NCBI RefSeq assembly: GCF_002153605.1
Contig: NZ_JOPG01000009.1
Span: 1-64,000, forward strand
DNA length: 64,000 bases
Direction of reading: 5' to 3'
From: Acetobacter malorum
GTDB lineage: Bacteria; Pseudomonadota; Alphaproteobacteria; Acetobacterales; Acetobacteraceae
The translations under genes and the position numbers were made by a program. Under the pieces are notes generated by a model. It did no database searches. It saw nothing but the letters and a program-made list of their open reading frames with translations, and had not been told where the DNA came from. Shown here piece by piece: positions 1 through 64,000 of the stretch; the stretch's first letter is position 1; every line of letters starts with the position of its first letter.

Positions 1-2
1 GA

Positions 3-248
3 AACCCCGCCTATAAAGTCTGGGTGGATTTTGGGCCATATGGAGAGCGCAAAACCAGTGCGCAGATTACACGTCTCTACACACCGGAAATGCTGATCGG
101 GCGGCAGATTATCGGCATTATCAATTTTCCCGAAAAACAGATTGGCCCTTTTCGGTCTCAGTTTCTGCTCTCAGGGTTTGAAACGGAAGAGGGCGTTGTA
201 CTGGCGGCGCTGGAAAGACCCGTACCTAACGGCACCCGGCTCAGTTGA
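3..248 (+). CDS. csaA: CsaA-like tRNA-binding domain protein, 5' end outside window
   Basis: The visible 81 residues match the C-terminal part of the small stand-alone tRNA-binding (OB-fold) domain shared by CsaA chaperones and the ends of MetRS/PheRS. Recognisable pieces are KVWVDFG, a KTSAQIT segment, the [11 protein letters not shown] stretch, [12 protein letters not shown] and the closing [10 protein letters not shown]. The reading frame is open to the window edge, so the start is missing; the family is about 110 residues, so roughly 30 are lost. CsaA proteins bind unfolded proteins and/or tRNA; which applies here cannot be read from sequence. It converges on glyS across a hairpin at 329-359. 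Confidence 0.82.
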
Positions 249-323
249 AGGCGCGCTAAAAGCCCGCTGTACGCAGCCGTTCGAGCGATAAAGTCTCAGT
301 GGCCCATACACGCGGTGCCTCAT

Positions 324-363
324 AAAAAAGAGAGACGCAGCAAAACGCCACGTCTCTCTCTTT
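324..363. terminator. Bidirectional intrinsic terminator between csaA and glyS
   Basis: A 9-bp perfect stem (329-337 with 351-359, GAGAGACG core) closes a 13-nt loop. An A-run (324-329) precedes it and a T-rich stretch follows, so it can end transcription from both converging genes. Confidence 0.75.
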
Positions 364-394
364 CTGGTTAGCGTCCATTCAGAAGGAAGAGCGC

Positions 395-2455
395 TTACCC
401 TTCAATCTGGCTGAAATCTGCAATCAGACGCATCATGCGACCCAGACGCGCAAGCAACCGCAGGCGGTTCAGGCGCAGCGGAGCGTCCGGTGCGTTAACG
501 GTAACGTCCTCAAAGAACTTGTCCAGCGGCGCACGGAGGCTGGCGGCCTCGCGCATGGCGTCGGTAAAGCGTTCTTCTGCAAAGGCCGTTTCCACTGCCG
601 GTTCAACCCGGTCCAGCGCTGCGGCAAGCGCCTGTTCTTCCGGCTGGGCAAACAGGGCCGGGTCCGGCGCGCCTTCATGCGGGCCATCCTTGCGGTCTTC
701 AATCCGCAGGATGTTGGCAGCGCGACGGGTGGCGGCCAGCAGGTTCTTGCCGTCTTCCGTTTCCAGCATGGTTTCCAGCGCCTGTGCGCGGGCCAGAAGG
801 CGGGTGATGTCCGTGTCGGTATTGCCGGTGGAAATGGCGGCAAGGCAGTCATACCGTGCGCCTTCCGAGCGCAGCTGAACACGCAGGCGCTCCGCCATAA
901 ACTGCGGCAGCAGGGCCAGATCCGGCGCATCGCGCAGGGATTCCGGCAGGGCTTCCGCTGCCAGCAGGAACAGCTTGACCAGATCCAGCCGCAGACCGTT
1001 CTCACGGATCAGGCGGATAATGCCCAGAGCCGCGCGACGCAGACCGAAGGGGTCGCCCGAGCCGGACGGTTTTTCACCCGCGGCGAAGAACGCGGCCAGC
1101 ATGTCAAACCGGTCAGCCAGACCCAGCACGACAGAAACCGGAGCAGTCGGCACCGTGTCACCGGGGCCGCGCGGCATATACTGCTCGCTGATGGCCTGAC
1201 AGACAGCAGGCGTTTCCCCGTCATGCTGCGCGTAATAGCCGCCCATCACGCCCTGCAGTTCCGGGAATTCCCCGACCATGCCGGTCGTCAGGTCCGTTTT
1301 GCTGAGTTCGGCAGCGCGTTCACAGTCCGCTTTGGAGGCCCCAACCATCGGGGCAATCAGTCCAGCCAGACGCACCATGCGGCGCGTACGGTCACCCTGG
1401 CTGCCCAGTTTGGCGTGGAAGGTGATGGCATCCAGCGCGCTCAGGCGAGAGGCGAGGGTCTGCTTGCGGTCCAGATCCCAGAAATGGCGGGCATCCGCAA
1501 AGCGGGCGCGCAGCACGCGTTCATTACCGGTGACAATCAGAGTGCCGTCATCCGCGGGGACAATATTGGCCACAAAGGCAAAGCGCGGGGCCGCGGACCC
1601 ATCACCGTTGCGCAGGGCAAAATAGCGCTGGTTGACGCGCATGGAGACCTGCATCACCTCGGCGGGCAGATCCATGTATTTCTCGTCAATCCGGCCAAGG
1701 AACGGCACCGGCCATTCCACCAGTCCGGCGACTTCATCCACCAGCCCTGAATCCGGCACAAGCGCCAGCCCTTCGGAGGAGGCAAGGGCCGTCAGACCCG
1801 TGACGATGGTTTCCCGGCGAGCTGCCGCATGCACCTGCACGTGGCGGGCCTTCAGCGTGTCCTGCCACTCCGTAGCGCTGCTGACAGCTATCGCACCGGG
1901 GGAGAGGAAGCGATGCCCTTCCGTCAGGTTGCCAGACTGGAGGTTGTGGCCGTTATCCTCACCCTGCGCCAGAGAGAACGGTACAGTCTCACCATCCAGA
2001 ATGCACAGAATGCGACGCAGCGGGCGCACCCACGTAAACGCGCTGCCCTGGCCCCATCGCATGGATTTCGGCCAAGGGAAGCGGCGCAGCAGGTCCGGCA
2101 TGATGGCGGCAATATGTGCCGTGGCGCTGATGGCAGGTTCTTCCCGCTCCAGCACCCAGAAGCCGTTTTGCAGGGTCAGGGCGTCCTGCGTCACACCATG
2201 TTTGCGGGTGAAGCCTTCCAGTGCTTTTGCTGGCGCGCTTTCACGCGGGCCGCGTTCAGACACCGTGCGGCCGGGCACGTTGGCGTCCAGCGTGCAGGAG
2301 GCCGCAATACGGCGCGGGCCGGTATAGGCCACAGCGTCTTTCGGGTTCAGCGGGGCCAGTGCGTCAGACAGCAGGCGCAGCAGGTTTTCTCCGGCCTGCT
2401 GCTGCATGCGGGCGGGAATTTCTTCTGAAAAAAGTTCTATCAGCAGTTCGGGCAT
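395..2455 (-). CDS. glyS: Glycine--tRNA ligase beta subunit
   Basis: Beta subunit of the bacterial alpha2-beta2 glycyl-tRNA synthetase; it carries the tRNA-recognition domains needed for charging tRNA-Gly. The protein is 686 residues, normal for GlyS. It opens with the family hallmark MPELLIELFSEEIPARM, which is why the ATG at 2455 is preferred over an in-frame start 29 codons upstream lying inside glyQ. Internal landmarks include the TEGHRFLSPG region and SKTDLTTGMVGEFPELQG. The C-terminal part has the DALR-like anticodon-binding region ending FFEDVTVNA. It begins 4 bp after the glyQ stop, so the two subunits are surely co-transcribed. Confidence 0.97.
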   Translation of the reverse strand: MPELLIELFSEEIPARMQQQAGENLLRLLSDALAPLNPKDAVAYTGPRRIAASCTLDANVPGRTVSERGPRESAPAKALEGFTRKHGVTQDALTLQNGFWVLEREEPAISATAHIAAIMPDLLRRFPWPKSMRWGQGSAFTWVRPLRRILCILDGETVPFSLAQGEDNGHNLQSGNLTEGHRFLSPGAIAVSSATEWQDTLKARHVQVHAAARRETIVTGLTALASSEGLALVPDSGLVDEVAGLVEWPVPFLGRIDEKYMDLPAEVMQVSMRVNQRYFALRNGDGSAAPRFAFVANIVPADDGTLIVTGNERVLRARFADARHFWDLDRKQTLASRLSALDAITFHAKLGSQGDRTRRMVRLAGLIAPMVGASKADCERAAELSKTDLTTGMVGEFPELQGVMGGYYAQHDGETPAVCQAISEQYMPRGPGDTVPTAPVSVVLGLADRFDMLAAFFAAGEKPSGSGDPFGLRRAALGIIRLIRENGLRLDLVKLFLLAAEALPESLRDAPDLALLPQFMAERLRVQLRSEGARYDCLAAISTGNTDTDITRLLARAQALETMLETEDGKNLLAATRRAANILRIEDRKDGPHEGAPDPALFAQPEEQALAAALDRVEPAVETAFAEERFTDAMREAASLRAPLDKFFEDVTVNAPDAPLRLNRLRLLARLGRMMRLIADFSQIEG

Positions 2456-2459
2456 GATC

Positions 2460-3344
2460 TTATTTGTCCTCGCCAGCCAGCCAGGTCTCACAGCACAGTT
2501 TTGCCAGTGTCCGCACGCGGCCAATATAGGCGGCGCGCTCACTCACGCTGATCACGCCGCGCGCATCCAGCAGGTTGAACAGATGGCTGGCCTTCAGGCA
2601 CTGGTCATAGGCAGGCTGTGCCACACCGGCTTCCGCCAGTGCTGCACTTTCTTTTTCTGCATCGGCAAAATGGCGGAACAGGAGTTCCGTATCCGCCAGC
2701 TCAAAGTTGTGGCGGGAGTAGTCCTGCTCGGCGCGCAGAAAGACATCGCCGTAGGTCAGGCCAGTCCCGTTGTAATCAAGGTCATAGACGTTCTCCACGC
2801 CCTGCACATACATGGCCAGACGTTCCAGCCCGTAGGTCAGCTCCGTGGAGGGCAGAACCACCGGAATCCCACCGACCTGCTGGAAGTAGGTAAACTGGGT
2901 GACTTCCATACCATCACACCAGACTTCCCAGCCCAGACCCCATGCGCCGATGGTCGGGTTTTCCCAGTCATCTTCCACAAAGCGGATATCGTGCCGGTCC
3001 GGGTCAATCCCAATGGCGCGGTAGCTGTCCAGCAGGAGTTTCTGGCTTTCTTCCGGAGTGGGCTTCAGCAGCACCTGATACTGGTAATAATGCTGGAGCC
3101 GGTTGGGGTTTTCCCCATAGCGGCCATCAGACGGGCGGCGGCAGGGCTGCACATAGGCGGCCTTCCACGGCGTGCTGCCCAGAGCCCGCAGGGTGGTGTG
3201 GGGGGAAAGCGTGCCCGCGCCAACTTCCTGGTCATAGGGCTGAAGAATGGCGCACCCCTGTTTTGACCAGAACTGGTGAAGGGTCAGGATCAGGTCCTGA
3301 AAGGAAAGAGGCCGCTCGGTAGGGCGGGGAGACGCCGGGTCCAT
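2460..3344 (-). CDS. glyQ: Glycine--tRNA ligase alpha subunit
   Basis: Catalytic alpha subunit of heterotetrameric class II glycyl-tRNA synthetase. It is 294 residues with the near-invariant N-terminal block [19 protein letters not shown], the [14 protein letters not shown] motif, and the [19 protein letters not shown] segment of the active site. The start at 3344 ([12 protein letters not shown]) is chosen because the family begins shortly before the FQDLI block; the open frame continues 50 codons upstream without conserved sequence. First gene of a glyQ-glyS operon. Confidence 0.97.
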
Positions 3345-3574
3345 GGTCAGGGTGAAACTCCGCAGTATGACAGTCAGGATGTGCGCAGAGCGCGCACGGC
3401 GGGGCACACCATACAGGTGCGCTGCACATTCAGGAAGAGAAGGCATGCAACTCCCTGCAGCTCTCCTCTTGCAACGCTCTTGCCGCCTTGCCACATCTTG
3501 GACAGACTAGTGCTATCTTATGCACACCAGTGCATCAGGCTGGCAGTACATGCCGCAGGCAGGGAAAAGAGACG

Positions 3575-4354
3575 ATGACCAACGAGGAACGCGACCTCAT
3601 TGCGAAATTTGTAGCCAGAGTGGGCGGTGCGTCCCAGTCCGGCTTTGGGAGCGTGCCCAGCACGAAGCCTAATCTGCCGCCGATAGATCCGGAAGCGGAC
3701 AAGTTTCTGGCACAGGAATTCCAGCAGTACCCGGAAGCCCGCTATCGTATTACCCAGATGGCTGTGGTGCAGGAAATGGCGCTGGTTGAAGCACAGAACC
3801 GCATTCAGCAGCTCCAGTTCCAGCTTCAGCAAGCCCAGCAGGCGCTGCAGCAGGCACAGTCTCAGGCGCAGCAGGCTCCCGCTGGTGGCGGTGGTTTCCT
3901 CGGTGGCCTGTTCGGTGGTGGGCAGCGTGGAGCGCAGGCTCAGCCACAGCAGTCGGCTCCTCCGGGCTGGGGTGGTCGCCCTGCCGCGCCGCCGCAGTAT
4001 CAGCCGCAGCCGCTCCCTTATGGGGCGCAGCCGGGCATGTTCCGCAGTGGTTCGGGCTTTCTTGGCTCCGCTCTTTCAACCGCTACAGGTGTCGCTGGCG
4101 GTATGCTGGCGGCCAATGCGCTGACAGACCTGTTCAGTGGCCATCATGGTGGCGGGGCTGATGGCGGGTGGGGCGCAGGCCAGCCGAGCGAGACCGTGAT
4201 CAACAATAATTACGGGGATGGTGCCGGAGCAGACCCGTTTGCCGGAGCCGGAACCTCAGCGGATCAGGGCTTTGATGCCGGAAGCAGCGACTGGGGTGGC
4301 GATGCTGGTGGAGACGCCGGCGGGGGCGAATGGGGCGGCGATCAGGACTTCTGA
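3575..4354 (+). CDS. DUF2076 family protein
   Basis: A 259-residue protein of the DUF2076 family, described as periplasmic ligand-binding sensor-like but without firm function. The N-terminal 80 residues (MTNEERDLIAKFVARVGG, then a PEARYRITQMAVVQE helix) are the conserved part. A glutamine-rich coiled coil (QQLQFQLQQAQQALQQAQ), a Gly/Pro/Gln-rich linker containing a GGGFLGGLFGGG segment, and an Asp/Gly/Trp-rich tail follow. The start at 3575 has a purine-rich AGGGAAAAGAG upstream; the longer frame from 3488 overlaps the glyQ promoter region and has no conserved residues. Monocistronic, closed by a terminator at 4368. Confidence 0.85.
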   Translation: MTNEERDLIAKFVARVGGASQSGFGSVPSTKPNLPPIDPEADKFLAQEFQQYPEARYRITQMAVVQEMALVEAQNRIQQLQFQLQQAQQALQQAQSQAQQAPAGGGGFLGGLFGGGQRGAQAQPQQSAPPGWGGRPAAPPQYQPQPLPYGAQPGMFRSGSGFLGSALSTATGVAGGMLAANALTDLFSGHHGGGADGGWGAGQPSETVINNNYGDGAGADPFAGAGTSADQGFDAGSSDWGGDAGGDAGGGEWGGDQDF

Positions 4355-4367
4355 GACATAGACCCGG

Positions 4368-4397
4368 AAGGGGCGGCTTTGGTCGCCTCTTTTTTTT
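4368..4397 (+). terminator. Intrinsic terminator after the DUF2076 gene
   Basis: Stem AGGGGCG (4369-4375) pairs with CGCCTCT (4384-4390) including one G-T pair, followed by eight T residues (4390-4397). Confidence 0.8.
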
Positions 4398-4415
4398 GTT
4401 CAGACGAGCGTGCGT

Positions 4416-4949
4416 TTATGATGGGTCGGCTTCAGCTGGCGGCGCCATGGAGCGCACCAGTTCCAGCACCCGTTTACGAACGACGGCATCGGGGATGCGG
4501 TAATAGGCGCGGATCAGTTCAATGGTTTCCTTACGGGAAAACAGAGAGGCTTCCTGATCTGAGAACAGCGAGGCTGTTCCGGTCTGAAATGGGGTCTCAA
4601 AAGGCTTCCGGGTCTGGGACAAGCCTCCATGGAATGTGGTGGGGGGCTTGTGGTCTGCGGTCTGGCCAGAAGCGGGCATATCATCAAAGAAAAAGCTGAT
4701 TGGTACGTCCAGCGCGGAAGCCAGATCATAAAGGCGGGATGCCCCGACACGATTGGCTCCGCGTTCATATTTCTGTACTTGCTGAAACGTAATGCCGAGG
4801 GCCTCCCCAAGTTTTTCCTGAGACATCCCCAAAAGCGTGCGTCGGAGCCGGATACGGCGCCCGACATGCATGTCAACCAAACCCGCCCGCGGGGTAGAGG
4901 TCTTTGGGGCAGAGAGGGGGGAGGCTGTTTCTGTCACGCAGTTTCTCAC
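4416..4949 (-). CDS. Xre/Cro-CI family transcriptional regulator
   Basis: A 177-residue DNA-binding regulator. Residues about 28-90 form an Xre helix-turn-helix (VGRRIRLRRTLLGMSQEKLG, then ITFQQVQKYERG as recognition region). The C-terminal ELIRAYYRI...VRKRVLELVRSMA segment recurs in alphaproteobacterial regulators of this size. Targets cannot be inferred. The first start is GTG at 4949 with a weak ribosome site; an ATG at codon 27 directly before the HTH is an alternative. The gene faces a 280-bp AT-rich spacer. Confidence 0.85.
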   Translation of the reverse strand: MRNCVTETASPLSAPKTSTPRAGLVDMHVGRRIRLRRTLLGMSQEKLGEALGITFQQVQKYERGANRVGASRLYDLASALDVPISFFFDDMPASGQTADHKPPTTFHGGLSQTRKPFETPFQTGTASLFSDQEASLFSRKETIELIRAYYRIPDAVVRKRVLELVRSMAPPAEADPS

Positions 4950-4969
4950 CGAAGAAAGGAGAGCGCCTT

Positions 4970-5236
4970 ATAAACCAGTTGGTAACTGTTTATAAACCGT
5001 TTATTAAAGATTCCAGAGTTTCTTACGTAACGATCATAAAATTTGGAAAAATATATTTTCCATACATAATAATAAAAAATATAAGATCAATATTAAATCT
5101 TATATTTTGGAATCTCAATCATAATATTATTATCATTAAGAAATTTTTATAATGTAATTATTGTAATAAAGTGCAAAGAAAAGGAAATTTATTAGAAAAT
5201 AGAATTAACGCTAAATAAAAAATTATTTCATCTCTA
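4970..5236. other. AT-rich non-coding spacer with palindromes
   Basis: This stretch between the Xre gene and lnt is far richer in A and T than its surroundings, and no ORF in it looks real. It contains the 12-bp inverted repeat at 5076-5108 and a near-palindrome TGGAAAA-ATATA-TTTTCCA at 5044-5062. The AT-rich character ends just before the lnt stop codon. Confidence 0.7.
5076..5108. repeat. 12-bp perfect inverted repeat
   Basis: AAAATATAAGAT (5076-5087) and ATCTTATATTTT (5097-5108) are exact reverse complements separated by 9 nt. It could be a weak bidirectional terminator below lnt, or a protein-binding palindrome; the stem is mostly A-T. Confidence 0.75.
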
Positions 5237-6910
5237 TTATATTCCCTCCTTCCGTTTGGGACGAACAAATGCTGCCAGAAAAACAGCGAGGCTGAGAAGA
5301 GCAGGAAGGCTGCGACCGAACTGTGCGAACAGAGGCGCGGGAAGTGACGCGGGCAGAGGCTCCACCAGCGTTCCGGTTTTTCCCCAGCCAAGGCGGCCCA
5401 GCTCATGCCCAAAACCATCATAGGCAATAGAAATGCCGGTATTGGCGGCGCGGGCAATGGGAAGCCCTTCTTCCACTGCGCGCAGCCTGACGGAAGAAAG
5501 ATGTTGCCGGGGGCCTGCGCTGTCTCCAAACCAGCCATCATTCGTCACATTGGCCAGCCAGCGGGGGCGGTCATGCTCGTCCACCGTCAGGCCGGAGAAA
5601 ATTACTTCATAACAGACCAGCGGTCCTACAGGCGGGATGCCGGGCAGATGCCATGTCTGCGCACCCGGGCCAGCCGCCATGCCACCTTGCGGGACAATTT
5701 GCAGCGGGATGAAGGGGGGCTGATATTCGCCAAAGGGAACCAGTCGGGCCTTGTCGTAAAAAGCGGCAATATCGCCATTGGGTGCGAGAGCCAGCACCGA
5801 GTTCCGGTAGCGGCCATCTTCCCCTACGCGCAAAGCGCCAATCAGGCCTGCATCCGCACCCGGTGCCCATTCCATAATAATCTGGCGGGCGCGGGGGCTG
5901 TCCTGCAACAGGCCGGAACCGGGAAAGGAGGTTTCCGGCCATAAAAAGACAATTGGGCGGGTTATGGCATCGGGGAAGGTGGGGTGGGGGCGCTGGTCAC
6001 GGGCTTGCAGCACGCCATCCGCTGTCAGATGCAGGTAGCGCATGAAAATATCGCGCGGATTGAGATGGCCGACTTTTTCTGTTTCCGGCACGTTGCCCTG
6101 CACCAGCACGGTCACCGGGCCCGGCTCTCCAGCGGGATGCACAGTTTTCAGGCGGATCACACTGGCCGTCAGGCTGATGCTGATGACTAGCGCAGCACAC
6201 GCTGCCACCCGTATGCGGTCAACGCAGCGCGGGAAAAGCTGGCAGGGGCGACCAGTACGTGCCCGGAAGGCATCCTGTAACGCTGCGCCGCCAAACAGGG
6301 CTCCCAGAACCACAAAAAAAGTCAGGCCATCCACGCCAATCCATGCAGCAGGCTGAATGAGCACATCGCCCACCGTGCCGGGGATTGCCAGACTGCTGCC
6401 CAACGGATTCCACGTAAACCCGCTGAACAGGAAGACGCGGCCCATATCAAACAGGGTCCAGCCTGCCGCAAAGGTCAGAATCCGGCGAGGGCCAGCCGGG
6501 GCCAGACGGCACAGCGCCGCCGGGGCGGCGACCATCGGGGCCAGAATCAGCGCGCAACCCAGAGAGGGGAATGGCACAAACCACCAGAACTCTTCTGCCC
6601 GGATCATCACGGCGTTGATCAGCCAGTAGAGGTTGGCGGCATAGAAACCGAACCCAAACAACGCTCCGGCCCAGGCCGCATTTTTCCAGCTTGGTGCGCT
6701 ATTAAGCACCCGGCCCAGAGCGGGGAAGGTGATGAGCAGGATCGGCAGGAAGTGGACGGGTGGCAGGGCAAGGGCTGAGAGCGCGCCCATGCCGAGCATC
6801 AGGCCAGCCTGACGCCATCGTGCGGCCCGGTTCTGCCGTCGCCCCGCCTGTGCTTCGTCAGCCGCGGGTGAGGGAGACGTGCGCCAGAACGCCAGACGAC
6901 GCCTCAGCAC
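5237..6910 (-). CDS. lnt: Apolipoprotein N-acyltransferase
   Basis: Inner-membrane enzyme that adds the third acyl chain to the N-terminal cysteine of lipoproteins. The 557-residue protein has an N-terminal half with about six hydrophobic segments and a periplasmic carbon-nitrogen hydrolase domain. The catalytic triad is visible: Glu326 in LWPETSFPG, Lys387 in FYDKARLVPFGEY, Cys433 in LVCYEVIF. A final hydrophobic segment (ALLSLAVFLAAF) precedes the basic C-terminus. GTG at 6910 is taken as start; the first about 35 residues are polar and a later start is possible. Same strand as fur-olsB, 36 bp downstream, so possibly co-transcribed. Confidence 0.95.
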   Translation of the reverse strand: MLRRRLAFWRTSPSPAADEAQAGRRQNRAARWRQAGLMLGMGALSALALPPVHFLPILLITFPALGRVLNSAPSWKNAAWAGALFGFGFYAANLYWLINAVMIRAEEFWWFVPFPSLGCALILAPMVAAPAALCRLAPAGPRRILTFAAGWTLFDMGRVFLFSGFTWNPLGSSLAIPGTVGDVLIQPAAWIGVDGLTFFVVLGALFGGAALQDAFRARTGRPCQLFPRCVDRIRVAACAALVISISLTASVIRLKTVHPAGEPGPVTVLVQGNVPETEKVGHLNPRDIFMRYLHLTADGVLQARDQRPHPTFPDAITRPIVFLWPETSFPGSGLLQDSPRARQIIMEWAPGADAGLIGALRVGEDGRYRNSVLALAPNGDIAAFYDKARLVPFGEYQPPFIPLQIVPQGGMAAGPGAQTWHLPGIPPVGPLVCYEVIFSGLTVDEHDRPRWLANVTNDGWFGDSAGPRQHLSSVRLRAVEEGLPIARAANTGISIAYDGFGHELGRLGWGKTGTLVEPLPASLPAPLFAQFGRSLPALLSLAVFLAAFVRPKRKEGI

Positions 6911-6946
6911 GGTGTGGGAAATGCCATGTCCGCCTGAAAAAGCCGC

Positions 6947-7795
6947 TCAGTCGAGCGCATCGCGCAGGCGGCGTTCATAATGGCGGTAATATTTGTCAGC
7001 CAGCAGTTCACTCTTCACCAGCACGGCAACGTCTGTTGTGTTGAACTGGGTATCAATCACTGCGCCATCACCCACATAACCGCCCAGCCGCAGATAGCCT
7101 TTAATGAGAGGCGGCAGACGCGCCAGGCTTTTGCGGAAGTCGATGGAATGCGGGTCGACCCGCAGCATGTCCACGCGCCGTTCCGGCAGGGCCTTCACCC
7201 GCAGGGCCGGAGGGGCCAGATGGTTGTGGTAGAGATAGGTCAGCTCGTTCGCAATGGCGTCCGGGTTTGTGCCCGGCAGGCTGGCGCAACCAAACAGCAC
7301 ATCAATGCGATGCAGGAAAATGTAGGATGCAATGCCGCGCCACAGAAGCTGCATGGCGGCCCGGCCACGGTAGTTCTTGTCCACGCAGGAGCGACCGACT
7401 TCCAGCAGGCGCCCCGGAAATTCCGTCAGGGGAGAAATATCGTATTCGCTTGCGGAGTAGAAACGGCCAATTTTTGCCGCAGCATCGCCCTGCACAAGCC
7501 GGTAGGTGCCCACCACGCCACGCGCATCGGAGGCAATGGCATGATCAATCACCAGCAGATGGTCGGCGACGGCATCAAACTCGTCAATATCCCGCTTCCG
7601 GCGCAGGGTCTCAGCGTCCGGGTGCGCGCCCATTTCTTCATAGAACACGCGGTACCGCAGGGCCTGAGCAGCATCGCGCTCATCATCAGTGGCGGCAATG
7701 CGCACACTCAGGTTGCCACCACGGAGTTCAGGAAAGCCCTTGCGTTCCAGATCCAGAGTGGAGAGAGAGCCGGCGGGCAGTTGATCCGCGCTCAT
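6947..7795 (-). CDS. olsB: L-ornithine N-alpha-acyltransferase (ornithine lipid synthesis)
   Basis: GNAT-fold acyltransferase that transfers a 3-hydroxyacyl chain from ACP to ornithine, the first step to phosphorus-free ornithine lipids typical of acetic acid bacteria. Of its 282 residues, the core RYRVFYEEMGA, the RDIDEFD motif, the ARGVVGTYRL strand and the GRSCVDKNYRGR acyl-donor region match OlsB and hemolysin-like acyltransferases. Its ATG overlaps the fur stop codon in an ATGA junction, suggesting translational coupling. A second enzyme, OlsA, is not in the window. Confidence 0.88.
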   Translation of the reverse strand: MSADQLPAGSLSTLDLERKGFPELRGGNLSVRIAATDDERDAAQALRYRVFYEEMGAHPDAETLRRKRDIDEFDAVADHLLVIDHAIASDARGVVGTYRLVQGDAAAKIGRFYSASEYDISPLTEFPGRLLEVGRSCVDKNYRGRAAMQLLWRGIASYIFLHRIDVLFGCASLPGTNPDAIANELTYLYHNHLAPPALRVKALPERRVDMLRVDPHSIDFRKSLARLPPLIKGYLRLGGYVGDGAVIDTQFNTTDVAVLVKSELLADKYYRHYERRLRDALD

Positions 7796-8274
7796 GAGGC
7801 TGCTCCTTTGCGTTTTGCGGCCTGCGCCGTCTTGGCTGCCTGCTGGGCCTGCGGGCGCTTTTTGCCAAACAATTCAAGACGCATGGACACAAAGTCAAAC
7901 CCCAGCCGTTCTGCAACGCGCCGCATCAGCTCTTCATGCTCCGGATCTTCAAACTCAATCACCTTGCCATTATCCACATCAATCAGATGATAGTGGTGGC
8001 GGCCATGTTCGGTGGCTTCATAGCGGGCACGTCCCCCGCCAAAGTCACGCCGTTCCAGAATGCCCTTTTCTTCCAGCAGCCGTACGGTGCGATACACCGT
8101 GGCTACGGAAATGCGGGAATCCAGCGCTGAGGCGCGGCGGTAGAGTTCTTCTACATCGGGATGGTCATCAGCGTCCGACAGAACGCGTGCAATGACACGG
8201 CGCTGCCCCGTCATTTTCAGGCCATGTTCGATGCAGAGCTGCGCAATCCGCGATTCTGTCGACTGTGATTTCAA
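7792..8274 (-). CDS. fur: Fur family metal-responsive repressor
   Basis: A 160-residue Fur-family regulator (Fur or manganese-sensing Mur, which sequence alone does not separate). The N-terminal winged helix includes GLKMTGQRRVIARVL and the DNA-reading ISVATVYRTVRLLEEKGI. The metal and dimer region has HGRHHYHLIDVDNG. The CxxC zinc motifs of enteric Fur are absent, as in alphaproteobacterial Fur. A lysine/alanine-rich tail follows. It heads a probable operon with olsB and perhaps lnt. Confidence 0.92.
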   Translation of the reverse strand: MKSQSTESRIAQLCIEHGLKMTGQRRVIARVLSDADDHPDVEELYRRASALDSRISVATVYRTVRLLEEKGILERRDFGGGRARYEATEHGRHHYHLIDVDNGKVIEFEDPEHEELMRRVAERLGFDFVSMRLELFGKKRPQAQQAAKTAQAAKRKGAAS

Positions 8275-8430
8275 GGGCGCAAATCCTGCTTGTTACCACC
8301 TGCATTCATGAAACATCAGGTAGCCGAAAAGGGGAGAGGTTGTCCAATTTTACACACACACACAGGTTTTTTAAGCTCTGATTTCAAATGGTTTCTGCCA
8401 CCAGCGCGGTGGCCCTGCGGAGAATGCTTC

Positions 8431-8727
8431 ATGAACACCCCATCAGATCCGTCAGAGATCCTGCCAGCGGATTCGTCCCATCCAGAAACGCGGATGCTGG
8501 ATATTACGCATGAAAAATGCCCGATGACGTTTGTGCGCACCCGTCTGGCGCTGGATGGCATGGCACCCGGCAGCCTGCTTGCCGTGCGGTTGAAAGGGGA
8601 GGAACCCCATAAAAATGTCCGCCGCTCTGTGCTGGCGCTGGGCCATGCCGTGCTGTCCGAGCAGGCGGAAGAGGACGGCAGTGTGGTGCTGACCATCCTG
8701 AAAAAAGACCCCGCATCAGCAGGCTGA
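8431..8727 (+). CDS. TusA-family sulfur carrier-like protein
   Basis: A 98-residue protein with the TusA/SirA fold. The hallmark is the CPM motif in LDITHEKCPMTFVRTRLAL, whose cysteine carries persulfide in true TusA proteins, followed by the KNVRRSVLALGHAV helix. The exact partner (tRNA thiolation, molybdenum cofactor or other sulfur relay) cannot be told. The start at 8431 has GGAGA 8 nt upstream; the longer frame lacks a ribosome site. Its last 21 bases form one arm of the terminator used by the converging rho gene. Confidence 0.85.
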   Translation: MNTPSDPSEILPADSSHPETRMLDITHEKCPMTFVRTRLALDGMAPGSLLAVRLKGEEPHKNVRRSVLALGHAVLSEQAEEDGSVVLTILKKDPASAG

Positions 8728-8749
8728 ACACAGCTGCCAATGCGGGGTC
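8701..8749 (-). terminator. Intrinsic terminator of rho, overlapping the end of the TusA-like gene
   Basis: On the minus strand, a perfect 10-bp stem GACCCCGCAT / ATGCGGGGTC (8740-8749 with 8707-8716) is followed by six T residues (8706-8701). The distal arm and T-tract lie inside the opposing coding sequence. Confidence 0.85.
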
Positions 8750-8774
8750 TGATAACGGTCCCGGGGCCTGAGAC

Positions 8775-10070
8775 TTAGTTGTTCATGGCCTCGAAGAAGT
8801 CGTTGTTGGATTTGCTGTATTTGAGCTTGTCCAGCAGGAAGTCCATGGCGTCCATCGTGCCCATGGGAGCCAGAATACGGCGCAGCACCCACATTTTGGA
8901 CAGGGTGGCGCGGTCTACCAGCATTTCTTCCTTACGCGTGCCGCTCTTGGTGATGTCAATCGCGGGGAAGGTGCGCTTGTCAGCCAGCTTACGGTCAAGG
9001 ATCAGCTCGGAGTTACCCGTGCCCTTGAACTCTTCAAAGATCACTTCATCCATGCGGCTGCCGGTATCAATTAGCGCCGTGGCGATAATGGTCAGAGAGC
9101 CGCCTTCTTCAATGTTACGGGCCGCACCGAAGAAGCGCTTGGGCCGCTGCAGCGCGTTGGCGTCCACACCACCGGTCAGCACCTTGCCGGATGACGGCAC
9201 AACAGTGTTGTAGGCACGGGCCAGACGGGTGATGGAATCCAGCAGGATGACCACATCGCGCTTGTGTTCCACCAGACGCTTGGCTTTTTCCAGCACCATT
9301 TCCGTCACCTGCACGTGGCGGTGGGCGGGTTCATCAAAGGTGGAGGAAATCACTTCACCCCGCACGGAGCGGGCCATGTCGGTCACTTCTTCCGGGCGCT
9401 CGTCAATGAGCAGCACGATCAGGAAGCATTCCGGATGGTTGGCGGAGATGGAAGAGGCAATGCTTTGCAGCATGACCGTCTTACCGGTGCGCGGCGGTGC
9501 GACAATCAGCGCACGCTGGCCCATACCGATGGGGGCGACCAGATCAATCACGCGGGGCGTGAAGTCCTGCGTGCTTTTGCCCTTTTTGCCCTTGGTCTCG
9601 CTCACCGGCGGGGCAGCGCTTTCCACTTCCATCTGCAGGCGGCGCTCAGGGTAGAGCGGGGTAAGGTTGTCAAAATTGATGCGGTGCCGGACGGCTTCAG
9701 GCGCTTCAAAATTGATGCTGTTGATTTTCAGCAGCGAGAAATAGCGTTCGCCATCCCGCGGGGCGCGGATCTGCCCTTCAACCGTATCACCCGTGCGTAA
9801 CGCAAAGCGGCGCACCTGAGCGGGGGAGATATAAATATCGTCCGGACCGGGGAGGTAGTTTGATTCGGGAGAGCGGAGGTAACCGAACCCGTCATGCAGG
9901 ATCTCGAGTGTGCCATCACCGTAGATCGCCTGGTCGTTATCGGCCAGCGCCTTCAGAATGGCGAACATCATATCCTGTTTGCGCAGGGATGATGCGTTTT
10001 CAATATTCAGGTCTTCGGCACAGGCCAGAAGATCGGCCGGAGATTTGGCCTTGAGTTCCGCAAGATGCAT
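8775..10070 (-). CDS. rho: Transcription termination factor Rho
   Basis: Hexameric RNA-dependent ATPase that releases transcripts. Its 431 residues show the N-terminal Rho domain, the cold-shock-like RNA-binding site ([18 protein letters not shown], residues 51-68), the P-loop APPRTGKT (191-198), a Walker B region [16 protein letters not shown], and the Q/R-loop region [21 protein letters not shown] short KGKKGKS insertion lies between the two domains. Transcribed alone; the 220-bp upstream leader contains no recognisable gene, and Rho leaders are often autoregulatory. Confidence 0.98.
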
Positions 10071-10292
10071 TTAGGAATGCCCTGACTGGCAGTAGTTCAG
10101 AAATGGGGAGGTCCGGATCAGTCTTGCGCAAAGCCCGAAAACACGGCGTGTCACAGCAGAGGTGCGCCACGGCGGCCCGGATAGCAGGATGATCCTGACA
10201 TGAGGGAAAGCACTGGACAGGTGAAGTCAGCCAGTTCTGGGGGCGGAGGATAAATCCGCAAGTCTGGTTCGTCAACCAGACTTTACAGGTGC
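10071..10292 (-). promoter_or_regulatory. rho leader and promoter region
   Basis: No gene is supported in these 222 bp. They must hold the rho promoter (reading leftward) and the 3' end of the upstream secreted-protein gene. A 10-bp perfect hairpin, AAGTCTGGTT / AACCAGACTT, lies at 10260-10283; its T-tract is short, so it is at best a weak terminator. Confidence 0.5.
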
Positions 10293-10853
10293 TTAGCGGG
10301 CTGGCGCAGGTGTGATAGCCGCCTGCCATGTGTCCCGGCTGAGCCAGTATTGCGAGACCGAGGTATCGGGAGAGATGAAGTTTGTCACCTGAGACCAGAG
10401 CTGGCTCGGTCTGGGGTGGGAGGTCAGCGCACCTGATAGCAGCGTGGCGGAGCAGGGGCCGTCCAGCAGAATATCCCGGTCAGACAGGGTGACTTTCAGG
10501 TGGCAGTGGCCCAGTTGAGCGGAGGTGGGGGGTGTCAGCGTGCCAGTTACCGGTCCGGCATCCACCGGGCGCATGGCAGAATCCAGCCGCATCATCTCAC
10601 CCGCCACGGTGCCCGGACCTGTCTGATGCAGGCCGACCAGAATGCGGCGGGTGTGCACGGAGGACAAACCACCGTAGCGCAGCGGTTCTGCGCTCAGCTG
10701 ATTGAACATCGCCTGATAGCCAGCCTGACTGATGGCAGGGTTTGTCTTGATTTCGGCAGCGTGCCCGGTCTGGCTTGCGGCAAGGCCGAGCAGACAGGCT
10801 GCGCCCACGGGCAGCAGGCCACGCAGGCGGGAAAACAGGGTGCGATGTGTCAT
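10293..10853 (-). CDS. Secreted protein of unknown function
   Basis: A 186-residue protein not assigned to a family. It has a clear signal peptide: basic start, hydrophobic LLPVGAACLLGLAASQTGHA, probable cleavage after HAAE. The mature part holds two cysteines (GHCHLKV and GPCSAT) that could form a disulfide. Its ATG overlaps the stop codon of the upstream CorA-type gene by four bases (ATGA), so the two are almost certainly translated together. A role linked to the transporter is inference only. Confidence 0.75.
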   Translation of the reverse strand: MTHRTLFSRLRGLLPVGAACLLGLAASQTGHAAEIKTNPAISQAGYQAMFNQLSAEPLRYGGLSSVHTRRILVGLHQTGPGTVAGEMMRLDSAMRPVDAGPVTGTLTPPTSAQLGHCHLKVTLSDRDILLDGPCSATLLSGALTSHPRPSQLWSQVTNFISPDTSVSQYWLSRDTWQAAITPAPAR

Positions 10854-12025
10854 TTAATGCCTCCAAGCCATCCTTTGCGCCAGAACCACAGGAGCGGCAA
10901 GGCGACAGAGGCCGTCATAAGCCCCAGTGAATACCAATAGCCAAAGGACCAGTTAAGTTCCGGAATATCCTTGAAGTTCATGCCATACACCCCGGCAATC
11001 AGGGTCGGAGCGACGCCAATAAAGCTGACAACGGTCAGCACCTTCATCACGCCATTCTGTTCAATACTGATAAAGCCCAACGTGGCATCCAGCAGAAACT
11101 CCACCTTGCTGGCCGCCTGAGACACGTAATCACTCAGGGAAGAGAGATCGCGATTGGCCGTTGCCATGCGGGACCGCAGCGCGCCGGACAGCGCATAAGG
11201 TGCATTTTCGGTCGGGATGGTTGTCACACCAGCCTCAAAACGGCGGGAGGTAATGGGCAGGCCAGAGGCCGGGGCCATGGCGTCCTTTTTACTCTCACTC
11301 AGAAAAATGGTGATGCGCTCCAGCCCCAGCAGGGAGTCCCGCACGCGGGAGCAAAGGTCGCCCGAACTGCCCACACGCTCCAGCAGTTCGCGTTGCCATG
11401 CCGCGACGCTGCGCACCTTAGGCATGTTCTGCCGCCGTTTGAAAATGTCTTTGGAAAGCTTGTCCAGCAACATGCCAACGCTTTCCAGAATATCAGCCAG
11501 CCGGTCCACAATGGTTTCAATCAGCGCCACCAGTACCTCGCCGGGGCCAATGGGAGCTGGTTCCGGAGACTGGGGCTGTCCGGCGGTTTCTGTGGCTTCA
11601 CTCTCTCTTTGCGCGGGCGTGAGCACCATGCCGCTGGGGGCAGGCGTGGTAGCGGGCGCGGGTGGCAGGGTGTGCTCGGCCACAAGCTGCGCCACATTCT
11701 CAAAAGAGGGGTAGGGCTGGTAGCGAATGGTAATCAGCCGTTCCGCCGTGAGCACAAATCCTACCGGGAAGGCCTCAAATTCCAGCCCCGTTTTTTTGAG
11801 CAGAGGAGTAGAGAGAAACGCAGCCCCATTGCGCACGCTGATGCGGGAGGAACTCTCAATCTCGTTCAGGTCATCCAGCGTGGGCAAGGGCTGGCCGCAG
11901 ATCCGGGCGGCAAGATCCTGTTCTTCCGGAGTAGGGTTCAGCAGATCAATCCATGCTACGCCGTGTGCGTCGGCCTCACTCTCAATCGCCCGTGCGGGGG
12001 CGCCGGGCTTGTGGGCCAGAAACAT
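10850..12025 (-). CDS. corA: CorA-family divalent metal ion transporter
   Basis: Inner-membrane channel for magnesium or another divalent cation. The 391-residue protein has the soluble N-terminal domain, long stalk helices, and two C-terminal membrane segments. The selectivity motif is GMN at residues 348-350 inside LIAGVYGMNF. Unlike standard CorA, a Pro/Ala-rich insertion (about residues 140-170, containing PPAPATTPAPSG) interrupts the cytoplasmic domain. Whether it transports Mg, Ni, Co or Zn is not readable. Coupled to the downstream secreted-protein gene. Confidence 0.9.
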   Translation of the reverse strand: MFLAHKPGAPARAIESEADAHGVAWIDLLNPTPEEQDLAARICGQPLPTLDDLNEIESSSRISVRNGAAFLSTPLLKKTGLEFEAFPVGFVLTAERLITIRYQPYPSFENVAQLVAEHTLPPAPATTPAPSGMVLTPAQRESEATETAGQPQSPEPAPIGPGEVLVALIETIVDRLADILESVGMLLDKLSKDIFKRRQNMPKVRSVAAWQRELLERVGSSGDLCSRVRDSLLGLERITIFLSESKKDAMAPASGLPITSRRFEAGVTTIPTENAPYALSGALRSRMATANRDLSSLSDYVSQAASKVEFLLDATLGFISIEQNGVMKVLTVVSFIGVAPTLIAGVYGMNFKDIPELNWSFGYWYSLGLMTASVALPLLWFWRKGWLGGIK

Positions 12026-12173
12026 GAAATTCTCCTCAGGCGTATCGTTTTGTTACTCTTGCAAACCGCTGACACACGGGCGCAGGAAATATGACCAGAC
12101 CGGCGCGTAGTGACAAGTGACAGTCCTGAATAGCGGAAAAGCCTCGTTCCCCCTGCTCTTGTAGGGCTGCGAT

Positions 12174-13124
12174 TTAAGCGCGTGGCGTACGGTCCCACGG
12201 CCAGCGGAAGGGGGCGCGTTTCCACCTCCGCCCCGCAAAGCGAAGGATGGCCGCTCCACCGAGGATCACCGGCACCCATGGCAAGGCGCCGAAGACAAAC
12301 CGGATGACGTCAGCAATGCTGTCAGTAAAAAGAGAGCCGGATTGTGCCAGCGCTTCGCGGATGGGGCTGACGGGTTTGTTCTCTTTTTGCGGAGCGATGC
12401 TCTGGAAAGCGATAAAGAGGCTCTCCGTATCAATCCGCGTAGTCATGTCGCGCAGAGTTGTGGCGTTATTGTCCATCTCTGCCTGCGTGTGGGCCAGTTC
12501 GCGCTCAATCTGGATCAGATCAGCCGCCTTGGTGTCCGGCCTCTTGCTCAGCTCTGTCAGTCGGTTGCGGTAATTCTCAAGTTCGGCATTGCGCGTGGTG
12601 GCGTCCGCAACGGGCTGAGACAGATCTTCCGCTCGGGTGGACTGGCGGATAGCCAGCACATCGCCGGGTTTCTCGCCGGACAGCGGGTGCAGTGCGCGGG
12701 CGATGAAGACCGCGACCTGATCATGAGGCAGCCGCACCTCGACATGCGCTATGGGCGATTGATCGTCAGCACCATCATGTTCGACGAGGGCCGAAAGAAG
12801 GAGGCAATGCAGCGTCTGGTCGTGCAGGCAGGCATCCCTGAGATCGGCATAGTGCTTATCAAAAGAGCCCAGCGGCACCCGAACCGTTATGCTGTGGCTG
12901 TAAGCCAGACTGGCCTGTCGCGTGGCTGCGGAGCCCGCACCGCCTGCTGCGTCTGCAACGCTGGGTGCCGGAGCCGGTGAGGCAACCATGGGTTCAGGCT
13001 GCTTGTGGTGCTTTTCTTCCTTGCACCCGCTCAGAGCGAGCAAAGCCAGACACAGTGGCAGAAGGGAGCGTGATGGGCGGCGGCCCAAAAAGAAACCAGA
13101 CGTTTTAAGCGGATTATAGGGCAT
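12174..13124 (-). CDS. DUF4349-domain lipoprotein
   Basis: A 316-residue envelope protein. The lipobox LALLALSGC marks it as a lipoprotein. A Pro/Ala-rich linker follows, then the DUF4349 core: TVRVPLGSFDKHYADLRD, a coiled coil (ELENYRNRLTELSKRPDT onward with IQIERELAHTQAEMD), and a C-terminal membrane helix (WVPVILGGAAILRFAG) before a basic tail. DUF4349 proteins have no firm function. The start at 13124 is chosen because it gives a proper n-region; 19 upstream codons in frame look non-coding. Confidence 0.82.
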   Translation of the reverse strand: MPYNPLKTSGFFLGRRPSRSLLPLCLALLALSGCKEEKHHKQPEPMVASPAPAPSVADAAGGAGSAATRQASLAYSHSITVRVPLGSFDKHYADLRDACLHDQTLHCLLLSALVEHDGADDQSPIAHVEVRLPHDQVAVFIARALHPLSGEKPGDVLAIRQSTRAEDLSQPVADATTRNAELENYRNRLTELSKRPDTKAADLIQIERELAHTQAEMDNNATTLRDMTTRIDTESLFIAFQSIAPQKENKPVSPIREALAQSGSLFTDSIADVIRFVFGALPWVPVILGGAAILRFAGRRWKRAPFRWPWDRTPRA

Positions 13125-13354
13125 GGCGTGAGAATGCTTTGCTGAAATCAGGAGGGGTTGCGCTAAAATAAGGCCCTCCATTCTTGTCGTGGTGTTCTGG
13201 AATATGCAAGCGGCCTGCGTGGTGCGGGCCGGGTGAAATTTAGACTCCGTGCCCTCTGTGCAAGTGCGTTCGGCTTCTGGTAAGCCAGATGCCTGCTTTT
13301 TAGGGCAGGGCGACCCGGCACATCACGCAAAAATCAGGAGCGGCAGAACCACCC

Positions 13355-14599
13355 ATGGCGGACCCGGCAGAACAGCACAGCGCAGCAGCACAGCCCAATT
13401 CTCTTCGGCACGGACCGGATGAGCGTGGCCACTTTGGCGGCCGTTACGGTGGCCGGTTTGTGGCGGAAACCCTCATGCCGCTGCTGCTGGAACTGAACAC
13501 GGCGTACGACGCCGCGAAGGCGGACCCGGCTTTCCAGAAAGAGCTGGACTTCTACCTGCGTGATTATGTTGGTCGCCCCAGCCCGCTCTGGTTTGCCCGC
13601 CGCATGACGGAAGAGCTGGGCGGCGCGAAAATCTACATGAAGCGCGAAGAGCTGAACCATACCGGCTCCCACAAGCTCAATAACGTTATGGGGCAGATCC
13701 TGCTGGCCCGCCGTATGGGGCGTACCCGTATTGTAGCGGAAACCGGGGCCGGCCAGCATGGGGTGGCAACGGCGACTGTCTGTGCGCTGTTTGGGATGCA
13801 ATGCGTCATTTACATGGGAGCCACGGACGTTGAGCGGCAGAAGCCCAACGTTTTCCGCATGCGTCTGCTGGGTGCGGAGGTTGTGCCGGTCACCGCCGGG
13901 GCTGGCACGCTGAAAGACGCCATGAATGAAGCCATGCGCGACTGGGTTGCCAACATTGCGGATACCTATTTTCTGGTGGGCACCGTGGCAGGCCCGCATC
14001 CGTATCCGGCCATGGTGCGTGATTTCCAGAGCGTGATTGGCGAGGAAACCAAAGAGCAGATGCAGGCGCAGGAAGGCCGCCTGCCGGATGTGATTGTGGC
14101 GGCCATTGGCGGCGGCTCCAACGCCATGGGGATTTTCCATCCGTTTCTGGATGACGCCTCTGTGCGGCTGATCGGCGTGGAAGCCGCGGGTCATGGTCTG
14201 GATAGCGGCAAGACGGCAGCCTCCATCGAGCGTGGCCGCCCCGGCGTGCTGCATGGCAACCGCACTTATCTTTTGCAGAATGCGGACGGTCAGATTGACG
14301 AGGCGCATTCCATCAGTGCCGGTCTGGACTATCCTGGTGTGGGGCCAGAACATTCCTGGCTGAGCGATATTGGCCGCGCGGAATATGTCGGCGCCACGGA
14401 TGATGAGGCGCTGAAAGCCTTCCAGCTCTGCACCCGCACTGAGGGCATTATCCCCGCGCTGGAATCCGCCCATGCCATTGCCTATGCCGCCAAAATTGCC
14501 CCCACCTTGCCGAAAGAGACGCTGCTGGTCGTCAATATTTCAGGCCGGGGAGATAAAGATATTTTCACCGTTGCCGAGCATCTGGGAGTGAAGCTGTGA
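13355..14599 (+). CDS. trpB: Tryptophan synthase beta chain
   Basis: PLP enzyme that condenses indole with serine. Its 414 residues carry the PLP-binding lysine at position 107 ([10 protein letters not shown]), the [10 protein letters not shown] substrate loop and the GGGSNAMG phosphate-binding loop. Start ATG at 13355 follows AGGAG about 14 nt upstream. Overlaps trpA by four bases. No trpF is seen directly upstream. The 230-bp upstream region holds the promoter; no Trp-rich leader peptide is seen there. Confidence 0.97.
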
Positions 14600-15429
14600 G
14601 CCGTATTGCCGCCCGTTTCAAAACACTGGCCGCACAGGGGCGCGGTGCACTCATCCCGTATCTGGAAGCGTTCGACCCGGATCTGGAAACCTCTCTGGCG
14701 CTGCTGAAGGCCATGCCTGCTGCCGGGGCGGATCTGATTGAAGTCGGTATGCCGTTTTCTGATCCCTCCGCCGATGGTCCGGTCATCCAGCTTGCCGCCC
14801 GCCGTGGGCTGAAAGCCGGGGCCACGCTGCCGGGTGTGCTGAAAATGATTGCCGCCTTCCGTGAGCAGGATCAGGAAACCCCCGTTATCCTGATGGGCTA
14901 TCTCAACCCCGTGGAAGCATACGGCCATGCCCGCTTCTGCACGGATGCCGCCAAAGCCGGTGTGGACGGCCTGATTCTGGTCGATCTGCCGCCGGAAGAA
15001 GCGGATATCTTGGAACAGCCCGCGCAGGATGCCGGGCTTGATATCATCCGTCTGGTAGCGCCCACCACGTCGGATGAGCGCCTGCGTTACGTGCTCTCGC
15101 ACGCATCCGGCTTTGTCTATTACGTGAGCATCACCGGCATTACCGGCACACGCACGGCGAGTGCTGAAGCGTTGCAGGAAGCCCTTCCGCGCCTCCGCGC
15201 CGCAACGGACCTGCCGGTTGCCATTGGCTTTGGTATCCGCACGCCGGAACAGGCCGCTACGGCGGCCGGCATTGCAGATGGGGCCGTCGTGGCGTCCGCG
15301 CTGCTCTCCACGCTGGCGGATACGCTGGACGCGGAAGGCAAGGCGACCGACCAGACCCTGCCGCGTGTGCTGAACCAGATTAAAGACCTCGCCGCTGCTG
15401 TGCGTGCCGGGGAGAAAAAGGCGGGATGA
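14596..15429 (+). CDS. trpA: Tryptophan synthase alpha chain
   Basis: Cleaves indole-3-glycerol phosphate and passes indole to TrpB. A 277-residue TIM barrel with both catalytic acids: Glu49 ([12 protein letters not shown]) and Asp60 (PSADGP). The GTG start overlaps the trpB stop codon (GTGA). Followed 19 bp later by a flavoprotein gene. Confidence 0.97.
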
Positions 15430-15448
15430 TGCGTCCGTCCCCGCAGGT

Positions 15449-16729
15449 ATGAGCAACCCGTTTCGTGTTGTTGTTATCGGCGGCGGCCCAGCAGGACTGG
15501 CCGCCGCCGAGGTTCTTTCTGCCGCAGGCTGCGCGGTGCAGGTTGTGGAAGCTATGCCCAGCCTCGGCCGCAAATTTCTGATGGCCGGGCGCGGTGGGCT
15601 GAACATCACCCATTCCGAACCCCCGGAAAAATTTCTGACCCGCTATGCGGACGCTGCGCCCTGGCTTGCGCCTTTTCTGGCAGCATGGACCACGGAAGAA
15701 ATCCGGCAGTGGATGGACGACCTGGGGCAGGAGAGCTTTGTCGGCTCCTCTGGCCGTATTTTCCCCCGTGCGATGAAGGCCTCGCCCTTGTTAAGGGCAT
15801 GGCTGGCGCGGCTGCGCGCGCAGGGCGTCACCCTCCATACCCGCACTCGCTGGACCGGCTGGGATGCTGCGGGGCACCTGACATTTTCGCAGTCTTCCTC
15901 TCAGGTGCCAGCGGCTGGAGCGTCGGAGGGTGGGGCCGCCTCTTCGCTGTTCCCAACGCCTGATGCCGTCATTCTGGCTTTAGGCGGGGCAAGCTGGCCG
16001 CGTCTGGGGAGTGATGGCGGCTGGGTTTCCCTGCTGGAACAACGCGGCGTTGCCGTGTCTGCTCTGCGCCCGGCCAACTGCGGATTTCAGGTCGCGTGGT
16101 CGGAAGCGGTTAGAGAACGGTTTGCAGGAACGCCGCTCAAGCCCGTGGCTCTGACCTTTGGGGGCAGGACCGTGCGCGGGGAACTGGTCGTGACGGAGTC
16201 CGGGCTGGAAGGCGGCGCGCTTTACGCGCTGTCGGCCCCGTTGCGCGAGCATCTGGCTCAGCATGGTACGGCGGACCTTTTGTGTGACCTTCGGCCCGAT
16301 CTCTCTGTGGAAGAACTGACAAAGCGGCTGGCTGCCGTGCGCCCGCGTGAGAGTCTGTCCAACAAATTGCGCAAAGCCCTCCGCCTGCCGCCAGTAGCGG
16401 TCGCCTTGCTGCGAGAGGCTGGTCCTGTGCCCACCTCTACATCTGCTCTGGCGGCACGGTTGAAGGCGCTGCCGGTGCGGCTGACAGGGCCGGAACCGCT
16501 GGCCCGCGCCATCTCCACAGCCGGAGGCGTTGAAGAAGGCGCCTGTGACGAGCGGCTGATGCTGCACACGCTGCCCGGTGTTTTTGTGGCCGGAGAAATG
16601 CTGGACTGGGAGGCCCCAACCGGCGGCTATCTGCTGCACGCATGCCTTGCAACTGGACGCAGTGCGGCACATGGGGCGCTTGCATGGTTGCGGGACACCC
16701 ATCCTGAGCGGTATCGGATGCCCCTATGA
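15449..16729 (+). CDS. HI0933-like FAD-dependent flavoprotein (TIGR03862 type)
   Basis: A 426-residue member of the HI0933/YhiN flavoprotein group, whose substrate is unknown. The FAD-binding Rossmann motif VVVIGGGPAGLAAAE lies at residues 7-21. Family signatures LGRKFLMAGRGGLNITHSE and SGRIFPRAMKASPLL follow, and the C-terminal FAD contact GEMLDWEAPTGGYLLHA is present. The ATG at 15449 is preferred; an in-frame start inside trpA adds 15 unconserved residues. Its stop overlaps the next gene (ATGA), placing it in a trpBA-flavoprotein-ATPase transcript. Confidence 0.88.
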   Translation: MSNPFRVVVIGGGPAGLAAAEVLSAAGCAVQVVEAMPSLGRKFLMAGRGGLNITHSEPPEKFLTRYADAAPWLAPFLAAWTTEEIRQWMDDLGQESFVGSSGRIFPRAMKASPLLRAWLARLRAQGVTLHTRTRWTGWDAAGHLTFSQSSSQVPAAGASEGGAASSLFPTPDAVILALGGASWPRLGSDGGWVSLLEQRGVAVSALRPANCGFQVAWSEAVRERFAGTPLKPVALTFGGRTVRGELVVTESGLEGGALYALSAPLREHLAQHGTADLLCDLRPDLSVEELTKRLAAVRPRESLSNKLRKALRLPPVAVALLREAGPVPTSTSALAARLKALPVRLTGPEPLARAISTAGGVEEGACDERLMLHTLPGVFVAGEMLDWEAPTGGYLLHACLATGRSAAHGALAWLRDTHPERYRMPL

Positions 16730-18210
16730 GCAGCAACATGATCGTGATGGGTGATGTGCCGGGGGGTGGCCCGGCACGCATGGACCTTGCCGAACTTCTG
16801 GCCACCCGGCTTTTGGTGCAGGGCAATTCCGGCTCTGGTAAATCGCACCTGCTGCGGCGTCTGCTGGAGCAGTCCGCCCGTATGGTGCAGCAGGCGATTA
16901 TTGACCCGGAAGGGGATTTTGTCAGTCTGGCGGAAAAATTTGGCCATCTGGTGATTGATGGGGCCGAATGCTCGGACATGGCGCTGCATGCCGCCGGGGA
17001 GCGGATGCGGATGCACCGCGCCTCTGTGGTGCTCAATCTGGAAGGTCTGGACGCGGACCAGCAAATGAAGTGGGCCGCCGCCTTTCTGGGCGGCATGTTC
17101 GAGGCTCCGCGAGAATACTGGTATCCCGTGCTGGTGGTGGTGGATGAGGCCCAGTTGTTTGCTCCTGCTGCCGCTGGTGAGGTCTCGGATGAAGCGCGCC
17201 GTGCCTCGCTGGGGGCTATGACCAATCTGATGTGCCGTGGCCGTAAGCGTGGTCTGGCCGGTATTATCGCCACCCAGCGTCTGGCCAAACTGGCCAAGAA
17301 CGTGGCGGCGGAAGCCTCCAACTTCCTGATGGGCCGTACCTTTCTGGACATCGACATGGCCCGCGCGGCGGACCTTCTGGGCATGGAACGCAGGCAGGCC
17401 GAAGCCTTCCGCGATCTGGCTCGGGGCACCTTTGTCGCCCTTGGCCCGGCTATGTGCCGCAGGCCGACGCCGGTGCGGATTGGCACGGTGGAGACGGAAA
17501 GTCGTTCTGCCGGACCCGTGCTGACGCCGTTTGAGCCGCCTTCCGCCCCGGTGCATGATCTGATTCTTGCCCCGGTGCCGGTTTCAGACTTTGTGGCACG
17601 CCCCAGAAAAGCGCCTGCCACGCCGCAGCCCGATCTGCTGACCCAGCTTGCCGCCCACGGTGAGGCACAGGCTGCGGCCTCGCAGGAAGAGCAGCAGCAG
17701 GAAGAGCCCCCGGAAGATCAGGCTGAGCGGGAAGCCCGCATGAACGCCATCCTGCGCGATATGCTGACGGATGATGAAACCTCCTTCCGTGCATCCGCCG
17801 TGCTGTATCAGGATTTTCTGGTGCGCTGCCGTATTGCCGGGCTGGGCCGCAATGCGCTGGATCTGAAGGCCTTTAACCGCGCTCTGGCTACGGCCCGCAG
17901 TGGCGTGAGTGAGGATATGTCAGCCTCGCCGGACTGGCAGCAGGCGGAGGGGCTGGCCAATGCCCTGCCGGAAGATCTGCAATCGGTTTTCCTGTTTCTG
18001 GCCCGCGCCGCCATTGGCCGCCTGCCGTGCCCGTCGGACGCAGAAATTGCGCGTGTGTATGGCACCGTCTCGCAAGGCCGCGCCCGCCGTCTGGTGGAAT
18101 GGCTGGAAGACCAGAACATCATCGTCCTGCGTGCGGATGGCATGGGCCGGAGGGTCATTACGGTCATCGGTCCAGGCTGGGAGACGCTGCCCGGCACCCC
18201 GCAGGGGTGA
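16726..18210 (+). CDS. HerA/VirB4-like (DUF87) ATP-binding protein
   Basis: A 494-residue ATPase of the HerA/FtsK superfamily. Walker A is GNSGSGKS (33-40), Walker B LVVVDE (ends at Asp140-Glu141), and a sensor-like GIIATQRLAKLAK follows. The central Pro-rich region and the C-terminal 140 residues (including RLPCPSDAEIARVYGTVSQG) look like an added helical domain with a possible HTH. Such proteins move or unwind DNA, but no nuclease partner (NurA) is adjacent, so the role is open. Overlaps the flavoprotein stop. Confidence 0.8.
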   Translation: MSSNMIVMGDVPGGGPARMDLAELLATRLLVQGNSGSGKSHLLRRLLEQSARMVQQAIIDPEGDFVSLAEKFGHLVIDGAECSDMALHAAGERMRMHRASVVLNLEGLDADQQMKWAAAFLGGMFEAPREYWYPVLVVVDEAQLFAPAAAGEVSDEARRASLGAMTNLMCRGRKRGLAGIIATQRLAKLAKNVAAEASNFLMGRTFLDIDMARAADLLGMERRQAEAFRDLARGTFVALGPAMCRRPTPVRIGTVETESRSAGPVLTPFEPPSAPVHDLILAPVPVSDFVARPRKAPATPQPDLLTQLAAHGEAQAAASQEEQQQEEPPEDQAEREARMNAILRDMLTDDETSFRASAVLYQDFLVRCRIAGLGRNALDLKAFNRALATARSGVSEDMSASPDWQQAEGLANALPEDLQSVFLFLARAAIGRLPCPSDAEIARVYGTVSQGRARRLVEWLEDQNIIVLRADGMGRRVITVIGPGWETLPGTPQG

Positions 18211-18276
18211 GAACCGTTAAAAAAGTGCAGGTTTGCGGGCATGACGGGCGCGGCCTGCGGTGCTATAGGCCGAAGC

Positions 18277-19446
18277 ATGACGGATGACCCGCCCTTTAGC
18301 CCGGCTTTGCTGCCGGCTGGCTTTGTTGACCTCCTGACCCCCGATGCCCGGACCGAGGCAGAAGGGGTTGCTACGCTTATGGGCGTGTTCGCCTCACACG
18401 GGTATGACCGTGTGCGGCCGCCGCTCATGGAGTTTGAAGACACATTGCTGGCAGGTTCCGGCGCGACTCTGGCAGACCAGAGCTTCCGCGTGATGGACCC
18501 GGATACCCGCAAGATGATGGTCCTGCGGCCTGACATCACCCCCCAGATTGCCCGTATGGCAGCGACTCGGCTTGGTGCCGCAGCGCGCCCCCTGCGTGTG
18601 TCCTATGCCGGGGCGTGCGTGGTGGTTATGCCTGCGGCAGCGGAAGAAAGCGGGCGGCAGATCATGCAGGCCGGGATCGAGCTGATCGGCCCGGACAGCC
18701 CGCAGGCTGATGCCGAAGTGATGTCCGTTGGGGCAGAAGCACTGGCGCAACTGGGTGTGCCGGAGGTCTCGTTTGACCTCACCATGCCGCCGCTGGTTCC
18801 CGCTCTGCTGGAAGAAGCTAATATTTCCGCCAGTGTCCGCCCCGTTCTGATGCGTGCGCTGGACCGCAAGGATGCGGCGGCTGTGGCTGAACTGGGTGGG
18901 ACACTGTCTGACACGCTGATCGCCCTCTTGCGCGCTGCTGGTCCGGCCGAGCAGGCGCTTGAGCAGCTTGCCCATATCAGCCTGCCGCCACGGGCCCGCG
19001 CCTTTAGTGAGCGTCTGGCCGCAACGGTTGCCGCCGTGCGCAAAGCCAATCCCGCGCTGCGGCTGACGGTCGATCCGGTCGAATTCCGCGGCTGGAAATA
19101 CCATACCGGCGTGTGCGTCACGGTTTTTGCCGTAGGCCGTGCGGAGGAACTCGGGCGCGGTGGGCGTTATCTTTCCAGTGATAATGAACCCGCCTGTGGC
19201 CTGACTTTCCGGCCGGATGTGCTGTTCCGCACCATTCCGCCTGCGCAGGCCCGGCAGCGCATTTATCTCGCCCCGGATGCGGACGCACAGAGTGCGGCCC
19301 GTCTGCGGGCAGAAGGGCACGCCACGCTGGCCGCCCTGCCATCTGGCACCCCCCACCTTACAGGCCCGGAGCATGACCGGGCCGAGGCGCTGCGTTTGGG
19401 GTGCAGCCACATTCTTTCTGGTGCAACGTGCACAAAGCTTGACTAA
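18277..19446 (+). CDS. hisZ: ATP phosphoribosyltransferase regulatory subunit
   Basis: HisZ is a catalytically inactive HisRS paralogue that activates short-form HisG for the first step of histidine synthesis. The 389 residues show the HisRS-like class II core: PAGFVDLL near the start, RPPLMEFEDTLLAGSG, and motif 2 region VLRPDITPQIARMAATR. The C-terminal anticodon-binding domain is reduced, as expected. hisG is not adjacent. The ATG at 18277 is chosen to give a family-like N-terminus; one 12 codons upstream is also in frame. Confidence 0.9.
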   Translation: MTDDPPFSPALLPAGFVDLLTPDARTEAEGVATLMGVFASHGYDRVRPPLMEFEDTLLAGSGATLADQSFRVMDPDTRKMMVLRPDITPQIARMAATRLGAAARPLRVSYAGACVVVMPAAAEESGRQIMQAGIELIGPDSPQADAEVMSVGAEALAQLGVPEVSFDLTMPPLVPALLEEANISASVRPVLMRALDRKDAAAVAELGGTLSDTLIALLRAAGPAEQALEQLAHISLPPRARAFSERLAATVAAVRKANPALRLTVDPVEFRGWKYHTGVCVTVFAVGRAEELGRGGRYLSSDNEPACGLTFRPDVLFRTIPPAQARQRIYLAPDADAQSAARLRAEGHATLAALPSGTPHLTGPEHDRAEALRLGCSHILSGATCTKLD

Positions 19447-19518
19447 CCACGTGCGGCAGAGGGGCAGGGTCGCCTCTCGGCAGGGTTTTCAGGCAGATTT
19501 TCCAGGAGCAGACCGTTT

Positions 19519-20808
19519 ATGTCCAACGTCACGGTGATCGGCGCCCAGTGGGGCGATGAAGGCAAAGGTAAGATTGTAGACTGGCTGGCCAGCCGGGCAG
19601 ACATTGTTGTGCGCTTTCAGGGCGGCCACAATGCCGGGCATACGCTGGTTGTCGGCAATCAGGTTTACAAGCTTTCTCTGCTGCCCTCTGGCGTGGTGAG
19701 CGGCAAGCTGGGCATTATCGGCAACGGCGTGGTGGTGGACCCGCAGGCGCTGCTGGCTGAAATTGGTCGTATTCAGGAACAGGGTCTGAAAGTGACCCCC
19801 GACACCCTGAAAATTGCAGAAAACGCCCCCCTGATCCTGCCGGTGCACGGCGCGCTGGACCGCGCGCGTGAAGCGGCCCGTGGCGACCGTAAAATTGGCA
19901 CCACAGGCCGCGGCATCGGCCCGGCGTATGAAGATAAGGTGGCCCGCCGTGCCATCCGCCTGTGTGATCTGGCCGAGCCGGAAACGCTGGACTGGAAGCT
20001 GGACGAACTGCTGCTGCACCACAACACGCTGCTGGCCGGTCTGGGCGCTGACACGTTCAAGAAGGAAGAGCTGATGGCCTTCCTGACGGACATCGCCCCC
20101 AAAGTTCTGCCGTTCATGGCTCCCACATGGGACATTCTGGATGATGCCCGTCGGGGTGGCCGCCGTATCCTGTTTGAAGGCGCTCAGGCCGTCATGCTGG
20201 ATGTGGACCACGGAACGTATCCGTTCGTCACCAGCTCCAACACGGTTGCCGCCAATGCCGGCACCGGCGCGGGCATGGGCCCGAACGCTGCCGGGTTCGT
20301 GCTCGGCATTGCCAAAGCCTATTGCACCCGCGTGGGTGAGGGGCCGTTCCCGACCGAACTGTTTGACGATATTGGCCGCAAGATTGGTGAACGCGGGCAT
20401 GAATTTGGCACAGTGACGGGTCGTCCGCGTCGCTGTGGCTGGTTTGACGCCATTCTGGTGCGTCACGCCGTGCGCGTGGGTGGCGTGAATGGTCTGGCAC
20501 TGACCAAGCTGGACGTGCTGGATGGTCTGGATGAAATCTGCATCTGCGTAGGGTATGAACTAGACGGCAAAAAGACCGACCGGTTCCCGTCCTCTCCGGC
20601 AGCACAGGCGCGCATCAAGCCGATTTTTGAAACCATGGAAGGCTGGAAAGAAACCACGCACGGCGCACGCCGCTGGGCGGACCTTCCGGCACAGGCCATC
20701 AAATATGTCCGGCGTATTGAAGAGCTGGTTGGCGCACCCGTCACCCTGCTGTCCACCAGCCCGGATCGTGATGACACCATCCTGATGCGCGACCCGTTTG
20801 AAGACTGA
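19519..20808 (+). CDS. purA: Adenylosuccinate synthetase
   Basis: Joins IMP and aspartate using GTP, first committed step to AMP. The 429-residue protein has the P-loop [11 protein letters not shown] with catalytic Asp13, the GGHNAGHT loop with the second catalytic residue, and the [20 protein letters not shown]-binding segment. Monocistronic, ended by a strong terminator at 20838. Confidence 0.98.
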
Positions 20809-20837
20809 TTAAACACCCGTCTTTAAGATGGCATTCA

Positions 20838-20889
20838 GACCCGCCTTGTGATCCTTTAACAAAGGGCCACAAGGCGGGTCTTTTTGTTT
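20838..20889 (+). terminator. Strong intrinsic terminator of purA
   Basis: A perfect 13-bp stem (GACCCGCCTTGTG, 20838-20850, with 20868-20880) with an inner CCTTT/AAAGG stem is followed by TTTTTGTTTT. Confidence 0.92.
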
Positions 20890-20931
20890 TCGCCTCTTTT
20901 GCGCTGGTGCTGCGGGCCGAGCGTCGCGGAT

Positions 20932-21204
20932 TTAGTGGCTCAGCGGATTCTGCTGCATGGCCGTGGCGGTGTCGCCTTCGGCAAACGCCCCAAAAACACC
21001 CGCGGCAGGATACAGGGCACGAATACGCTCCTTCTGCGCCTTGTTTTCCAGCGTGGTGCAAATGCCTTCCAGCATCCCCAGCTCGAGTAATCCACGTTCA
21101 GAAAAGGAACGGGAGATCTGGCTCTGGAGCGTTTGAAAGCGCGTTTTCAGGGACAGGGGAAGGCTTCTGCAGGTTTGCGGCAGAAGAGTGCGAAAAATAC
21201 TCAT
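20932..21204 (-). CDS. Small protein of unknown function
   Basis: A 90-residue reading frame, not recognised. The ATG at 21204 has AGGAAA 8 nt upstream. The sequence is helical and amphipathic (LKTRFQTLQSQISRSFSERG) and contains one cysteine in EGICTTLENK. It converges on purA and diverges from phoB. Kept because of the ribosome site and because it fills the gap; database support is untested. Confidence 0.5.
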   Translation of the reverse strand: MSIFRTLLPQTCRSLPLSLKTRFQTLQSQISRSFSERGLLELGMLEGICTTLENKAQKERIRALYPAAGVFGAFAEGDTATAMQQNPLSH

Positions 21205-21335
21205 GCGAGCGTTTCCTGGAGGTGCATCCGGCACAATTGCCGGTCCAGCTCCTGAGCGCTCCATAATCCAGAATTCTGGCTTTTGCATAGCGGGATTTTG
21301 CAGGCCAGCAGAGCTTTCCAAGCAAGGGTCGTAAA

Positions 21336-21355
21336 GTGTGTAACTTTTATGACAC
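21336..21355 (-). promoter_or_regulatory. Candidate Pho box upstream of phoB
   Basis: Read on the minus strand, GTGTCATAAAAGTTACACAC matches the classical Pho box CTGTCATAWAWCTGTCACAT at 15 of 20 positions. It lies 60 bp before phoB, suggesting autoregulation. Weaker than the two downstream boxes. Confidence 0.5.
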
Positions 21356-21414
21356 TGGTTGTTTTTTCTGTGGCCTCCAGCTTATCCTGCGCCGCGAACC
21401 GCTATGGGATGCTC

Positions 21415-22107
21415 ATGACACACAATGCAAGCGTTCTCGTTGTTGAGGATGACCCGGCACTGTCCCGGTTGATCTGCTATAATCTGGAAAAACAGGGCTA
21501 CGATGTGCGTCTGGCCGGAGACGGTCACACAGCCCTCGATCAGATTAGCCGCCGTGCGCCTGATCTGGTCCTGCTGGACTGGATGCTCCCCGGTATTTCG
21601 GGGCTGGAAGTCTGCCGGCAGTTGAGAGAACAGCCAAAAACAAAGTCCATACCCATCATCATGCTCAGCGCGCGCGGGCAGGAGACTGACAGCGTGCGCG
21701 GGCTGGAAATTGGGGCGGATGATTATCTGATCAAACCCTTCGGCATGGAAACGCTCTTTGCGCGGGTCAAGGCCATGCTGCGTCGGCTGCCGCCGTCTGG
21801 CAACGTGCTGAAGTTTGATTCACTGGTGCTGGACCGTGTGGCCCATAAGGTGGAGCGCAACGGGCGGCTCCTGCCGCTGGGGCCAACGGAATATCGCCTG
21901 CTGGAATTCCTGATGACGCATCCGGGTCAGGTTTTCTCGCGCGAGGAACTGCTGGAACAGGCATGGGAGCGCAGCTCCTGTGTGGAATTACGCACAGTGG
22001 ATGTGCATATCAGACGGCTGCGGCAAACGCTGAACGCAGGGGATGAGAAAGACCTGATCAGAACCGTCCGTGCCCGGGGATATGCGCTTGATATGCCACA
22101 GGATTGA
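21415..22107 (+). CDS. phoB: Phosphate regulon response regulator
   Basis: An OmpR/PhoB-type response regulator of 230 residues. Receiver domain: acidic pocket Glu11-Asp12-Asp13, phospho-acceptor Asp55 (LVLLDWMLPG), Lys107 in IKPF. The C-terminal winged helix has LGPTEYRLLEFLMTHPG and VDVHIRRLRQTL, which are PhoB-like. The start at 21415 gives MTHNASVLVVEDD; the frame upstream is unconserved and covers the promoter. Assigned as PhoB rather than a paralogue because it precedes phoR and pstS. Confidence 0.92.
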   Translation: MTHNASVLVVEDDPALSRLICYNLEKQGYDVRLAGDGHTALDQISRRAPDLVLLDWMLPGISGLEVCRQLREQPKTKSIPIIMLSARGQETDSVRGLEIGADDYLIKPFGMETLFARVKAMLRRLPPSGNVLKFDSLVLDRVAHKVERNGRLLPLGPTEYRLLEFLMTHPGQVFSREELLEQAWERSSCVELRTVDVHIRRLRQTLNAGDEKDLIRTVRARGYALDMPQD

Positions 22108-22134
22108 GGCCGTTCTGGCGCGACGGAGTGCCTG

Positions 22135-23418
22135 ATGATGCATGAGGCACTCGTTGCTGTTGCGGGCATCCTTGTGGGCAGCGGGCTGACAGCCAGCCTG
22201 CTTGCGGCCCGCCTGCGGCCCGAAAAAATAGAGATCCCGAGCTATCATCAGGAAGAAAGCCCGGCCTCTTCCAGAACAGCCGTGCCGGAAGGGGTGGAGC
22301 AGGTCATGGCCTGTCTGCCCGCCGCCACGATGGTGCTGGATGAGGAACGGCGGCTGCATTATGCCTCGCCGGAAGCATACCGGATTTTTGAAGATAATCT
22401 GGGGAGCATCAAACGCCACCCGGCCTTTCAGACAGCGCTGGACCGGCTGGTTGAAAAAGGCGTGGATGCACCAGTCTGCTCAGAAACAGCCCGTATTGTG
22501 CTGGATGTTCCCCATCACCGGGTGATCAGCGCCCGGTTCCAGCAGCATGTTCTCCCCGCCACATTATTCGCAGGGGCCAGAGGCCTGAGCGTCTCGTCTG
22601 ACCGCTCCCAGCATGCGCTGGTGTTTGTCGCGCTCTGTGATGAAACAGAAGCGGACAATACCGAGCGCCAGCATACGGATTTTGTGGCCTATGCCAGTCA
22701 CGAACTGCGCACACCGCTGGCCGCGCTGATGGGGTTTGTGGAAACACTGCAAGGCCCGGCGGCGGATGACCCGGAAGCCCAGCAGGAATTTCTTGGTATC
22801 ATGGCCGCACAGGGGAAGCGGATGCAGCATCTGCTGGATGATCTGCTCTATCTGTCCCGTGTGCAGCGCGTGGAACATCAGCGGCCGCGTGGCTCTGTGA
22901 CAATCAAGGACCTGTTTGGTCGCCTGAAGGCCGAGTCTCAGGCTCTGTTCCGCCTGAAAAAAGCAAAACTGACAATTGAGCCTGTGCCCGACCCCGCCTT
23001 ATGCGTGGCGGCGGATACCAGTCAGCTTGTGCAGGTTCTCATCAACCTGATCGAAAACGCTTTTAAATACGGCACTTTGCCGGATGCAGCGGGGGCTCCA
23101 TCCTTGCAGGTTACGGTGTCCTGCACGCCTGCGCCGCCCGATTCTCGCTGGCCCGCCGTGCCGGGGGTGGTGCTGAGCGTTGCGGATAACGGGCCGGGGA
23201 TTGCCGCGCGCCATCTGCCCCGCCTGACGGAGCATTTCTATCGCGTGCCCAAAACTGCGGCCACGGTGCAGGGCAGCGGGCTGGGGCTGGCCATTGTCCA
23301 GCATGTCGTCACCCGGCACGGGGGGCGTTTTGTGGTGGAAAGCACGGTGGGGCAGGGCACAACCTGTAAAATCTGGCTGCCGTGTGCGGCTGCAACGGCT
23401 GTCATAAAACCTTCATAA
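22135..23418 (+). CDS. phoR: Phosphate regulon sensor histidine kinase
   Basis: A 427-residue membrane-bound kinase that phosphorylates PhoB. One N-terminal membrane helix (residues about 5-26), a PAS-like region (PAATMVLDEERRLHYASPEA), the phospho-accepting His189 in YASHELRTPLAAL, the N box INLIENAFKYG, and G boxes VADNGPGI and GSGLGLAIV. A single membrane helix and no periplasmic loop fit PhoR, which senses phosphate through PstSCAB-PhoU. Its last codons overlap the pstS Pho box. Confidence 0.93.
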   Translation: MMHEALVAVAGILVGSGLTASLLAARLRPEKIEIPSYHQEESPASSRTAVPEGVEQVMACLPAATMVLDEERRLHYASPEAYRIFEDNLGSIKRHPAFQTALDRLVEKGVDAPVCSETARIVLDVPHHRVISARFQQHVLPATLFAGARGLSVSSDRSQHALVFVALCDETEADNTERQHTDFVAYASHELRTPLAALMGFVETLQGPAADDPEAQQEFLGIMAAQGKRMQHLLDDLLYLSRVQRVEHQRPRGSVTIKDLFGRLKAESQALFRLKKAKLTIEPVPDPALCVAADTSQLVQVLINLIENAFKYGTLPDAAGAPSLQVTVSCTPAPPDSRWPAVPGVVLSVADNGPGIAARHLPRLTEHFYRVPKTAATVQGSGLGLAIVQHVVTRHGGRFVVESTVGQGTTCKIWLPCAAATAVIKPS

Positions 23419-23442
23419 AACAGTCTTCAACATGTCATCCGC
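23399..23442 (+). promoter_or_regulatory. Tandem Pho box upstream of pstS
   Basis: Four consecutive 11-bp units: CTGTCATAAAA (23399), CCTTCATAAAA (23410), CAGTCTTCAAC (23421), ATGTCATCCGC (23432). The 11-bp direct-repeat spacing is that of PhoB-binding sites. The first two units overlap the end of phoR, including its stop codon. Confidence 0.85.
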
Positions 23443-23523
23443 GGAAAGCGCCAAACCCGTTAAGGGTTGTCCCCGACGTGGCGAGTTACGTCGTTATTTA
23501 TGATGTCCAGGGATAAAACCGAA

Positions 23524-24546
23524 ATGCGTCTTTCCTTCAGGCCTGCTCTGTGTCTGCTTGCTGCAACGTGCTTGACCGCTGCACTGCCGAGCGCCTCCCG
23601 GGCCGAAAGCGTCACTGGCGCGGGTTCCAGCTTTGCCGCTCCGATTTACGAAGCCTGGAGTGAAACCGCCAAGACAGCCGCAGGCGTCACGGTAAACTAT
23701 CAGAGTGTTGGCTCCAGCGCCGGGCAGAATCAGGTTCTGGCAGGAACGGTTGATTTCGGGGCATCCGATGCACCGATGGATGCGAAAAAGATTGAATCTG
23801 CCGGTCTTTTTCAGTTCCCGACCGTGATGGGCGGCATTGTTCCCGTCATTAACATTCCGGGCATGAAAGCTGACACGCTGCGCCTGAGCGGTGCGGTGCT
23901 GGCTGGTATTTATTCCGGTGAAATCACGGAATGGAATGACCCGAAAATCGCTGCTCTGAACCCGGGTGTGACCCTGCCGGACATGCCTGTGGCCCCCGTG
24001 CACCGCGCAGACGGTTCCGGCACCACGTTTGTCTTCACGTCTTATCTGTCCGGGTCTTCTGCCTCCTGGCATGATTCTCTGGGTGCAAGCACGTCCATCT
24101 CCTGGCCCGGTGGTCTGGGTGCCCGCGGGAATGATGGCGTTGCAGCAACTGTGCAGAATACGGAAGGCGCTATTGGCTATGTTGAATATGCCTATGCCAG
24201 CCGCAACCATCTGACGACTGTTAAGCTGCACAACCGTGCGGGTGAAGATGTTGCCGCAAACCAGGCCAGCTTTGCGCATGCCGCAGAAGCAGCCGACTGG
24301 CAGCACGCTTCTCACTTTGCGGTGAATCTGCTGGACACGCAGGGTAAAGGCGCATGGCCGATCGTTTCTGCCACATACGTGCTGACCCCGGTTGCCCCGA
24401 AAAATGCTGCACGCGGTGAAGCCGTGCATAAGTTCTTCAGCTGGGCGTTTGAAAACGGTGATGCCACTGCGCAGAAGCTGGACTATGTGGCTCTGCCGCA
24501 GTCTGTGAAAACCAGCATTCTGTCTGCATGGAAAATTGCAAAATAA
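23524..24546 (+). CDS. pstS: Phosphate ABC transporter periplasmic binding protein
   Basis: A 340-residue periplasmic phosphate-binding protein. Signal peptide at residues 1-26 (hydrophobic LCLLAATCLTAALPSAS, cleavage near SRAES). Phosphate-contacting motifs: ESVTGAGSSFAAPIY, SVGSSAGQNQVLAGTVDFGASDAP region and the RADGSGTTFVFTSYLS loop. The membrane and ATPase genes pstC, pstA and pstB do not follow it here, which is unusual. Preceded by a Pho box and closed by a terminator at 24622. Confidence 0.95.
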   Translation: MRLSFRPALCLLAATCLTAALPSASRAESVTGAGSSFAAPIYEAWSETAKTAAGVTVNYQSVGSSAGQNQVLAGTVDFGASDAPMDAKKIESAGLFQFPTVMGGIVPVINIPGMKADTLRLSGAVLAGIYSGEITEWNDPKIAALNPGVTLPDMPVAPVHRADGSGTTFVFTSYLSGSSASWHDSLGASTSISWPGGLGARGNDGVAATVQNTEGAIGYVEYAYASRNHLTTVKLHNRAGEDVAANQASFAHAAEAADWQHASHFAVNLLDTQGKGAWPIVSATYVLTPVAPKNAARGEAVHKFFSWAFENGDATAQKLDYVALPQSVKTSILSAWKIAK

Positions 24547-24621
24547 GAAACTCTATTATTCTATAAATACCTTTGAGAATACTTTTTGAGAATTCCTTCT
24601 TAAAAAAGTCTTTTTATAAGC

Positions 24622-24652
24622 AAGGCGGGCTGAGTCATTCAGTCCGCCTTTT
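24622..24652 (+). terminator. Intrinsic terminator of pstS
   Basis: A 12-bp stem with one G-T pair (24622-24633 with 24639-24650) has a 5-nt loop and TTTT. The next Pho box begins immediately after it. Confidence 0.85.
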
Positions 24653-24696
24653 CTGTCATATAACTGTAACGAAAGCATCACGAAACCATCACGCAC
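24653..24696 (+). promoter_or_regulatory. Tandem Pho box upstream of the porin gene
   Basis: Four 11-bp units in a row: CTGTCATATAA (24653), CTGTAACGAAA (24664), GCATCACGAAA (24675), CCATCACGCAC (24686). Same periodicity as the box before pstS. Confidence 0.82.
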
Positions 24697-24743
24697 AAAA
24701 GGCGTTGGGCGGGATATTCAGCGTTCATCTTCTCTCCTCTGGA

Positions 24744-26465
24744 ATGGCAATGATGCGCTGTAAACCGGTTATTTCATCTCTCGCGTTTGCTTCTTTTCTG
24801 ATGGGTGGCGCGGCACCTGTCGCAATGGCATCATCTGCTGAAGACGCACAGATCCGTGCTCTCCGCCTTGAAATGGCGCAGATGCGCAAAGAGATGATGG
24901 GGCAGATCACCACGCTTAAAAGCCGGCTGGCCAAGACCGAAACTGTTTCGCGCAGGCAGGACCGCATGAGCACCGCATCAGCTCATGGCGGTCGCGCCAC
25001 CAGCCATCATGAGATTGCCTCCGGCCCGGTAGATCCGAGCGTGCAGTTTAATGAACCGCCAGCCTCCGCGACGCGCATCCATCTGGCCAACGCAGGCACC
25101 CCGACATCGGACCGTGGCGATGTCATGTCCTGGAAATCTTTCCGCGCTGCCACAAAGAGTGATGAGAACGTGCATGTCGGCGGCATGATCGTCGGCTTCC
25201 CGAAGGGCCGCTTTACGGTGGCGTCTGAAGATGGCGCTTATGGCCTGTCCATCGGTCTGGCCTTCCATGAGGATTTCGGTGGCTTCTTCAACTCCGGGCC
25301 GCGTGCGGGTGAAGGACGTGGCGCCTTCAACAGCTTTACCACCAACATGCGCCGCCTGCGTATTCCGTTCACCTTCCGCTATAAAAACTGGGTTGCTGCC
25401 GTCACACCTGACTTTGGCGCAAACCATAACGATGGTTACGTTGGCCTGTATGAAGGCAACCTGAACTACACCGGTCTGCATAACACCATCCTGACGGTTG
25501 GTTACTTCCAGCCGCGTGTGACGGAAGAAGATTCCGAAAGCTCCAACGACTTCTTTACGCTCGAACGTCCGAGCATCACCGACATGGTGCGTAACATCGC
25601 TGCGGGTGATGCTCGCTTCAGTGTTGGTGGTCTGCATTATGAAAAACGCTGGTGGATTGCAGGTTACTTCACAGGTCAGGAGTGGGGTCATCGCAACGCC
25701 TCTGATATGAGTAGCACCTATTACGGCGGCGGCAGCGGCACGACCATGGACAGCCAGACGGGTGCGACGCTGCGTGTTGCTGGTCGTCCGGTTGCTACGA
25801 AAGACTGGGATGTCCACATGGGCGCATCCGGTATTTCCGCATTCCGTCTGGCGTGTAACTCTACATCAGCCACGTCCTGCTCTCGCTCGACGTCTTTTGG
25901 TCAGCGTCCTGAGTTCGATATTGGGGAAGCCAATCTGGCAGCAACCGGTGGCATCAGCAACGCGGCACAGGTCTGGGCAGCTGGTCCGGAACTGGGTGTC
26001 CGCTGGAAACGCCTGATTGTGAAGGGTGAATACTATCACGTTGGCGTCCAGCGCGATGCGCCGGGCCTGAAGTCTGCTGGCTTCCAGGGCTGGTATGGGT
26101 CCGCAGCCTATACGCTGTTCGGCAATCCGCGTCTGTATAATGAAAAAGAAGGGGCCTTTGGTGCGCCGGGCGTTCCGGAAGCTGAAGAATTTGATCCCGC
26201 CCGTAACCACTGGGGTGCGCTGGAAGTTGTCGGCCATTACAGCGTGATTGATCTGAACAGCCGCCTGAACGACGCGAACGCCAAGAACGTGATCCGCGGC
26301 GGCCAGCAGACGGTGTGGACGGGTGGTCTGAACTGGTATCCGAACCGCCACTTCCGCCTCATGCTCGATTACAGCCACTTCATCGTGTCTCGTAGCGAGC
26401 AGGCCACCAACATTTATGGCCGCACGGGTAACTCCGTTGCCGCCCGTATTCAGGCAGGCTTCTAA
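24744..26465 (+). CDS. OprP/OprO-family phosphate-type porin
   Basis: A 573-residue outer-membrane porin of the phosphate/polyphosphate-selective OprO/OprP group. It has a signal peptide (VISSLAFASFLMGGAAPVAM), a short coiled coil typical of this family (AQIRALRLEMAQMRKEMMG), and a beta-rich barrel with many aromatic strand ends, closing on a terminal aromatic residue (IQAGF). Selectivity for phosphate is supported by the Pho box directly upstream and by pstS next door. Start could be the ATG at 24744, 24750 or 24753. Confidence 0.88.
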   Translation: MAMMRCKPVISSLAFASFLMGGAAPVAMASSAEDAQIRALRLEMAQMRKEMMGQITTLKSRLAKTETVSRRQDRMSTASAHGGRATSHHEIASGPVDPSVQFNEPPASATRIHLANAGTPTSDRGDVMSWKSFRAATKSDENVHVGGMIVGFPKGRFTVASEDGAYGLSIGLAFHEDFGGFFNSGPRAGEGRGAFNSFTTNMRRLRIPFTFRYKNWVAAVTPDFGANHNDGYVGLYEGNLNYTGLHNTILTVGYFQPRVTEEDSESSNDFFTLERPSITDMVRNIAAGDARFSVGGLHYEKRWWIAGYFTGQEWGHRNASDMSSTYYGGGSGTTMDSQTGATLRVAGRPVATKDWDVHMGASGISAFRLACNSTSATSCSRSTSFGQRPEFDIGEANLAATGGISNAAQVWAAGPELGVRWKRLIVKGEYYHVGVQRDAPGLKSAGFQGWYGSAAYTLFGNPRLYNEKEGAFGAPGVPEAEEFDPARNHWGALEVVGHYSVIDLNSRLNDANAKNVIRGGQQTVWTGGLNWYPNRHFRLMLDYSHFIVSRSEQATNIYGRTGNSVAARIQAGF

Positions 26466-26536
26466 GCTCCGTCCCAACATCATTCTGAAGGAGGTCTGAG
26501 CGGCCTCTTTTCAGAAAGTTTGCTTTGATATGATGA

Positions 26537-26572
26537 AAAAACCCCTTCCAGATTAGTCTGAAAGGGGTTTTT
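26537..26572. terminator. Bidirectional terminator between porin and fdhD
   Basis: AAAAACCCCTT (26537-26547) pairs with AAGGGGTTTTT (26562-26572), with an inner CAGA/TCTG stem. A/T runs on both sides serve both converging genes. Confidence 0.88.
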
Positions 26573-26628
26573 CATGGTGCGCCATCCTGTGTGGAGCAGG
26601 ATAAAACAGAGTGTCTGGTTAAAGATTT

Positions 26629-27420
26629 TTAGCCAACAGCCCCTGTAAACAGATGCTGGGAAGACCGCCGTGCCAGTGCCACAATGGTCAGGCCTGCCTC
26701 CTGCGCCAGACGCAAGGCGCGCGTGGTGGGGGCGGAAATGGCGACCAGTGTGGAGAAACCTGCCAGAATGGCTTTTTGCACCATCTCGAATGAACACCGG
26801 CTGGTAATCAGGCAAAATCCCTCTGCAAAACAGACGTTTTGACGAAGACCGGCACCAATCAATTTATCCAGCGCGTTATGGCGGCCCACATCTTCACGTA
26901 TCATGTGGATCCTGCCATCTGCGCCACACCATGCCGCGCCATGCACCATATGCACCTGCGCGTTCAGAGTTTGATGGTCCGCCAGCGTTTTTACAGCCTG
27001 CCGTATGGCGGCCAGCGGCACCGGGGGCATAGCCGGTACAGCGGGCAGGGCGGTGTGGAGACTTTTCAGATCTTCACTGCCACACACACCACAGCCTGTC
27101 CGGCCTGTCATGGCGCGACGGGACTGAAGCAGACGGCGAAAGTCCTCCCCCGCGATATCCAGTGAGAGGGTAACGCCATCGTCCCCCAGTTCCGTCCGAA
27201 CACTGCGGATGGATGCTGCATTAGATACAAGGCGTTCCGTAATGGAAAACCCATAAGCATAATCTTCAAGATCCTGAAGCGTACCCATCATCACAGCATA
27301 AGGCACGCTGTTATAGACAAAGCTGATGGGGGTTTCCTCAGCAATGGCCAGTGTGGTGGTCTCTGCATCTTCATCCGTAAAACGCTCGACAGGCCAGCGG
27401 GTCATGACAAAATCAGACAT
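26629..27420 (-). CDS. fdhD: Formate dehydrogenase accessory sulfurtransferase
   Basis: FdhD passes sulfur from IscS to the molybdenum/tungsten cofactor of formate dehydrogenases. The 263-residue protein has the sulfur-carrying CGVC loop at residues 110-113 (GRTGCGVCG), the MIREDVGRHNALDKLIG cofactor-binding segment and SRCSFEMVQKAILAG. Overlaps the end of mobA by 8 bp, so the two molybdenum-cofactor genes form an operon. No formate dehydrogenase gene is in the window. Confidence 0.95.
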   Translation of the reverse strand: MSDFVMTRWPVERFTDEDAETTTLAIAEETPISFVYNSVPYAVMMGTLQDLEDYAYGFSITERLVSNAASIRSVRTELGDDGVTLSLDIAGEDFRRLLQSRRAMTGRTGCGVCGSEDLKSLHTALPAVPAMPPVPLAAIRQAVKTLADHQTLNAQVHMVHGAAWCGADGRIHMIREDVGRHNALDKLIGAGLRQNVCFAEGFCLITSRCSFEMVQKAILAGFSTLVAISAPTTRALRLAQEAGLTIVALARRSSQHLFTGAVG

Positions 27421-28036
27421 GGGTCAGGCCTCCACCGGCCACCTTGCGGGCATAAGCGTAGTCATCGGGTGTGTTGATATTGAAAAACAGATCAGGCGTG
27501 CGCGCAGGAAAGACAACATCGTGCACACCCAGCGTTGCGGCAAAACAGCGAATGCGCAGCTTGTCTTTATGGTCGGGCTGGCTAAGCCAGTCTTCCAGCG
27601 CCGCACGACACGTGGTGGGCCAGCTGGCAACCAGATGATGCTGCCGGTTATCCGACACCGCGACAGCCGGGGCTGGTAATAACTGCTGTGGCAGATCCAC
27701 CGGGATAAAAGGGGTATCTCCCGGCACGGTGATCAGAACTGAGCAATTCTGGCTTTCCGCCCAGCGTAACCCTTCCAGAATACCAGCCAGAGGCCCTTTA
27801 TCCGCGAGCGTATCGGGCAGAACCGGCAGGTTCCATGCCGCAAAGCGGGAAGCATCCCCATTGGCGCTAATAGCAAGTGCTGCGCAATGGGGGCGGAGTG
27901 CTGCCAGCACATTATCCAGAACCGTCCCGGTTTCGGAAAGAGGGAGAAGGGGTTTGTCACACCCGCCCATGCGGGAGCCGGTACCACCTGCCAGAACAAG
28001 GGCGGCAATACGGGGGAGAGAAGGAGAGGCGCTCAT
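27413..28036 (-). CDS. mobA: Molybdenum cofactor guanylyltransferase
   Basis: Attaches GMP to molybdopterin to give the bis-MGD cofactor. Its 207 residues open with the nucleotide-binding signature LAGGTGSRMGGCDKPLL, and contain VPGDTPFIPVDL (metal-binding Asp) and the closing FFNINTPDDY motif. The start at 28036 is preferred over one 12 codons upstream. Operon with fdhD. Confidence 0.95.
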   Translation of the reverse strand: MSASPSLPRIAALVLAGGTGSRMGGCDKPLLPLSETGTVLDNVLAALRPHCAALAISANGDASRFAAWNLPVLPDTLADKGPLAGILEGLRWAESQNCSVLITVPGDTPFIPVDLPQQLLPAPAVAVSDNRQHHLVASWPTTCRAALEDWLSQPDHKDKLRIRCFAATLGVHDVVFPARTPDLFFNINTPDDYAYARKVAGGGLTHV

Positions 28037-28181
28037 GCAGCGGAGCATCGACCTGTTGCCGGGGTGTGGCAAGAGCTTTTACGTCACTGCCGGGGCAGGA
28101 AAACCCGTGCTTTGCATAAAAAAAGTGGCCCGCCGAAGCGAACCACCTGAACGCACACAGTAAGGAGAATGTCGGCCGTTT

Positions 28182-28598
28182 TTAGCGGGGCAGGACGTTC
28201 TTGTAAGCCACCATGCACTGCACATAGGCATTGTTATACTGGGTCTGAATGTCACCGTTCCGGTTGTTGGAATAAGCACCACCGCCCAGCGCGCCACCCA
28301 ACGCGCCAGCCCCGGCGCCAATACCGGCACCAGCACCGCCGCCAGCTGCGGCACCCAGACCAGCGCCCAGCGCTGTGGCAGCCAGACCGCCATAAAGAGC
28401 TTTACGATTCTGGCTACCAGCCTGCCCCTGCACAGCGGCAGTGGCCTGAGACCGGCAGAAATTCTGTTCCTGCTGGAAGGTGGCATAATCCTTACCCGGG
28501 CCAGGCAGAACCATGGCGGTCGGGCCCATTGGTGTTTCTGCGCAGGCTGCCAGCAGAAGCGCCGGGAGAAGGAAGAGAGACGCTTTTTTGAAGCTCAT
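28182..28598 (-). CDS. Glycine-zipper lipoprotein
   Basis: A 138-residue lipoprotein with lipobox LLLAAC. The centre is a glycine zipper (ALGAGLGAAAGGGAGAGIGA and more), which packs or inserts into membranes. The rest includes QEQNFCRSQA and a C-terminal NAYVQCMVAYKNVLPR, leaving two cysteines that may pair. Start at 28598 has AAGAG 8 nt upstream; a GTG three codons earlier is possible. Function is not known beyond an envelope location. Confidence 0.82.
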   Translation of the reverse strand: MSFKKASLFLLPALLLAACAETPMGPTAMVLPGPGKDYATFQQEQNFCRSQATAAVQGQAGSQNRKALYGGLAATALGAGLGAAAGGGAGAGIGAGAGALGGALGGGAYSNNRNGDIQTQYNNAYVQCMVAYKNVLPR

Positions 28599-28735
28599 GA
28601 CAAACACTCTTGTTAGAAATGGGATACTCGTTAAGCGCCCAATTCTGGCATTTTTTGGAACGGGCGAAAATCTTTTAATTCACAGACCGCGTGAGGGAGG
28701 CTTTTGACGGCTTTTCTGGCGGCTTCTTCAAGAAA

Positions 28736-30064
28736 TCATAGATCCTGTTCTTTGAGCTTATTCAGGCTGAGGGTCAGGTCCTCCACAGTGCAGGCCGCCT
28801 GTGCTGGGGCGGGGCAGAACCGGCTGTGGAGCAACTGGGGCGCGCCTTGCCCGATCTGGCGGCTCATGGGCTGCGTCTGCCGTAGCTGCTCCAGAGACTG
28901 GTGGAACACCCGGAAGCACACGTCCTTTTGCCCATCAGGCCGCCGCCAGAGTTCAAAGGCCAGCGTGGTGTCTGGTGCGGTGCGATCCGGCTGGTCAGCA
29001 AAGGCCCAGTCCAGCCCGAAGAGCGTGGCCAGCATGTCCAGCGTTGTGTCATGCCCGGCAAACAGGATCAGCCGGGCAGACGGCGGGAGTGTGGAGCCAT
29101 CCGGGAGCGCGACAGTCTGCTCTGCCAGCGCGACGAGGAGTGTTTCAGCCAGAACATGCCCACGTGGAACGGCGAGGGCAGGTAGGCGTCTCAATCTGTC
29201 ACTCTGTAAAGCATGGGCGGGCAGCACGACCTCCAGAAGCTGGCGTGTTCTGGCGGCATTGTTGTCCGGTGCAGTTCGTGCGTCGTCAAAAACCGTGGAA
29301 GGCAAACCTTGCACATATTCCAGCAGCAGGTTTTCCGCAGTCGAGGCGCTCAGGTTCAGGCCGCCTTCCGCATGCGGCAGACCTTTTTTCCAGGACAGAA
29401 CAGTCGGGGCAGAAAAGCAGGGGCCTTTCTGCTGCTGGCATCCAGTGGGCGCAAACACGGCTTGCAGGGCAGAGGCAGCCTGTGCTCCGGGCCTGCCCGG
29501 TGCGGTGTCTTCTTGAAAAGCGCGCGTGAGGGACCGCATGACGCGCTGCTGGTCACGATGCTCCCGCCCGGCGGCCAGTGCATTAAATAGCGGATCATGC
29601 CGGCCGGCAGGTAAACTCTGTGCCGTGCTGGTGCAGCCTTGCGTCAGGGCATGGGTGAGAATGTCGCCGCTCTGGCGTGTACGGGTGTCCGCAGAATCTG
29701 CCCAGACAAAAACTGCTCTGGCCGAGGCACAGGGTGCCGAGGCCTGCGGCAGGAGGGGCGCATACCAGCTTTGGAGAAATTGCCCCATAAGGGCCAGATC
29801 TGCCCGGCCATGGTCCGTCAGTTCCCCCGGCGGCACAGGCCAGGCCGACCATGTGCGGCCTGTCTTTTTTTCCAGTGTGGCGAGCGGTTTGGTCGGGCTG
29901 CGGATGCCATGCCGGGAGACCAGCAGGACTTTTTCCAGAACAGCGCCAGAGGCAGCCGGGGCCGGAACTGGTCGGGCCGTTTCAGCACGAACACCTAAAG
30001 GCGCGGCGAGACCCGCAAAGCAGCAGGAAAGAAACATACAGGAGAGAAAGCGGATACGAAACAT
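28736..30064 (-). CDS. Histidine acid phosphatase (phytase/glucose-1-phosphatase type)
   Basis: A 442-residue secreted phosphomonoesterase of histidine phosphatase clan 2. A signal peptide covers residues 1-27 (FLSCMFLSCCFAGLAAP). The nucleophile motif is SRHGIRSPTKP with His52, and the proton-donor motif is FAGHDTTLDML. Six or more cysteines in the mature part suggest disulfides. Substrates could be phytate, sugar phosphates or nucleotides. It would supply phosphate to the PstS/porin system, but no Pho box is visible upstream. Start at 30064 chosen for a normal signal peptide. Confidence 0.87.
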   Translation of the reverse strand: MFRIRFLSCMFLSCCFAGLAAPLGVRAETARPVPAPAASGAVLEKVLLVSRHGIRSPTKPLATLEKKTGRTWSAWPVPPGELTDHGRADLALMGQFLQSWYAPLLPQASAPCASARAVFVWADSADTRTRQSGDILTHALTQGCTSTAQSLPAGRHDPLFNALAAGREHRDQQRVMRSLTRAFQEDTAPGRPGAQAASALQAVFAPTGCQQQKGPCFSAPTVLSWKKGLPHAEGGLNLSASTAENLLLEYVQGLPSTVFDDARTAPDNNAARTRQLLEVVLPAHALQSDRLRRLPALAVPRGHVLAETLLVALAEQTVALPDGSTLPPSARLILFAGHDTTLDMLATLFGLDWAFADQPDRTAPDTTLAFELWRRPDGQKDVCFRVFHQSLEQLRQTQPMSRQIGQGAPQLLHSRFCPAPAQAACTVEDLTLSLNKLKEQDL

Positions 30065-30148
30065 GCGCCTGCATAGCACAGGCGGTCTGCTTCGGGAGAA
30101 TGCAGGCATGGCCTCCGCTCTTACAGGGGCACAAGCCTGCGGGACGAG

Positions 30149-31483
30149 TCAGGTCAGGCGGGTGACCAGCAACTGGTTGATGCGGAAGCCTTCCACGTCC
30201 ACGACTTCAAACCGGAATCCGCCGGCATCCACGCGGTCGGCCTTGCGGGCCATGCGGCGCAGGCGGTGCATGACAAAGCCGCCAATGGTGTCAAACTGAG
30301 CACTGTCAGGCAGTTCGATGATATGCAGTTCCCGCATCACGTCGCCAATCGGGGCGGCGCCATCAATCAGCCAGGAATTTTCATCGCGCCGGACAATAGC
30401 CTGCTCTTCAAACGGATTAGCCAGACCATCCATGAGCGCGCCCATGATGTCCTTGAAGGTAATCAACCCGACGACCAGCCCGTATTCATTCACAATCAGG
30501 GCAAAGCCCACACCGTGGGTATCAAACTGGGCCAGTGTGTCCCACAGGTTGAGCGTTTCCGGCACGGAGAGCACATCCCGCCGCATGCGGAAAATCGGGT
30601 TGCCACGCAGGGCCGGACCCTCCGGAATGCTGGCCGGGTCCACAACCGAGGCCAGAACGTCTTCCGCACGGATGGAGCCAATCACCTTATCCAGCCCGCC
30701 ATCACACAGCGGGTAACGGGAATACGGTTTGGCTCGGACCTTCTCGTGATTGTTCTCCGCATTGTCCTGCACGTCCAGATACACAATCTCGTCCCGCGGG
30801 GTCATGGCGGAGGTCACCGAGCGGTCCTGCAGGCCCAGTACGTTCTGGATCATCTGGTGTTCCTGCTCCAGCAGCACGCCAGAGGCGGTGCCGGCGGCCA
30901 GAATGGCCCGCAGGTCTTCCGGGGTGACCGGCTCCACGGCGGAGGCTGCCGGGATTTTCATGGCGCGCAGAACGGCGTCAGACACCTTGGAAAAAATCCA
31001 CACAAACGGATACAACACCCGCAGGGCCAGCTTGGGAAACCAGCCAATGGAGAGTGCCACTTTGTCCGGCGCGTTCATGGCCACACGTTTGGGCAACAGG
31101 TCGGCAAACAGCACGAACAGGCCGGTGACCATAATGAAGCTGATGGCCGAGCCGGTTTTTTCCGCCAGTCCGTCCGGCAGCCCCCAGTAGCGCAGCAGGT
31201 CTCCGCAGGGCGGGGACAGCATTTCTGAACTGACAATACCGCCCAGAATCCCAACCCCGTTCAGGCAGATCTGGAGAACGGTAATGACCTGACCACTGTT
31301 GCGCCGCAGCGCCAGAAAAGCCTGTGCCCGTTTATCGCCCGCTTCTGCCCGGGACCGAAGCCGCACATCACGGGCGGCGGCAAAGGAAATCTCGGAGAGA
31401 GAAATCAGGATGCTGACCGCAATCAGCAGAAAGAGGGCGAGAAAACCGGTAAGAAAAAGAATCAAGACACGCTCGGAGTTCAA
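30149..31483 (-). CDS. CNNM/CBS-domain membrane protein (HlyC/CorC family)
   Basis: A 444-residue membrane protein with an N-terminal CNNM (DUF21) domain of about four membrane helices (LFLTGFLALFLLIAVSILIS first), a CBS pair (around MTPRDEIVYLDV and EYGLVVGLITFKDIMGAL), and a C-terminal CorC/HlyC domain (FDTIGGFVMHRL). Members affect magnesium or cobalt efflux; 'hemolysin' in database names is historical. The only start giving the full first helix is TTG at 31483, which lies inside a 7-bp inverted repeat. Confidence 0.87.
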   Translation of the reverse strand: MNSERVLILFLTGFLALFLLIAVSILISLSEISFAAARDVRLRSRAEAGDKRAQAFLALRRNSGQVITVLQICLNGVGILGGIVSSEMLSPPCGDLLRYWGLPDGLAEKTGSAISFIMVTGLFVLFADLLPKRVAMNAPDKVALSIGWFPKLALRVLYPFVWIFSKVSDAVLRAMKIPAASAVEPVTPEDLRAILAAGTASGVLLEQEHQMIQNVLGLQDRSVTSAMTPRDEIVYLDVQDNAENNHEKVRAKPYSRYPLCDGGLDKVIGSIRAEDVLASVVDPASIPEGPALRGNPIFRMRRDVLSVPETLNLWDTLAQFDTHGVGFALIVNEYGLVVGLITFKDIMGALMDGLANPFEEQAIVRRDENSWLIDGAAPIGDVMRELHIIELPDSAQFDTIGGFVMHRLRRMARKADRVDAGGFRFEVVDVEGFRINQLLVTRLT

Positions 31484-31500
31484 TAAGAAATAGCTTATTG
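31481..31500. repeat. Inverted repeat at the start of the CNNM gene
   Basis: CAATAAG (31481-31487) and CTTATTG (31494-31500) are perfect reverse complements 6 nt apart. The left arm contains the predicted TTG start, so it could act as an operator or translational hairpin. Confidence 0.55.
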
Positions 31501-31668
31501 GACAAGGTTATATCTGCTGCCTTTTTAAAATCCTAATTTATTTTCCCAAACTTGGCCGAGCAGCTCCGGGCCGGCCCGCGTCTTTGTGATCAGCGATTTC
31601 TCAAAAATGGCGTAGGGGGATGATCTCCGGCGCAAGAGGGGCGTTGGGAGTGCTGAAGGAGACAGTCG

Positions 31669-32661
31669 ATGTTCCGAGCCTTGCTGATCGAAAAAAACGC
31701 CGATGGAGATCAGGTCGTCCATGAGCATTCTCTGGCAGAGGACCAACTGCCGGAGGGCGATGTCACGGTGCGGGTGGAGTGGTCCAGCCTGAATTACAAG
31801 GATGCGCTGGCTATAACCGGCAAGGGGCCGATTGTCCGCTCCTACCCGATGGTGCCGGGTATTGATTTTGCCGGGACGATTGAGGCGTCTTCTCACCCCG
31901 GTCTGTTTGTAGGCCAGCACGTCGTGCTGAATGGCTGGGGAGCAGGGGAAAGCCATTGGGGCGGTCTGGCGGAACGGGCACGGGTGCCGGGAGACTGGCT
32001 GGTCCCTCTGCCCTCTGCGCTGAGTGCGCGTCAGGCCATGGCGCTGGGAACAGCCGGTTATACGGCCATGTTGTGCGTACGCGCCCTGATCCGGGAGGGT
32101 GTCACGCCCAAAAGTGGGCCGATTGTGGTGACGGGGGCTTCCGGTGGCGTGGGCAGTGTTGCCCTGATGCTGCTGAACCGGTTGGGCTATCAGGTGACAG
32201 CCATTACCGGCCACCCCGAAGAAGAGCCCGCTTTGCGGGAACTGGGAGCTACGGACATTCTGCCGCGACAGGCTTTGTTACGCCTGACCCGCCCGCTGGA
32301 AAAAGCCCAATGGGCCGGGGCTGTGGATGTTGCCGGGGGCGCTGTGCTGGCCGCCTTGTGTGCATCCATGCAGTATCAGGGGGTGGTGACGGCTTGCGGT
32401 CTTGCTGCCGGGATGGACTTCCCTGCAACGGTTGCGCCGTTCATTCTGCGCGGCGTCACACTCGTTGGGATTGATAGCGTCCACTGCCCCAAAGAGGAGC
32501 GCCTTGCAGCCTGGCAGCAACTGGCGCAGCTGATTGATCCGGAAAAACTGAACGGCATTATTACGGAAATTTCGCTTTCCGAGGTCAAAAAAGCGGCTTC
32601 TGATTTGCTGGACGGAGAGATCCGGGGTCGCATTCTGGTCCGGCTGGCAGGGTCCCGGTAA
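31669..32661 (+). CDS. acuI: Acrylyl-CoA reductase-type quinone oxidoreductase
   Basis: A 330-residue zinc-independent MDR-family enzyme of the YhdH/AcuI group, which reduces acryloyl-CoA to propionyl-CoA with NADPH. Family features: [15 protein letters not shown] and [12 protein letters not shown] at the N-terminus, the nucleotide-binding [16 protein letters not shown], and late [13 protein letters not shown]. Ribosome site GAAGGAGA precedes the ATG. Ended by a terminator shared with the opposing SDR gene. Confidence 0.9.
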
Positions 32662-32717
32662 GACTGCCTGAGGCGTCTTGTTAATTCACGCGCGTGATGA
32701 ACAAACGAAAGATACTA

Positions 32718-32751
32718 AAAAACCGGAAAAAACGATGTTTTTCCGGTTTTT
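32718..32751. terminator. Bidirectional terminator between acuI and the SDR gene
   Basis: A perfect 14-bp stem (32718-32731 with 32738-32751), ACCGG core, 6-nt loop, flanked by A and T runs. Confidence 0.92.
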
Positions 32752-32773
32752 AAAGGAGTGTCAGATCAGGAAA

Positions 32774-33505
32774 TCAGGCTTCCAGACCACCATCCACAGG
32801 CAGAGCCGCCCCGGTGATGTAACCAGCCTTCGGGCTGGCAAGGAAGGACACCATGTTGGCAATGTCGTGCACTGTGCCGTATTTGCCCGTTGCCACAAAG
32901 CTGCTGATCAGTTTTGCCACATCCCCGGTGGCGGGGTTCATGTCCGTATCAATGGGGCCGGGTTCCACCACATTCACGGTAATGCCTTTGGGGCCGAGAT
33001 CCCGCGCAACCCCTTGTGCAAAACCACGCAGAGCAGCCTTGGTGGCAGCATAGAGTGAAATACCGGGGAAGGGCGCGCGTGCCCCAAAAGCGGAGCCGAT
33101 GAAAATCAGGCGGCCGCCTTCCTTCATGTGCTTCACGGCTTCCATGGTTTCCACCATCACGGCGCGTACATTCAGGTTCAGCACATGCTCAATCTGAGCC
33201 ACGCTCATTTCGCTAATGGGCCCATAGGGATAGGTGCCAGCGTTGCAGACCAGTGTATCAATGCGGCCAAATTCTTTAACCGTTGCGGCAATGCCAGCCT
33301 GATTGCCTTCAACCGTCGTGCCATCAGCCTGAATGCTCAGAGCTTTACGGCCCAGTGCCCGCACTTTGGCGGCGGCGGCTTCTGCTGCGTCTGCATTGCG
33401 GGCGTAGGTCAGAGCAATATCAAAGCCATCTTTGGCCAGTGTTTCCGCAATGGCGGCCCCAATGCCGCGGCTGCCGCCAGTTACCAGTGCTACGCGTTGT
33501 GTCAT
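32774..33505 (-). CDS. Short-chain dehydrogenase/reductase
   Basis: A 243-residue classical SDR. Cofactor motif TGGSRGIGAA near the start, NAG in VCNAGTYPYG, catalytic Ser in FIGSAFG and the YAATK active site, then EPGPIDTDM. It resembles FabG-like 3-oxoacyl-ACP reductases, but the substrate is not predictable; acetic acid bacteria have many sugar/alcohol SDRs. Same strand as argC, 41 bp downstream, so possibly co-transcribed. Confidence 0.9.
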   Translation of the reverse strand: MTQRVALVTGGSRGIGAAIAETLAKDGFDIALTYARNADAAEAAAAKVRALGRKALSIQADGTTVEGNQAGIAATVKEFGRIDTLVCNAGTYPYGPISEMSVAQIEHVLNLNVRAVMVETMEAVKHMKEGGRLIFIGSAFGARAPFPGISLYAATKAALRGFAQGVARDLGPKGITVNVVEPGPIDTDMNPATGDVAKLISSFVATGKYGTVHDIANMVSFLASPKAGYITGAALPVDGGLEA

Positions 33506-33546
33506 GCTTAGAAAGTCCTGTTAAAAGCGATTGATTAAGGAAAGGC

Positions 33547-34467
33547 TCAGGCCTGTGGCAGCCCGAGCATCAGGGCAATATTTTGTAAGGCGGCCCCGGA
33601 TGCGCCTTTGCCGAGGTTATCCAGCCGTGCTGTCAGCACAGCCTGTCGGGAATGCGGGTTGCCATGCACACGCAGTTCCATAGTGTCACGGCCAGCCAGT
33701 GCTTCCGCAGACAGTTTGGGTTCTGCGGACAGAACATGCACCCGGTCCTGCCCGGCATAGCGGCCAGCCAGTGCGGTGTGCAGGTCATCCCCCGTTACGC
33801 CGCCGTTCAGGTCATCCAGATGCAGCGGGATGGAGACAATCATGCCCTGCGCAAAATGCCCGACGGACGGCACAAAAACCGGGCGACGGGTCAGCCCGGC
33901 ATGCAAATGGATTTCCGGCACATGCTTATGTTCCAGTCCAAGCCCATAGAGCTCAAAGGCCGGACCACCGTCGCGCGTATGCGCCTCAATCATGGCGCGG
34001 CCTCCGCCCGAATACCCGCTGACAGCATTGATGCAGACAGGATAATGCGGCTCCATAATGCCCGCATCAATCAGCGGGCGCAGCAGGGCAATGGCTCCTG
34101 TGGGGTAGCAGCCGGGGTTTGAAACGCGGGGTGCGCCCTGAATGGCCTCACTCTGCGCCGGTGAGAGTTCCGGAAAACCATAGACCCAGCCGGGTGCTGT
34201 GCGGAACGCCGTGCTGGCGTCCAGAATGCGTGGGGCGTTCTGGCCGAGCGTTTCCGCCATAGCCACAGCCTCGCGCGCGGCATCGTCCGGCAGGCACAGC
34301 ACAGCCAGATCTGCTGCGGCCATGGCGTCCTTACGGGCTGTCGGGTCCTTCCGGTGGGCCGGGTCAACTGAATGGATGCTTACGGGCAGGGCAGACAGGC
34401 GGTCCCGAATACCCAGACCGGTGGTTCCGGCTTCCCCATCGATAAAAATAACGGGCTGCTGTGTCAT
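33547..34467 (-). CDS. argC: N-acetyl-gamma-glutamyl-phosphate reductase, type 2
   Basis: NADPH-dependent third step of arginine synthesis. The 306-residue length and MTQQPVIFIDGEAGTTGLGI opening define the shorter AGPR type 2. The catalytic cysteine lies in SNPGCYPTGAIALLRPL. The frame is open 93 codons upstream, but that part is unconserved and overlaps the mazG promoter, so the ATG at 34467 is used. Confidence 0.95.
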   Translation of the reverse strand: MTQQPVIFIDGEAGTTGLGIRDRLSALPVSIHSVDPAHRKDPTARKDAMAAADLAVLCLPDDAAREAVAMAETLGQNAPRILDASTAFRTAPGWVYGFPELSPAQSEAIQGAPRVSNPGCYPTGAIALLRPLIDAGIMEPHYPVCINAVSGYSGGGRAMIEAHTRDGGPAFELYGLGLEHKHVPEIHLHAGLTRRPVFVPSVGHFAQGMIVSIPLHLDDLNGGVTGDDLHTALAGRYAGQDRVHVLSAEPKLSAEALAGRDTMELRVHGNPHSRQAVLTARLDNLGKGASGAALQNIALMLGLPQA

Positions 34468-34711
34468 GCCTTCATACTCCACCCGGATAACGGGAGGCTC
34501 CCTGTCTTCGCCCGGCACCCGGTTCTGTGGCGCGTGGGCTGTTCGGTCTCTCTGCTTCCGCATATACGGGGTAAGTCCCTTGTGGCGGAAGGGGGATGCG
34601 CGAAAAACACCATACCGGTGCAGGGCTGACATGCGGGGAAGCTGCATAGAGCATAGCTCTGCGGACCGGCTGAGGGAAAACACAAAGGATTGAAAGGGAA
34701 CACGGGATCTT

Positions 34712-35611
34712 ATGGTTGCAAAACATACAGCCACTGCGGCACCCACGCTGGCCGAAACAGCCGGGCAGACAGATGCGGCCCGTGAACTGACGCGCCTTGT
34801 CGCGCTGATGGCCCGCCTGCGTGATCCAGAGCATGGCTGCCCATGGGACCGGGAGCAGACGCACGAGACTATTGCGCCCTATGCGATTGAAGAAGCCTAT
34901 GAGGTTCTGGACGCCATCCAGAAGCAGGACTGGCAGGCCTTCCCTGATGAGCTGGGCGATTTGCTGTTGCAGGTTGTGTATCAGGCCCGTCTGGCGGAAG
35001 AGGAAGGGCATTTTGATTTTGCGACCGTCGCCCGTCTGATTACGGAAAAAATGATCCGCCGCCACCCGCATGTTACGTTCGGGCCGGATGTGCTGGGCAC
35101 ACAGGGGGATGCCGTTGCTCCCGCTTCCGGACAGACAACCTCCGCGGCCATGCCGGGGCAGTGGGAACAGTTGAAAGAAAAGGAACGCCAGAAGCTGACC
35201 GTGCCGGGCCAGAAATCCAGTGCGCTGGCGGGCATTCCGCCTGCTTTGCCCGCATTGCTTCGGGCTTCCAAAATTGCGTCTCGTGCGGCCCGTGTCGGGT
35301 TCGACTGGCCGGATGTGCAGGGCGTTGTGGCCAAAGTGCATGAGGAAATGGAAGAATTTGCCGTAGAAATGCAGGCAAATGACCGTGCCAAAATGCAGGA
35401 TGAACTGGGAGACGTGTTCTTCTCGCTCGCCAGTCTGGCCCGGCGGCTGGATCTGGACCCGGAAGCCTGTCTGCGGCAGGCCTGTGATAAGTTTACCCGG
35501 CGCTTTCAGGCGGTTGAAGCCTGTCTGGCGGAAGAGGGCCGCTCCATGCAGGACGAGCCCGTTGCGTATCTGGACGAGGTCTGGAACCGCGTGAAAAAGC
35601 GTGATGGCTAA
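34712..35611 (+). CDS. mazG: Nucleoside triphosphate pyrophosphohydrolase
   Basis: Removes aberrant or excess NTPs by releasing pyrophosphate. The 299-residue protein carries two MazG folds. The first has GCPWDREQTHETIAPYAIEE and the EEAYE/DELGD acidic metal sites; the second has KVHEEMEEFAVEMQ and MQDELGDVFFSLA. A 25-residue poorly conserved N-terminal tail is present. Divergent from argC; ended by a terminator at 35634. Confidence 0.95.
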   Translation: MVAKHTATAAPTLAETAGQTDAARELTRLVALMARLRDPEHGCPWDREQTHETIAPYAIEEAYEVLDAIQKQDWQAFPDELGDLLLQVVYQARLAEEEGHFDFATVARLITEKMIRRHPHVTFGPDVLGTQGDAVAPASGQTTSAAMPGQWEQLKEKERQKLTVPGQKSSALAGIPPALPALLRASKIASRAARVGFDWPDVQGVVAKVHEEMEEFAVEMQANDRAKMQDELGDVFFSLASLARRLDLDPEACLRQACDKFTRRFQAVEACLAEEGRSMQDEPVAYLDEVWNRVKKRDG

Positions 35612-35633
35612 CCCCAGCCTCTAAAGCATAAAA

Positions 35634-35667
35634 AAAACCGGCTCCCTCTCTTGAAGGAGCCGGTTTT
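35634..35667. terminator. Bidirectional terminator between mazG and htpG
   Basis: Perfect 12-bp stem AAAACCGGCTCC (35634-35645) / GGAGCCGGTTTT (35656-35667), 10-nt loop, with A run before and T run in the stem end. Confidence 0.92.
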
Positions 35668-35671
35668 CTGA

Positions 35672-37567
35672 TCAGTCTTTGGCAGGTTCTGCCGTGCTGT
35701 TGGTTTCAACACCGCCAGCCAGATAGTCCATTAGCCTGCGGGAAAAGGCGTTAACATCCTTAGGTGTTTCACCATTCTGGATGCTGGCGACGTCCAGCAG
35801 AATGTGAGCCAGCGCATCAACCGGCTTCCCGGCTTTTACGAGGCCCGCCAGATGGTGGACAATCGGATGCGCGGGGTTGAGTTCCAGCACGGGGGTGACG
35901 GACGGCAAGTTCTGGCCGCTCCGCTGCATCAGCTTTTGCAGTTGCAGATCCGGGCCGCCTTCCGGCGCGGTCAGCACCATGGCGCTGTTCACCAGACGGT
36001 CTGTGGCGCGGATGTCGGACACTGTGTCACCCAGAGCTGTTTTCAGCGCGGGCACCAGCGTGTCCATATCGGCTTTTTCAGCGTCGCTTTCTGCCGGAGC
36101 ACCAAATTTCTCAAGGTCCGTCTGACCCTGTGCGACATTGCGCAGCGCTTTGCCTTCATACGTGCCCAGACGTTCCGGCCAGAAGGAATCAACTGCGTCA
36201 GACAGCAGCAGGACTTCCACTCCACGGGCCTTGAAACCCTCAATCTGCGGAGAAGCTGCCAGTGTTTCCGCGTTGTCGCCCGTCAGATAGTAAATGGCGT
36301 CCTGTTCAGGCTTCATGCGGCTGATGTAAGCGTCCAGAGAGGTCAGGCCGTCTACCGCGCTGGAGCGGAACCGGCTGAGTGCCGCCACTTCCGTGCGGTG
36401 TGCCGGATCATCCCACATGCCTTCCTTCAGCACGGGGCCGAAGTTTTCCCAGAAGCCGGCATAGGCTTCTTCGTCCTTGGCGCGGGTTTTCAGTTCACCC
36501 ATCACCTTGCCAGTTACGGCCTTGCGGATACGGGCCAGAACCGGGGTGGCCTGAAGCATTTCACGCGAGACGTTAAGCGGCAGATCTTCCGTATCCACCA
36601 CACCCTGCACAAAGCGCAGCCATGAGGGCAGGATCTCGGCTTCGTCCGTGATGAACATGCGGCGGACATGCAGGCGCACCCGGCTCTCACGCGTCTGCTC
36701 GGCAAATTCAAATGGACGGCTGCCCGGAATGAACAGAAGGGCCGAGAATTCAATCGTCCCTTCTGCGCGCCAGTGCAGCGTGTCCCACGGTGTATCGAAA
36801 TTGTGGGTGAGGTGACGATAGAACTCGTTCAGCTGGTCGTCCGTAATTTCGCTACGCGGCTTGCGCCACAGGGCTGTGCCCTCGTTGGCGGCTTCTTCCT
36901 TGCCATCCTTGATGATGGTGACAGGCCAGGCAATGTGGTCAGACCATTTGCGGATAATGGCTTCCAGACGCCAGCTATCAAGGAACTCGTCAGCATCTTC
37001 CTTGATGTGCAGGGTAATATCAGTCCCGGCTTTCTCGCGCGTGGCGGGTTCCAGCGTGTAGGAGCCCTTGCCGTCAGACGTCCAGCGCCAGGCTTCACCC
37101 GAGCCAGCGCGGCGGGAGACGACATCCACCTTATCGGCAACCATGAACGCGGCATAAAAGCCCACGCCAAACTGGCCGATCAGGTTCGGGCGGTCTTCCG
37201 GTTTTGCATCTTCAAGCTTCTGGCCAAAGGCACGGGTGCCGGACTTGGCAATGGTGCCCAGATTGGACACCAGCTCTTCCTTGCTCATGCCAGCGCCATC
37301 ATCGCTGATGGTCAGCAGGCGGGCATCTTTTTCCGGGTTGATGCGGATCTTGGCATCTTCCGGCAGGGCGCGTGCGCCATCGGTCAGCGCCTCAAAGCGA
37401 CGGCGGTCCGTGGCGTCGGCCGCGTTGGCTACCAGCTCGCGCAGAAAAATTTCCCGCTCGGAGTAGAGCGAATGCACCACAAGATCGAGCAGCCGCCCGA
37501 CTTCCGCGCTAAATTCCCGTGTTTCGCTGCCCTGTGCGGGCGTGGCGCCCGTGGCTGTTTCAGTCAT
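35672..37567 (-). CDS. htpG: Chaperone HtpG (bacterial Hsp90)
   Basis: ATP-dependent Hsp90 chaperone of 631 residues. The GHKL ATPase domain shows [32 protein letters not shown], the lid [11 protein letters not shown] and [15 protein letters not shown]. The middle domain includes the NVSREMLQ motif with the catalytic arginine region, and a C-terminal dimerisation domain follows. Residue change: eukaryote-like NASDA is here NAADA, as in other alphaproteobacteria. The start at 37567 follows GGGGA; in-frame starts at 37585 and 37594 add a few residues. No heat-shock promoter was recognised. Confidence 0.96.
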
Positions 37568-37705
37568 CTCATTCCCCGCATTCATGCGTGACACTGCATC
37601 ATGAGCGCAGCAGCCTTTGCCCTCAGGCCAAACGCTGCCACCTCCTGCATCATTTAAGACATGAGATGAACGGGAGAATTTTTCAATATCTCCCGGAGCA
37701 GAACA

Positions 37706-38092
37706 TTATCGGTTTTGCAGCGTTTCCGCTTTGCACTGGCCAGTGCGGAAGAAGGACCATTCCTCACAACTGGTGCCGTCCGGCATGTGGCAGACGCCAT
37801 ATTGTCCGCCAGAGGATCCGGTGCGGATTTCCAGTTTGCCGCCTGCGTTTACACAGTGGACAGAGGCAGGGTTGGCCATGCCAATCAGCTTGCTCCGCTG
37901 CGGGGAGCTTGCGGAGGGCGTCTCTGTGGTGGCTGCTGGCGTGCTGCCTGGGGGAGTAAGGCCGTGGGGAAGTGCTGTGCTGGCCGGAGCAGGCTGGCAT
38001 GCGGCCAGACCCAGCAGGGCAAGACTCAGGGCTGCCATGCCAGAGGATTTTTTATGAAAAGGCATGTGCGGTGTGAACAATGATCCGGTCAT
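37706..38092 (-). CDS. DUF333-type lipoprotein
   Basis: A 128-residue envelope lipoprotein. Lipobox LLGLAAC follows a long n-region. After a Pro/Thr/Ala linker comes the DUF333 domain (GMANPASVHCVNAGGKLEIR, then GQYGVCHMPDGTSCEEW with conserved cysteines), seen in small secreted 'hemolysin-like' proteins of unknown role. Start at 38092 has AGGAG 11 nt upstream; the ATG nine codons later lacks one. Confidence 0.82.
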   Translation of the reverse strand: MTGSLFTPHMPFHKKSSGMAALSLALLGLAACQPAPASTALPHGLTPPGSTPAATTETPSASSPQRSKLIGMANPASVHCVNAGGKLEIRTGSSGGQYGVCHMPDGTSCEEWSFFRTGQCKAETLQNR

Positions 38093-38290
38093 AGGCCTGT
38101 CGTCTCCTGCAAGAGAATGTTGGGTCACGCCATGCACGATGAGCAGGCGAGAGGGATGCAAACACCCCAGTCTTTCTGGTCGCCAAAAGTCACCAGAAGG
38201 ACCCGTTTGTGAGGTTGGGGTATCATTGGGCAAAGGTACACTCGAGGCAATATGATACATTGCCCGTCAAACCCAGAAGGGAAGGATACG

Positions 38291-39175
38291 ATGATGACGG
38301 GATGGACACGATTACGGGCCACCGGGGAACGCCTCTTCAGGCGACTGTTCGGTCTTAAGGCGCGTGATACCCGTCAGCCGCTGGCCGTGTTTACGATGGT
38401 CTATAATGAAGATCGCATGTTGCCGTTGTGGGCGAATTATTATCGCAGGCAGGCCGGAGCCGGAAATCTTTTTGTGCTGGATCACGGAAGCGACAGCCTG
38501 CCGGATTTGCCGGGATGTCAGATTGTTCCCATCCCACGGGAAGAACTGGACGAAGTTGATCGCTGTGCGCAGATTGAAGCGTTCCAGAAGAAACTTCTGG
38601 AATCGTATCACTACGTTCTGTTCACCGATTGTGATGAATTTCTGGTTGCTGACCCTGCGCGCTACCGGTCGCTGGGTGACTATGTTGCCCGCGCTCAGCA
38701 TACCGCCATCCGGTGTGTAGGGGTGGATGTCATCGATTACGCGCTCGACCTGCCGCCTGTGCAATGGGACAAACCGGTGCTGGCTCAGCGCCCTTACGGA
38801 GCGGTGCGGTCCTGGTCCTGTAAGACATTGCTTGCCTCTGTGCCGCTGACGTGGACGGCAGGGTTCCATGAGTGCGAAGAACCCGCCACGCTGGACACAG
38901 CGTTATGGATGTTCCACCTGAAATATGCTGATCAGACTCACCTTCTCCAGCGCCTCGGTGTCACGCGGTCTTTGCAATGGAGTGCCCGCGCCCGCACTTT
39001 GAAGCATGGGGTGTCTCATCGGGTGCCTGACCGGAGTATGATCAATTTTCTAAGAAAATTTCAGGCAACACGTTCAGAAACTTCTCTGGCCGACCTTGAT
39101 CTGGCCAGCCTTGTGGAGGCCGGTGGGGAAAGTGACCTGCACAGAATCCCGGATCGCTTTCTGAAGGCGTTTTAA
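38291..39175 (+). CDS. Glycosyltransferase family 2-like protein
   Basis: A 294-residue protein of the Glyco_tranf_2_4 type. The nucleotide-sugar fold starts at FTMVYNEDRMLPLWANYY, and the metal-binding DxD-like motif is FTDCDEFLV. An FHECEEP segment and a C-terminal amphipathic helix follow. No transmembrane helix. The acceptor is unknown; no polysaccharide cluster surrounds it. ATG at 38291 with AGAAGGGAAGG upstream. Confidence 0.78.
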   Translation: MMTGWTRLRATGERLFRRLFGLKARDTRQPLAVFTMVYNEDRMLPLWANYYRRQAGAGNLFVLDHGSDSLPDLPGCQIVPIPREELDEVDRCAQIEAFQKKLLESYHYVLFTDCDEFLVADPARYRSLGDYVARAQHTAIRCVGVDVIDYALDLPPVQWDKPVLAQRPYGAVRSWSCKTLLASVPLTWTAGFHECEEPATLDTALWMFHLKYADQTHLLQRLGVTRSLQWSARARTLKHGVSHRVPDRSMINFLRKFQATRSETSLADLDLASLVEAGGESDLHRIPDRFLKAF

Positions 39176-39203
39176 ACACCGCCTGTCTGGAAAGGATTAG
39201 GGA

Positions 39204-40127
39204 TTACGGGGCGCCCCGCGTGCGTAGTGTTGCTATCATCCCCTCTGTGAGCCGAGAAATGGTCTGTTTAAGGATGGAAAAATCACCGTTTTTTTCGCGT
39301 GTTTTTTCATCCATGTACAGGCTGCGACGCATTTCGATCTGAAGGGCATGTAGTCCTTCACGCGGGCGGCCATAATGCTGCGTAATATAACCCCCTGCAT
39401 AGGGCGTATTGCGGGACGTTTTAAAACCCAGATCCTGCAAAATCACTTCCGCTGTGTTAGCCAGAGCAGAGGCGCAACTTGCGCCATGGACGTCACCCAG
39501 AACAAAATCCGGATTTCCGGCCTCTGGCGCGTCCGGCATGGAGTGCAGATCCAGCAGCAGGGCCGTGCCATGTTGCGCGTGGGTCTCGCGCAGGGCGGCT
39601 GCCAGAGCGGCATGATACGGCATCCAGTAATCCCGGATTCGGAGCGCCGCCTCCATAAACGGCATGCGCGTCCGATAAATCTGCCGGTTATCCGCGACAA
39701 TGCGCGGGACTGACCCCAGACCGGCAAGCCCCCGATGCGTGGCGCGTACAAAGGCGGGAATCGGTGTGTTGAACATGCGCGGGTCCAGATCCCATGCCGC
39801 CCGATTTACGTCACAGAAGACGCGCGGGAAAGTCGCGTGGACCAGCATCGGCCCCAGCGTGTGCGCCTCAGCGGCCAGTTCTTCCACATAGCTGTCTTCC
39901 CCACTGCGCAGAATGGCAAGAGGCTGGCGACTCTCCTGCACAAAGGCCTCCGGGTAAAAGCGCCCGGAATGGGGGGAGGCCAGCACGACGGGGGTTAAAG
40001 GCTGGCCCGACACCCGCACGGGGGAGGGCGCCTGCACGCGGTCTGCTCCCTCTGGAACGCTGGCTGGCACGCCCGGCAAAACACGGGCCAGACCCCGGTG
40101 AATCAGGCTATGCGTAATATTTTTCAT
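39204..40127 (-). CDS. N-formylglutamate amidohydrolase family protein
   Basis: A 307-residue zinc-dependent hydrolase of the FGase family, related to HutG of histidine breakdown. Visible motifs: ASPHSGRFYPE (zinc histidine), RSGEDSYVEELAAEA, FPRVFCDVNRAAWDLDPRMF, LLLDLHSMPD and GYITQHYGRP. No hut genes are adjacent, so it may act on other N-formyl or amide substrates. GTG at 40151 is an alternative start. Lies directly beside tRNA-Val, on the opposite strand. Confidence 0.88.
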   Translation of the reverse strand: MKNITHSLIHRGLARVLPGVPASVPEGADRVQAPSPVRVSGQPLTPVVLASPHSGRFYPEAFVQESRQPLAILRSGEDSYVEELAAEAHTLGPMLVHATFPRVFCDVNRAAWDLDPRMFNTPIPAFVRATHRGLAGLGSVPRIVADNRQIYRTRMPFMEAALRIRDYWMPYHAALAAALRETHAQHGTALLLDLHSMPDAPEAGNPDFVLGDVHGASCASALANTAEVILQDLGFKTSRNTPYAGGYITQHYGRPREGLHALQIEMRRSLYMDEKTREKNGDFSILKQTISRLTEGMIATLRTRGAP

Positions 40128-40193
40128 CGGACCATCATTGAGGGCTTGCACTTTGAACGCAAGCGCGATAGAACGCGGCCCACGGTCAAAGAT

Positions 40194-40268
40194 GGGCGCA
40201 TAGCTCAGCGGTAGAGCACTACCTTGACATGGTAGGGGTCACAGGTTCAATCCCTGTTGCGCCCACCA
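40194..40268 (+). tRNA. tRNA-Val (GAC)
   Basis: A 75-nt cloverleaf: acceptor GGGCGCA / TGCGCCC, D-arm GCTC/GAGC, anticodon stem CTACC/GGTAG with loop TTGACAT (anticodon GAC at 40226-40228), T-arm ACAGG/CCTGT with TTCAATC, and encoded CCA. Confidence 0.97.
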
Positions 40269-40401
40269 TCTTTGACCGGTGATTTTCCATTACATTTGGC
40301 GAATTTTCTGAAGAAATTTTCAGGAAGAGAAGCACGCGTGTGTGGCTCATCGGCAGAATTGCATCTGGACTGGTTAAAAGCTGGGGACGCATTCCAGCGC
40401 G

Positions 40402-40869
40402 TTAGTCCGTTAGATTTTCCTGCTTCTTTTCACGTTCTGCTGTGACACTCAGTCTCTGATAAATGCCAAGAGCGAGCACAATGCCGGTAGCGACAAGCAG
40501 CAGGGATGCCGGGTAGAGAATGGTGACCGGATTTTCCTTGTTGGTTTCAAAAATTCCCACCAGCCCTTCCACAAAAACCGCAATAATGATGGAAGTGATG
40601 AATTTTGTCAGACTGGTGCGGGCTTCCCCCAGCGTCTGTTTGCCGCGAGAGAGAATAACTTCTTCTTCCATGAAATATTTGGCAACGTCAAAGACGGCCA
40701 TGGAAATCACGACATAGCTAATGGCATGCACCACTGCCTTCTGGCCGTCCTGCCAGGAGTGCAGAAGGGTTTGTACCAGTCCTGACATACCAAAGGCAGC
40801 CAGAAGCACTGCCAGAACCATCAGCATGATACTGCCAATTGCAAATGTGATGCGGGATAAATGGTGCAT
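40402..40869 (-). CDS. Small integral membrane protein, unknown function
   Basis: A 155-residue protein with about four hydrophobic segments: IMLMVLAVLLAAFGMSGLV, AISYVVISMAVFDVAKY, ITSIIIAVFVEGLVGIF and ILYPASLLLVATGIVLAL. The conserved-looking centre is KYFMEEEVILSRGKQTLGEA. No family is recognised with confidence. The ATG at 40869 has AGAGAGGAG upstream. Monocistronic. Confidence 0.7.
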   Translation of the reverse strand: MHHLSRITFAIGSIMLMVLAVLLAAFGMSGLVQTLLHSWQDGQKAVVHAISYVVISMAVFDVAKYFMEEEVILSRGKQTLGEARTSLTKFITSIIIAVFVEGLVGIFETNKENPVTILYPASLLLVATGIVLALGIYQRLSVTAEREKKQENLTD

Positions 40870-41053
40870 CTGAAACTTCTCCTCTCTCAGACTGCGTCCA
40901 GTCCACGCATGTTCGCATAGAGACGTCTGGAGAGGTCTTTCGTTCCCCACATGGGGGAGTAGCGGACAGATAAAGCTGTCGTCACGCAGGGTATGCTGCG
41001 GGAGTTTGGAAATTCTTTAAACCTGACTGCCCAACTCTACCGCACCCGGTGCG

Positions 41054-41257
41054 TTAGCCTCCGGTATGGCTGGCCAGAGCAAGAGTCGGGGAGGCAGAGC
41101 AGTTCTTGCTCTTCTGCGCGTCCCGACGTGCCTGAAGGGGTGTGTAATCCGGTTGTTCCCAGATGTAGAGCAAGGTTTTACGGAGTGTTTCATGCACGGC
41201 TTCACGCCATTTTTCATTGGAGGGCGTTGTGCCGACGGGAGTCAGAGAGCGTTTCAT
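41054..41257 (-). CDS. Small protein of unknown function
   Basis: A 67-residue frame, unrecognised. The N-terminal half is helical and charged (NEKWREAVHETLRKTLLYIW), with a low-complexity tail. AGAAG lies about 10 nt before the ATG. Supported only by frame, ribosome site and composition. Confidence 0.4.
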   Translation of the reverse strand: MKRSLTPVGTTPSNEKWREAVHETLRKTLLYIWEQPDYTPLQARRDAQKSKNCSASPTLALASHTGG

Positions 41258-41410
41258 AGCAAATGTCTTCTGCCGTTTGTGAGCGGAACTGACGGCGTTC
41301 TAGCACCCTTCAACCGGACAAGATGTGACGTTTCCATGAAATGTAGGGAAAACGTTTTGTGACTATTTGGAGAATGGCCGTCATACTGGAGCCATTATTG
41401 TTAATTATTT

Positions 41411-41422
41411 TGTGATATCACA
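41411..41422. promoter_or_regulatory. Perfect palindrome TGTGATATCACA
   Basis: A 12-bp perfect palindrome lying 17 bp before a small Shine-Dalgarno-led ORF. A dimeric regulator could bind here. Half-sites resemble CRP arms but with the wrong spacing. Confidence 0.45.
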
Positions 41423-41438
41423 GTATTGGGAGGCTATC

Positions 41439-41552
41439 ATGACAGCATTTTGGGCGTACTGGCTGGCTTTGAAAGCTATTGTCCGCAAAATGCGCGCGTC
41501 AGCCCGGGCACGGGTGGCGCAGCGGCGTGGGGCTCGTCGCGCCTGTTCATAG
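41439..41552 (+). CDS. Putative 37-residue basic peptide
   Basis: A 37-residue ORF with a near-ideal ribosome site (GGGAGG, 6 nt before ATG) and a terminator 30 bp downstream. The N-terminal third is hydrophobic and aromatic (MTAFWAYWLALKAIV) and the rest is arginine-rich (RARVAQRRGARR). Such a sequence could sit at the membrane surface. No family known to me. Confidence 0.45.
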   Translation: MTAFWAYWLALKAIVRKMRASARARVAQRRGARRACS

Positions 41553-41581
41553 GGAGCCGCTCGTTTATTGTGCTGCATACA

Positions 41582-41619
41582 AAAAAAGCCCTGCCTCCAA
41601 AAGAGGACAGGGCTTTTTT
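41582..41619. terminator. Bidirectional terminator
   Basis: AAAAAAGCCCTG (41582-41593) pairs with CAGGGCTTTTTT (41608-41619), with an inner CCTC/GAGG stem. It serves the small ORF and the opposing repeat-protein gene. Confidence 0.9.
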
Positions 41620-41656
41620 GTAAAGCGCAGGGGCCAAAACCCCTGACACCAAGCGC

Positions 41657-42238
41657 TTATTTGCTGTCGCCAGAGAAGGTGTTGCTGATATCTTTGCCAG
41701 CCTTGTCACCCCAGTTGCCAATGGCTTTACCGGTCCGCTTGCCCCAGTTTTTGGTGGATTTAGCGGCGTCAGAAGTGCCTTCTTTTGTCTTGTCCCAGAC
41801 CTTTTCGGTTCCGTTCTTGGTTTTATCCCAGGCGTTGTTGGTGCCCTCTTTGGTCTTATCCCACGCCTTTTCGGACCCGTTTTTGGTTTTATCCCAAGCG
41901 TTGTTGGTGCCCTCTTTGGTCTTGTCCCAAGCTTTTTCGGACCCGTTCTTGGTTTTATCCCAGGCGTTATTGGTGCCTTCTTTTGTCTTGTCCCAGGTTT
42001 TTTCGGTTCCGTTCTTGGTTTTATCCCAGGCGTTATTGGTGCCCTCTTTGGTCTTGTTCCAGGCTTTTTCGGATCCGTTCTTGGTTTTATCCCACGCCGT
42101 ATCTGTGGCCTGACGCGTGTTGTTCCACGCGCGATTCACCGGGTCCTGATCTTCAGCATGAGCTGCGGGCAGGCTGAGCGTGAAGGCAGCAGCCCCCAGC
42201 ATTGTGGTCAGGGCGATCCGGAATGTCGCAAACGTCAT
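41657..42238 (-). CDS. Secreted LEA-like 11-mer repeat protein
   Basis: A 193-residue exported protein. A signal peptide covers residues 1-28 (ALTTMLGAAAFTLSLPAAHA). Residues 48-157 are ten tandem 11-residue units alternating AWDKTKNGSEK and AWDKTKEGTNN, i.e. five 22-residue blocks. Hydrophilic charged 11-mers of this kind are seen in group 3 LEA proteins, which protect membranes and proteins during drying; the resemblance is of pattern, not proven homology. A Trp/Gly/Lys tail follows (STKNWGKRTGKAIGNWGDK). GGAGG lies 9 nt before the ATG at 42238. Confidence 0.75.
   Translation of the reverse strand: MTFATFRIALTTMLGAAAFTLSLPAAHAEDQDPVNRAWNNTRQATDTAWDKTKNGSEKAWNKTKEGTNNAWDKTKNGTEKTWDKTKEGTNNAWDKTKNGSEKAWDKTKEGTNNAWDKTKNGSEKAWDKTKEGTNNAWDKTKNGTEKVWDKTKEGTSDAAKSTKNWGKRTGKAIGNWGDKAGKDISNTFSGDSK
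41768..42097 (-). repeat. Five tandem 66-bp in-frame repeats
   Basis: Five near-identical 66-bp units encode the ten 11-residue repeats. Most differences are single-base and often silent, consistent with recent expansion by slippage or unequal crossing-over. Copy number is likely to vary among strains. Confidence 0.9.
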
Positions 42239-42382
42239 TAAAATGGCCTCCATACGTCTTTTGCTACGTTACAAATGTCTTGCCGTGGCTTTATGGCAAA
42301 TGTGAGATCGGCCCGTGCCGGGGGCATGGCGCGACCTCATTGTCTGTTCCGGGGCCATAACGCATTGAAGCGTTAGAAGGTT

Positions 42383-42850
42383 TCAAGTGCGTGGCAGGCA
42401 ATCCAGAGCTGCTTGCAGAATATAGGCGGCGGCCAGTTGATCCACGACTTCATTGCGTTTGCTGCGGGAAAGGTCGGCTTCCTGAATCAGCATGCGATTA
42501 ACGGCGGAGGAGGAAAGCCGTTCATCCCACAGGCAGACGGGCAGGCCGGTCTGGTCGGAGAGGGCAGAGGCCCAGTCCTTGCTGGCCTGTGCCGCTGGGC
42601 CAAAGGAGCCGTCCAGTGAGAGGGGGATGCCCACCACCATTCCGCCAATGCCGTGCTTTGCCGCCAGCGCACGGATATGCTCCGCCATGGCCCCCAGCTT
42701 GCCGCGTTTGACGGTCTCCAGCGGGGTCGCCACCATGCGTGAGACATCGGACAGCGCCAGCCCCACCTGTTTGCGGCCGGGGTCAATGCCCAGCAGGCGC
42801 GCTTCACGGGCCAGAGTGGCGGCGAGGTCGGTAAGGTTGAACAGAGCCAT
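42383..42850 (-). CDS. ruvX: RuvX/YqgF family RNase H-fold protein
   Basis: A 155-residue member of the YqgF/RuvX family, proposed as a Holliday junction resolvase and also implicated in 16S rRNA maturation. Conserved motifs: LGIDPGRKQVGLALSD (first catalytic Asp), GMVVGIPLSLDGS, LWDERLSS and the closing EVVDQLAAAYILQ. The ATG at 42850 is chosen; 18 upstream codons reach into the divergent gatC promoter. Divergent from gatCAB. Confidence 0.93.
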   Translation of the reverse strand: MALFNLTDLAATLAREARLLGIDPGRKQVGLALSDVSRMVATPLETVKRGKLGAMAEHIRALAAKHGIGGMVVGIPLSLDGSFGPAAQASKDWASALSDQTGLPVCLWDERLSSSAVNRMLIQEADLSRSKRNEVVDQLAAAYILQAALDCLPRT

Positions 42851-42925
42851 GTCTGCACGGTATGTTGCCTTGCGCCCGATTATGCTAGGGCTTTTTTCCT
42901 CCATAGCTGAAGAGAGTCTGCTTTC

Positions 42926-43213
42926 ATGTCGCTCGACCTCGCGACCACCCGACGTATTGCAAAACTGGCCCGCATCGGCCTTGAAGATGCGGAGCTTGAA
43001 ACCGTCCGCCAGAAGCTGGATGGCATCCTGGGCTGGGTTGATCAGCTCTCTGAGGTGGATGTTGAGGGCGTGCCCCCCATGGTGGGCACCGAGACAGAGG
43101 CCCTGCGCCAGCGTGACGATGTGGTGACGGACGGCAACTGCCGGGACGCCATCCTCTCCTGCGCGCCGGAAAAATCCGGCCCCTTCTATACAGTACCCAA
43201 GGTTGTTGAATAA
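42926..43213 (+). CDS. gatC: Glu/Asp-tRNA amidotransferase subunit C
   Basis: A 95-residue small subunit that stabilises GatA in the amidotransferase converting Glu-tRNA-Gln and Asp-tRNA-Asn. Typical sequence: [36 protein letters not shown], and the C-terminal [17 protein letters not shown]. Its stop codon overlaps the gatA start by one base. Confidence 0.96.
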
Positions 43214-44697
43214 TGCTGACCGGACTGACGCTCACCGAAGCGCGTGCTGGGCTTGAAGCCCGTAAATTTTCTGCCCGTGAGCTTGCTCAGGCGCATCTGG
43301 ACGCCATTGGCCGCCTGAATACGCAGCTGAACGCCTATATTACGGTTCTGCCCGAGCAGGATGTGCTGGCCGCTGCTGATGCCGCCGATGCCCGCTATAC
43401 CAAGGGTGAAGCCCGCCTGATGGACGGTCTGCCGGTTGGCGTGAAGGATCTGTTCTGCACAAAGGGTGTAAAAACCACCGCGGCGAGCAAAATGCTGGCC
43501 AATTTTGTGCCGCCTTATGAAAGCAGCGTAACGGCTCGCCTGCTGGACGCCGGTTCGGTCTTTCTGGGCAAAACCAACCTCGATGAATTTGCCATGGGGT
43601 CCGCCAACATCACCTCCGCGTTCGGCTCTGTGCTGAACCCGTGGAGACGTCAGGGTGATGATGCGGCTCTAGTGCCCGGTGGTTCTTCCGGTGGCTCTGC
43701 GGCTGCTGTGGCGGCTGGTCTGGCACTGGCCGCAACCGGCACGGATACGGGTGGGTCCATTCGTCAGCCTGCCGCATTCTGCGGGATCGTCGGGCTGAAG
43801 CCGACCTACGGCCGATGCAGCCGCTGGGGCACAATTGCCTTCGCAAGCTCTCTGGATCAGGCAGGCCCCATGACGCGCAGCGTGGCAGATGCCGGGCTGA
43901 TGCTGGAAGCCATGGCTGGCTTTGATGAAAAAGACAGCACCAGCTCCAACCGCCCGGTGCCGGCATTTTCCAAGGCTGTTGGCAAGAGCGTGAAGGGACT
44001 ACGGGTTGGTATTCCGGCAGAATATCGCGCGCCTGGCATGCCGGAAGAAATTGCCAAAATGTGGGAGCAGGGCATTGCCTGGCTGCGTGAGGCCGGGTGT
44101 GAAGTGGTCGATGTCTCTTTGCCGCACACCAAATATGGTCTGGCGACTTACTATATTATTGCTCCGGCAGAATGCTCCTCCAACCTCGCGCGGTACGACG
44201 GCATTCGCTTTGGTGAGCGTAAGGATGCGGCCACGCTGGATGGTGTTTATGAACGCACTCGTGCGGAAGGCTTCGGCCCGGAAGTACGTAACCGTATCCT
44301 GATGGGCACCTATGTGCTGTCCGCCGGGTATTACGATGCCTATTACCTGAAAGCCCAGAAAGTCCGCACGCTCATCAAGCGTGACTTTGTGCAGGCGTTT
44401 GAACAGGTCGATGTGCTGCTGACCCCCACCGCACCGAGTGCCGCCTTTGCGCAGGGTGAGAATATGGATGACCCCGTGCAGATGTATCTGAACGACATCT
44501 TCACCGTGCCTGCCAGCATGGCCGGGGTTCCGGCTTTGTCCGTGCCGGTGGGGCTGGATTCCAAAGGTCTGCCGCTTGGATTGCAGATTATTGGCCGACA
44601 TTTTGATGAAGAAACCGTGCTGTCCGTTGGCGGCGCGCTGGAAGCGGCTGCGGGCTTTGCCCACAAGCCCACCCTGCATGCGGAGGCAGGCGTATGA
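43213..44697 (+). CDS. gatA: Glu/Asp-tRNA amidotransferase subunit A
   Basis: Amidase subunit producing ammonia from glutamine. Its 494 residues carry the full Ser-cisSer-Lys triad: Lys78 (LPVGVKDLF), Ser158 ([11 protein letters not shown]) and Ser182 ([10 protein letters not shown]). Middle gene of gatCAB; overlaps gatB by four bases. Confidence 0.98.
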
Positions 44698-46148
44698 GCT
44701 ACGTGATTGAAGGCAAAACCGGCAGTTGGGAAATTGTGGTGGGGCTGGAAGTCCACGCCCAGATTGTCAGCAAATCCAAACTGTTCTCCGGGGCGTCTAC
44801 CACATTCGGGGCTGAGCCAAACTCTCAGGTCAGTCTGGTTGATGCCGCATTCCCCGGCATGTTGCCGGTGATCAACAAAGAATGTGTGGCGCAGGCCGTG
44901 CGGACCGGGCTGGGGCTAAACGCCCGCATCTATCTGGAAAGCCGGTTTGACCGGAAAAACTACTTCTATGCGGATCTTCCGCAGGGCTACCAGATCAGCC
45001 AGTTTGCCCACCCGATTGTGGGTGAAGGCACGATTGACATTGAGTTGTCCAACGGTGAAATCCGGAAAATCGGCATTACGCGGCTGCATATGGAGCAGGA
45101 TGCGGGCAAGCTGATTCACGATCAGGATCCCACCAAGTCCATGGTGGACCTCAACCGGTCTGGCGTGGCGCTGATGGAAATTGTGAGCGAGCCGGACATC
45201 CGGGAACCGGAAGAAGCCGGGGCCTATCTGCGCAAGCTGCGCCAGATCCTGCGCTATCTGGGCACCTGTGACGGCAACATGGAAGAAGGCTCCATGCGTG
45301 CGGACGTGAACGTGTCCGTTCGTAAAGCTGGGGAGCCGTTCCGTACGCGCTGCGAGATCAAGAACGTTAACTCCATCCGGTTCGTCATGCAGGCGATTGA
45401 GGTGGAAGCCGCCCGTCAGGTTGAAATCTGGGAAAGCGGTGGCGAGGTTGATCAGGAAACGCGCCTGTTTGACCCTGCCCGTGGTGAAACCCGTACCATG
45501 CGCTCCAAAGAGGACGCGCATGATTACCGCTACTTCCCGGACCCGGACCTGCTGCCGCTCGTTATTGAGCAGGCATGGGTGGACGAACTGAAGGCCGCTC
45601 TGCCGGAACTGCCGGACGCCAAGCGTGCCCGCTTCCAGTCTGAATATGGCATTCCGTTCTATGATGCCGGCGTTCTGGTGGCCGAGCAGTCTGTGGCGGA
45701 TTTCTATGAAACCGTGGCCAAAGGGCGTGACGGCAAGCTGGCTGTTTCCTGGGTAACGGGGGACCTGTTCGCGGCCCTGAACCGCACCGGCAAGACCATT
45801 GAAACCAGCCCTGTCAGCGCAGACGCACTGGGCAAGATGCTGGACCTGATTGCAGATGGCACCATCAACGGCAAGATTGCCAAAGAGGTGTTTGAAGACA
45901 TGGTGGAAACGGGTGAAGGCCCGGAAGCCATTGTGGAGAAAAAAGGTCTGCGTCAGGTGACCGATACCGGTGTGATTGATGCCGCCATCGAGTCCGTCAT
46001 GACCAAACATGCAGACAAAGTGGCCGAATATCGCTCCGGTAAGGACAAGCTGTTCGGATTCTTTGTCGGGCAGGTGATGAAGGAAACCAAGGGGAAAGCA
46101 AACCCCGCGCTGGTGAACGGAGCACTTAAGTCCAAACTGGACGCTTAA
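44694..46148 (+). CDS. gatB: Glu/Asp-tRNA amidotransferase subunit B
   Basis: Kinase/transamidase subunit that phosphorylates the misacylated tRNA and receives the ammonia. The 484-residue protein shows [50 protein letters not shown], and the C-terminal GatB/Yqey domain ([18 protein letters not shown]). Last gene of gatCAB. Confidence 0.98.
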
Positions 46149-46193
46149 GGCTCCCCGGTCTGGCGCATAAAATTTTGCAGAGCGTTAAAATAA

Positions 46194-46259
46194 CCTGCAA
46201 ATAAGTCTTTTAGGGGGTTTGACGGAACGCTCAGAACCCCCTAAAAGCATCCCTGCAAA
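46194..46259. repeat. 13-bp inverted repeat flanked by 8-bp direct repeats
   Basis: CTTTTAGGGGGTT (46207-46219) and AACCCCCTAAAAG (46235-46247) are perfect reverse complements, and CCTGCAAA occurs on both sides (46194-46201, 46252-46259). No T-tract follows on the plus strand, so a simple terminator of gatB is not fully convincing. A small palindromic element is the alternative. Confidence 0.65.
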
Positions 46260-46287
46260 CGTCGTGTAAACTTCATACTCTTCTTGC

Positions 46288-46379
46288 GGAGGGGTGGCCG
46301 AGAGGCTGAAGGCGACGGTTTGCTAAATCGTTATACGGGTTAAACTGTATCGTGGGTTCGAATCCCATCCCCTCCGCCA
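46288..46379 (+). tRNA. tRNA-Ser (GCT), prophage attachment site
   Basis: A 92-nt class II tRNA: acceptor GGAGGGG / CCCCTCC, anticodon stem with loop TTGCTAA (anticodon GCT), long variable arm, T-arm with GTTCGAATC, and encoded CCA. A phage integrase follows 108 bp later, so its 3' end is the likely attL core. Confidence 0.96.
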
Positions 46380-46429
46380 CATAAATCCCTGATTTCTCTG
46401 GTTTATTTTCAAAATAATCTAACGGTTAT

Positions 46430-46481
46430 TGTGGGGTATCTCCCCACATGGAAAAGTCTTTCTGTGGGGGATTTTGTGGGG
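46430..46481. repeat. TGTGGGG repeats between attL and integrase
   Basis: TGTGGGG occurs directly at 46430, 46463 and 46475 and inverted at 46442-46448; the first and inverted copies form a hairpin. Position beside attL fits integrase arm-type binding sites. The hairpin could instead end int transcription. Confidence 0.5.
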
Positions 46482-46487
46482 AGGCGC

Positions 46488-47588
46488 TCAATCAAGCGCA
46501 CCCTGCTCGGAACTGAACTGGACGCGCTCCTGTTCTTCCACCGTCAAATACCCAAGATAATTTTGCTCCGTGACTTTGACGCTGCTGTGCCCAAGATGGC
46601 GAGCAAGTCGGTAGATGTTCCCTCCAGCCTTGAGCCAGCGCACGGCAAAAGCATGGCGTAGGTCATGGACCCCAAAACGCTGGAAGAACGGATTCTCTTT
46701 CAGGATGCGCCTCTGAACCTGTCCGACATTGGACGAGAAATTCGCATAGGCAAGTTGGGTGGTTTCGCTCGGGTAGAGCAGCCCCTCTTTGTTGCCGGCC
46801 TCTAGATAGGCCGTGGCGTCGCCGCCGGGCGTTGCCCACGCAATGGCGCGGGGCCTGCTCGTCTTGGTCTTGGTGAGCAGGATTTGGCGCTTACGGGAAT
46901 CCACCTGATCACGGTCAAGGTTTACGGCCTCGGCCAGCCTCATCCCTGTTGTGGCGAGGATACCAAGGACGCCAGCTACCCCCGCAGGCGCGGCCTGCAT
47001 GACAATGTCGATCTCTTGCAGGGTAGGGGGCCGCTTGGGCTGCCTACGTACGCGCAGAATGGTCCTGTCGAAAGACTGGACGGGATTGTCGGTGCGCCAG
47101 CCTATAGAGCAGCAGAAGCTCATGAGGCGAGAAAGGGCTGTCAAATCTCGCTGAATGGAGGAGTTGGATATTTCCTCTCCGCACTCCAGCCGGGTTACTT
47201 TCTTGGTCGCTTTCCGGCTCCGCACCCATTCAGCGATCTCGCGTGTCCCGATGGAAGCGATTAGGAGGGAGCCAAACCGATCATTGAAATTACGGATGCT
47301 GGAAAGGTAGCGGGTGCGGACCGAGGGCTTCACGCCTGACAGACCCTCAGTTGCCCACCGCACCACGGCCTCCTGCCAGGACTCTTCGTCGGGGACGCCA
47401 ATGGCCGTCCTTTCGATCTTGGTCCTGATGGCTTTTATGCGTCTTTCAGCTTCCCGTGCATCAGTTGTGCGTAGGCTCTCTCTGTGGCGCTTGCCACCGA
47501 CAACAATTTCTGCCCACCAAATTTCTCCGCGAAGGAAGCAGTTTTTTGGCGCTTGTGCTTTATTTCGCTTTTTGGGAGGCTGCGACAT
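46488..47588 (-). CDS. int: Phage tyrosine integrase
   Basis: A 366-residue site-specific recombinase. After a basic N-terminus comes a probable arm-binding domain (GEIWWAEIVVGGKRHRESLR), a SAM-like core-binding domain, and the catalytic domain with Arg217 (ATTGMRLAEAVNL), His308 and Arg311 (VHDLRHAFAV), His334 (HLGHSSVKVT) and nucleophile Tyr344 (EQNYLGY). All catalytic residues are present, so it should be active. Reads toward tRNA-Ser. Confidence 0.95.
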   Translation of the reverse strand: MSQPPKKRNKAQAPKNCFLRGEIWWAEIVVGGKRHRESLRTTDAREAERRIKAIRTKIERTAIGVPDEESWQEAVVRWATEGLSGVKPSVRTRYLSSIRNFNDRFGSLLIASIGTREIAEWVRSRKATKKVTRLECGEEISNSSIQRDLTALSRLMSFCCSIGWRTDNPVQSFDRTILRVRRQPKRPPTLQEIDIVMQAAPAGVAGVLGILATTGMRLAEAVNLDRDQVDSRKRQILLTKTKTSRPRAIAWATPGGDATAYLEAGNKEGLLYPSETTQLAYANFSSNVGQVQRRILKENPFFQRFGVHDLRHAFAVRWLKAGGNIYRLARHLGHSSVKVTEQNYLGYLTVEEQERVQFSSEQGALD

Positions 47589-47779
47589 AGGTTTTTGTTT
47601 TCTCTTTCCGTAATCCAGTCTTGAATTCTTGCCCGGCTAAAGGTCCAGCGACGCCCTACCTTTGCGGCTGGGATTTCACCGCGCTGAGCCATAGTCTGAA
47701 TGGTGCGCTTCGGCACGCCCAGCATGGCCGCGACCTCGCCAGCATCAACGCGGGCAATAGCAGGCAGCGTCTCACCCAT
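47435..47779 (-). CDS. Excisionase-like helix-turn-helix protein
   Basis: A 114-residue protein with a MerR/excisionase-type winged HTH: VDAGEVAAMLGVPKRTIQTM then IPAAKVGRRWTFSRARIQDWI. Such proteins bend DNA for excision. Its last about 50 codons overlap the start of int in another frame, so expression of the two is tied. Function as excisionase is inferred from domain and position. Confidence 0.75.
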   Translation of the reverse strand: MGETLPAIARVDAGEVAAMLGVPKRTIQTMAQRGEIPAAKVGRRWTFSRARIQDWITERENKNLCRSLPKSEIKHKRQKTASFAEKFGGQKLLSVASATERAYAQLMHGKLKDA

Positions 47780-48236
47780 CCTTCCTGTCCTCCAGCTCAG
47801 CGATGCGCCTTTCCTCGCGCCGGTTTTGCATGGCGGCTTCTTCCTTCTCCTGCCGCACTAAATCTTTAGCGTGTGATTCTTCGTCCCATGGCCATTCATC
47901 AACGAGTGCGTAGATCACCGGAGCGCCATCATCCGGCTTATTGTTTCGGGCCAGCCACTCGTTCAGTTCACGCGCCTTACGAACGCCTGTCGCGTAATCC
48001 TGCACGGCATGAACTTCGTCCGGACCGGTTATAATGACACACCAGAGCACGCCTTTGATGTTGGTAAGGGGGTCGCTTGCATCTGCCGCTGCGAGGGCAG
48101 CCACGATAGCCCTGCGAAACTCATTAGCCTCATATAGGCTTTTGTCCTCATACTGAGCAAAGGACATGCCACCAGCGTATTGTGTCGTATGGCTCCATGC
48201 GGCTTCAAGAGCCGCCTCAATCCTCGGGTCAGTCAT
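47772..48236 (-). CDS. Phage protein of unknown function
   Basis: A 154-residue unrecognised protein in the leftward operon. Start at 48236 has AAGGAAAC upstream. It opens with PRIEAALEAAWSHTTQYAGG and ends in a highly charged helix (RQEKEEAAMQNRREERRIAE). Overlaps the excisionase-like gene by 8 bp. Confidence 0.65.
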   Translation of the reverse strand: MTDPRIEAALEAAWSHTTQYAGGMSFAQYEDKSLYEANEFRRAIVAALAAADASDPLTNIKGVLWCVIITGPDEVHAVQDYATGVRKARELNEWLARNNKPDDGAPVIYALVDEWPWDEESHAKDLVRQEKEEAAMQNRREERRIAELEDRKDG

Positions 48237-48426
48237 GGGGAGTTTCCTTGTATCCCGTGGAGATGCACTGGTAGCCGTCCCAATTTCCCGACCACCCCAG
48301 TTCGCTCGTAAAATGATGCCCATTCTTCTCGCATGCGCTTTCGCTTGCTTGGGGGATTTCTACTGTTTTCATCCCGTGCGAATATGCCCAGAGAACCAGA
48401 ATGTATGGCGCTATTGCTGTCAGCAT
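48229..48426 (-). CDS. Small membrane-anchored phage protein
   Basis: A 65-residue protein with one N-terminal membrane helix (MLTAIAPYILVLWAYSHG) and a polar tail with two cysteines (SACEKNG, GYQCIST). GGGAGGTGG precedes the start. Overlaps both neighbours by a few bases, as is usual in this operon. Function unknown. Confidence 0.55.
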   Translation of the reverse strand: MLTAIAPYILVLWAYSHGMKTVEIPQASESACEKNGHHFTSELGWSGNWDGYQCISTGYKETPHD

Positions 48427-48797
48427 CACCCCACCTCCCGCGCTGCGTCGATGGCTTTGAGAAAATGCGTCTCGATAGCTCGCTGAACTTGGTCATGGCC
48501 TTCAATAGCCCTTGGGTGCCAACCGTTGTCATCGGCCTCTCCCTCCATATCCTCGAAGTAACTGCACAGTGTTACTGCTAGATTATCACCTCGCATCATG
48601 GGCGTTTCTATTCCCATCACAGATTCGCAGGCTTTCTCGATATCCCGCGCAATCTCCGCCCTCACGCGCTCTTCTGCGCGGCGTTCGGCTTCGAGGATGT
48701 GTTTAGTTGCAGCGTCCAGATCGTCCACAAATGAAAATGTGCCTTCTTCTCCGAACAGGTTTGCCAAATCTGCAATCTGCTCCTCTCTCGCCCTCAT
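48426..48797 (-). CDS. Phage protein of unknown function
   Basis: A 123-residue acidic helical protein. The long helix ATKHILEAERRAEERVRAEI suggests a coiled coil. Overlaps the upstream gene by four bases (ATGA). Not recognised. Confidence 0.6.
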   Translation of the reverse strand: MRAREEQIADLANLFGEEGTFSFVDDLDAATKHILEAERRAEERVRAEIARDIEKACESVMGIETPMMRGDNLAVTLCSYFEDMEGEADDNGWHPRAIEGHDQVQRAIETHFLKAIDAAREVG

Positions 48798-49168
48798 GAC
48801 GCGGCTCCTAGGTTGCGGATTTCCCGCGCATATTCTGATGGGTGACAGGGCAAGAAATCATCTGCAAGTTTATCGCATGCCGTGGCGCACCTCTCCCGCT
48901 CCCCCGCCAGCATCTCGCTGATCTGGGTGGGGGTGAGGCAGGGGCCGTGATAGTAAAGCCCCTTCATTTCGTAAGCATCTTCCCGCTCTTCCCCCATATC
49001 CCAGGACCATTCAGTTTCTGCATTGCAGTAATCTTCATGGCTCCATTCTGCAGGGAACGGGTCGTCATTCGGCCTATTTGACAGCCAATGCCACCCATCC
49101 CGCTCAGGAAACATCGGCACACCGGGCCGCTCGGGGTTGGGCCAGTTGGTGGTTGCATTATCAGGCAT
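48794..49168 (-). CDS. Phage protein of unknown function
   Basis: A 124-residue protein rich in Trp, Pro and acidic residues (FPERDGWHWLSNRPND). The second half has a helix with ISEMLAGERERCATACDKLA. ATG at 49168 with GAGGCG upstream; a longer frame exists but lies inside the 55-residue gene. Confidence 0.6.
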   Translation of the reverse strand: MPDNATTNWPNPERPGVPMFPERDGWHWLSNRPNDDPFPAEWSHEDYCNAETEWSWDMGEEREDAYEMKGLYYHGPCLTPTQISEMLAGERERCATACDKLADDFLPCHPSEYAREIRNLGAAS

Positions 49169-49328
49169 AGGACGCCTCATCATTGAAGGCTTCACGCGGG
49201 GTATAACCATCTTCCCAGTAGCCAACCCAAGCTTCATGACCGGTGCTGTCAACGTAATCAGGGGCATCCCATTCTTCGGCAAAGATGGCACTGAGATCAG
49301 AAAGCCATTTTTCAAAATTACTGCTCAC
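49161..49328 (-). CDS. 55-residue acidic phage protein
   Basis: A short gene: GTG start at 49328 with AGGAGA 7 nt upstream, stop at 49161. It reads MSSNFEKWLSDLSAIFAEEW, then an acidic aromatic stretch ending EAFNDEASYA. Four-base GTGA overlap with the gene before and 8-bp overlap with the gene after support it. Acidic small proteins of phages can mimic DNA or inhibit host proteins; that is only a possibility. Confidence 0.65.
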   Translation of the reverse strand: MSSNFEKWLSDLSAIFAEEWDAPDYVDSTGHEAWVGYWEDGYTPREAFNDEASYA

Positions 49329-49489
49329 GCCATCTCTCCTGCGCGGGTGTTCCGTTTTTCGAGCTTCTCTAAGAGTTGGTCGCGGACTCTGACCAACTCT
49401 GTGATTTCACGACAATGACAACCGTGGGGATTGCAGCAATTACCGCGTGAATCTTTATCATCGCAGGACCAAATATATTCCTCGCTCAT
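49325..49489 (-). CDS. 54-residue cysteine-rich phage protein
   Basis: ATG at 49489, stop at 49325. The N-terminal half has five cysteines and two histidines (SCDDKDSRGNCCNPHGCHC), likely a zinc site; the second half is a helix (TELVRVRDQLLEKLEKR). Overlaps the genes on both sides (ATGA and GTGA type). No known family. Confidence 0.62.
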   Translation of the reverse strand: MSEEYIWSCDDKDSRGNCCNPHGCHCREITELVRVRDQLLEKLEKRNTRAGEMA

Positions 49490-50199
49490 GCTTCCGGGCC
49501 TTTCAGGGATGTGATTTCCGCATCAATTTCATCCAAAATAGGAGAAATAGTACGGGCCATTTTTCGGCCGCCGTGAGCAATAGAGATGTTTTTTCGCGCC
49601 CTCTCAGTAAGTGTTGCGATGTTGTTTAAGTGGATTTGAGGGAATTTTTGGAAAGGGTGCTCGCGCAGGGCACGCACATAATCCACAATGTCATCAATAG
49701 CATCGCGAAATCCAAAACTGCTGCGCCATTCTGGCGGCTCGCCCATAACTGCCTGGTACATCTCTGCAATAATTTCTTCGGCAGTATCGCGCTCAGTGAT
49801 TGTTTGAGTATGCGCCTTATCCTCGCGCTCATTCTCTGCGCGCAACCGCACAATCTCCGCCTGCGCAGCGGCAAGGGCAGATTGGGCGTATTCCAATCGC
49901 ACTAGCGCAACAATATCGTGGTGCTCTTTATCCTCATCGCGGAAGATAGATGCCGACTGGTAGATGCCGGCTGCAAGGCCGCCGATTGCTTCTTCAGCGA
50001 TGTAGCCAACTGGATAAAACTCACCGCCCGCAACAGGAGTGCCGATGGCAATAAGGCCAGCTTCACAAGCAAGAGCGTCGGACGCCCCATTGTACTCGTC
50101 CCATGTGTGACTGCTTTCTTTCAGGAATACATGTGCCCTATCCTCACTCAACGGCAACCGCACGAAAACGCCTGTGGGGGTCTGGGATTTGTCGCTCAT
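49486..50199 (-). CDS. Phage protein of unknown function
   Basis: A 237-residue protein. The N-terminal part (VFVRLPLSEDRAHVFLKESS) is compact, the middle a coiled coil (ALAAAQAEIVRLRAENERED), and the end helical. GGGAGAAGG precedes the ATG at 50199. Not assigned. Confidence 0.62.
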   Translation of the reverse strand: MSDKSQTPTGVFVRLPLSEDRAHVFLKESSHTWDEYNGASDALACEAGLIAIGTPVAGGEFYPVGYIAEEAIGGLAAGIYQSASIFRDEDKEHHDIVALVRLEYAQSALAAAQAEIVRLRAENEREDKAHTQTITERDTAEEIIAEMYQAVMGEPPEWRSSFGFRDAIDDIVDYVRALREHPFQKFPQIHLNNIATLTERARKNISIAHGGRKMARTISPILDEIDAEITSLKGPEA

Positions 50200-50453
50200 G
50201 CGCCTTCTCCCGGCAGGACTTCGCGGACGCACATGAGGTTCCAGCCATCCTTGCGGGAATTGCCAATAAAGCGTCCGTTTGCACACCAAGTAGTCGGGGT
50301 TTTTTCTGCCCCATTGAAGCCAACAATGGGGAAGTTTGGGTGCCCATCAGTTTTTGTCAGCAACCGAACCGGCCTCCCATCCCGCGTACAAAACGGCCCC
50401 GGATGGTCCTCGCGATACTCGCCGATGATTTTTAGTTTGGTTTTTTGGGTCAT
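50196..50453 (-). CDS. Small phage protein of unknown function
   Basis: An 85-residue basic protein, beta-rich by appearance (KLKIIGEYREDHPGPF, RPVRLLTKTDGHPNFPIVGF). Two cysteines. Overlaps neighbours by four bases on each side. Confidence 0.6.
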   Translation of the reverse strand: MTQKTKLKIIGEYREDHPGPFCTRDGRPVRLLTKTDGHPNFPIVGFNGAEKTPTTWCANGRFIGNSRKDGWNLMCVREVLPGEGA

Positions 50454-50635
50454 GCCGTTTCCCCGTCATAAGCAATGGCACCAAGCTCATCGCGCAGGCG
50501 CTTGAGAGTGTCGGTAGACGGCATACCATTGATGCGCCGGTCCATTAATGTTGCCGCGTCCTCAAGCCCATTCAGCCAGCACAGGACGTCTGCAAGAGCG
50601 TTGTCATACTTCTTGGCGTTTTCTTTGGTGATCAT
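50450..50635 (-). CDS. Small phage protein of unknown function
   Basis: A 61-residue helical protein (NAKKYDNALADVLCWLNGLE, then TDTLKRLRDELGAI). Directly downstream of the Bet gene, overlapping it by four bases. Confidence 0.6.
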   Translation of the reverse strand: MITKENAKKYDNALADVLCWLNGLEDAATLMDRRINGMPSTDTLKRLRDELGAIAYDGETA

Positions 50636-51486
50636 GCGTCCACAAGCTCCTCAACGGGTGTCTGCGCGGCAGTTGCTTCCAGTTCGGCGCGGCGTTCTGC
50701 AATCATGTCCTGCACGGCAGACTGCACCTCTTCACTGATTGCGCGGTCGGCCTCTTCGGCGCGTTTGATGGTTGTCTGCCAGCGGCCCCATTCCCCATCG
50801 ACGCTGCGCAGGTCATCGCATTTTGTGAGGCGGTCACGGAAAAGCGCGATGTGGTCAACTGGCGGTCTGGTCTGTTCAACACGCGGCTGTTGAGGCGTAA
50901 CGTCCACAACAGGGCCAAGAAACTTTCCGTCCATTTCATCGTCTGTATTTGTGCCGCCAGTCTGCTCGGGGAAGGCCATGCGTAGCGCCTGAGCCTCAGC
51001 ACACTTTGCCAACTGACCAAAGGCGCGCTTCTTCCACATTGCGTTGGGTGCGTCGGTGTCCTTCTTGGCTGTGGCATAGTTCTCGATCCAGTATTCCTTG
51101 GCCGTAAACTCACATTCCCGACCATGAACCAAGCGGCGAACGGTAATCCGACACCACTCAGGGAAACGAACACGCACACCGCCAAGTTCGGCGTTCTGCA
51201 AGGGGCCAAATTCTGGCTCGCTTTTGCCGATGTAGTCGCCTGTGCGGGATGCCTCTATGCGGTAAAGAGCAATCCCCGGCATGACAACATCACGCATTGA
51301 CCGCGCCTTGTTGTCCCACATGGGCACAATATGCACAGGCTTTTTCATCACATCGAGCGATGCTGCCCGGCAATATCCAATTACCATACGGATGCTGTCA
51401 TCCGTCGCGCCGGGATAAAGACTATCCCTCAAAACATGGATCAGTTCGCGTTCCTGCTCTTGGCGCACTTCGAGAGCATTGCTCAT
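50632..51486 (-). CDS. bet: Phage recombination protein Bet (RecT-type annealase)
   Basis: A 284-residue single-strand annealing protein. Family signatures: RMVIGYCRAASLDVMKKPVH, MRDVVMPGIALYRIEASRTG, YIGKSEPEFGP, and the KKRAFGQLAKCAEAQALRMA helix. It pairs phage DNA ends during recombination. Lambda-type partners (exonuclease) are not seen among neighbours. The acidic C-terminal tail (AERRAELEATAAQ onward) may bind host SSB. ATG at 51486. Confidence 0.87.
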   Translation of the reverse strand: MSNALEVRQEQERELIHVLRDSLYPGATDDSIRMVIGYCRAASLDVMKKPVHIVPMWDNKARSMRDVVMPGIALYRIEASRTGDYIGKSEPEFGPLQNAELGGVRVRFPEWCRITVRRLVHGRECEFTAKEYWIENYATAKKDTDAPNAMWKKRAFGQLAKCAEAQALRMAFPEQTGGTNTDDEMDGKFLGPVVDVTPQQPRVEQTRPPVDHIALFRDRLTKCDDLRSVDGEWGRWQTTIKRAEEADRAISEEVQSAVQDMIAERRAELEATAAQTPVEELVDA

Positions 51487-51487
51487 T

Positions 51488-51949
51488 TCAAACATCCTTC
51501 CGGGCACTCACCCGCAATGCGGGGGCACCACCATTCGTGAGGGCTGCGCCGGGCACCGGCCCGTTGCGCACCTGTTTGTTCAATTCTGTTCGGTCCAGCT
51601 TGTCTGGCTGCGGTTTCCACAACTCAGGTCTGGCAGCCTTGAGAGCCTTTTCGTCCGTGATGTGCGCTGTTGGCGCTGGACGCATCACGGTAGCTTTCCA
51701 GTTGGCTGACTCCAGGCACACGACGCCATCTGCCTGCATCCGGTTGGACAACTCTGCCCGCAGCAAATCCCGTGCATGCTTCGCCCGCCGTTCCATATTT
51801 TCCAGAACGCCGATCAATTCCAGAGCCTGCCCGTCTGTGTTCGCGCCCGGCGCACGAATTGACTTCATGCACTGGTTCACGCCGCTGATTTCCTGATGGA
51901 GATACTTGGCATAGACACGATTGACTGCGGTTAGGATGGGGTCGCTCAC
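51488..51949 (-). CDS. Gp157-like phage protein
   Basis: A 153-residue protein just upstream of bet. Its shape fits siphovirus Gp157 proteins: a helical front (ELIGVLENMERRAKHARDLL), a short beta region (WKATVMRPAP) and a KALKAARPELW...VPGAALTNG ending. Gp157 homologues have been linked to protection from host defence, without firm mechanism. GTG start at 51949 in a GTGA overlap. Moderate confidence. Confidence 0.55.
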   Translation of the reverse strand: MSDPILTAVNRVYAKYLHQEISGVNQCMKSIRAPGANTDGQALELIGVLENMERRAKHARDLLRAELSNRMQADGVVCLESANWKATVMRPAPTAHITDEKALKAARPELWKPQPDKLDRTELNKQVRNGPVPGAALTNGGAPALRVSARKDV

Positions 51950-52245
51950 GACATGAAATCCCAAAGATAGGGGATGTCGGACTTGTCAGTGTCCGCAATG
52001 GCATTTGCCAAAGCCTGCACGCTCTCTGGCAGGCCATCGAACTCTTTGGCAAAATACAAGTCGCTCATGAGCTTCATGCCAAACTTATGGCACTCCTTGA
52101 GCATGTCGCTGAATTTCACCAACTCAGCCTCATCAGCCCTCGCATGACGCTCCATTGCAGCGCAATACGGAACAGGCATGGGATCGATATTTGGATTGGG
52201 TTCGAGGCGCACCGTCATGAATGGACGCTCTAGCGTTTCAGACAT
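51946..52245 (-). CDS. Phage protein of unknown function
   Basis: A 99-residue helical protein (RADEAELVKFSDMLKECHKF). Not recognised. First gene of a tightly overlapping group through bet. An 80-bp gap with a small hairpin (CCCGGT/ACCGGG at 52296-52313) separates it from the next upstream gene. Confidence 0.6.
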   Translation of the reverse strand: MSETLERPFMTVRLEPNPNIDPMPVPYCAAMERHARADEAELVKFSDMLKECHKFGMKLMSDLYFAKEFDGLPESVQALANAIADTDKSDIPYLWDFMS

Positions 52246-52326
52246 TTCAAAAACTCCTGATTGGAGAACATTATGCCGGTAACACGGCCACGAAGCCCGG
52301 TCCGCAAACCGGGTGACGCGGGGGTG

Positions 52327-52557
52327 TTAGGGGTATTTTGAGCAAGCGATGGGGTATTGATTATCGCTGCCATTTTTTCCTTCGATTGCGCATGCTGCGG
52401 CCATAGGACTTGCGCCGTTTCTGACCATTTCCTGCAAAGTCTTCCATTGCTTTGCGCTACCGTACGTTGCAGCGATGCAGATCATGAGAACTATTGAGAC
52501 AATTGTTGTCGCCACAATTGCCCACAACCCCAACCAAAACTTCTGGTCGCCATCCAT
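52327..52557 (-). CDS. Small membrane phage protein
   Basis: A 76-residue protein with one strong membrane helix (WAIVATTIVSIVLMICIAAT) and a short polar tail. Its ATG overlaps the upstream stop by one base (TGATG). Role unknown; superinfection exclusion is a typical job of such early membrane proteins, but nothing here proves it. Confidence 0.6.
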   Translation of the reverse strand: MDGDQKFWLGLWAIVATTIVSIVLMICIAATYGSAKQWKTLQEMVRNGASPMAAACAIEGKNGSDNQYPIACSKYP

Positions 52558-52841
52558 CAAACCATCCCCCCAACATCAATCCGGGGCAGGCCGAAGAGGT
52601 CCGCAAAGGCATTTACTGTACAGAGAAGGGCAGCGATCAGGTCGCCAGTTACCAGAGACCCGGTGTCTGTGAATACGCCTGCAGCCGCGCCAATCAGAAG
52701 CACAGCGCAGAACAGGCCTCGACAGATCTCGCTGTCATAAACCGTCCACCAGATTTCAGCCGCCACATATGCGACGACCACGATGCCGTCTTCAATTTCT
52801 TCTCGGAGAGAGGGAGCCTGCCGCTCGACCGTCTGTGTCAT
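52557..52841 (-). CDS. Phage membrane protein, first gene of the leftward operon
   Basis: A 94-residue protein with two hydrophobic segments (GIVVVAYVAAEIWWTVY and GLFCAVLLIGAAAGVF). First gene after operators O1/O2, so directly repressed by CI in the lysogen. Confidence 0.6.
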   Translation of the reverse strand: MTQTVERQAPSLREEIEDGIVVVAYVAAEIWWTVYDSEICRGLFCAVLLIGAAAGVFTDTGSLVTGDLIAALLCTVNAFADLFGLPRIDVGGMV

Positions 52842-52874
52842 TGCCCATCCGCCTGTTGCGTTGTGATGGGCCTA

Positions 52875-52891
52875 CCTTAAGCGCCTTAAGG
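52875..52891. promoter_or_regulatory. CI operator O1
   Basis: CCTTAAGCGCCTTAAGG, a near-perfect 17-bp palindrome with two CTTAAG cores, between the repressor gene and the first leftward gene. Confidence 0.8.
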
Positions 52892-52910
52892 AAAATGATG
52901 CAAGAGAAAA

Positions 52911-52927
52911 CTTTAAGCGCCTTAAGA
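52911..52927. promoter_or_regulatory. CI operator O2
   Basis: CTTTAAGCGCCTTAAGA, matching O1 at 15 of 17 positions, 36 bp away and adjoining the repressor stop codon. Confidence 0.78.
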
Positions 52928-52931
52928 TTTT

Positions 52932-53315
52932 TTATTTTTTAGGAGCGATGGCCCCGGCTATGGCCCGCAGAGCATCAATAACAGCGCCCTGCTGGGTGGC
53001 CGGGACGCCTCGCAAAATCTCGAGGGCTTTTAATTCCGGCTCGGTTTGAGCTTTTGTAATTTCATCGGGTGCGTCCCCCGTAAGAAGATATCGAGATGAC
53101 ACCCCCAAAGCCTCCGCTAAACGTTGGAAATTGGCGCTTTTCGGAACAGCACGGCCCGTTTCGTATTGGACGACGGAGTTTTCCGATAGGCCAATCATGC
53201 GCCCAAGCTCGGCTTGTGTGAAGCCCCTTTGTTCTCTTTTCGTTCTTACACGAACGCCAAAGGCAACCTTCTTGGGGTCTCTATCTTCAATGCGCTTAGG
53301 AGGATTTTTGCTCAT
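52932..53315 (-). CDS. CI-like phage repressor
   Basis: A 127-residue Xre-type regulator. HTH at residues about 20-75 (RTKREQRGFTQAELGRMIGL, NSVVQYETGRAVP), C-terminal helical oligomerisation part (ELKALEILRGVPATQQGAVI). It lacks an S24 peptidase (LexA-like) domain, so induction would not go through RecA-stimulated self-cleavage. Divergent from the Cro-like gene; operators flank it on both sides. Confidence 0.87.
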   Translation of the reverse strand: MSKNPPKRIEDRDPKKVAFGVRVRTKREQRGFTQAELGRMIGLSENSVVQYETGRAVPKSANFQRLAEALGVSSRYLLTGDAPDEITKAQTEPELKALEILRGVPATQQGAVIDALRAIAGAIAPKK

Positions 53316-53371
53316 GCTGGATTGTTGCAGTCCATTTTTCGGGAGGCATCCTTAATTTGCTTGCAAATGAT

Positions 53372-53388
53372 CCTTAAGCCGCTTAAGG
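53372..53388. promoter_or_regulatory. CI/Cro operator O3
   Basis: CCTTAAGCCGCTTAAGG sits 9 bp before the Cro-like ATG and 57 bp from the repressor start. A separate 14-bp palindrome ATTTGC-TT-GCAAAT (53355-53368) adjoins it. Confidence 0.8.
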
Positions 53389-53396
53389 ATATTTTC

Positions 53397-53588
53397 ATGA
53401 GGGAAACACTTTTGAATGAAGTCCTGTCCCGCCGAGGGGGAGGCAAGGCAATCGCTGAGGCTTGCGGGGTCTCGCAGGCGGCGGTCAGCCAGTGGAAAAA
53501 GGTTCCGGAGCGCCACGCGAAGGGATTTGGGGATGCGGTCGCCAAAATCCTGAAACGCACCCAATCCCAGCAGGAGGTGCGGTCGTGA
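53397..53588 (+). CDS. Cro/YdaS-like HTH protein
   Basis: A 63-residue DNA-binding protein. The HTH is KAIAEACGVSQAAVSQWKKV followed by PERHAKGFGDAVAKIL, a Cro/YdaS pattern. First rightward gene after O3, hence the likely Cro. Overlaps the next gene (GTGA). Confidence 0.8.
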   Translation: MRETLLNEVLSRRGGGKAIAEACGVSQAAVSQWKKVPERHAKGFGDAVAKILKRTQSQQEVRS

Positions 53589-53902
53589 GCTATCAGGGTT
53601 CCCAAACAGCTAATGCGCCGCATCGTATCGCGCGGAATGCCCGTATTACGCTTGCGGCTGATCTGCGCAAGGAAGGCCTGAGCTTCCCGAAGATCGCCCA
53701 GAAGCTGGGCGTAAATCCTCATACAGCCCGAAGCTACGTGACTGCGGCAGCTGAGTTGGGAAGTCAGGCGCATAACAGCACGCGCAAGGTTGAACGCTTC
53801 CATCGCCACTGCCTCTGCTGCAACGCAAAGATAGCAGTCGAAAGCCCATACTTACGCATGTGCGCCACATGCCGATCAAACGCACGAGGGGCGATGCTAT
53901 GA
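53585..53902 (+). CDS. HTH plus zinc-ribbon phage protein
   Basis: A 105-residue protein. The first half holds a sigma-like HTH (KEGLSFPKIAQKLGVNPHTA), the second a zinc ribbon (HCLCCNAK and MCATC, two CxxC pairs). Probable DNA-binding regulator of the rightward operon. GTG start at 53585. Confidence 0.68.
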   Translation: MSYQGSQTANAPHRIARNARITLAADLRKEGLSFPKIAQKLGVNPHTARSYVTAAAELGSQAHNSTRKVERFHRHCLCCNAKIAVESPYLRMCATCRSNARGAML

Positions 53903-54105
53903 CCCTCGCCAAAAAATCCGCCAATCCGCCAGCCGGTTTCAAGCTCGCCTACGCCCGCCCGTGCGGAGAAAGCGAATGGGTTGCGTTCGGCACTCAGCCT
54001 CGCGCCCCGGCCTATCTGGAGCGGTGTGCCGGCATCGACCCGGACGTGTGGCTGCAATACGGCGCGCCGGGTGGTCAGGATGTTATTTATGTGAGGGCAA
54101 GATAG
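53899..54105 (+). CDS. Small phage protein of unknown function
   Basis: A 68-residue protein (GFKLAYARPCGESEWVAFGT). Four-base overlap with the gene before. Not recognised. Confidence 0.6.
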   Translation: MTLAKKSANPPAGFKLAYARPCGESEWVAFGTQPRAPAYLERCAGIDPDVWLQYGAPGGQDVIYVRAR

Positions 54106-54106
54106 C

Positions 54107-54436
54107 GTGAGCGACGATCTGAAAGCGCGGATTGCGGAAACATATGGTGCGGCTGCTGAAATCGCTCGTATTATTGGAGTTTCAAGGGAGGCGGTCCGAC
54201 AGTGGACCAGAGTTCCGAAAGCACACCGTAAAAACGTAGCTGCGATATTGTCTACTTTTGTCGCTAAGAAAAAAGCGCCAGAAAACATCACGACACGGAC
54301 AACTGTCGCATGGCCCGGCGCGCTCATTGACAAAGAGTGTGCCCGCCTCAAAGCGCATCCATGTGCCCCGTGGGCCGATATTATCAGGCTGGACAAGGCA
54401 ATCGCCATCGCCCGGCACAGCGGCGCAGCGAAGTAG
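54107..54436 (+). CDS. YdaS-like HTH protein, paralogue of the Cro-like protein
   Basis: A 109-residue protein whose N-terminal half (EIARIIGVSREAVRQWTRV then PKAHRKNVAAIL) matches the Cro-like protein at 53397 position by position. The C-terminal half (PCAPWADIIRLDKAIAIARH) is extra. GTG start at 54107. Confidence 0.72.
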   Translation: MSDDLKARIAETYGAAAEIARIIGVSREAVRQWTRVPKAHRKNVAAILSTFVAKKKAPENITTRTTVAWPGALIDKECARLKAHPCAPWADIIRLDKAIAIARHSGAAK

Positions 54437-54440
54437 CCTC

Positions 54441-54695
54441 TCACCAAATGCCACCCGTAACCTCAACCCCAAGCGCATCCGCGACCCTGCCGACGAGATA
54501 CCGTCTCGCGGCCAAGGGCGCGCTTGCGTGCAGGAAAGACCAGAGCTTGGCCGTGCGTACGAGCGCATGGGCCAGGTATGGCGTTGCAATGGGTAATTGG
54601 CCGGGTGCTGTGTCAGCGGTATCGATTGGGGAATACGGGCTGGAGACATATTCTCCCCCGTATTCCACCGTTCCAAAACAAGTCTCCTTCTTCAT
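54441..54695 (-). CDS. Possible antisense-strand phage gene
   Basis: An 84-residue frame opposite to the surrounding operon, with a strong ribosome site (GGAGAAACT before ATG). Sequence begins MKKETCFGTVEYGGEYVSSP and ends VGRVADALGVEVTGGIW. It fills the 300-bp gap between two rightward genes. Not recognised. Confidence 0.45.
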   Translation of the reverse strand: MKKETCFGTVEYGGEYVSSPYSPIDTADTAPGQLPIATPYLAHALVRTAKLWSFLHASAPLAARRYLVGRVADALGVEVTGGIW

Positions 54696-54737
54696 AGTTT
54701 CTCCGCTCTCTCGTTCTCGCAAAACGGAGAATGGACA

Positions 54738-55043
54738 ATGATGATGGAACTTTCTCGGGAAAATGTTTCCCGAAATGTCACCCCAATTCCCTCGAGCGAA
54801 ATCTGCGCAGAGGCCGTGAGCACGGCAATGCAGCAGCGTTACGGGGATCTTCGTAATGCCGCCAAACGGGTGTCACGCGCACGCGGCTGGTCGGTGAAGG
54901 CTTTCAAAAATTGGCTCTACGGCACGAATGCGCCACGCATGCAGGACTTAATCGTCCTGATGGCGGACTGCCCGGAGTTGGAGCAGAGGGTCGGCCAGAT
55001 GGTCGAAGAAACAAGGAAATGCCTACAGCAATCCAAACTCTGA
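54738..55043 (+). CDS. Phage protein of unknown function
   Basis: A 101-residue protein. The part RYGDLRNAAKRVSRARGWSV followed by KAFKNWLYGTNAPRMQDLIV looks like an HTH-type fold. Three consecutive ATG codons open the frame. Overlaps the next gene by 25 bp. Confidence 0.62.
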   Translation: MMMELSRENVSRNVTPIPSSEICAEAVSTAMQQRYGDLRNAAKRVSRARGWSVKAFKNWLYGTNAPRMQDLIVLMADCPELEQRVGQMVEETRKCLQQSKL

Positions 55044-55291
55044 AATGGCGTGGCTTCGGATTTGACCGGGGCGACGGGTCCTTTGAAATCCGAGTGGGCC
55101 TGATTGGCTTTGCTTTCCTGCAGCAAAACGTATGGCAGTCAATGCGCAGTGAGCGTGAAGCTTTGTCACGGCTGGAGCAGGAAAATCGAAAGCTCCGATC
55201 TGCCCTGCAAGGACGTGAACGTCAACTGCGCGCTATAATTCTCGTCGCACGCCCGGAAAACAATGTTGATTTTAGCGGGCCAACGAAATGA
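55019..55291 (+). CDS. Phage protein of unknown function
   Basis: A 90-residue protein ending in a coiled coil (SEREALSRLEQENRKLRSAL). AAGGAA lies before the ATG inside the previous gene. Not recognised. Confidence 0.58.
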   Translation: MPTAIQTLKWRGFGFDRGDGSFEIRVGLIGFAFLQQNVWQSMRSEREALSRLEQENRKLRSALQGRERQLRAIILVARPENNVDFSGPTK

Positions 55292-55515
55292 CCCGCCGCA
55301 ACAGCCTTACCGATGGCGAGAGATTGGGATTTGTCAGGCGCTGGCTTGACACTTTCCAGTCTGAGGCAGCCGCGGCCCGGTCAATCGGGATGAAGCGCCA
55401 GCAGCTCAACGAAATGACCAACGGCGAGAAGCCGTTTTCAGACCGCGTGCTTAATGCAGCCGGAATCAAAGTGGTCCGGCCTCCTGCCGAATATTATCTG
55501 ATGGATGAAATCTGA
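55288..55515 (+). CDS. Small HTH-like phage protein
   Basis: A 75-residue protein. SEAAAARSIGMKRQQLNEMT followed by NGEKPFSDRVLNAAGI is the layout of a Cro-type HTH with its C-terminal helix. Overlaps both neighbours. Confidence 0.62.
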   Translation: MTRRNSLTDGERLGFVRRWLDTFQSEAAAARSIGMKRQQLNEMTNGEKPFSDRVLNAAGIKVVRPPAEYYLMDEI

Positions 55516-55946
55516 TGAGTGCCATTAAAGACCTGCGCGGGCAGAGGTTTGGCAGCCGAACCGTATATGCGGCTGCACCATCACGTCACGGCAAAGCCCG
55601 ATGGAAAGTGCGTTGTGATTGCGGCGCCCTGTCTGAAGTATTTGGTTTCCTCTTAAGGAGGGGGCAGGCCAATAATTGCAATGTATGCGCCATGGCTGAG
55701 CGTCGGAGCAAAGCTATACGGAAGGCGGCTGCGCTTCCCGGAAGAGAAATTATCGGGCCGTCTGAAGTCAAACGCACGGGCACGGGCATTTATGCACAGG
55801 TGCGATGTGGATGCGGGTTTGTCTCTGATGTCCGCCTCTCAGTTCTGCGCAAAGGCGGCGCGCAATCCTGCATCTCATGCGCCAATTCGACCTATCGCAA
55901 AAAACGCACATCATCAAAATTTAACGCGGAGAGCTGCAATGTCTGA
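55515..55946 (+). CDS. Double zinc-ribbon phage protein
   Basis: A 143-residue protein made of two similar halves. Each has a CxCG knuckle and a CxxC knuckle: VRCDCGALSEV...NNCNVCA and VRCGCGFVSDV...QSCISCA. Likely binds two zinc ions and nucleic acid. No known family; function not assigned. Confidence 0.62.
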   Translation: MSAIKDLRGQRFGSRTVYAAAPSRHGKARWKVRCDCGALSEVFGFLLRRGQANNCNVCAMAERRSKAIRKAAALPGREIIGPSEVKRTGTGIYAQVRCGCGFVSDVRLSVLRKGGAQSCISCANSTYRKKRTSSKFNAESCNV

Positions 55947-56229
55947 TCTTCATCCCCATGACCACAACCAGCTCACCGGCGACGACGACGCAGCAGTAGG
56001 CGGCATTGCGGCTGACCGGCTGCGGTCAATTATTGAGCGCGTTGAAAGGCTGGAAGAGGAGCGGAAGGCTCTCGGCGGAGATATCAAGGATATTTTCACA
56101 GAGGCTAAATCAGCCGGGTTTGACGTGAAAACGATCCGCCAGATCATCCGCATGCGCAAGCAGGAGCCGGGCGAACTCGAAGAGCAGGAAACCCTGCTTG
56201 ATATCTACCGCAAAGCATTGGGGATGTGA
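55939..56229 (+). CDS. gapR: GapR/DUF2312 family DNA-binding protein
   Basis: A 96-residue homologue of GapR, the alphaproteobacterial protein that clamps overtwisted DNA. The match is strong: IAADRLRSIIERVERLEEER, DIKDIFTEAKSAGFDVK, IRQIIRMRKQE and EQETLLDIYRKALGM. Located among phage replication genes. The chromosome should carry its own copy. Confidence 0.88.
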   Translation: MSDLHPHDHNQLTGDDDAAVGGIAADRLRSIIERVERLEEERKALGGDIKDIFTEAKSAGFDVKTIRQIIRMRKQEPGELEEQETLLDIYRKALGM

Positions 56230-56232
56230 TCC

Positions 56233-56436
56233 ATGCTGAAAACCCTCCTATCTCCCGACGCAAAACTGCGCCGCGAAAACACGGAACTGCGGGCTGAAAA
56301 CGCCCGGTTTCTGGATGCGGTGGCTCGCCGCAACAAAGAGAACATCAGCTTGCGGGAAGAGAACCGCGCTCTGCGTTTGAAACTGGATGCTCTCAAGCGT
56401 GGCAAAGGCCGTGATGCAGCCGGGAGGTTTGCGTGA
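56233..56436 (+). CDS. Small coiled-coil phage protein
   Basis: A 67-residue protein that is almost wholly coiled coil (ELRAENARFLDAVARRNKEN), ending in RDAAGRFA. Overlaps the RusA-like gene by four bases. Confidence 0.6.
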   Translation: MLKTLLSPDAKLRRENTELRAENARFLDAVARRNKENISLREENRALRLKLDALKRGKGRDAAGRFA

Positions 56437-56855
56437 GGACCGTTCGGTTTGAGATCCCGGAAGCCTATCCGCTGCTCAATCACAGTATCGGGCAAAGCCG
56501 CTTTGCGCTCACAAATATGCGGCGGAAGGCCTCCCGTGCGGTTGCTTTGGCTACCGTTGGCAGCCGACTGGCTGAGCCGTTTGCAAAGGCGCATGTCACC
56601 ATCGAGCGTCATTCCAGCGGGACGCCAGATAAAGACGGGCTGGTTGGTGGCGCTAAGTTTCTGATCGACAGCCTCACCACACCTCGGGCTCTGAATGTGC
56701 GCAAACCTGGAGCCCGTCAGCGTGTCAGGAACAAGCGCGGGCTTGGTTTCATCGTTGATGATGGACCGGCCTATGCGACGTTCGACATTCGGGCAGTGAA
56801 ATGCCGCCCCCGTGAGGGCAAAACAGTGGTGACGATTACGGAGATTTTGCCGTGA
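56433..56855 (+). CDS. RusA-like Holliday junction resolvase
   Basis: A 140-residue protein with RusA-type acidic residues: Asp66 and Asp68 in TPDKDGLVGGAKFLIDSL, Lys75, Asp79, and Asp109-Asp110 in GFIVDDGP. RusA cuts four-way junctions formed in phage replication. Length and order fit. GTG/ATG choice: ATG-overlap start at 56433. Confidence 0.78.
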   Translation: MRTVRFEIPEAYPLLNHSIGQSRFALTNMRRKASRAVALATVGSRLAEPFAKAHVTIERHSSGTPDKDGLVGGAKFLIDSLTTPRALNVRKPGARQRVRNKRGLGFIVDDGPAYATFDIRAVKCRPREGKTVVTITEILP

Positions 56856-56971
56856 GAATCACCAAATTTCCGCACCGCACAGAGTACCCAACCCTGCGCG
56901 CATCTGCTAAAACGACGAAAGCCGCCGGTGCGCTAACACCGGGCGGCTTTCTGACCACAATCTTGGAGTAG
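56852..56971 (+). CDS. Possible 39-residue ORF spanning a hairpin
   Basis: GTG at 56852 overlaps the RusA-like stop (GTGA). The frame reads MRITKFPHRTEYPTLRASAK and ends FLTTILE at 56971. A terminator-like hairpin lies inside it, so it may be a leader rather than a working protein. Confidence 0.35.
   Translation: MRITKFPHRTEYPTLRASAKTTKAAGALTPGGFLTTILE
56918..56950 (+). terminator. Terminator-like hairpin in the rightward operon
   Basis: AAAGCCGCCGGTG (56918-56930) pairs with CACCGGGCGGCTTT (56937-56950) with one bulged G. The T-tract is short, so it may act as an attenuator. Confidence 0.6.
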
Positions 56972-56978
56972 CAAGACA

Positions 56979-57176
56979 ATGGCTGAGCCAGCTATACCGT
57001 CAATTAGCATTGACGTGAAGACAAAACAGGAAGCCTTTGACTGGGCAAGGCAAGATATGATGCGCCTGTTTTTTCACCTCATTCAGAGCGGGATCGACGT
57101 TTACACGCTACGCGGTGAAATCGCCTGCACCATGAACGCTATGCACGGTGCCCTCCAATTGGAGGGACTTGAATGA
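56979..57176 (+). CDS. Small phage protein of unknown function
   Basis: A 65-residue helical protein (QEAFDWARQDMMRLFFHLIQ). Ribosome site GGAG 10 nt upstream. Overlaps the initiator gene by four bases. Confidence 0.6.
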   Translation: MAEPAIPSISIDVKTKQEAFDWARQDMMRLFFHLIQSGIDVYTLRGEIACTMNAMHGALQLEGLE

Positions 57177-58036
57177 GTGCCAGAGCCAGAGACTGGGCTT
57201 ATGCGGTGCAGCTTCCTCTTTGCCAGAAATTCGTGCTGGTGGCTCTGGCAGAGCGTGCCAATGACGAGGGGGTGGCGTGGCCGTCTGCGCGCACAATTTG
57301 TGACATGACAGGCGCATGCGACAAGGCCGTTCGGAATGCTCTGAAACAGCTTGAGCAGGGTGGGTTCATCACCCGCGTAACCAGCGGCACGCGGTCAAAA
57401 ACGTACCAGCTCAGCATTGAAACGCGGAATGAGATACCGGTATCTCGTACCGGTCAACCGGTATCAGATACCACCCAACCGGTACCAGATACCGCGGTAC
57501 GTCATACCGGTTACCCGGTACCTCATACCGCCCAACCGGTATCTCGTACCGGTCTGACCGGTACCACGTACCGACAAACCGTAAGTAACCGTCAAGAACC
57601 TACACAGTGCACTGCGCCGCGCGACGACGATTGGGTGTCAGCAAACTGGATGAAAATCGGGAATGACGTGTTGGCCGTTTCCGGACACAACCCCGCCAAC
57701 GCGATGGCCCCCACTGGCATCGTTCGCCAATGGCTGGCAGACGCTCGGGCGATTGGGTATTCCCTGACTTCGGCGCGGGAAGTGATCCTCGAAACCGTCA
57801 AGCGTCGCTGTGAGCGCGGGAGTGGCCGTGGAAAAGCCCCGGCATGGTTCGACAAGCCCGTTCGGGAGGCGATTGCCACCGGATGCACGGCTTCGGCGAG
57901 CCCAGAGCTGCCAGTCGATGCCCGAGCCATTCAGGACGCCTACCGGGATCATGTGGTCTGGTGCTCGAACCACCGGGAAAAGCGCAAGCCGTATGAGCAG
58001 TTTGAGGCGGAATGGCGCGGAAGGCATGCGGCATGA
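57173..58036 (+). CDS. Phage replication initiator (O-like, HTH_36 domain)
   Basis: A 287-residue protein. The N-terminal winged HTH (VLVALAERANDEGVAWPSAR, then ACDKAVRNALKQLEQGGFIT) is of the kind found in phage initiators. The middle (residues about 89-135) is a low-complexity PVSRTGQ-type repeat encoded by DNA iterons. The C-terminal domain (MAPTGIVRQWLADARAIGYS onward) probably loads the helicase encoded next. As in lambda O, the origin would lie within its own gene. Overlaps dnaB start. Confidence 0.78.
   Translation: MSARARDWAYAVQLPLCQKFVLVALAERANDEGVAWPSARTICDMTGACDKAVRNALKQLEQGGFITRVTSGTRSKTYQLSIETRNEIPVSRTGQPVSDTTQPVPDTAVRHTGYPVPHTAQPVSRTGLTGTTYRQTVSNRQEPTQCTAPRDDDWVSANWMKIGNDVLAVSGHNPANAMAPTGIVRQWLADARAIGYSLTSAREVILETVKRRCERGSGRGKAPAWFDKPVREAIATGCTASASPELPVDARAIQDAYRDHVVWCSNHREKRKPYEQFEAEWRGRHAA
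57437..57577 (+). repeat. 21-bp iterons, probable phage replication origin
   Basis: Six 21-bp units and one 15-bp unit in tandem: starts at 57437, 57458, 57479, (57500 short), 57515, 57536, 57557. Unit example: CCGGTATCTCGTACCGGTCA plus A. Each unit has GGTAYC facing RTACC, i.e. a small inverted repeat. They encode PVSRTGQ-like heptapeptides. Confidence 0.82.
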
Positions 58037-59532
58037 ACGGGCTTTTCGATGCTGCTGAGGTGCAGGCGGACATGCCTCGCAATCTGGCGGCGGAGCAATC
58101 CATCCTCGGGGCCATCCTAACCAACAACCGGGCCTACGAGGCTGTGTGTGATTTTCTGGAGCCGCGGCACTTCTACAGCCCGGTCTACAGCTGGATTTAC
58201 GAGCAAATTCAGGGTCTGATCCAGAGCGGCAGCGTAGCCAATCCAGTGACGCTCAAGCCCCTGATTGACGGATCGGACAAGCTGGCGGGAATTGGCGGCT
58301 TCGCGGTTGTCGTGCCGCTGCTGATGAACTCGTTTGTCGGCCTCCCGACGGTCAAGGGGGATGCTACCGCCATTCGGCAAGCATGGGTCCAACGGGAACT
58401 GCTCCAGCTATCAGCAGACATGCGGGACATGATCGTGACCCCAGATGGGAACTCCCCTGACGAGGTCGTGGATTATGTCGAGAATGGTCTGCTGACGCTG
58501 GCGCATGGACGGCAGGACGTGAGGCAGTCGTCGCTCTCTGACGCCATCCAACGCGTTCTGGCGGCGTCGGAAGAAGCATCCAAGCGAGACGGGATTGTTG
58601 GCGTGTCGTCTGGCTATGAGGGGCTGGACAACATCACGGGCGGCTTTGAGCCGGGAACGCTGACGATCATTGCCGGGCGGCCAGCTATGGGCAAAACAGC
58701 GGCGGGGGTCGGTATCGCGGTGCGGTCCGCCAAGAAAACCGGGAAGCGGGTGCTTTACTGGTCGGGCGAGGTGAGCGCCGAAGCGATCTCTCAGCGCATC
58801 ATTGCCTCAAAAACCAAGATCCCCGTGATTTGCATCCGGTCCGGGAAGAACCGTGGGCGGCAGCTCGAAGATGGAAGCTTCTCGGCTAGCACGCCGCTAC
58901 GGCAGGAGCAGTTTGACCGCATGGTCGTGGCGGCACGGCAGTCGCAGGAAATCCCGCTGGTGATAGACGACACTCCCGCCATCACGGTTGCGAAGCTGTA
59001 TGGGATCGCGCGGCGCATGGCTCGCTCCAAAGAGGGGTTGTCCATGATCGTGGTGGATTATCTGGCGCTCATGCGCGGGACGCAGCAGGCCCGGCGGCAG
59101 GGCAAATATGCCGAGGTTTCGGAAATCAGCGCGGACCTTCTGGCGCTAGCCAAAACGCTGGGTGTGCCCGTCATCGCGCTGCAGCAGCTCAACCGTGAGG
59201 TAGAGAAACGCGACGATAAGCGGCCCTCCAAATCTGACCTGCGGGACAGCGGCAATCTGGAGCAGGACGCATCCGTGATCATGCTGCTCTACCGGGAGGA
59301 ATACTACCTCGACCAAGAGGGGCCGCCGAAGCAGAAACCCACAGAGAGCGCAGAGGCATGGATGGGTCGCGTGGACCAGTGGGAAAAACACAAGGACGCC
59401 GTGCATGGGAAAGCCCAGTGGATCATCGACAAAAACCGTCAGGGCGAAACGGCTACCATCCAGATGCTCTTTGACGGGCCGGGAACATGGTTCCGCGATA
59501 TGGCCGAGGGGGCAGGCAGTGAACCGTGGTGA
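58033..59532 (+). CDS. dnaB: Replicative DNA helicase
   Basis: A 499-residue DnaB-family helicase. N-terminal domain (AAEQSILGAILTNNRAYEAV), then the RecA-like motor with Walker A GRPAMGKT (215-222), Walker B MIVVDYLALM, and the DnaB motif QLNREVEKRDDKRPSKSDLR with EQDASVIMLLYR. It is a phage copy, loaded by the initiator encoded just upstream (4-bp overlap). Confidence 0.95.
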   Translation: MNGLFDAAEVQADMPRNLAAEQSILGAILTNNRAYEAVCDFLEPRHFYSPVYSWIYEQIQGLIQSGSVANPVTLKPLIDGSDKLAGIGGFAVVVPLLMNSFVGLPTVKGDATAIRQAWVQRELLQLSADMRDMIVTPDGNSPDEVVDYVENGLLTLAHGRQDVRQSSLSDAIQRVLAASEEASKRDGIVGVSSGYEGLDNITGGFEPGTLTIIAGRPAMGKTAAGVGIAVRSAKKTGKRVLYWSGEVSAEAISQRIIASKTKIPVICIRSGKNRGRQLEDGSFSASTPLRQEQFDRMVVAARQSQEIPLVIDDTPAITVAKLYGIARRMARSKEGLSMIVVDYLALMRGTQQARRQGKYAEVSEISADLLALAKTLGVPVIALQQLNREVEKRDDKRPSKSDLRDSGNLEQDASVIMLLYREEYYLDQEGPPKQKPTESAEAWMGRVDQWEKHKDAVHGKAQWIIDKNRQGETATIQMLFDGPGTWFRDMAEGAGSEPW

Positions 59533-59666
59533 AAACGGACACAGCGCACCACACAGCGCAATGAAACCACTCTCGGCATACGTGGGTGCCGGAAATCATC
59601 AGCGGGCTTTGTAGGGGATTTTTGGGGTATGTTTGAGAAAGTTGGAACTAATGGGGAGAAAACCGA

Positions 59667-60056
59667 GTGCAGCGGCTGAATATCGGAGACCGCGTCCAGT
59701 GTGGCCGGGGCACGGCTGAGGCTGTCCTCGGCGAAATCGTGGAGATCTGTGAAACTGCCCTGGGTGTTGTCGCCGTTGTGCGCGATGACGATGGGCGGCG
59801 ACATGTCGTGCAGGTTGGCCGGCTGGCGAAGGTGAATGACTGTCTTGCGTGGGATGACTGGCCGATGGGGCTGCATGTGCCGGAAGGAATGCCGGCTTTG
59901 CGGTTGGTTGGTGGAAGCCCCGTCCACGATCCGGGCTGGGTCTGCTGGATGAGGAAATTCTTGACCTCAAGGCGGACTAGCTTAACGGGCCGAAATAAAA
60001 CCACCAGAACACACCAGCGAGTACAAAAAATCCTGTACTTTTTGCGGGATGTGTGA
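59667..60056 (+). CDS. Phage protein of unknown function
   Basis: A 129-residue protein, GTG start. The first 60 residues form a beta-rich SH3/KOW-like region (LNIGDRVQCGRGTAEAVLGE, VVAVVRDDDGRRHVVQVGRL). Basic tail. The hairpin AGTACA/TGTACT plus T5 near its end (60020-60043) is weak. Confidence 0.58.
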   Translation: MQRLNIGDRVQCGRGTAEAVLGEIVEICETALGVVAVVRDDDGRRHVVQVGRLAKVNDCLAWDDWPMGLHVPEGMPALRLVGGSPVHDPGWVCWMRKFLTSRRTSLTGRNKTTRTHQRVQKILYFLRDV

Positions 60057-60068
60057 TTCCATCATGCC

Positions 60069-60200
60069 ATGCAAACATGCGCTGGAATTCACCATAGTTG
60101 GGCTGATGTGGCTTATACTCACCCTTTTTGGGTGGCGCTCATCTTATACCTCATGATGGAAACGCTGATTATCATCGTGAGGGTCGCTAAAAGGCGGTGA
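60069..60200 (+). CDS. Possible 43-residue membrane peptide
   Basis: ATG at 60069, stop at 60198-60200, one base before the next ATG. It has a clear hydrophobic stretch (WVALILYLMMETLIIIVRVA) and a basic end. No good ribosome site, so uncertain. Confidence 0.35.
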   Translation: MQTCAGIHHSWADVAYTHPFWVALILYLMMETLIIIVRVAKRR

Positions 60201-60201
60201 T

Positions 60202-60831
60202 ATGAAAAAAACTATCAAGCGTCCGCGCCACGAAATCCGGCAGGCTCAGGATATGGGGCCGACGCCAGAGCGGGCCGCAAAGCCTGATTACGACACTGTC
60301 GCCGAAGGGAAAAAGACAGTTCGCCGCAAACGGTGCATCCTGGCTACTCTTGAGCGTTCTGGCCGCATTGACGGTTCAGTCGTGACCATCGCGAACCGCT
60401 GGTATCATGATTATGTTTTTTCCCAGTCTGGCATTCTGGAGATCGATGCAGAGCTCCCGGAAGGCTATGTGAAGGGCGATGTGCATACATTTGCCATCGC
60501 ACGCGGAAAGGCCGGAGAACGCATTTCTCTTGTGCGGTCCATGCTGACGGAAAACGAGCATCGCTGGCTGATTTTCTTGCTTGTGCGTGAGTTTTCGATG
60601 TCAGAGTTGGGGGCGAGTTTGTGGCCGGAATTGTGCCGAACCCAGCAGATAGCGCGATGTGAGAAGCAAGCTGAGATCGTTCTCAAAAAGCTAGTCAACG
60701 CATACCCGGCAGCCCAAAAAGCACAGGTTGATGCGCCTCCACGTTCGACATTTCCTCAACGCAAGAAAATTGCCCTTGACTATATGCAACATAAAATCCA
60801 AGATTACTCAAAATCGCATACTTACGCTTAA
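60202..60831 (+). CDS. Phage protein of unknown function, possibly late regulator
   Basis: A 209-residue basic protein. Basic N-terminus (KKTIKRPRHEIRQAQDMG), two cysteines, and a C-terminal helical half (EFSMSELGASLWPELCRTQQ) with an HTH-like look. AAAAGGCGGTG precedes the ATG. A terminator lies at its stop codon. Position before terminase would suit a late-gene regulator; this is inference. Confidence 0.58.
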   Translation: MKKTIKRPRHEIRQAQDMGPTPERAAKPDYDTVAEGKKTVRRKRCILATLERSGRIDGSVVTIANRWYHDYVFSQSGILEIDAELPEGYVKGDVHTFAIARGKAGERISLVRSMLTENEHRWLIFLLVREFSMSELGASLWPELCRTQQIARCEKQAEIVLKKLVNAYPAAQKAQVDAPPRSTFPQRKKIALDYMQHKIQDYSKSHTYA

Positions 60832-60853
60832 GCCGCCATAGAGCGGCTTTTTC
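60830..60853 (+). terminator. Intrinsic terminator of the rightward early operon
   Basis: AAGCCGC (60830-60836) pairs with GCGGCTT (60843-60849), followed by TTTTT. It overlaps the stop codon at 60829. Confidence 0.8.
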
Positions 60854-60870
60854 TTTATCCGGAAATCCTG

Positions 60871-61203
60871 ATGTCTCTCCAACGCGGCCACGTCGTGCAG
60901 TTTGCGCGCTATCGTGCTGTGTGTGTTGGACTGAGGGGTGGGAAGGTTTTCGTCTGCAAAATTATCCAGCCGGATGATTTGTGGCATCGGGCAGATTTGC
61001 CGCTTGATTGGTTGGATTGCCTGATGGGTGGACTGACGACTTCGCTGCGTATTCGGTGTTGGCCGCATACGGTTCGGAACCATGATTTGCGGATTGTTGG
61101 CGAGGTGACGGCGGCCTGCATGGATCGCGTTGATCGGATGGTCAACAAAGAGCGTGACATTCGGGCGCTTGAAGAAAAGTGGCGGCCTGTTGAGTTGAAT
61201 TGA
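60871..61203 (+). CDS. Phage protein of unknown function
   Basis: A 110-residue protein. Cysteines at three places; aromatic, compact first part (LQRGHVVQFARYRAVCVGLR) and a charged helical end. Not recognised. Confidence 0.55.
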   Translation: MSLQRGHVVQFARYRAVCVGLRGGKVFVCKIIQPDDLWHRADLPLDWLDCLMGGLTTSLRIRCWPHTVRNHDLRIVGEVTAACMDRVDRMVNKERDIRALEEKWRPVELN

Positions 61204-61310
61204 GTTTGGGGAGCGCGCCTTTCGGCATCTGGCACGGATGCAAAATCCCCGTTCTCCCTAACCATGCTGTCCCAGTGGTTTTTCGCAGCATGAGGTGGGT
61301 AAACCGTGTG

Positions 61311-61327
61311 CTCTTAATCGTTAAGAG
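61311..61327. repeat. Palindrome upstream of terminase
   Basis: CTCTTAA-TCG-TTAAGAG, 7-bp perfect arms, 51 bp before terS in a 174-bp region without a gene. Could be a regulator site or part of a packaging signal. Confidence 0.5.
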
Positions 61328-61377
61328 GCAAGGCGGGGAGTGCTTTTTTGGGAGATCGGTAGCCCGGTAAAAATGGC

Positions 61378-61941
61378 ATGGCGAACCTTACGCCAAAACA
61401 GAGGCGGTTCGCCGAAGAATACCTGTCGAATGGTGAAAATGGGGTTGAAGCTTATCGCGCGGCATATAGCAAAACCGCGAGTTACAAGAACGCAGACCGA
61501 GAAGCGAGGCGACTTCTTGCGAACCCCCGAATAACCCCGGTAATTAATGAAGCCAGACGCAAAGCCAAAAAACGAACGGACCGCATCGTGGAGCGCTACG
61601 CAATCACCAAAGAAAATGTTCTGCGCGAATTTGCTCGGATCGGATTTTCGGACGTGACAGACGTTGTCTCCATCGTGAATGGATTGGTCACTGTGGCTGA
61701 TACATCAGAAGTCCCCGAAGACGCGCGCCGCGCCATTTCTGAAATCAGCGAATCAATTACGGAAAGCGGCGACCGCACGATTAAGGTCAAATCTCACAGC
61801 AAAATTGCCGCGCTAACCGCTTTGGCGAGGCATCTTGGTTTGGACAGGCCTGAGCCGAAAGATGACGATGCGATTGATGACATGGCAAACGACCAAGACC
61901 CGGAGCGGATAGACCGTGGCGAAAGTGCTGAGGAAGGGTGA
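61378..61941 (+). CDS. terS: Terminase small subunit
   Basis: A 187-residue protein of the Terminase_2 type. N-terminal HTH region LTPKQRRFAEEYLSNGENGV with YKNADREARRLLANPRI is diagnostic, then a coiled coil and an acidic C-terminus (DDDAIDDMANDQDPERID). It recognises phage DNA for packaging. Overlaps terL by 26 bp. Confidence 0.9.
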   Translation: MANLTPKQRRFAEEYLSNGENGVEAYRAAYSKTASYKNADREARRLLANPRITPVINEARRKAKKRTDRIVERYAITKENVLREFARIGFSDVTDVVSIVNGLVTVADTSEVPEDARRAISEISESITESGDRTIKVKSHSKIAALTALARHLGLDRPEPKDDDAIDDMANDQDPERIDRGESAEEG

Positions 61942-63226
61942 GCGAGCAAAACTCACAAACCCTCAGTGGAATATCTATGAACACGGCTGGAAGCCTGAGA
62001 GCAGATTCCGTACCGCGGTTTGTGGGCGTCGGTTTGGCAAGACATTTTTGGCGCAGGAAGAAATTCGCCGCGCAGTTCGGATGGCTGTCAAAAATGACGT
62101 TCACCCAGAAAATGAAATCTGGTTTGGCAGTCCGACATTTAAGCAGGCAAAGAAAAATTTCTGGAACCGTCTGAAGCGGGCAATCCCCGAAAGGTGGCTT
62201 GCTAAGAGGCCAAACGAGACAGAATGCAGCATGACCCTGAAATCGGGGCATGTCATTCGGATTGTTGGCCTTGATAACTACGACGCATTACGCGGCTCGG
62301 GTCTGTATTTCTTTGTCGGTGACGAGTGGGCAGATGTGAAGCTGGAGGCTTGGACGGAGACAATCCGGCCAATGCTTTCAACGGCTGGTGGCCATGCGCT
62401 CTTCATCGGCACCCCGAAGGGGTTTAACCATTTCCGCGACGAGTATCTGCGGGGCCAACCGGGCTCCCAGCATGAAAATGGCTGGTGGTCTTGCCTTTAC
62501 ACGTCTCTGGCGGGCGGAAATATTCCGCCGGACGAAATTCAGGCCGCCATGCGCGACATGGATCTCCGTCAGTTTCGGCAGGAATACGAGGCGTCATTTG
62601 AGACGTATGCGGGTCGAGTCTTGTATGCGTTCAGCCGGGCCTCAAACGTCAAACCATGGTCATTCGATCCGAAAAAGCCCGTGCTTGTGGGAATGGATTT
62701 TAACATCAATCCCATGTCGGCCACGATCTGGCAGGCGGGCGATCATGGAACAATAGGGCAGGTGGATGAAATCATTATGCCGACGTCAAACACGGATGAA
62801 ATGGCGGATGAAATAGCCCGGCGCTACCAGCGTGGAGGCTCTGTTGCTCATATTACCATCTACCCTGACCCAGCGGGTGCGCAGCGTAAAACATCTGCCC
62901 AAGGACGCACGGACATTAGCATTCTGCACGCCAAGGGGTTCGCGGTTGTTGCTGCATCATCTCACCCGCTTGTGCGGGACAGGCTGAATGTGACGAATGC
63001 TCAGTTCTGCGCAGCGGATGGGGCAATTACCGCTTTTGTCGATCCGAAATGCGCAAAGTCGATTGAAGCGTATGAGCGCCAGACCTATCGAGACGGGACC
63101 AATGAGCCCGACAAACGCAGCGGTTACGACCACATAGTGGATGCGACCGGATACCTGCTTTATGGCTTAAAATATCCGCCTCAGCCCGCCCGCATGGTCC
63201 GCACAACATTTAACCTAGGTCGCTGA
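61916..63226 (+). CDS. terL: Terminase large subunit
   Basis: A 436-residue packaging motor and nuclease. ATPase: Walker A CGRRFGKT (36-43), Walker B YFFVGDE with Asp136-Glu137, and coupling motif FIGTPKGFNHF. Nuclease: VLVGMDFNINP (metal Asp), late DHIVDATGYLLY. GTG start at 61916 overlaps terS. Confidence 0.93.
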   Translation: MAKVLRKGERAKLTNPQWNIYEHGWKPESRFRTAVCGRRFGKTFLAQEEIRRAVRMAVKNDVHPENEIWFGSPTFKQAKKNFWNRLKRAIPERWLAKRPNETECSMTLKSGHVIRIVGLDNYDALRGSGLYFFVGDEWADVKLEAWTETIRPMLSTAGGHALFIGTPKGFNHFRDEYLRGQPGSQHENGWWSCLYTSLAGGNIPPDEIQAAMRDMDLRQFRQEYEASFETYAGRVLYAFSRASNVKPWSFDPKKPVLVGMDFNINPMSATIWQAGDHGTIGQVDEIIMPTSNTDEMADEIARRYQRGGSVAHITIYPDPAGAQRKTSAQGRTDISILHAKGFAVVAASSHPLVRDRLNVTNAQFCAADGAITAFVDPKCAKSIEAYERQTYRDGTNEPDKRSGYDHIVDATGYLLYGLKYPPQPARMVRTTFNLGR

Positions 63227-64000
63227 TGGACTGGCAGGAACTCAAAAAAACCATCCTGGTTACGGATAGTTTGCCGGAGCGCGCGAAAGAGCTGCTGCGG
63301 CTGGCTGCTGTTCGTGACGGTCGGCAGTATGACGGCATTCAGTATGGGTTCAGCACAGAGTATGTGGCTGGTAATTACATTCCCCTCAGCCAGCGCCGCC
63401 CATCCGTGCAGACAAATCTCTGCCGGGTGGTTGTTGAGGATGCTGCTGCGCTGCTGTTTGGTGAGAGCCATTGGCCGACGATCAAGGCGGAAAATGAGGG
63501 CACATCAACTGGCCTGACTTCGATCACGTCGCACGCGCATATTCCGTCCGTTATGATGGAAGCTGCGATCAAAGGTTCCGTCGGCTCTGTTGCTCTTCTG
63601 GTCGAGGCCGTTGATAATGAGATCCAGATTAGCACGCTGGAGAGCGCCTACCTGACGCCGGTCTGGTCTGCCTCTGGTCAGCTGGAGAGCGTCACGCAGC
63701 AATACCAGATTACCGGTGCGGATGTGGAGGCAATGGGCATATCCTCGCCTCCTGAAAACCGCAATGTATCCTATTGGTACCGGCGGGAGTGGACGACGAC
63801 AGAGTGCCGCGTCTATGCGCCGTGGCTCGTGTCTGACACCGAGCATCGCCCGTCCGTGGCCGCCGATCTGACGCCAGCACCGCATGGCCTCGGGTTTGTG
63901 CCGATTGTGTGGGTCCGTAACCTCGCACCGCCCGCTCGGGTGCCAGACGGCGAATGCACGTTTGAGCGGGCAATCTCGACCGTGATTGAGGGGGATTATC
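63226..64000 (+). CDS. Phage portal protein, 3' end outside window
   Basis: At least 258 residues, cut by the window end. It starts one base into the terL stop (TGATG). Sequence such as EYVAGNYIPLSQRRPSVQTN, VVEDAAALLFGESHWP, and GFVPIVWVRNL, and its place after terL, fit a portal protein (dodecameric DNA gate of the capsid). Family assignment rests partly on position. Confidence 0.72.
   Translation, partial: MDWQELKKTILVTDSLPERAKELLRLAAVRDGRQYDGIQYGFSTEYVAGNYIPLSQRRPSVQTNLCRVVVEDAAALLFGESHWPTIKAENEGTSTGLTSITSHAHIPSVMMEAAIKGSVGSVALLVEAVDNEIQISTLESAYLTPVWSASGQLESVTQQYQITGADVEAMGISSPPENRNVSYWYRREWTTTECRVYAPWLVSDTEHRPSVAADLTPAPHGLGFVPIVWVRNLAPPARVPDGECTFERAISTVIEGDY

Follow-up and report, generated by a model that had tools for sequence, protein, structure and literature searches.

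Inside its own reading frame, the replication initiator gene of an Acetobacter malorum prophage carries a run of closely related repeats. This raises the question of whether the repeats serve the DNA or the encoded protein and, if they serve the DNA, what reads them. We analysed a stretch of 64,000 nucleotides, referred to as the window, and use its positions throughout unless another locus is named. The following features carry the argument.

57173 to 58036, forward strand: replication initiator gene, 287 amino acids, encoding an N-terminal winged helix, a disordered linker encoded by the repeats, and a C-terminal domain
57173 to 57418, forward strand: predicted winged-helix DNA-binding domain, residues 1-82 (Pfam HTH_36, 3.3e-9; AlphaFold2)
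57320 to 57358, forward strand: recognition helix, residues 50-62 (AlphaFold2 helix; covariation)
57426 to 57438, no strand assigned: degenerate dyad GGAATGAGATACC, one mismatch, abutting iteron 1
57439 to 57451, no strand assigned: iteron 1, GGTATCTCGTACC
57460 to 57472, no strand assigned: iteron 2, GGTATCAGATACC
57481 to 57493, no strand assigned: iteron 3, GGTACCAGATACC
57496 to 57508, no strand assigned: iteron 4, GGTACGTCATACC, 15 bp after iteron 3
57517 to 57529, no strand assigned: iteron 5, GGTACCTCATACC
57538 to 57550, no strand assigned: iteron 6, GGTATCTCGTACC
57560 to 57572, no strand assigned: iteron 7, GGTACCACGTACC, in a codon frame unlike that of the other six
57577 to 57604, forward strand: second element, a tandem of AACCGTAA, AACCGTCA and AACCTACA in 10-bp steps
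58033 to 59532, forward strand: DnaB-type replicative helicase gene, overlapping the initiator stop codon (Pfam DnaB_C 7.5e-74; PHROG 5.8e-91)

The initiator matches Pfam HTH_36 (PF13730) with 36.8 bits against a curated cut-off of 25 (E 3.3e-9). Three PHROG replication initiation families (1032, 270 and 391) match it at 1.3e-16, 3.1e-16 and 6.5e-16; the best-matching stretches lie within residues 1-159, and an O-like name is among the matched families. RepL (0.025) and RP-C (0.061) are weak Pfam matches. At E <= 1, Pfam returned no match to the iteron plasmid families Rep_3 and RepA_N, nor to Phage_rep_O, which we take to be the Pfam model for the family of lambda O, P22 gp18 and phi80 gp15. 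No NCBIfam model above its cut-off names the initiator, and the NCBIfam helicase models match the adjoining helicase gene below their cut-offs. An AlphaFold2 model of the initiator, built with 41 sequences from a larger set (mean pLDDT 79.5, pTM 0.40), contains a confident winged helix in residues 1-80 (blocks of pLDDT 83-97), a linker of residues 89-146 mostly below pLDDT 50, and a mostly confident C-terminal helical part. It is the predicted-disordered linker that the iteron array encodes. A fold search of the PDB with this model gave nothing at E <= 0.001 and only generic winged helices, and solved structures searched by sequence yielded weak matches, the best at E 0.0077.

Close to the initiator gene lie an HTH_3 gene of repressor type and a terminase pair, and an identical initiator protein is encoded on an IMG/VR viral contig. 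Upstream of the initiator in the same prophage, the open reading frame 55681-56229 (forward strand) encodes a GapR-like DNA-binding domain (Pfam 9.7e-32). GapR binds overtwisted DNA at forks, and the presence of such a gene near a candidate origin is suggestive. GC skew has negative values between about 46 and 54 kb, and no origin-like turn occurs at the array; we rejected it as an origin signal.

A pattern scan found seven exact copies of the 13-bp dyad GGTA-N5-TACC between 57439 and 57572, all within one open reading frame. They start at 57439, 57460, 57481, 57496, 57517, 57538 and 57560, at intervals of 21, 21, 15, 21, 21 and 22 bp, and form seven regularly spaced sites about 270-400 bp into the initiator gene. 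The original prediction of an iteron array inside this gene is confirmed, and the facing half-sites, first given as GGTAYC and RTACC, take the form GGTAY-NNN-RTACC in all seven dyads. The proposed make-up of six 21-bp repeats plus a 15-bp unit has to be revised, however: the array stands, but its unit is a 13-bp dyad in seven copies. Likewise, the repeats are in frame for six of the seven dyads, which share one codon frame, but the seventh is shifted by one base (TGTTYR). The interval first given, 57437-57577, does hold the array; it ends at 57577, where a second type of repeat begins. The degenerate dyad at 57426-57438 is possibly an eighth, weak site.

The dyads far exceed what the encoded peptide would produce by chance. 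When we re-sampled synonymous codons for the array peptide, using the codon usage of other prophage gene stretches, the mean was 0.097 sites and the maximum 3 in 20,000 trials, against 7 observed. Shuffling the array's own synonymous codons gave a mean of 4.38 sites (P = 0.0048). Within 57428-57589 all seven valine codons are GTA, a codon that encodes 4 of the 112 valines of seven other prophage gene stretches. Exact GGTA-N5-TACC is confined within the window to the seven array copies, and the whole genome (3.09 Mb) holds 22, that is, these seven and 15 scattered ones. A separate tandem array at 41775-42094 consists of 66-bp units (4.8 copies, 89% matches) that can also be read as 33-bp units.

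The repeat search in related genes, proposed alongside the original prediction, bore it out. We surveyed 318 loci (viral contigs, genomes and a few named records) for open reading frames with this winged helix. The 288 hits, after 10 that were too short and all duplicates were removed, left 222 unique sequences in 109 clusters at 75% identity. The viral contig searches were seeded with single proteins, and one such seed (L022) found no relatives in the viral contigs. An array was called where a perfect dyad with 4-bp arms occurred at least three times at P <= 0.005 against the synonymous-codon null; controls were the longest other open frame of at least 500 nt at each cluster locus, which need not be a real gene. 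In-gene dyad arrays were present in 49 of the 109 initiator clusters and in 0 of 109 control frames (38/69 vs 1/69 in an earlier, smaller round), and 60 of the 109 related clusters failed the test. The commonest geometry is 4-N5-4 (27 of the 49 array genes), and the spacings are mostly 21, 22 or 23 bp (51, 32 and 25 intervals). Read in translation, a 21-bp spacing yields the heptapeptide of the window. Of the 49 array genes, 36 have sites in more than one codon frame (two or three). Breaks of register recur as well: the arrays of L017, L025, L024, L070, L016 and L072 contain breaks (27 or 24 bp, or 75 bp in L017) comparable to the 15-bp break in the window.

We then set the amino acids of each winged helix against the letters of the sites in its own gene. 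The covariation set comprised 55 clusters with an odd gap, at least three sites and P <= 0.03, the others being dropped; it contains related sequences, with an effective N of 34.3 of 55 at 60% identity. Letters are the symmetrised consensus by distance from the dyad centre, the GGTA of the window being d6, d5, d4 and d3. Winged helices were aligned blind to the DNA, and columns with at most 30% gaps were scanned against d3-d6. The three strongest column-letter pairs (permutation z) were residue 55 with d3 (7.8), residue 54 with d6 (7.1) and residue 51 with d5 (5.0); residue 50 with d4 was absent among the best 25. The four residues compared with half-site letters are D50, K51, R54 and N55 in the window initiator. 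They occupy positions i, i+1, i+4 and i+5 of the AlphaFold2-predicted recognition helix, the pattern expected of a DNA-facing helix surface.

At residue 55, Arg goes with C (11/11), Glu with G (3/3), and Asn, Tyr, Gln, Ser, Asp, Gly, Ala or Met with A (30/30), with Thr (A 4, G 1) and Lys (A 4, C 1, T 1) divided. At residue 54, Arg goes with G (25/26), Gln with C (8) or T (3), Lys and Ser with G (1 each), and Ile, Met, Phe, Trp, His, Leu or Thr with T (14/16). Arg or Lys at residue 51 goes with G in 47 of 48 clusters, other amino acids in 1 of 7. Residue 50 is looser: Glu occurs with C 18 times and A 3 times, Asp with A 8, T 3 and C 1, and Arg with C 8, A 4, T 2 and G 1.

Such a table could reflect shared ancestry, with related genes inheriting helix and letters together, rather than readout. 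The relatedness within the set speaks for this possibility, and we tested it in three ways. In leave-one-out prediction, trained only on sequences less than 40% identical outside the helix, residue 55 gave d3 correctly in 52 of 55 clusters (majority letter 38) and residue 54 gave d6 in 37 of 55 (majority letter 26), both of which argue for readout. At d4, by contrast, residue 30 (37/55) did slightly better than residue 50 (36/55; majority letter 31), and at d5 no column rose above the majority letter (48/55), because G is nearly universal there; these two positions leave ancestry its room. The second test compared pairs of genes at least 60% (or 50%) identical outside the helix, pairs that share members and are not independent. 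Among the pairs at 60% or more, d6 and residue 54 differed together in 13 of 13 letter-differing pairs and agreed in 42 of 42 same-letter pairs. Residue 50 differed in 11 of 12 pairs with different d4 letters and also in 8 of 56 with the same letter; for residue 51 and d5 the counts were 2 of 3 and 2 of 70. At d3 this comparison had no letter-differing pair, a point on the side of ancestry, and residue 55 differed in 43 of 63 pairs; at 50%, residue 55 differed in 39 of 39 letter-differing pairs, and also in 59 of 80 same-letter pairs. L007 and L009 differ in their d4 and d5 letters with the same residues, again as ancestry would allow.

The third test was prospective. From the scan for the second element described below we took 120 stretches among the matches listed, all of them found by that element alone, and dropped 4 genes belonging to old clusters. 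The remainder gave 65 new clusters ('new' meaning less than 75% BLAST identity to the training genes, not unrelated), of which 24 had any array and 21, with an odd gap, were kept. All four letters were predicted correctly in 10 of the 21, as against a mean of 2.4 with shuffled pairing, and 65 of 84 single letters were correct, as against a shuffled mean of 43.5 (0 of 100,000 shuffles as good). By position, correct predictions of 21 (majority letter in brackets) were d6 13 (2), d5 17 (15), d4 18 (14) and d3 17 (13). The other 11 clusters had at least one wrong letter, and all were counted as misses. On our reading, the dyad finder took the wrong register (gaps 1 or 9) in L341, L345, L322 and L353, and L426, L434 and L358 reflect the ambiguity of Gln towards T; L402 had three of four letters by the automatic map and was counted as a miss. 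Mean gene GC is similar across the main site letters, which also speaks against ancestry. Taken as a pattern in sequences, the code is a real statistical regularity, as the leave-one-out, pair and prospective tests indicate, strong for residues 54 and 55 and weak for residues 50 and 51. Shared ancestry in place of readout is an unlikely account of it.

The second type of repeat lies directly 3' of the last iteron (median distance 6 bp) and has the family consensus GAACC[AG]TCA, on the coding strand and at one-turn spacing. The window has three copies (57577-57584, 57587-57594 and 57597-57604), of which two carry one mismatch each. Counted over 59 array genes (P <= 0.03), the 74 nt downstream of the arrays contain 135 copies with at most one mismatch to AACCNTCA. 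The expectation from the rest of the genes is 0.093 per 74 nt, and the reverse strand of the downstream stretch has 1. Of 87 intervals between copies, 76 measure 10, 11 or 12 bp, and the copies fall into all three codon frames (47, 56 and 32). At least one copy is present in 48 of the 59 array genes, and three within 45 nt in 33 of 59; three within 45 nt also occur in 18 of 50 other clusters, and on the reverse strand in 0 of 109. The synonymous null leaves a milder excess: the genes average 2.29 copies where it gives 1.00, and 25 of the 59 reach P <= 0.05 individually. Across the family the letters of the tandem are far steadier than those of the iterons. The downstream element is mildly AT-richer than the gene in the window (0.45 vs 0.40), and across the 59 array genes its mean AT content is 0.48 vs 0.40, higher in 53.

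A scan of viral contigs for three exact tandem copies gave at least 156 match positions, at least 104 of them in open reading frames with this winged helix. On our reading the other matches listed include truncated genes of this kind, ACCGTC microsatellites and further repetitive frames, together with two initiators, L350 6540-7316 (reverse strand) and L419 11507-12424 (forward strand). These two initiators carry a AACCATCAAGC tandem with no match to the winged-helix profile and no repeated dyad upstream of the tandem; both match O-like and DnaD-like PHROGs, L419 weakly. We infer that the tandem would be read by something other than the variable recognition helix, and that it would be an opening or loading signal. 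Its location on the coding strand also means that it may act at the RNA level.

Among known systems, the closest in design is lambda, whose origin lies in the initiator gene O, where four inverted-repeat iterons are annotated at distances of 20-24 bp. Passages of PMC7466680 describe O dimers on the lambda iterons and, in Stx phages, extra iterons that lengthen the O protein. The claim that lambda O shows the same design is right for the placement of iterons inside O; it does not extend to the sequence family. The winged-helix profile matches none of lambda O, P22 gp18 and phi80 gp15 at E <= 10 and all six INPHARED relatives examined of the 35 found, and we rejected filing the initiator with lambda O by sequence. 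Lambda differs further in having gene P next to O, where the window has a DnaB-type helicase gene, and its iterons have no adjoining GAACCRTCA tandem, three one-mismatch words falling inside the iterons. On our reading the lambda iteron letters do not obviously fit the residue-letter code. P22 resembles the window in having an initiator gene with an annotated internal origin (gene 18) followed by a DnaB-like helicase gene (gene 12), but a dyad scan shows no repeated perfect 4-bp-arm dyad in it.

The window protein matched 35 named phage records, and for six of these dyads and tandem words are given as raw counts. Gp48 of Stenotrophomonas phage CUB19, annotated as a hypothetical protein with no origin feature in the stretch shown, matches the profile and has two CGCA-N5-TGCG dyads and four tandem words; we read its dyad word as the one that its helix residues would predict. 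Microcystis phage Mvi-Yong1342-1 matches the profile in a gene annotated 'replication protein', again with no origin annotated in the stretch shown, and has three GAAG-N3-CTTC dyads and three tandem words. Gene O of Escherichia phage vB_EcoS-733R5 (L443 1216-2133) has three GTCA-N5-TGAC dyads, a linker with a repeated SDTSK peptide, and five divergent one-mismatch tandem words at 21-25 bp steps. The remaining three also match the profile. RothD has two GCCA-N5-TGGC dyads and lacks the tandem; in Itty13 two tandem words stand apart from each other and no dyad family is convincing; S1249 has neither dyad family nor tandem. Two of the six (Itty13 and S1249) lack an array-forming dyad family of at least three copies. 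For ORF43 of Francisella phage KIRK, passages of PMC7924643 report a repeated amino-acid motif in the protein and, from the analysis of this frame, a putative origin of four repeat units; they contain no residue-to-letter comparison. In the PLE satellite of Vibrio cholerae, according to passages of PMC8263062, the DNA-binding domain covaries with the origin and the C-terminal domain is conserved; there, the sites are intergenic and the initiator is of the RepA_N family.

A gene of the same genus as the window (L044) invites comparison with the PLE satellite. Its C-terminal part is common with the window initiator (75% identical, 78% in the best segment), and its N-terminal domain differs, matching a PHROG replisome organizer (7.6e-9). 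Its linker stretch contains no dyad three or more times and no exact AACCNTCA, as expected if winged helix, iterons and tandem travel together. Within the A. malorum genome itself, a gene at G000:C31:51956-52231 weakly matches the C-terminal part of the initiator (35% identity, E 6e-5), and its linker has no array.

We read the iterons inside the initiator gene as the iteron part of a replication origin of the prophage. The initiator would probably use its N-terminal winged helix to bind every 13-bp dyad as a dimer, and residues 50, 51, 54 and 55 would read the four half-site letters, which the covariation suggests most clearly for 54 and 55. A spacing of 21 bp amounts to two helical turns and would place the dimers on one face of the DNA, the register breaking between sites 3 and 4. 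The GAACCRTCA tandem would be the place of strand opening or helicase loading, where the DnaB-type helicase of the adjoining gene would act. The codons would be dictated by selection on the DNA sites, making the disordered linker and its heptapeptide by-products. We give this explanation, with its readout, tandem and by-product-linker steps taken as one, a probability of roughly 0.87. The best reading is of a putative origin of known kind, the lambda-type in-gene replication origin, in view of the annotated iterons inside lambda O and the longer O of Stx phages.

Dyads are typical of operators too, and the weak matches of the fold search with the model include the regulators MarR, Fur and ZitR (E 0.01 to 0.1). 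The winged-helix protein might accordingly repress its own operon from within the gene, with replication starting elsewhere. This is quite improbable, given the initiator PHROG matches and the adjoining helicase gene, the seven regularly spaced sites so deep inside the gene, the second tandem element beside such arrays, and the lambda precedent of annotated iterons.

The reading of the array as part of an origin makes the DNA, not the peptide, the object of selection, and close relatives bear on this directly. Eleven of 49 genus genomes have any match to the initiator; apart from the window's own, a single one has a near-full-length match at an identity of at least 50%. The Acetobacter garciniae record L013 and a genome of this genus (G307, locus L043) encode the same protein. 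The 15-bp interval between iterons 3 and 4 is common to L004, L005, L006 and L013. L004, L005 and L006 each retain the GGTA word, d4 being T in 13 of the 14 half-sites, and their winged helices differ from that of the window at 6 to 8 residues, none of them 50, 51, 54 or 55. The array of L006 lies in 1441-1995, a frame that no longer follows the family beyond the first of the words of the second element and ends as a 184-aa product. L013, 55% identical overall, has C at d4 in 14 of 14 half-sites, giving the word GGCA-N5-TGCC, and d5, d4 and d3 are symmetric in all seven dyads. Of the 10 differences between its winged helix and that of the window (82 residues), three fall at residues 50, 51 and 55 (hypergeometric P = 0.005). 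T replaces the first G in four of its half-sites and leaves perfect 4-bp arms in 3 of 7 dyads, which explains why its array test reaches only P = 0.02 and why it stands in the 55-cluster set and outside the 49.

In the six in-frame units of the L013 protein, Val is replaced by Ala and Thr by Ala while the d5-d3 symmetry stays. Together with the excess over the synonymous null, this upholds the proposal that DNA function drives the sequence; a heptapeptide conserved while the DNA repeats are lost is the opposite of what L013 displays, and related genes use two or three codon frames. The sites of the array appear to be selected at the DNA level and not through the peptide. Selection on the protein, with the heptapeptide (PVxxTGQ-like) as a functional linker or binding repeat from which the DNA symmetry follows, draws on the similar peptides of six of seven units in one frame, and we reject it as having next to no probability, since re-sampling produced at most 3 sites where the gene has 7, the six in-frame L013 units have lost both Val and Thr, the seventh unit is out of frame, relatives read their sites in several frames, and the linker is predicted to be disordered.

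In the sections of the open-access literature that we searched we found no account of a residue-letter code or of the GAACCRTCA tandem; the passages seen of PMC7466680, PMC7924643, PMC8263062, PMC10783043, PMC2647930, PMC8951638 and PMC6209633 describe neither. A single array, under the origin reading, is ordinary in kind. The interest comes from the family, which amounts to an in-gene record of reader and target with a partial, testable code and a second signal. Tentatively, and at somewhat less than even odds, we propose that the in-gene origins of this winged-helix class form a self-labelled library, each gene holding a reader and its target words. A four-residue, four-letter code would then reveal the binding word from the protein: at 54, Arg for G, Gln for C or T, and Ile, Met, Phe, Trp and a few others mostly for T; at 51, Arg or Lys for G; at 50, Glu mostly for C and Asp for A or T; at 55, Arg for C, Glu for G and most others for A. 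In the same proposal the strand-specific GAACCRTCA tandem would be a common signal for unwinding or helicase loading, and its reader would be a shared replication factor, perhaps the host's, in place of the variable recognition helix.

If the code holds, the origin-binding words of many uncharacterised phage initiators would be predictable from sequence, origin specificity and replicon compatibility would become testable on natural variants, and a DNA-protein recognition code would have been obtained from genomes without a binding experiment. That the tandem is common to the family raises the question of which replication factor reads it. If the explanation is true, a class of odd low-complexity, repeat-bearing linkers in phage proteins would be by-products driven by the DNA.
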